A stretch of 14,823 bases of DNA, from assembly GCA_024636405.1 (NCBI GenBank), contig JAGXHC010000050.1:1-14823 (forward strand). Direction: 5' to 3'. Shown here piece after piece: positions 1-14,823 of this stretch. The notes below the pieces were generated by a model. It saw nothing but the letters and a program-made list of their open reading frames with translations. It did not search any database and was not told the origin of the DNA. Made by a program: the position numbers and the translations under genes. The stretch comes from Sulfitobacter sp. GTDB lineage: Bacteria; Pseudomonadota; Alphaproteobacteria; Rhodobacterales; Rhodobacteraceae. The number at the start of each line of letters is the position of its first letter. Positions within the stretch are counted from its first letter, which is position 1.

Positions 1-1
1 C

Positions 2-20
2 GCGCTGAAAATTGCAGCGC
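2..20. other. Small hairpin after the first hydrolase gene
   Basis: GCGCTG (2-7) pairs perfectly with CAGCGC (15-20) around a 7-base loop, four bases past the minus-strand stop at 24. It could be the stem of a terminator for the leftward genes, but the bases that would carry the T-run lie outside the window, so this cannot be decided here. Confidence 0.25.
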
Positions 21-23
21 CGA

Positions 24-734
24 CTATCGCAGAACAAACGGCTGTGCCATCCATCGGCGCAAGGCGGCGGTGGCTTCTTCGGGCTGTTCAAGCGTGGGAT
101 AATGGCCTGCGTACGGCAAAACCTTGAGCACGGCATAAGGTGTGAGTTCGGCCATCGCTGTATGCCGCTTGACCGGGTTCAGCATGTCATCCTCGCCACA
201 CATGATCAGTGCCGGGACCTTGCATTTGCGCAGCGTCGCCTGCTGGTCCTTGCGGCGCTGCATGGCGCGCGATTGGCGGATAAACACCTCCGGCCCCAGC
301 GTTTCGGCCATGTCCATCACCAGATCAAGCACATCGCTCCGGTGTGATCCCGGTGACCGGTGTTCTGGCCTGAGTTTCTCGCGCATCACCTCGGTCAATC
401 GCCCTGCCCGCGCCTTGACGATCAACGGCTCGCGGTTGGCAGCAATGACCGGCGTTTCAGCCAGCGCATTGGTATCAATCAACGCGATCCGGCTGACCCG
501 ATCAGGGGCGCGGCGCATGATTTCCATCGCAACCATACCCCCCATGCCAAGCCCCGCAAGCGCGAACCGTTTCGGCATCAGATCCAGCAACCCTGATGCG
601 ATTTCTTCCAGCCGTTCACCTTGGGTAACGGGTGCCACCATCACGGCCATGTCCGCAGACAATTCGGCAATCTGTGGACCAAAAAGACGCGCATCGCACA
701 TCATTGCAGGCAGCAATACCAGAGGTTCAGCCAT
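24..734 (-). CDS. Alpha/beta-fold hydrolase-like protein lacking the nucleophile serine
   Basis: A 236-residue protein with the layout of a short alpha/beta hydrolase: an opening strand LVLLPAMMCD (about residues 5-14), the nucleophile-elbow strand at 57-66, an acid region GEDDML and a late AGHYPTLEQPE segment that would supply the catalytic His. The elbow reads GLGMGG (61-66). Residue 63, normally Ser in G-x-S-x-G, is Gly (codon GGC on the minus strand, complement of 546-548). The protein may therefore be catalytically dead, use another residue, or be a binding protein. The ATG at 734 is preceded by a purine-rich stretch (AGAGGTGGGG) that can serve as ribosome binding site. It is last in a leftward run of genes, 97 bases after the M15-like gene, and probably has its own promoter there. 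Family certain, substrate unknown. Confidence 0.88.
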   Translation of the reverse strand: MAEPLVLLPAMMCDARLFGPQIAELSADMAVMVAPVTQGERLEEIASGLLDLMPKRFALAGLGMGGMVAMEIMRRAPDRVSRIALIDTNALAETPVIAANREPLIVKARAGRLTEVMREKLRPEHRSPGSHRSDVLDLVMDMAETLGPEVFIRQSRAMQRRKDQQATLRKCKVPALIMCGEDDMLNPVKRHTAMAELTPYAVLKVLPYAGHYPTLEQPEEATAALRRWMAQPFVLR

Positions 735-793
735 CCTGCCCCACCTCTTTGAAATGTATCACTTTCATTGCCTGCCTGCCTTATTTGATCACA

Positions 794-821
794 TCTATAC
801 CACGCCGCAAGCCTGCCGCAA
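794..821 (-). promoter_or_regulatory. Possible sigma-70 promoter for the first hydrolase gene
   Basis: On the minus strand, TTGCGG (821-816) and TATAGA (799-794) are separated by 16 bases, which would start transcription near 787, about 50 bases before the ATG at 734. The -10 matches 4 of 6 consensus bases and the -35 matches 3 of 6. The architecture resembles the candidate upstream of the M15-like gene. Confidence 0.33.
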
Positions 822-831
822 CATCAAGCGC

Positions 832-1464
832 TCAGGGGTAGGCGATGCCCCGCAAGGGTGGAAAATCTGCATACCGCTGCTGCCGTTCCTCAAGGCGCTC
901 TGCCGGGGTATCGCCAGCGCGCAGCAAAGTGCCCCGCGGTGCGATATAGCTTGAGATCGTGCGCAACGGCACTTCGCGCCAGACTAGGTTGAACGCGGCC
1001 AATTTGGGAAAAAACCAGATGTCGGAATATGGCAAGTGATCGTGCAACCACCATGCCAGATCACGCCAGTCCCGCCCCTGTGCGTAGCGATCTGCAAACC
1101 ACGGGATTACCACGCTCGCCCCGGCGATTGCCTGCGCGCCGCTGTCCCGGTCCCAGATGTGGCATTCCAGCGGATTGTCGTTGCGTGCGCAGTTAAGCCG
1201 GTTTTCATTGCCAAACCGATTGAGTGCAGGCGAGCGATAGCCCGACCGGACTGCAACCCGTCCAAATGTCTCTTCAAGCGGGTCCATCAGCGCAGTGCAA
1301 AACGCGCGACCATTGGCAATGGCGAGGTCCGGTTTTTCCGGCACATTCGGCTGTCCGTGAAATCCGCCAATTTCGGAGTAAAGGAAATCGCGCATGTAGA
1401 AATGCTGTGACAGGCGGACGCGGCCAAGGGTCTCAAGGCTCCACATGCTGGCGGGCCTACGCAT
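832..1464 (-). CDS. Peptidase M15-like (D-Ala-D-Ala carboxypeptidase-type) conserved protein
   Basis: A 210-residue protein without an evident signal peptide. The segment RVAVRSGYRSPALNRFGN (about 69-86) matches the SGYRSxxxN signature of M15/VanY-type peptidoglycan peptidases. It is followed by CHIWDRD (101-107), where His102 and Asp105/Asp107 could be metal ligands, and by WWLHDHLPYSDIW (about 138-150) with further His residues. The usual S-x-H-x-x-G-x-A-x-D block is not intact, so activity is uncertain; an M15-derived protein of altered function is equally possible. Start ATG 1464 is supported by AAGAGGC seven to eight bases upstream; a later Met at residue 7 lacks such a site. It is co-oriented with its neighbours but separated from the upstream hydrolase by 81 bases that hold a promoter candidate. 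Confidence 0.8.
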   Translation of the reverse strand: MRRPASMWSLETLGRVRLSQHFYMRDFLYSEIGGFHGQPNVPEKPDLAIANGRAFCTALMDPLEETFGRVAVRSGYRSPALNRFGNENRLNCARNDNPLECHIWDRDSGAQAIAGASVVIPWFADRYAQGRDWRDLAWWLHDHLPYSDIWFFPKLAAFNLVWREVPLRTISSYIAPRGTLLRAGDTPAERLEERQQRYADFPPLRGIAYP

Positions 1465-1531
1465 AAAATTGCCTCTTGTTCAACGCTTTACCAAACAGAC
1501 TGATTGGCCCATCACAGCGATATCTTTCAAA

Positions 1532-1559
1532 TTTATAATACGTTATCAACGGGCTGCAA
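1532..1559 (-). promoter_or_regulatory. Candidate sigma-70 promoter for the M15-like gene
   Basis: On the minus strand, TTGCAG (1559-1554), a 16-base spacer and TATAAA (1537-1532, 5 of 6 consensus) lie in the AT-rich gap after the ABHD10-like gene. The -35 box overlaps that gene's last codons. Transcription would begin near 1525, giving a leader of about 60 bases. Confidence 0.42.
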
Positions 1560-2298
1560 GGATGACTTCATCCAGCGCGTGAACAATGAGCGCCAAGCAT
1601 TCATCGCTCGAAAACCTGTGATCCGCGTCCTTGACTAATGTCAGACGTATGTCATTCCCCGCAGCGTGTTTCAGCAAGCGCAAGGCGGTTTCAACGCTGA
1701 CGGCCGTGTCCGCTGTCCCCTGCAGGAAGCGCACAGGGAACGGCAACGCCAAGGGTGCGCGCAGCACCAGTTGGTTACGACCGTCTTCGATCATGCGCCG
1801 CGTGACCACGTAGGGCTCCATATAGTCGGACGGCAGCGCAACCTGCCCGTCCTGTGCCAGTGTCGCCTTTTGCGCATCGGTAAATCTGGCCCAGTAGCCA
1901 TCTTCGGTAAAATCAGGCGCCGCAGCGATTGTGACCAGCGCCGCGATCCGTTCCGGCATCGCGCGCGCCAGCAGCAGCGCCTGCCAGCCGCCCATTGATG
2001 AACCAACCGGCACAATCAGGCCATTCGTCAACGCCTGCACGGCTGCAACGGTATCCTCAGCCCAGTCACCGATGCACCCGTCTTCAAATTTGCCCGAGGA
2101 TTCGCCATGCCCAGAATAATCGAAACGCAAAAAAGCGCGCCCTTCGCGGCGTGCCCAGTCTTCCAGAAACACGGCCTTGGTGCCCTGCATGTCTGATTTC
2201 AGGCCACCCAGGAATATGATGCACGGTCCTCGGCCTTCGGTCTGGTGATAGGCCAATCGGCGGCCTTGCGGCGTATCCAGAAATTGTGTCGCGGCCAT
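1546..2298 (-). CDS. Alpha/beta hydrolase, ABHD10-like (serine esterase/thioesterase type)
   Basis: A 250-residue serine hydrolase. Visible elements in order are an oxyanion-hole strand IIFLGGLKSDMQGTKA (about 27-42), RFDYSGHGESSGKF (58-71), the nucleophile elbow VGSSMGGW (98-105, Ser101), the acid region GTADTAV (Asp197) and the catalytic His in DADHRFS (His227). The GLKSDMxGTKA and FDYSGHGxSxGxF blocks resemble the ABHD10 group, whose mammalian member is a depalmitoylase and acyl-glucuronide esterase; the bacterial substrate is unknown. The start is set by GGAGGG five bases before the ATG. It follows the 77-aa gene by only 18 bases, so the two are almost certainly one transcript. Unlike the hydrolase at 24-734, its triad is complete. 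Confidence 0.92.
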   Translation of the reverse strand: MAATQFLDTPQGRRLAYHQTEGRGPCIIFLGGLKSDMQGTKAVFLEDWARREGRAFLRFDYSGHGESSGKFEDGCIGDWAEDTVAAVQALTNGLIVPVGSSMGGWQALLLARAMPERIAALVTIAAAPDFTEDGYWARFTDAQKATLAQDGQVALPSDYMEPYVVTRRMIEDGRNQLVLRAPLALPFPVRFLQGTADTAVSVETALRLLKHAAGNDIRLTLVKDADHRFSSDECLALIVHALDEVILAAR

Positions 2299-2316
2299 CG
2301 GACCCTCCGGTTGACG

Positions 2317-2550
2317 CTATCCGCCCAGATACCCGTCCTTGACCGGACGGTAGAATATCTTTTGGTTATGCAGACGCCCCAGCAGGTCATCGATCTGGCG
2401 CAGCGGGTCGTCGTCTGCGGACTCCGGCAGCAAACCCTTGGTATTCGCCAAACGTTCCAACGACAGTTCGCGCTTGGTCACGTGCAGGGCAGCCTCTATC
2501 AGGTCTATATCCTGGATCGTCAGGTCAAAATTGCGGTTGTGTTTCGACAT
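2317..2550 (-). CDS. Small 77-residue protein of unknown function
   Basis: The protein begins MSKHNRNFDLTIQDIDLIEA and is highly charged, soluble and predicted mostly helical, with a run of Leu/Ile heptad-like positions around residues 8-35 and 50-62. No known motif is recognised. An upstream in-frame Met (2607) would add 19 residues that overlap the MFS stop region. The ATG at 2550 is preferred because GAGGTG sits seven bases before it and because the native-looking sequence starts there. It lies 53 bases after the MFS gene and 18 bases before the ABHD10-like hydrolase, suggesting co-transcription. Confidence 0.78.
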   Translation of the reverse strand: MSKHNRNFDLTIQDIDLIEAALHVTKRELSLERLANTKGLLPESADDDPLRQIDDLLGRLHNQKIFYRPVKDGYLGG

Positions 2551-2603
2551 ATCTGCACCTCTGGTGGCATTTGCCTGCACTTTGGGCGCGGCGCGGCAGG
2601 AAA

Positions 2604-3890
2604 TCAATCGGTCGCTTGCACGTCGGGCAATCGCATTGCCACAATTGCAGCAGCGACCGCCATGACCGAATATACCGCAAGCGTTGCTGTCGGGCCGAAA
2701 AATGCGGCCCCTCCGCCCAGCACACCCGCCACCAACAGCAATCCCCCGATCACCGTATTGGTGACCGCGGCATAGGCGGCGCGCTGGTTCTCAGGGGCCA
2801 TATCGACCAGATAGGTCGACCGCCCCTGCCGGACCCCGTGATAGGCAATCATCAACACAAACAGCACGGCGGGCATCGCCCAGATCCGCCCCGCCAGCCC
2901 CGACAACGACAGACCAATGGCCGCCAGCATCGCCGCGGCCCCCACGATCCCGGTCAGCATCAGCACCCGGCGGCTTGATCTGTCGGACATCCGGCCCCAG
3001 ACATAAGAACTGAGCAATGACGCAACCGCAGAAGCAAGCACAAGCCCACCAAGCTGGCCCAACTGATTTTGTCCCGCCTGCCCGGCAAGGACCACCAGAT
3101 ACGGCGGCGCCAGCGCCGTAGACACCAAAAGCCCCCGCACGATGATGAACCGCCAAAGATCACGGTTTCCCCGCAGCAAGGAAAAGACAGCCTGTTCGCC
3201 CTTCTGAGGGTCGCTTGGGCCTTCTTCCAATTTTGCAAACAGCAGCGCCGCCGCAGACCAGAGAACGGCCGCAAGCGCCACAGCGCCGACCACAATTGCT
3301 TTGCTTTGCGACATGCCCGACATCAAAACGGCGGCAAAGATCATAACGCCAACTGCCGCCACGGAACCGGCAAGCCCGGTAACGGCGCCCCGGTGTGTCT
3401 TGGCGACGGTCTTGCCCAGAATATCCTTGAACGAGACCGAACACGCAGCACGAGAGACCGCCAAAACCGCGAGCGCCCCGCAGGTGGCAAGCCCGGCGAC
3501 CCAACCTTGCAGGGTCAGCGCAATCAGGGCGATCAGCGCCGCCGCAACCGCCTGACCCACGCTGCCCCAGACCCAGACCCATTTGCGGTGCGTCATGCGC
3601 TGCACCATCCCGGCCATCAATACCTGCGGCAACAGCGCACCCGCCTCGCGGATCGGCACCAGCGCCCCGGCAAAGACCGCCGGCGCACCAAGTGCGGTCA
3701 ACAACCAGGCCAGCACCAGCTTGGGATCGATCAGACCATCGGCGACCTTTGTCATGCTCAGTGATGCTGTGTGGCGCAGGCCATTGCGCGCCTCAGCCGT
3801 CTGCTGTGCACTGTGCAGCCCTGATGAGCCGTCCCCGCGTCCCGATATGGCGTCAAAGACCCGTTCCGTTACGCCGTCCCGCATCTTCAT
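2604..3890 (-). CDS. MFS transporter, 12 transmembrane segments
   Basis: About 428 residues from the chosen ATG. After a hydrophilic N-terminal stretch of some 45 residues, twelve hydrophobic segments can be counted in two groups of six. They are split by a charged loop (FAKLEEGPSDPQKGEQ), the usual major facilitator layout. A basic loop after helix 2 (QRMTHRKW) and WGRMSDRSSRR after helix 8 resemble the conserved inter-helix loops of the family. Substrate cannot be read from the sequence. A GTG at 3938 would extend the protein by 16 residues, but ATG 3890 (or ATG 3884) has AGGGGA immediately upstream and is the better start. It is divergent from thrS across a 114-base gap and first in the leftward gene run. 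Confidence 0.88.
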   Translation of the reverse strand: MKMRDGVTERVFDAISGRGDGSSGLHSAQQTAEARNGLRHTASLSMTKVADGLIDPKLVLAWLLTALGAPAVFAGALVPIREAGALLPQVLMAGMVQRMTHRKWVWVWGSVGQAVAAALIALIALTLQGWVAGLATCGALAVLAVSRAACSVSFKDILGKTVAKTHRGAVTGLAGSVAAVGVMIFAAVLMSGMSQSKAIVVGAVALAAVLWSAAALLFAKLEEGPSDPQKGEQAVFSLLRGNRDLWRFIIVRGLLVSTALAPPYLVVLAGQAGQNQLGQLGGLVLASAVASLLSSYVWGRMSDRSSRRVLMLTGIVGAAAMLAAIGLSLSGLAGRIWAMPAVLFVLMIAYHGVRQGRSTYLVDMAPENQRAAYAAVTNTVIGGLLLVAGVLGGGAAFFGPTATLAVYSVMAVAAAIVAMRLPDVQATD

Positions 3891-3912
3891 ATTCCCCTGT
3901 TCACCCGCCGTC

Positions 3913-3918
3913 TTGACA
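3913..3918 (+). promoter_or_regulatory. thrS: TTGACA box, possible -35 of thrS
   Basis: A perfect TTGACA lies 86 bases before the thrS start codon in the divergent gap. No good -10 is found at 16-18 bases; the best at 17 bases is CACATA. The call rests mainly on the -35 box and on the position. Confidence 0.28.
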
Positions 3919-3971
3919 CCACTTCGCCGCACCGCCACATAGGGCGTATATCAAAACCCGCAACCGGGCGT

Positions 3972-3994
3972 CTCGTTGGCGCCAAACCGACGAG
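3972..3994 (+). promoter_or_regulatory. thrS: thrS leader hairpin overlapping the ribosome binding site
   Basis: CTCGTTGG (3972-3979) pairs with CCGACGAG (3987-3994), eight pairs including one G-T, around a 7-base loop. The right arm covers the first bases of the Shine-Dalgarno GAGGAG (3992-3997). The 10-base palindrome TTGGCGCCAA (3976-3985) inside it allows a competing fold. Together they could modulate translation. In E. coli thrS is controlled by ThrRS binding to a leader hairpin; similarity of mechanism here is only inferred. Confidence 0.38.
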
Positions 3995-4004
3995 GAGCGC
4001 CTGA

Positions 4005-5951
4005 ATGGCCCGGATCTCACTCACCCTTCCCGATGGCAATGTGCGCGACTACGCTGCAGGTATCACCGCCGGTGAAGTCGCTGCCGACATTTCCAAATCG
4101 CTGGCCAAGAAAGCGATCAGCGCAACCGTGAACGGGGTGCATTTCGATCTGGCATGGCCGATCGACAAAAACGCCGACATCGCGATCCATACCATGGCAG
4201 ATGAAGACCAGGCCAATGAATTGGTGCGTCACGATCTGGCCCACATCATGGCCCGCGCCGTTCAGGAACTTTGGCCCTATACCCGCGTCACCATCGGTCC
4301 GGTGATCAAGGATGGATGGTATTACGATTTTGATCGGGCAGAGCCGTTCACCCCCGAAGACCTTGGCACCATTGAAAAGAAGATGAAGGACATTATCAAC
4401 GCCCGCGATGTCGTCCGTACCGAAGTCTGGGACCGCGCGCGCGCGATCAAGCATTACGAAGACAACGGCGAGCCTTACAAGGTTGAGCTGATTGACGCGA
4501 TTCCGGGCGACGAGCCGCTGCGCATGTACTGGCACGGCGACTGGCAGGACCTGTGCCGTGGCCCGCACTTGCAGCATACCGGTCAGGTGCCGGGCGATGC
4601 GTTCAAACTTATGTCAATCGCCGGTGCATATTGGCGCGGCGACAGCAACCGCGCCATGTTGCAACGCATCTACGGCGTCGCCTTTACCGGCAAGGAAAAG
4701 CTGCGCGCGCATCTCAACATGCTGGAAGAAGCCGCCAAGCGCGACCACCGCAAACTGGGCCGCGAAATGAACCTGTTTCACATGCAGGAAGAAGCGCCCG
4801 GTCAAGTCTTCTGGCACCCAAATGGCTGGACCATCTACACCACCCTGCAAGACTATATGCGCCGCAAGCAGCGCGCGGGCGGCTATGTTGAGGTGAACAC
4901 CCCGCAGGTCGTTGACCGCAAGCTTTGGGAAAAATCAGGCCATTGGGACAATTATCAAGAGCACATGTTCATCGTCGAAGTCGATGAGGAACACGCCCGT
5001 GAAAAGGCGATTAACGCGCTCAAACCGATGAACTGCCCGTGCCACGTGCAGATTTTCAATCAGGGTCTGAAATCCTATCGCGATCTGCCGTTGCGCATGG
5101 CGGAATTCGGGTCGTGCAACCGGTATGAACCGTCAGGCGCGCTGCACGGCATTATGCGGGTGCGTGGGTTTACCCAGGACGACGCGCATATTTTCTGCCG
5201 CGAGGACCAGATTGAGGAAGAGTGCGCGAAGTTCATCGAATTCCTGTCGTCGGTCTACAAGGACCTTGGCTTTGAAGACTTTGAGATCATGTTTGCCACT
5301 CGCCCTGAAAAACGGGTCGGCACTGAAGAAAGCTGGGACAAGATGGAAGCCGCCCTTGAGGCCGCGATCCGAAAGACCGGGCATGATTTCACCCTCGATC
5401 CGGGCGAAGGCGCGTTCTATGCGCCCAAGCTTGACTTTAAACTGACCGATGCCATCGGTCGTGTGTGGCAGTGCGGCACCTTCCAAGTTGATCCCAATCT
5501 ACCCGAACGGCTGGATGCAACGTATATTGCCGAAGACGGCGCCAAGCATCGCCCCTATATGCTGCACCGCGCCTGTCTGGGTTCTTTTGAGCGTTTTATC
5601 GGCATCCTGATCGAAAACTGGGCAGGCAAGCTGCCGTTTTGGCTTGCTCCGCGGCAGGTGGTCGTTGCCTCCATCACGTCGGATGCCGATGATTATGTAC
5701 GCGATGTTGTGGCCGCGCTGATCGCTGCGGGCGTGCGCGCCGAAGCGGATGTGCGCAATGAAAAGATCAACTACAAGGTCCGCGAGCATTCGGTGGGCAA
5801 AGTGCCCGTGATCCTGGCCGTCGGCGCGCGCGAAGTTGAAGATCGCAGCGTATCTGTGCGCCGTCTTGGGGAAAAACAGACGTCGGTTCATTCGCTTGAC
5901 GATCTTGTTGCCGCACTGAAAGTTGAGGCAACCCCGCCCGATCTGCAGTAA
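4005..5951 (+). CDS. thrS: Threonyl-tRNA synthetase
   Basis: A 648-residue class II aminoacyl-tRNA synthetase that charges tRNA-Thr in the cytoplasm. Domains in order are an N-terminal TGS domain (about 1-62), the editing domain with H76xxxH80 and C184xxxH188 that clears Ser-tRNA-Thr, the catalytic core (about 245-540) and the anticodon-binding domain (about 550-648). The active-site zinc ligands are visible as Cys344 in MNCPCH, His395 in DDAHIF and His521 in [13 protein letters not shown] (motif 3). Motif 2 is [18 protein letters not shown]. Length is normal for the full bacterial form. The start ATG has GAGGAG at 3992-3997. The gene stands alone in its orientation between the divergent MFS gene and the bufferin operon, with a strong hairpin after the stop. 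Confidence 0.99.
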
Positions 5952-5970
5952 TTGGCGCTCTGTAACAATG

Positions 5971-6003
5971 CCGGTGGTTGGCACGAACGGTGCCACCCGC
6001 CGG
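5971..6003 (+). terminator. Strong hairpin after thrS, probable terminator
   Basis: CCGGTGGTTGGCAC (5971-5984) and GTGCCACCCGCCGG (5990-6003) form 14 positions with one mismatch and one G-T pair around loop GAACG. Outer arms ATTGGC (5951-5956) and GCCAAT (6007-6012) can extend it. No T-run follows on either side, so it may need a factor or may act as an mRNA 3-prime-end stabiliser. The stretch from here to 6191 has no gene and no confident promoter. Confidence 0.55.
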
Positions 6004-6191
6004 TGGCCAATTGTAACAAAAATTCGCGAAACCACCCCGCAATTGGCGAAATGTTGCTGAATGACCCACCCTTCCTGACACGATTGTGACACACATGCTC
6101 GTGAATGGTGTTTGACTGCGGTGGATGGTGTAATGATGGGGTATCGACGTCTTTCTACTCCACTGACCTTATCCATCGAAAGGACAACAAC

Positions 6192-6494
6192 ATGTCAAAT
6201 TCAATAAAAACAGCCGCAATTGCAGGTGCCATCGCCGCAGCAATGTCGGCCCACCCCACCGGAGCGGAAGCTGCGTCCAAAGAAAAATGCTTTGGTGTGG
6301 CACTGGCCGGTCAGAATGATTGCGCCGCCGGCCCTGGCACCACTTGTGCGGGTACGTCCGTGACTGATTACCAAGGCAACGCATGGACACTTGTGGATGC
6401 AGGGACATGCGCAGAAATCGACCTGCCAGAGATGGCAGATGGCACGCCCCGCGAAGGATCGCTCGAAGCGGTTGGCCGTGATTTGCCTGCCTGA
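6192..6494 (+). CDS. bufA1: Bufferin precursor peptide (DUF2282, BufA1 family)
   Basis: A 100-residue secreted precursor. Residues 1-27 form a signal peptide (Lys6, a hydrophobic Ala/Ile-rich core, cleavage around GAEA). The mature part shows the DUF2282 hallmark [17 protein letters not shown] followed by [16 protein letters not shown], with four Cys at 33, 44, 52 and 73. In characterised bufferins the core Cys are converted by BufB/BufC to copper-binding heterocycles and the peptide is exported to chelate excess metal; that function is inferred here from family and context. An acidic C-terminal tail follows Cys73. Start ATG 6192 has AAAGGA upstream. An in-frame ATG at 6105 would put 29 residues before the signal peptide and is rejected. 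First gene of the buf operon, followed by a hairpin and then bufB. Confidence 0.95.
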
Positions 6495-6501
6495 TATTGT
6501 C

Positions 6502-6536
6502 GGTGGCGCTGGCGGTATCGTTCCGCCTGCGCCGCC
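6502..6536 (+). promoter_or_regulatory. Intergenic hairpin between bufA1 and bufB (attenuator or RNA stabiliser)
   Basis: GGTGGCGCTGGCGG (6502-6515) pairs with CCGCCTGCGCCGCC (6523-6536): 14 positions with one T-T mismatch and one T-G pair, and a 7-base loop. It begins seven bases after the bufA1 stop and has no T-run after it. It would favour partial termination, or protect the bufA1 message, giving more precursor than enzyme. No other feature lies in this 75-base gap apart from the bufB ribosome binding site. Confidence 0.65.
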
Positions 6537-6569
6537 TCCAGCCACAAACCGATGACCGGAGGGCGCGTT

Positions 6570-7415
6570 ATGCCTAAAATCGGCCAGCGCCCAAACACCT
6601 TGCCAAACGCCCCCGGCGTTGGCTATAAGCCCCAACATTTCAATGACTTGCGAAACGATCCCGGCGACGTCGAGTGGATCGAAATTCACGCCGAAAATTA
6701 CATGGGTGATGGCGGGCGTCCGCATGCGCAGCTTCGAGCTTTGGCTGAACGGTTTGCCGTTTCGGTACATGGCGTTGGCCTGTCAATCGGGGGCGAGGAC
6801 CCGTTGGACCGCGACCATCTGGCGCGTCTGAAAAAGCTTTGCGATTGGTCACAACCTGCCAGTTTCTCCGAACATCTGGCTTGGTCCAGTCACGGGACCA
6901 ACTTCTATAACGACCTGCTCCCCCTGCCCTATACCGAAGCAACGCTTGATCGTGTTGCGACGCACATCAACCAGGTTCAGGATGCGGTCGGGCGCCAAAT
7001 GCTGCTCGAGAATCCGTCAAGCTATCTTGTTTTCGATGTTTCCAACTTGTCTGAAACTGACTTTCTTACCGAGGTTGTTGCCCGAACCTCCTGCGGTCTC
7101 TTGCTGGATATCAACAACGTCTTTATTTCCTCCACAAACCTTGGCCAAAGCCCGCAATCGTATATTGATGCATTTCCGACAGGACACATCGAAGAGCTTC
7201 ACGTCGGCGGCCATGACACCGACAGTGATGAAAACGGCGCGCCGTTGCTGATCGACAGCCACGGTGTTCCTGTTGCGGAACCTGTCTGGGCATTGCTGGA
7301 ATACACACTGGCGCAAACAGGTCGCAAACCTGTGTTGGTCGAATGGGACAATGACGTACCTGACTGGCCCACCCTACGCGCAGAAGCCGGTCGCGCAGCG
7401 CAGGCGTTGACATGA
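6570..7415 (+). CDS. bufB: Bufferin maturation enzyme BufB (DUF692, MNIO family)
   Basis: A 281-residue TIM-barrel protein of the multinuclear non-haem iron oxidase (MNIO/DUF692) family, related to MbnB of methanobactin synthesis. It opens with GVGYKPQHF (16-24). Candidate iron ligands by analogy with MbnB are His67 (VSVHGVG), His102 (EHLAW), Glu147 (LLENPSSYL), Asp180 (LDINNVF), His211 (ELHVGGH), Asp229 and His231 (DSHG) and Glu258 (VEWD); all are present. The predicted role is oxidative modification of BufA1 cysteines in the cytoplasm before export. An ATG at 6552 is possible, but ATG 6570 has GGAGGG six bases upstream. It overlaps bufC by ATGA (7412-7415), indicating translational coupling. 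Confidence 0.96.
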   Translation: MPKIGQRPNTLPNAPGVGYKPQHFNDLRNDPGDVEWIEIHAENYMGDGGRPHAQLRALAERFAVSVHGVGLSIGGEDPLDRDHLARLKKLCDWSQPASFSEHLAWSSHGTNFYNDLLPLPYTEATLDRVATHINQVQDAVGRQMLLENPSSYLVFDVSNLSETDFLTEVVARTSCGLLLDINNVFISSTNLGQSPQSYIDAFPTGHIEELHVGGHDTDSDENGAPLLIDSHGVPVAEPVWALLEYTLAQTGRKPVLVEWDNDVPDWPTLRAEAGRAAQALT

Positions 7416-8170
7416 TCACACAAAAGGATTTCAGCGATGCTCTGCTGAATCCAAAAATGCCCATGCCTCGAGATCTTAGCGATGGTAAATCAAACCCTGC
7501 CGGGCGCCGCTTTTCAGTTTACCGCAATAATGTGACGGTTTCCTTGATCGATGCGCTTCAGGTTGCTTTTCCGCTGATACGCAAACTGATTGGCGCAAAA
7601 AGTTTTAACGACCTCGCCCCGATTTTCGTAAGGGCGCATCCGCCTCGGTCGCCGCTAATGATGCAATATGGCGTTGATTTTCCAGCTTTTATCGAAAGCT
7701 TTCAACCTCTTGCCCATATTTCCTATTTGGGGGATGCAGCACGACTGGATCTGGCTTTGCGTGCTTCGTACCATAGCGCAGATGCACCAGTGCTTACGGC
7801 TGAGGCATTGCAACAAATGGAAATGGCAGAGTTGATGGATGCCACCCTGACGCTTGCACCATCAACGCGAATTCTGCGATCACGCTGGCCGCTTTATGAT
7901 ATTTGGCGATACAATCAGTCACAGGATGTCCCAAAACCCAGGCCCGTCGCCCAAGACGTCCTGATCACCCGCCCGGAATTCGATCCACAACTCCACCTGC
8001 TGCCCATGGGCGCAGCGCTCTGGCTTGAAAGCTTTACGAAAGGTGCAAAGTTTTCGGACGCGCACGCCCGAACCATCACGGCATCAGCCGATTTTGATTT
8101 GTCCGTTGCGCTGACACAGGCACTCACAACCGCCGCCTTCTCAGAAATTAACAGTAAGGCACTGAAATGA
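7412..8170 (+). CDS. bufC: BufC, DUF2063 partner protein of BufB
   Basis: A 252-residue protein with the DUF2063 N-terminal domain (about 5-100). Family-typical blocks are RRFSVYRNNV (32-41), FPLIRKLIGAKSFNDLAPIF (53-72), HPPRSPLMMQYGVDFPAFI and LGDAARLDLALRASYHS. A C-terminal domain contains SRWPLYDIWRYN. The family was once labelled DNA-binding, but its steady pairing with DUF692 enzymes and the MbnB-MbnC precedent indicate a role in binding the precursor and supporting modification. Both ends overlap neighbours by ATGA (7412-7415 with bufB, 8167-8170 with bufD), so the three genes are made together. Base composition is somewhat more AT-rich than in the flanking genes. Confidence 0.94.
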   Translation: MITQKDFSDALLNPKMPMPRDLSDGKSNPAGRRFSVYRNNVTVSLIDALQVAFPLIRKLIGAKSFNDLAPIFVRAHPPRSPLMMQYGVDFPAFIESFQPLAHISYLGDAARLDLALRASYHSADAPVLTAEALQQMEMAELMDATLTLAPSTRILRSRWPLYDIWRYNQSQDVPKPRPVAQDVLITRPEFDPQLHLLPMGAALWLESFTKGAKFSDAHARTITASADFDLSVALTQALTTAAFSEINSKALK

Positions 8171-8709
8171 AAGAAATTCTAGATACCTATCGCGCGTTTT
8201 CGACACGGCTAGAACGCGGCACCTGGCTGATCCCGACTTTTGCGCGGCTCGTATTCGCTGGGGTCCTTTTGGTCTACTACCTGAATTCTGGCATGACAAA
8301 ACTGGGTGGCGGCCTTTTCGGGATCCTGACGCCCTCTGCCGGTGGATATGCCCAGATTTTTCCACGCGCGATGGAAAATGTCGGGTATGACACCGACGCG
8401 CTTTCGCTCTTCCATCAATTGGTTGTCGTTAGCGGAACGCTGGCAGAATTCATATTGCCCACCCTAATCGTATTGGGGCTTTTTACCCGGCTTGCAGCAC
8501 TTGGGATGATCGGATTTGTCACCTTGCAATCGCTGACGGATGTTTACGGCCACGGACAGTCGACCGAAGTGGGGGCCTGGTTTGACAGGTTTGCTGATGC
8601 CGCTATCCTCGATCAGCGGGCATTCTGGATGTTTTTGCTGATCGTGCTTGTGATCAAGGGGGCTGGTCCGCTGTCCTTTGACCGCGCGCTCAAGCCAGCG
8701 GCCGTGTGA
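8167..8709 (+). CDS. bufD: BufD, DoxX-family integral membrane protein
   Basis: A 180-residue membrane protein with four likely transmembrane helices: FARLVFAGVLLVYYLNSG (about 19-36), a pair within LVVVSGTLAEFILPTLIVLGL and AALGMIGFVTLQSL (about 83-120), and FWMFLLIVLVIKGAGPLSF (about 156-174). GAGPLSFDRAL near the end is the DoxX signature. DoxX members often accompany DUF692-DUF2063 pairs in bufferin operons; their exact role (membrane redox step or peptide handling) is not settled. It overlaps bufC by ATGA. Its stop TGA (8707-8709) directly abuts the stop of the convergent ArsC-like gene. Confidence 0.93.
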   Translation: MKEILDTYRAFSTRLERGTWLIPTFARLVFAGVLLVYYLNSGMTKLGGGLFGILTPSAGGYAQIFPRAMENVGYDTDALSLFHQLVVVSGTLAEFILPTLIVLGLFTRLAALGMIGFVTLQSLTDVYGHGQSTEVGAWFDRFADAAILDQRAFWMFLLIVLVIKGAGPLSFDRALKPAAV

Positions 8710-9039
8710 TCATCGGCTCTGGTGTATCGAATTAACTTCGCTCTCTATCTCATTGTTCCAGCCTAAAAACATCACGTTATCCACGACGATCAGCGGCCGC
8801 TTCATCAGCGCGGGATGGCTCAAGATGAGGTCCTTGGACGGGCGCGCTTTGGCTTCTGCTGAGAGCCCTCTCCACGTTGTTGAGCGGGTATTGATCAAGG
8901 CATCTCCGAACTGCGCAAGTGCGCGGTCCAAGACGTCTTCCGGCACCGCATGGGTGCGTACATCGGACAGACGCGCCTCAGGCATCGCCCTGAGCGCCTT
9001 GCGGCACGTATCACAGTTTTTCAATCCGTACAAAATCAT
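8710..9039 (-). CDS. ArsC/Spx-family reductase-like protein (YffB type)
   Basis: A 109-residue thioredoxin-fold protein of the ArsC/Spx superfamily. It starts MILYGLKNCDTCRKAL, with a CxxC (Cys9, Cys12) on the first strand-helix junction. PALMKRPLIVVDNVMFLGW near residues 78-96 is the family's typical C-terminal block (K-R-P-[IL] motif). It matches the short YffB-like branch better than true arsenate reductases, so glutathione-linked or unknown thiol redox chemistry is more likely than arsenate reduction. GGAG lies five bases before the ATG. It is divergent from the cold-shock gene and convergent with bufD with no bases between. Confidence 0.9.
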   Translation of the reverse strand: MILYGLKNCDTCRKALRAMPEARLSDVRTHAVPEDVLDRALAQFGDALINTRSTTWRGLSAEAKARPSKDLILSHPALMKRPLIVVDNVMFLGWNNEIESEVNSIHQSR

Positions 9040-9146
9040 GATTTCTCCGCCCGTGGGTCAAAAATCGTGCCAATACCCGCGCCAGAGTTGCAACAAACGC
9101 TTGATTTTTCAACTAAACGCGCAATGTTTTTAACGTGGGACGTGTT

Positions 9147-9160
9147 TCCGGCATGCCGGA
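9147..9160 (+). promoter_or_regulatory. 14-base perfect palindrome in the cold-shock gene leader
   Basis: TCCGGCATGCCGGA is a perfect inverted repeat 53 bases before the csp ATG. It may be an operator or part of a structured, temperature-sensitive leader as known for other csp mRNAs. A weak TTGATT (9101-9106) with AATGTT (9123-9128) upstream could be the promoter, which would place the palindrome in the transcribed leader. Confidence 0.35.
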
Positions 9161-9212
9161 GGTCTCACCCCGTTGAAAGGGAATGTTCAAGATTAAAGGA
9201 GGCACGGACATC

Positions 9213-9419
9213 ATGCCAGAAGGCACCGTGAAATGGTTCAACACGACCAAAGGATACGGATTTATTGCGCCCGCGGATGGGGGAAATGACGTATTTGTCC
9301 ATATATCAGCGGTCGAACGCTCCGGTCTTACCGGTCTTGCCGATGAACAGAGGGTCAGCTTCGAGTTGACTGAGGGCCGCGACGGCAGGCAGATGGCAAG
9401 CGATCTGACGTTGTTATAA
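9213..9419 (+). CDS. Cold-shock-domain protein (CspA family)
   Basis: A 68-residue single cold-shock domain. It begins MPEGTVKWFNTTKGYGFI, containing RNP1 (KGYGFI, 17-22), and has RNP2 as DVFVHIS (about 30-36). Such proteins bind single-stranded RNA and DNA and melt mRNA structure. The length is normal for the family. An in-frame ATG at 9183 would add ten residues; ATG 9213 is chosen because AAAGGAGG (9195-9202) lies ten bases upstream and the domain starts there. Monocistronic, with an intrinsic terminator six bases after the stop. Whether it is cold-induced or constitutive cannot be told from the sequence. Confidence 0.97.
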   Translation: MPEGTVKWFNTTKGYGFIAPADGGNDVFVHISAVERSGLTGLADEQRVSFELTEGRDGRQMASDLTLL

Positions 9420-9424
9420 GAAGA

Positions 9425-9455
9425 AAAACCCGGCGCAACTGCGACGCCGGGTTTT
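9425..9455. terminator. Intrinsic terminator, probably bidirectional
   Basis: AAAACCCGGCG (9425-9435) pairs with CGCCGGGTTTT (9445-9455), eleven perfect pairs with a 9-base loop. T-tracts occur on both strands, so it can end the csp transcript rightward and the small secreted-protein transcript leftward. Confidence 0.9.
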
Positions 9456-9490
9456 GCCCTGATCAGCGTACCAAGGCGCCAGATTTGTGA

Positions 9491-9808
9491 TCAATCATAG
9501 CTGCAACCCTTTGTTCCGACCGGACAATGCGCGCGGGCGCTGCGCACTTTTGTATGGCTTACCTTTTTGACATGGCGTGCCAATTTGTGGCGCTGTACCG
9601 GGTGCGCCTTGACTTGTTCGTAGGTCATGGATTGGTTCGGTACTCCGCAACAGATGACCCCGGAGATTGTGATCGGCTGAAGCCCTGCGGGGCAGTAATT
9701 TGCGCTGGACGGATAGGGATAGATCTTGGCATCTGCCGCGACTTGCGCAGGCACCAAAGTCGCGGTCATAAGGCCCAGACCGGCCATGAATGATGTTGTT
9801 AAACGCAT
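9491..9808 (-). CDS. Small secreted Cys/His-rich protein of unknown function
   Basis: A 105-residue protein with a clear signal peptide (Arg2, hydrophobic 7-20, cleavage near AQVAA-DAK, residue 25). The mature part holds five Cys (39, 53, 54, 95, 102), including an adjacent pair in VICCGVPNQS. A basic stretch (69-94) contains five His among many Lys/Arg (HPVQRHKLARHVKKVSH). It ends CPVGTKGCSYD. The pattern suggests a periplasmic, disulfide-bonded or metal-binding protein; no family is recognised. ATG 9808 is chosen over an upstream Met at 9850 because GAGGG lies six bases before it and the signal peptide starts there. It is 90 bases downstream of the P450 gene in the same direction and ends before the shared terminator. 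Confidence 0.8.
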   Translation of the reverse strand: MRLTTSFMAGLGLMTATLVPAQVAADAKIYPYPSSANYCPAGLQPITISGVICCGVPNQSMTYEQVKAHPVQRHKLARHVKKVSHTKVRSARAHCPVGTKGCSYD

Positions 9809-9898
9809 GATATCCCTCGTTTTGTTCAATTTCTCAGCAATATATGCCACAACCTTGCCCAGCAGACACGGCCCTGTCCAGATATTTCTGCCAACGGG

Positions 9899-11083
9899 TC
9901 AGGCCAATTGGGCCGGAAGGGTCGCGTAGCCGCGAAAGCGGATGCGGCCTCCGGGGGTGCGACCAGGCGTAATGCGGTACTCAGGAAAGCGGCGCAGGAA
10001 CCGATCGATGGCGATGCGGCCTTCCATGCGTGCAAGGGTCAGACCGACACAAACGTGGGGGCCGCCGGCAAATGCCAGATGCTTGTTGGGATGCCGCGTG
10101 ATGTCGAATTGCGTAGGATTATCAAACACATCTGGGTCCCGGTTCGCGGCGCCGATGCACAGGTGCAGGTTGCTGCCCGCGGGGATCGGGACGCCGCGCA
10201 GGGTGACATCGGCCGTGGTCTCGCGGTTGCCGAACTGGTTGGGAGATCGAAAACGGAGGATCTCTTCAACGGCGCTGGCGATCAGCGCAGGATCGTCGGC
10301 AAGTCGCTGTTTTTCTTCGGGAAAATCGTGCAGCAGGGCAAGTCCGCTGCCGATTAGATTGGTGGTTGTCTCGTGGCCTGCGTTGAGAATGAAAATGCAG
10401 TTCTGAATCAGTTCAATCTGGGTCAGTTGGCCGGTGTCATCACCGTTGATTAAACGGGTCAAAACATCGGTTTCAGGATCGCCGGGGTTTGCCATTCTTC
10501 TGGCGATAAGATCTTGTAAATATAACTTAAATTCTGTCACGGCGGCGTGGCCAAGGGCAAGCTGGGCGTCGGTGAGCGTGGGTTCCAACGCGCCGAGGAT
10601 AGCGAGCGACCAGTCGCGCAGGGGACCGCGTTCATTCATGGGGACATCGAGCAGATTTCCGATAATCTGAATCGGGATTGATGACGCGAAATCCTCAATA
10701 AGATCTGCGTCTTGGGGCATATCTTCAAGCAGATGATCAACGGTTTCGATCAATCCCGGTTCCATCCGCGCAAGCGCTTTGGGGGTGAGCGCGGCGGTCA
10801 TGATGCGGCGCACGCGGGTGTGCAACGGCGGATCGTTGAAAACCAGCGAGGTGGTGTGATGCTCAAACAGCGGGGAGCCAAGGCCGAATTTTGGCGCAAA
10901 TGATTGTTTTTTATCGGAAATATACGTCTTTGTATCGCGGTAAATTGCATTCAGATCGGCGTGTTTGCAGATCAGAAATGAACCGTCAGGCTGCGGGCAG
11001 ACCGGAGCCTTGGCCAGAAGGGTGTCATAGTGGGGAAAGGGATTTTCGATGAAATCCGCAGGGGGGTTGGCGAGGTTGAACAT
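9899..11083 (-). CDS. Cytochrome P450 (bacterial soluble type)
   Basis: A 394-residue soluble P450 monooxygenase. Signatures are the I-helix oxygen-activation motif NAGHETTTN (234-242), the K-helix ExxR (Glu274-Arg277 in EEILRFRSP), and the haem loop FAGGPHVCVG (338-347) with Cys345 as thiolate ligand. Length is typical of bacterial class I enzymes, which need separate ferredoxin and reductase; neither is in the window. The substrate is unknown. The reading frame stays open upstream to 11275, but those extra residues run into an inverted-repeat element and look non-coding; MFNLANPPADF at 11083 is the natural start. That ATG has no Shine-Dalgarno, only TATACT a few bases before it. Confidence 0.95.
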   Translation of the reverse strand: MFNLANPPADFIENPFPHYDTLLAKAPVCPQPDGSFLICKHADLNAIYRDTKTYISDKKQSFAPKFGLGSPLFEHHTTSLVFNDPPLHTRVRRIMTAALTPKALARMEPGLIETVDHLLEDMPQDADLIEDFASSIPIQIIGNLLDVPMNERGPLRDWSLAILGALEPTLTDAQLALGHAAVTEFKLYLQDLIARRMANPGDPETDVLTRLINGDDTGQLTQIELIQNCIFILNAGHETTTNLIGSGLALLHDFPEEKQRLADDPALIASAVEEILRFRSPNQFGNRETTADVTLRGVPIPAGSNLHLCIGAANRDPDVFDNPTQFDITRHPNKHLAFAGGPHVCVGLTLARMEGRIAIDRFLRRFPEYRITPGRTPGGRIRFRGYATLPAQLA

Positions 11084-11089
11084 GGGGGC

Positions 11090-11095
11090 AGTATA
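11090..11095 (-). promoter_or_regulatory. Putative -10 box giving a leaderless P450 mRNA
   Basis: TATACT on the minus strand (11095-11090) ends six bases before the ATG at 11083, so transcription would start at or next to the start codon. No clear -35 box lies at 16-18 bases upstream. The absence of any ribosome binding site fits a leaderless message. Confidence 0.4.
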
Positions 11096-11169
11096 GCGGC
11101 GAAATTGGGGAGCGCACGGGTGAAGCATCAGATCGGGTCCAGCAGCGTGCGCGGTCTGATCGCGGTGAT

Positions 11170-11280
11170 GTAGGGTGGGATTTATCCCACGCTCCTTATG
11201 CGGGCCAAGTGTGGGCCATATGTGTGTACGCGCAAGAGGCGTGTGCGCAGAAGGTGCGTGGGGTGAAAACCCCACCCTAC
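11170..11280. repeat. MITE/REP-like inverted-repeat element, 111 bp
   Basis: GTAGGGTGGG (11170-11179) is the exact reverse complement of CCCACCCTAC (11271-11280). Each end also folds on itself: GTGGGA-TTTA-TCCCAC (11175-11190) and GTGGGGT-GAAA-ACCCCAC (11258-11275). The two ends together are imperfect terminal inverted repeats of about 23-25 bases around a roughly 65-base core with no ORF of its own. It sits in the 225-base gap between thyX and the P450 gene. Intergenic elements with this TAGGGTGGG sequence are, as far as I recall, common in Roseobacter-group genomes. No clear target duplication is visible. Confidence 0.65.
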
Positions 11281-11308
11281 GGGGATTTACCCTGCGAAAG
11301 CGCTTGTT

Positions 11309-12232
11309 TCACCCACCGATCACTGCCTCAAATTCGCGCCACTCGCCTTTGCTCATGCCGCTGTTCTCTTGTGTTACTTCCTCACCTGCCAGCATGCGGC
11401 GCAGGCAGTCGAGTGCGCTGCCGGACAGGGTGGCGCCGCCCAGGCGGTAATCCTCAAATGCGCCGTAGGCGGCGGGCACCCAATCGGCCACGATTTTGCA
11501 AATCGCGTCGGCGTAAACCCTTATTTCATACTGTGCATGTTTATCTGCCCGCAGGCGCAGGAAATGAAACAGATTATGGAGGTCCACTTTCCAGTACCAC
11601 TGGGTATAGATATTGGCGGGTAGGTTCATGCGGGCCAGTTCGCGCGCAAGACCGTCCTGGGGCGCGCCATCGGGGCCTTCCTGGGCGATCATCGCCTCGT
11701 AGTTGTCATAGGCGCGGTTGCTGTCGGCCTTCAGGATTTCAAGCACGCGCGCCGCCTCGGCGCCTTCGAGGACATTGCCGCGACCTTGATTGTTGACCAC
11801 TGACTGCGCGTTCACATGTTCGGGCGCGGGGATATAGAATTCACGGTCAAGGATCGAATAGCGGGCGGAGTATTCATTGACGTTGGCGGTGCGGTGCCGA
11901 ATCCACTGGCGCGCGACAAAGACGGGCAGTTTGACGTGCAGTTTGATCTCGCACATCTCGAAAGGGGTGGAGTGCCAGTGGCGCATCAGATATCGGATCA
12001 GCCCCGCGTCGTTCTGCACCGATTTGGTGCCGCGCCCATAAGACACGCGGGCGGCCTGACAAATGGCGGCGTCATCGCCCATATAATCGATGACGCGCAC
12101 AAAACCGTGGTCGAGCACCGGGTGCGCGGTATAAAGCTGCGCTTCCATCCCTGGCGCGGTGGCGCGAAGGGTGGTCTGCGGGGTGGCGCGCTGTGCGTCG
12201 ATTTCGGCTTGCTGGTCTGGGCTGAGGGGCAT
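11309..12232 (-). CDS. thyX: Flavin-dependent thymidylate synthase
   Basis: A 307-residue ThyX that methylates dUMP to dTMP using FAD, NADPH and methylenetetrahydrofolate. The ThyX signature RHRxxxxNExSxRY is present as [14 protein letters not shown] (112-125). [11 protein letters not shown] (218-228), in the conserved dUMP/FAD-binding region, and [14 protein letters not shown] (240-253) also fit. It is somewhat longer than minimal ThyX proteins owing to an N-terminal extension (about 1-35) and an insert around 140-160, as in other alphaproteobacterial forms. No thyA lies in the window. AGGA lies about ten bases before the ATG, a weak site. It is transcribed away from the lipoprotein gene; a -10 box with a palindrome lies just upstream. 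Confidence 0.98.
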
Positions 12233-12269
12233 CTGCGGTGGTCCTGTTCTGCTCGAGGATTCGCCCCAG

Positions 12270-12287
12270 ACTATATCTGCGCAGATA
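12270..12287 (-). promoter_or_regulatory. thyX -10 box with overlapping 14-base palindrome (possible operator)
   Basis: TATAGT on the minus strand (12275-12270, 5 of 6 consensus) would start transcription near 12263, about 30 bases before thyX. The perfect palindrome TATCTGCGCAGATA (12274-12287) overlaps the upstream end of that box and fills the spacer, a position from which a bound dimer would block RNA polymerase. The -35 region is poor. The rest of the 197-base divergent gap holds a TTGACA (12366-12371) before the lipoprotein gene without a convincing -10. Confidence 0.4.
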
Positions 12288-12429
12288 CCTGCACGGAACC
12301 GCGATATACGGTATGGCGTTTGGGTTGCACTTTGGGTGTAATTTATTGTCTGGCGCGCGCAATCGTTGACAATGCGGGCATCGGTTTGTGACTGTCTTCA
12401 AAACATAAATAATTCGAGGGCAGATCAAC

Positions 12430-13311
12430 GTGACACGTCAAATAATGGGCCTTGCGCTGGTCATCGGTCTTGCCGGGTGTGGTGGTACGCCGCCTTTCGG
12501 AGGTGGCGTCGGCAGCGGCGAAGGCGATGGAGACACCAGCGGCAACAGCGCCTTTCTGACTGAGGATAACCCCCGGTTGACCTTGAACAACATTGCGTAT
12601 GATCCGACGACGGACACGTTGACGTTGAACAATATCCCCTTTGACGATCCCCTGAACGCCTATGAGCGGATCCCGACAAATGACTTTAACAACGGGTTCA
12701 ACGCCTATCAGAGCGCGCCTGATCCGGGATCGAACCAGATCCAGTATTTTGCGGTGTTTCGGCGGTCAGACAGCGGGCTGACGCAGGTGGCATCGGCGGG
12801 CACAACGGCCTATGTTGATTTTGGCTACGGTGGCGCGGGCGCGCAGCGTCTGGGGGCGGCGCCGACGTTGCCCACCACGGGGATCTATTCTTATAACGGG
12901 GAATATGCCGGGGTGCGGACCACCAATGCGGCTGCCGGAAACAGTATCAACTACACAACCGGCTCTGCGTCGCTTGCTGTGGATTTCGATGATTTAGACA
13001 ATACCGGTGCGGTTGGTGGTCTGATCACAAATCGCCAGATTTACGGAACGGACGGCGCGCTTATTGGTGGTCTGGACGGGTTTATTTCGCTTCGGGATAC
13101 TGACATCGATTTCACCAATGGCACCATCGTGTCGTCCACGGCGACCGAATTCCAGCAGAACACAACGCGGTCGGGCACATGGCAGGGCGTTTTTGCCGGG
13201 CCGGGCGGGCGTGAGATTGCCGGCATCCTGTTTGTCGAAGGTGGCGATGTGCGCGAAGTGGGCGGAATGATTGTCACCTGTGTTGATACGCCCGGGGTGA
13301 CTTGTCCCTGA
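12430..13311 (+). CDS. TbpB-like lipoprotein, predicted Slam-dependent surface lipoprotein
   Basis: A 293-residue lipoprotein with lipobox LAGC (Cys17) followed by a Gly/Ser/Asp-rich linker (18-40), typical of lipoproteins that reach the cell surface. The middle part carries a twice-repeated LTLNNI (50-55, 64-69). The C-terminal half (about 145-282) has the look of the eight-strand barrel of transferrin-binding protein B: GIYSYNGEYAGVRT (151-164), GTWQGVFAGPGGREIAGILF (249-268) and a closing EVGGMIV. Two Cys near the end (284, 292) could pair. The ligand is unknown; the family includes binders of transferrin, haem and haem proteins. The start is GTG 12430, with GAGGG about nine bases upstream. 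The stop overlaps the start of the Slam-like gene (TGATG), so the pair is co-translated. Confidence 0.85.
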   Translation: MTRQIMGLALVIGLAGCGGTPPFGGGVGSGEGDGDTSGNSAFLTEDNPRLTLNNIAYDPTTDTLTLNNIPFDDPLNAYERIPTNDFNNGFNAYQSAPDPGSNQIQYFAVFRRSDSGLTQVASAGTTAYVDFGYGGAGAQRLGAAPTLPTTGIYSYNGEYAGVRTTNAAAGNSINYTTGSASLAVDFDDLDNTGAVGGLITNRQIYGTDGALIGGLDGFISLRDTDIDFTNGTIVSSTATEFQQNTTRSGTWQGVFAGPGGREIAGILFVEGGDVREVGGMIVTCVDTPGVTCP

Positions 13312-14648
13312 TGCGGCTTTGGCCGGGGTTGGTTGTTTGGCTGTGCTGCGCGGGGTTCGCGGCCGGCCAGACCACCCTGTCGCCCGACACGGCGCGCATT
13401 GCGGCGGCGCAATTGCTGAAACAGGGCCAGCCCCGCGCGTCTGCCGATATCACCACCGTTTTGGTCGCGCGGGATCCCAAGGACGCGACCAGCCTGATCC
13501 TGCAGGCCCATGCGTTGCGCATGTTGCAGCGCCACACCGCTGCGCAGGCGGCGGCGCGGCAGGCGTGGCAGGTAGCGACGCGCCCGGTGGAACGCTACGG
13601 TGCGGCGCTGGCGATGGCGCAGGCGTTGTCATCGGACGGGTCCAAGACGCGGGCGCAATTCTGGCTGCGCCGTGCGGCACATGTGGCCCCGGACGATCAA
13701 ACGCGCGCACGGGCCGCCCGCGATTACCAGTTTGTGCGCATGACCAACCCCTGGTCGTTCAATTTTGGCATCACCCTGGACCCCAGTGACAATGTCAACG
13801 GCGCGCCGACGGACAATACATTTGTGCTGGGCGGGCTGATTTTCACCAACCCCGCCGCGGTGCCGATTTCGGGCTTTGCGCTGCGCACCAATACCGCCCT
13901 GCGTTATGATTTCGGGATCAGCCAGACACAGCGGACCTTTGTGTCCGTGAACTGGACCGAAAGCCATACGGTGTTCACCGATAATGCGGTTCCTGCCGGG
14001 GTGGATGCCGCCGATTTTGCGTTTCGGCGGGTAGAAGCACAGATTGGACGGGATTTCACCACCGGGCCGGGCGCGCCGCGCCAGACTGTTTCGGTCAGTT
14101 ACGGACGGCTTTGGTCGGCGAATGACCCGCTGTCCGACGAGATCAAGCTGAATTGGCGCCAGACCTATGCGCGCCCTGAAAACCGCTTGTTTTCATGGCA
14201 TGCGGGGCTGGGATATTCCGACCGCAAGGACAGCGCCGTGCGCTCTGGTGTGACCGCAAGTCTGGGCGCGCAATGGGCGCGGCCGCTGGCAAATGGTGAT
14301 CGGCTGAGCTGGAACGCGGAGATCGGGCGCACCGATACCGACAGCCGCGCCATCACCCATAACGCGATGAGCCTTGGGGTGCAGTACAGCTTTTCGCAGC
14401 CGGTTTTGGGCGCGCAGGCACAGATTTCGCTGAGCGCGCAGGCCAAACGGTATGACGATGCGCTTTATGGTCCCGACGCCCGTGCCGACCTGGGTGCTAC
14501 ATTTTCGACCTCGCTTCTGTTCGTGGATTTTGACACTTACGGATTTGCCCCTAAGCTTACACTTGAAGCACGCAAGACAACATCGAACGTCAACCGCTTT
14601 GAGACACAGAATTTCGGGCTGAGCATGGGTTTCCAATCCGTGTTCTGA
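13311..14648 (+). CDS. Slam-like outer-membrane protein (TPR plus DUF560 beta-barrel)
   Basis: A 445-residue outer-membrane protein. After a signal peptide (about 1-19, ending FAAGQ) comes a helical TPR-like region (about 22-140, Ala/Arg-rich repeats such as DPKDATSLILQAHALRML). Next is a long run of amphipathic strands (about 145-445) ending FGLSMGFQSVF with a terminal Phe, the usual barrel-assembly signal. This architecture is that of surface lipoprotein assembly modifiers (Slam, DUF560), first defined in Neisseria, which move lipoproteins such as TbpB to the outer face. A TTG at 13302 is possible; ATG 13311, overlapping the upstream stop as TGATG, is preferred, with GGGGTGA eleven bases before. 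Its presumed client is the adjacent lipoprotein. No TonB-dependent receptor is seen nearby. Confidence 0.87.
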   Translation: MRLWPGLVVWLCCAGFAAGQTTLSPDTARIAAAQLLKQGQPRASADITTVLVARDPKDATSLILQAHALRMLQRHTAAQAAARQAWQVATRPVERYGAALAMAQALSSDGSKTRAQFWLRRAAHVAPDDQTRARAARDYQFVRMTNPWSFNFGITLDPSDNVNGAPTDNTFVLGGLIFTNPAAVPISGFALRTNTALRYDFGISQTQRTFVSVNWTESHTVFTDNAVPAGVDAADFAFRRVEAQIGRDFTTGPGAPRQTVSVSYGRLWSANDPLSDEIKLNWRQTYARPENRLFSWHAGLGYSDRKDSAVRSGVTASLGAQWARPLANGDRLSWNAEIGRTDTDSRAITHNAMSLGVQYSFSQPVLGAQAQISLSAQAKRYDDALYGPDARADLGATFSTSLLFVDFDTYGFAPKLTLEARKTTSNVNRFETQNFGLSMGFQSVF

Positions 14649-14683
14649 GTCTCGGAAATACACAGATTGAAGGAAGATACCCC

Positions 14684-14793
14684 ATGCCGATCAAATACCT
14701 GCACACGATGGTCCGTGTAAAAGACCTTGATAAATCAAAGGCATTTTATGAGCTGCTTGGACTTCAGGAGCGGCGCCGCATGGACAGTGAGGG
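14684..14793 (+). CDS. gloA: Lactoylglutathione lyase-like VOC protein, 3-prime truncated by contig end
   Basis: Only the first 36 codons are genomic: MPIKYLHTMVRVKDLDKS followed by KAFYELLGLQERRRMDSEG. This is the first beta-alpha-beta unit of glyoxalase I, with His7 as the likely metal ligand. The enzyme converts the methylglyoxal-glutathione adduct to lactoylglutathione. AAGGAAG lies seven to eight bases before the ATG, and the gene starts 35 bases after the Slam-like gene, so read-through from that unit is possible. From 14794 the sequence is adapter, so the apparent continuation CLLYTSDAA is not protein. Other VOC-family enzymes remain possible with so little sequence. Confidence 0.8.
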
Positions 14794-14823
14794 CTGTCTC
14801 TTATACACATCTGACGCTGCCGA
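14794..14823 (+). other. Illumina Nextera (Tn5 mosaic end) adapter, not genomic
   Basis: Bases 14794-14812 read CTGTCTCTTATACACATCT, the 19-base Tn5 mosaic end used in tagmentation libraries, followed by GACGCTGCCGA (14813-14823), the start of the reverse complement of the Nextera read-1 adapter. The junction falls inside a conserved gene. This is untrimmed adapter at a contig end. Confidence 0.97.

Follow-up and report, generated by a model that had tools for sequence, protein, structure and literature searches.

The closest described system is the bufferin-1 operon of Caulobacter vibrioides (CC3254-CC3257, CCNA_03363-03366; Buf1/DUF2282), which encodes a DUF2282 precursor, a DUF692/MNIO enzyme, a DUF2063 protein and a DoxX protein in that order, and which is driven by SigF-NrsF, with sigF-nrsF adjacent and a promoter carrying the SigF motif GTAACC-N16-CGAA. 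Precursor, MNIO, DUF2063 and DoxX constitute the published core of the class, and four conserved cysteines are a stated trait of the bufferin-1 family (PMC12452194, sections cited here); the DoxX gene belongs to the core of the bufferin-1 cluster, although it is not universal. The captophorins oxazolin, fontiphorin and gonophorin likewise pair an MNIO with a DUF2063 partner and are described with thiooxazole (PMC13097082, sections cited) and with Sec signal peptides (PMC12452194), but they stem from an EGKCG-repeat precursor family, and this repeat is absent from the precursor described below. The locus presented here lies in a 14,823 nt stretch of Sulfitobacter DNA (the window) and has the same gene order as that of C. 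vibrioides, but it lacks such a SigF promoter and instead has tandem CenR-type boxes and thrS as neighbour (Table 1).

Gene content of the bufferin-1 operon

The sequence-only reading of the window had proposed a complete bufA1-bufB-bufC-bufD operon, and this was borne out, as the four genes are intact and in that order, with each product above the curated Pfam cut-off: DUF2282 for BufA1 (PF10048, E 4.7e-24), MbnB_TglH_ChrH for BufB (E 1.1e-100), DUF2063 for BufC (PF09836, E 1.7e-24) and DoxX for BufD (PF07681, E 2.3e-6). BufB also passes the NCBIfam equivalog MNIO_BufB (NF050167, 361.8 bits with a cut-off of 310), while BufC and BufD matched the HvfC and HvfX models below cut-off only, and no NCBIfam model matched BufA1. 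The ATGA overlaps claimed for the last three genes were found at both bufB/bufC and bufC/bufD; among the 63/80 relatives in which all four ORFs were placed by script (17/80 loci left out), a 4-base overlap was present in 57 for B/C and in 23 for C/D. The window BufB more likely starts at 6570, given a GGAGG at 6558-6562, which sets the bufA1-bufB spacing at 75 nt.

Table 1. Coordinates of the bufferin-1 operon, its putative control elements and the upstream neighbour in the window.
Feature	Position	Strand	Description	Basis
thrS	4005..5951	+	conserved upstream neighbour, outside the bufferin system	
operator box 1 (putative)	6076..6089	+	TGAC-N6-GTGA, first of tandem pair, CenR-type	motif search and CenR matrix
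operator box 2 (putative)	6091..6104	+	ACAC-N6-GTGA, adjoins -35 region	motif search, two-box profile
promoter (inferred)	6106..6136	+	weak -35 TGGTGT 6106-6111, -10 TAATGA 6131-6136	positioned -10
bufA1	6192..6494	+	DUF2282 bufferin-1 precursor, 100 aa, Cys 33/44/52/73	
hairpin	6502..6536	+	GC-rich, between bufA1 and bufB, without U-tract	folding energy
bufB	6570..7415	+	MNIO maturase, 281 aa from ATG 6570; longest ORF from 6552	
bufC	7412..8170	+	DUF2063 partner protein, second C-terminal domain	
bufD	8167..8709	+	DoxX-family membrane protein	

The candidate ligands of BufB (H73, H108, E153, D186, H217, D235, H237 and E264 in 287-aa numbering), whose roles we assume from the MbnB and TglH structures, are invariant in 65 aligned BufB sequences including the window, and identical to those of 3BWW and, over its aligned part, of MbnB 7DZ9. 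All candidate iron ligands were present, as originally read. The AlphaFold model of BufC (pLDDT 93) matched the TglHI chain 8hi7_A (E 3.2e-6) and NGO1945 (3dee, E 1.3e-4) in Foldseek, over 218-249 columns. The four cysteines noted in the window BufA1 are indeed there, and their number is kept in all 81 BufA1 compared (80 loci and the window). Its N-terminus looks like a signal peptide by eye, with no 19-residue stretch of mean hydropathy >1.6. The operon fits bufferin-1 (captophorin) by its family models, MNIO ligand positions, BufC fold and the four cysteines of its precursor, and every testable feature of such an operon is present in the window at the level of sequence. Since precursor, MNIO, DUF2063 and DoxX already form the published class core, the completeness of the operon is nothing new, and the core operon is a standard member of that class; the new part is its control.

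The 76 nt bufA1-bufB region of the window folds at -35.5 kcal/mol (z -2.5 against single-base shuffles), and the median z over 79 sequences including the window (2/81 left out) was -2.3, with 44 below -2. This stable hairpin is possibly a partial terminator or a 3′ stabiliser. An Rfam scan of the window gave no match.

Conserved operator boxes and the probable absence of SigF-NrsF control

Control of the operon had been suggested to differ from that in Caulobacter, with neither a sigma/anti-sigma pair nor a copper regulator adjacent. A Pfam scan of 17 ORFs in the window (no smaller or overlapping ones) found none, NrsF was absent from 10/10 related genomes, and the pattern GTAAC-N15-18-CGAA was absent from the 200 nt upstream of bufA in the window and 80 relatives (0/81), with a different conserved operator in these regions, all of which agrees with that suggestion.

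The operator takes the form TsAC-N6-GTGA-N-NCAC-N6-GTGA. Allowing one mismatch, the palindrome TCAC-N6-GTGA, of which window box 2 has 7 of 8 positions, was found in 81/81 bufA upstream regions including the window, and in 29/30 bufA loci of a family sample which partly overlaps the 80 loci (at least at G102:C5/L038); both counts come from relatives and hence from non-independent samples. The same box was found in 4.9% of shuffles, 2/74 thrS and 3/62 csp upstream regions, and 275/10000 random windows. The box is also kept where bufA lacks thrS as a neighbour. A two-box element adjoining the -35 exceeded the threshold in 79/81 regions (window copy at 6076-6104), using a profile refined on the same 81 sequences. 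With up to one mismatch, the full element had one match each in 30/149 family genomes, 28 of these 30 at bufA, and a reversed control pattern had none in the 149 genomes; with two mismatches, ten non-bufA sites compared to seven reversed-control matches in 10 genomes, leaving bufA as the sole recurrent site genome-wide.

Downstream of the boxes, a TAnnnT sequence begins 24–25 nt past box 2 in 45/79 aligned promoters, while the window -10 is imperfect and 1–2 nt off that spacing. A scan with the sigma-70 consensus found no promoter at the window bufA, and the -35 was placed from the positioned -10. We also considered an ECF-type reading of the element, with TGAC as -35 and TCGTGA as -10, which was rejected in view of the positioned TAnnnT and of the coexistence of the box with a SigF pattern at other loci.

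Those other loci are linked to nrsF. NrsF is present in 22/149 family genomes, and at the 10 NrsF-linked bufA loci (e.g. L226, L227 and L232; the other 10/20 NrsF loci, without a bufA match, were left out) bufA-bufB are preceded, as in the window, by an equivalent TCAC-N6-GTGA box, here adjoining the SigF promoter (10/10); shuffled segments upstream of GTAAC reached 7 of 8 box positions in 73/10000 cases. At these loci the GTAAC -35 and an adjacent nrsF are retained, in contrast to the window and its 80 relatives, none of which has the SigF pattern. One of them, L227, sits behind thrS like the window operon, with the sigF-nrsF pair exactly between thrS and bufA. We infer from these comparisons that SigF control was lost at window-type bufA loci. 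That standard SigF-NrsF control instead acts in trans from a distant genomic site would accord with the published Caulobacter system, with the NrsF-positive family genomes and with the thrS-linked locus L202 (genome G145), which has GTAAC and no box and whose NrsF is on a separate contig, but is very improbable in view of the absence of NrsF from the 10 related genomes and of a SigF-type promoter from all 81 bufA upstream regions, the window included.

CenR as candidate regulator of bufA

In S. meliloti, CenR acts via AGTCAC-N6-GTGACT directly upstream of the -35, as determined by mutation and EMSA (PMC9561847, sections cited). The bufA box equals this experimental Sinorhizobium operator in sequence and fits the Rhodobacter sphaeroides CenR sites, matching ChIP-supported examples such as TCACCTCCTCGTGAG (PMC9275681, sections cited). 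In box sequence and in place directly upstream of the -35, bufA resembles the CenR-activated promoters of S. meliloti srlA and of R. sphaeroides RSP_2718, RSP_1199 and cenR, but differs in having two adjacent boxes in 79/81 regions.

A CenR matrix was built from the 28 activated R. sphaeroides sites in Table 1 of PMC9275681. Window box 1 scored 15.9, above all 8000 background windows, and the best site was box 1 in 68/81 and box 2 in 7/81 bufA upstream regions, with 72/81 regions above the 95% and 53/81 above the 99% background level; in a test on 40 of the 81 regions, none of 200 column-permuted matrices matched this result. Box 2 alone averaged 7.7, versus 11.2 for the published sites. On the reverse strand 76/81 regions exceeded the 95% level (median 11.6), and as the box is near-palindromic and the reverse strand equally frequent, its orientation and a direct-repeat reading are not fixed. 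The Caulobacter ChvI motif TTGC-N3-GCAA (PMC9731502, sections cited) is unlike the box, and ChvI was rejected as binder; the S. meliloti chvI promoter itself has a CenR-type repeat (PMC9561847, sections cited).

Both genomes examined (2/2) encode a CenR-like regulator in which the published D11-13, D51 and D56 are conserved, and the domains of the CenR candidate are a receiver and a winged helix. One CenR-like gene carries upstream ACACGAGGGCGTGAG, compared to ACACGAGCGCGTGAG at R. sphaeroides cenR, and a second (L188) has a different best upstream site. At tolQ, a known CenR target, T[GC]AC-N6-GTGA was found within one mismatch in 330 nt in 14/28 related genomes (13.8% of random windows) and exactly in 3/28 (0.44% of random windows), and only 6 regions share the position of the box, between -142 and -155. 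The other half of the 28 tolQ regions lack a box within one mismatch, which would suit binding of the bufA boxes by another regulator with CenR-like half-sites, OmpR-family or dedicated and metal-responsive, as would the occurrence of the full two-box element as a single match in each genome, nearly always at bufA, and the finding that among 25 regulator genes the best upstream CenR-matrix score belongs to L187, a response regulator gene other than cenR, followed by L188 and L181. We consider such a regulator unlikely, as the box is the experimental S. meliloti CenR palindrome, matches the ChIP-supported R. sphaeroides sites, and persists where bufA is not linked to thrS.

The R. sphaeroides CenR table (PMC9275681) names no bufferin gene; the terms DUF2282, DUF692, DoxX and copper do not occur in the text of that paper, and no link to copper was found in the sections cited of the CenR literature (PMC9275681, PMC9561847).

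Proposed scheme and its meaning

We propose that BufA1 would be made with a Sec-type signal peptide, and that the multi-iron oxidase BufB, together with BufC as partner, would turn the central Cys 44 and 52 into copper-binding thiooxazoles, with the outer cysteines 33 and 73 forming a disulphide. The mature peptide would be a periplasmic copper sponge and BufD an accessory membrane protein. The thiooxazole chemistry, cysteine roles and copper function have their basis in the literature (PMC12452194, sections cited). Unlike in Caulobacter, a sigma-70-type promoter would replace the SigF-NrsF drive, and the OmpR-family CenR, on TCAC-N6-GTGA boxes beside the -35, would activate it, so that bufferin may be switched on within the envelope-homeostasis programme. 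A CenR-activated bufferin-1 operon with a sigma-70-type promoter is, as a whole, the probable scheme; CenR as the binder, its activating role and the chemistry in the window species are predictions. It is quite unlikely that the genes serve not copper but a different metal or thiol/oxidative stress, since the precursor is of the same family, with the same arrangement of cysteines and the same core genes, as in the copper-protective bufferin-1 of Caulobacter, even though a 2025 survey discusses functions other than copper handling, among them gold-induced operons (PMC12452194, sections cited), and the SigF regulon of Caulobacter responds to chromate and cadmium as well (PMC8224329, sections cited).

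The window operon adds a further member to a class of copper-handling peptides that is large and was described recently. For its control in the family, we lean somewhat towards a history in which thrS-linked Rhodobacteraceae bufferin swapped SigF-NrsF for a housekeeping-type promoter and kept, and usually duplicated, an ancestral CenR operator, which would place the copper sponge in the CenKR envelope programme, with CenR also acting at the SigF-driven bufferin promoters of the family. The conserved and testable operator, compatible with a known regulator of the envelope, suggests concretely how a bufferin operon that lacks SigF-NrsF may be controlled. If true, this would tie the CenKR system, the signal of which is stated to be unknown (PMC9275681, sections cited), to a copper sponge of the RiPP type, and would represent a traceable case of sigma-factor replacement inside one bacterial family.

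The bufferin operon and its surroundings

The four buf genes (bufA1, bufB, bufC and bufD) are all intact in the window, in the order given by the sequence-only reading, and the bufferin operon it described is real. The biosynthetic genes belong to the already known bufferin class, the discovery of which is credited to a PNAS 2024 paper, and whose cluster core consists of the precursor, MNIO, DUF2063 and DoxX genes (PMC12452194). BufA1 is a DUF2282 precursor of 100 residues with cysteines at positions 33, 44, 52 and 73, and a protein search with it gave 7999 scored candidates, each with an E-value of 0.001 or better, with entries titled 'BufA1 family periplasmic bufferin-type metallophore' among the matches listed. 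The MNIO BufB scored above the cut-off of the NCBIfam BufB equivalog model, and the better start of its gene is the ATG at 6570, located 7 bases past a GGAGG sequence and giving 281 residues. In alignments its candidate metal-binding residues are the same as in 3BWW and, over the aligned part, in MbnB (7DZ9), and they are invariant in 65 sequences including the window. The DUF2063 domain is present in BufC, and a structure model of this protein (26 sequences in the input alignment, pLDDT 93) was similar to TglHI chain 8hi7_A and to NGO1945 (3dee), a predicted likeness of fold that is to be expected of a partner protein combining DUF2063 with an RRE-type domain. The fourth protein, BufD, belongs to the DoxX family.

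Features of the window and of one NrsF-linked relative
Feature	Location	Strand	Remarks
Box 1	window 6076-6089		
Box 2	window 6091-6104		
Strong hairpin	window 6502-6536	+	bufA1-bufB gap; no U-tract
ArsC/Spx-like protein gene	window 8710-9039	-	convergent with the buf operon
Small protein, signal-like N-terminus, five Cys	window 9491-9850	-	no Pfam/NCBIfam match
TbpB-barrel-like putative lipoprotein, then SlipAM/Slam-like outer-membrane protein	window 12430-14648	+	
thrS, nrsF, ECF sigma gene, then bufA	L227:1-3585 (genome G020)	nrsF and sigma gene on -	

At least 582 genome stretches encode a BufB relative, and 80 loci (67–81% identity) were kept for comparison, nearly all titled Sulfitobacter, Roseobacter or other Rhodobacteraceae-type and two only 'Alphaproteobacteria bacterium'. 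Using tblastn, bufA and bufB were each detected in 80/80 loci, bufC in 79/80 and bufD in 78/80, the misses (L002, L009) arising because the sequences end there. The upstream neighbour thrS was found in 77/80 loci (at most 1 kb ahead of bufA in 75/80), and the ArsC/Spx-like gene in 70/80 (within 1.5 kb past bufD in 69/80); the gap separating bufD from the latter is ~400 bp longer in a number of relatives. The five-Cys small protein recurs in 18/80 relatives, beside the cold-shock gene or nearby. The lipoprotein and SlipAM/Slam-like genes, which overlap by 10 bases if the TTG start is correct, look like a surface-lipoprotein export pair, with the TbpB-barrel match falling below the Pfam cut-off. 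DUF2282 is present in 106 of 149 sampled Rhodobacteraceae genomes; in two genomes (G017, contig C18; G110, contig C45) the bufferin precursor is duplicated, with a pair of DUF2282 genes lying near each other on a single contig.

A stable fold past bufA, as seen with the hairpin of the window, was predicted for the majority of the 79 sequences examined (median z -2.3; below -2 in 44/79 and below -1 in 64/79). It is plausible that this hairpin acts as a partial terminator or 3′ stabiliser, which would raise the level of the precursor above that of the enzyme.

Conserved operator in front of bufA

The bufA upstream regions of the 80 loci and the window have in common the sequence TsAC-N6-GTGA-N-NCAC-N6-GTGA-N-TgG, consisting of two tandem boxes, and we are highly confident that a conserved operator exists here. 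The element profile scored >8 in 79/81 regions (L034 and L045 were below), a number that gauges consistency as the profile was refined on these same 81 sequences, and the highest score with one shuffle per region was 4.1. A TAnnnT sequence starts 24 or 25 nt past box 2 in 45/79 regions, and the element therefore abuts the expected -35 position; the -10-like sequence of the window, TAATGA, is imperfect.

With at most one mismatch, the full element had one match each in 30/149 family genomes, and the reversed element, serving as control, had no match among the 149. All but two of the matches (L109, L119) were upstream of bufA, and two of these 28 (L110, L127) had no thrS in the flank examined. 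Many of the 119 family genomes without a match do have DUF2282, and hence the strict form of the element picks out only some members of the family. The simple box TCAC-N6-GTGA, allowing one mismatch and at most 170 nt from the start, was present in 81/81 regions of the first set and in 29/30 of a family sample (L195-L224, the best 30 by E-value of the 106 DUF2282 genomes, which includes 7 genomes with a full-element match and partly overlaps the 80 loci, and so is not fully independent). It was found in 4.9% of single-base shuffles, 2/74 thrS upstream regions, 3/62 csp upstream regions and 275/10000 random windows.

SigF-NrsF and box promoters

The Caulobacter bufferin operon responds to SigF via GTAACC-N16-CGAA (PMC3511200), SigF matters for copper tolerance in Caulobacter (PMC8224329), and sigma-factor and NrsF genes are contained in Buf1 clusters, not Buf2 (PMC12452194). 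The SigF pattern was found in 0/81 bufA promoters of the first set and NrsF in 0/10 related genomes, which, together with the other conserved operator, bears out, in relatives, the earlier suggestion that control may differ. NrsF was detected in 22/149 family genomes (21 above cut-off), and in 12 of the 22 its coordinates place it no more than about 3 kb from a DUF2282 gene. Ten of 20 NrsF loci taken hold bufA, and all ten have GTAAC 75–111 nt ahead of it, followed in seven by CGAA at roughly the expected distance, and a TCAC-N6-GTGA box (at least 7/8) upstream of GTAAC in all ten, at a distance of 5–6 nt in nine and 15 nt in one. Shuffling the segments upstream of GTAAC gave a 7 of 8 box match in 73/10000.

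In the NrsF-linked locus L227, the sigma pair is exactly between thrS and bufA, an interval that contains no gene in the window; nrsF and the ECF sigma gene share an ATGA overlap, and nrsF ends 15 bases from thrS. The bufA of L227 occupies the chromosomal position that it has in the window, and here the sigma pair has been retained. The only family-sample locus without the box (L202, genome G145) is thrS-linked and has GTAAC upstream of bufA, with NrsF on another contig, and is possibly an intermediate between the SigF and box control types. In the simplest reading of these sequences, the box would predate both promoter types, and the thrS-linked lineage would have lost the sigma pair together with its promoter, a direction that we infer.

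CenR as candidate regulator

The Sinorhizobium meliloti response regulator CenR acts via AGTCAC-N6-GTGACT directly upstream of -35, as supported by mutation, genetics and EMSA (PMC9561847), and in R. sphaeroides the CenR sites follow the pattern TGA-N8-TGA, with 28/31 directly upstream of -35 and oriented with transcription (PMC9275681). A matrix from only the 28 activated sites of the latter study, scanned over 200 nt of each of the 81 bufA regions, gave a median best score of 13.0 (background 95% level 9.2, 99% level 11.5), with 72/81 regions above the 95% level and 53/81 above the 99% level; the window scored 15.9, higher than any of the 8000 background windows. The top-scoring site was box 1 in 68 regions, box 2 in 7 and elsewhere in 4, with no element in 2. 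The reverse strand performed about equally (76/81 above the 95% level), because the box is nearly a palindrome.

A likely CenR of 228 residues is present in both genomes examined (L181 and L188, 91% identical), comprising a receiver plus winged helix, with D11-13, D51 and D56 at the published positions. The box upstream of L181 is one base off from that at R. sphaeroides cenR, the best site upstream of L188 differs from this type, and L187 was ahead of both in upstream-site score among 25 regulators. Within 330 nt of tolQ, a known CenR target, T[GC]AC-N6-GTGA with one mismatch was found in 14/28 related genomes versus 13.8% of random windows, and the exact sequence in 3/28 versus 0.44%, with only 6 boxes at a common position. 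Taken from sequence comparison, CenR is the probable binder of the operator. Our search of the open literature, with subscription literature mostly outside its reach, found, among the papers listed, no report joining CenR or CenKR with bufferins, DUF2282 or MNIO. The bufA promoter architecture is a variant that we did not find described in the open literature, and one that names a specific candidate regulator.
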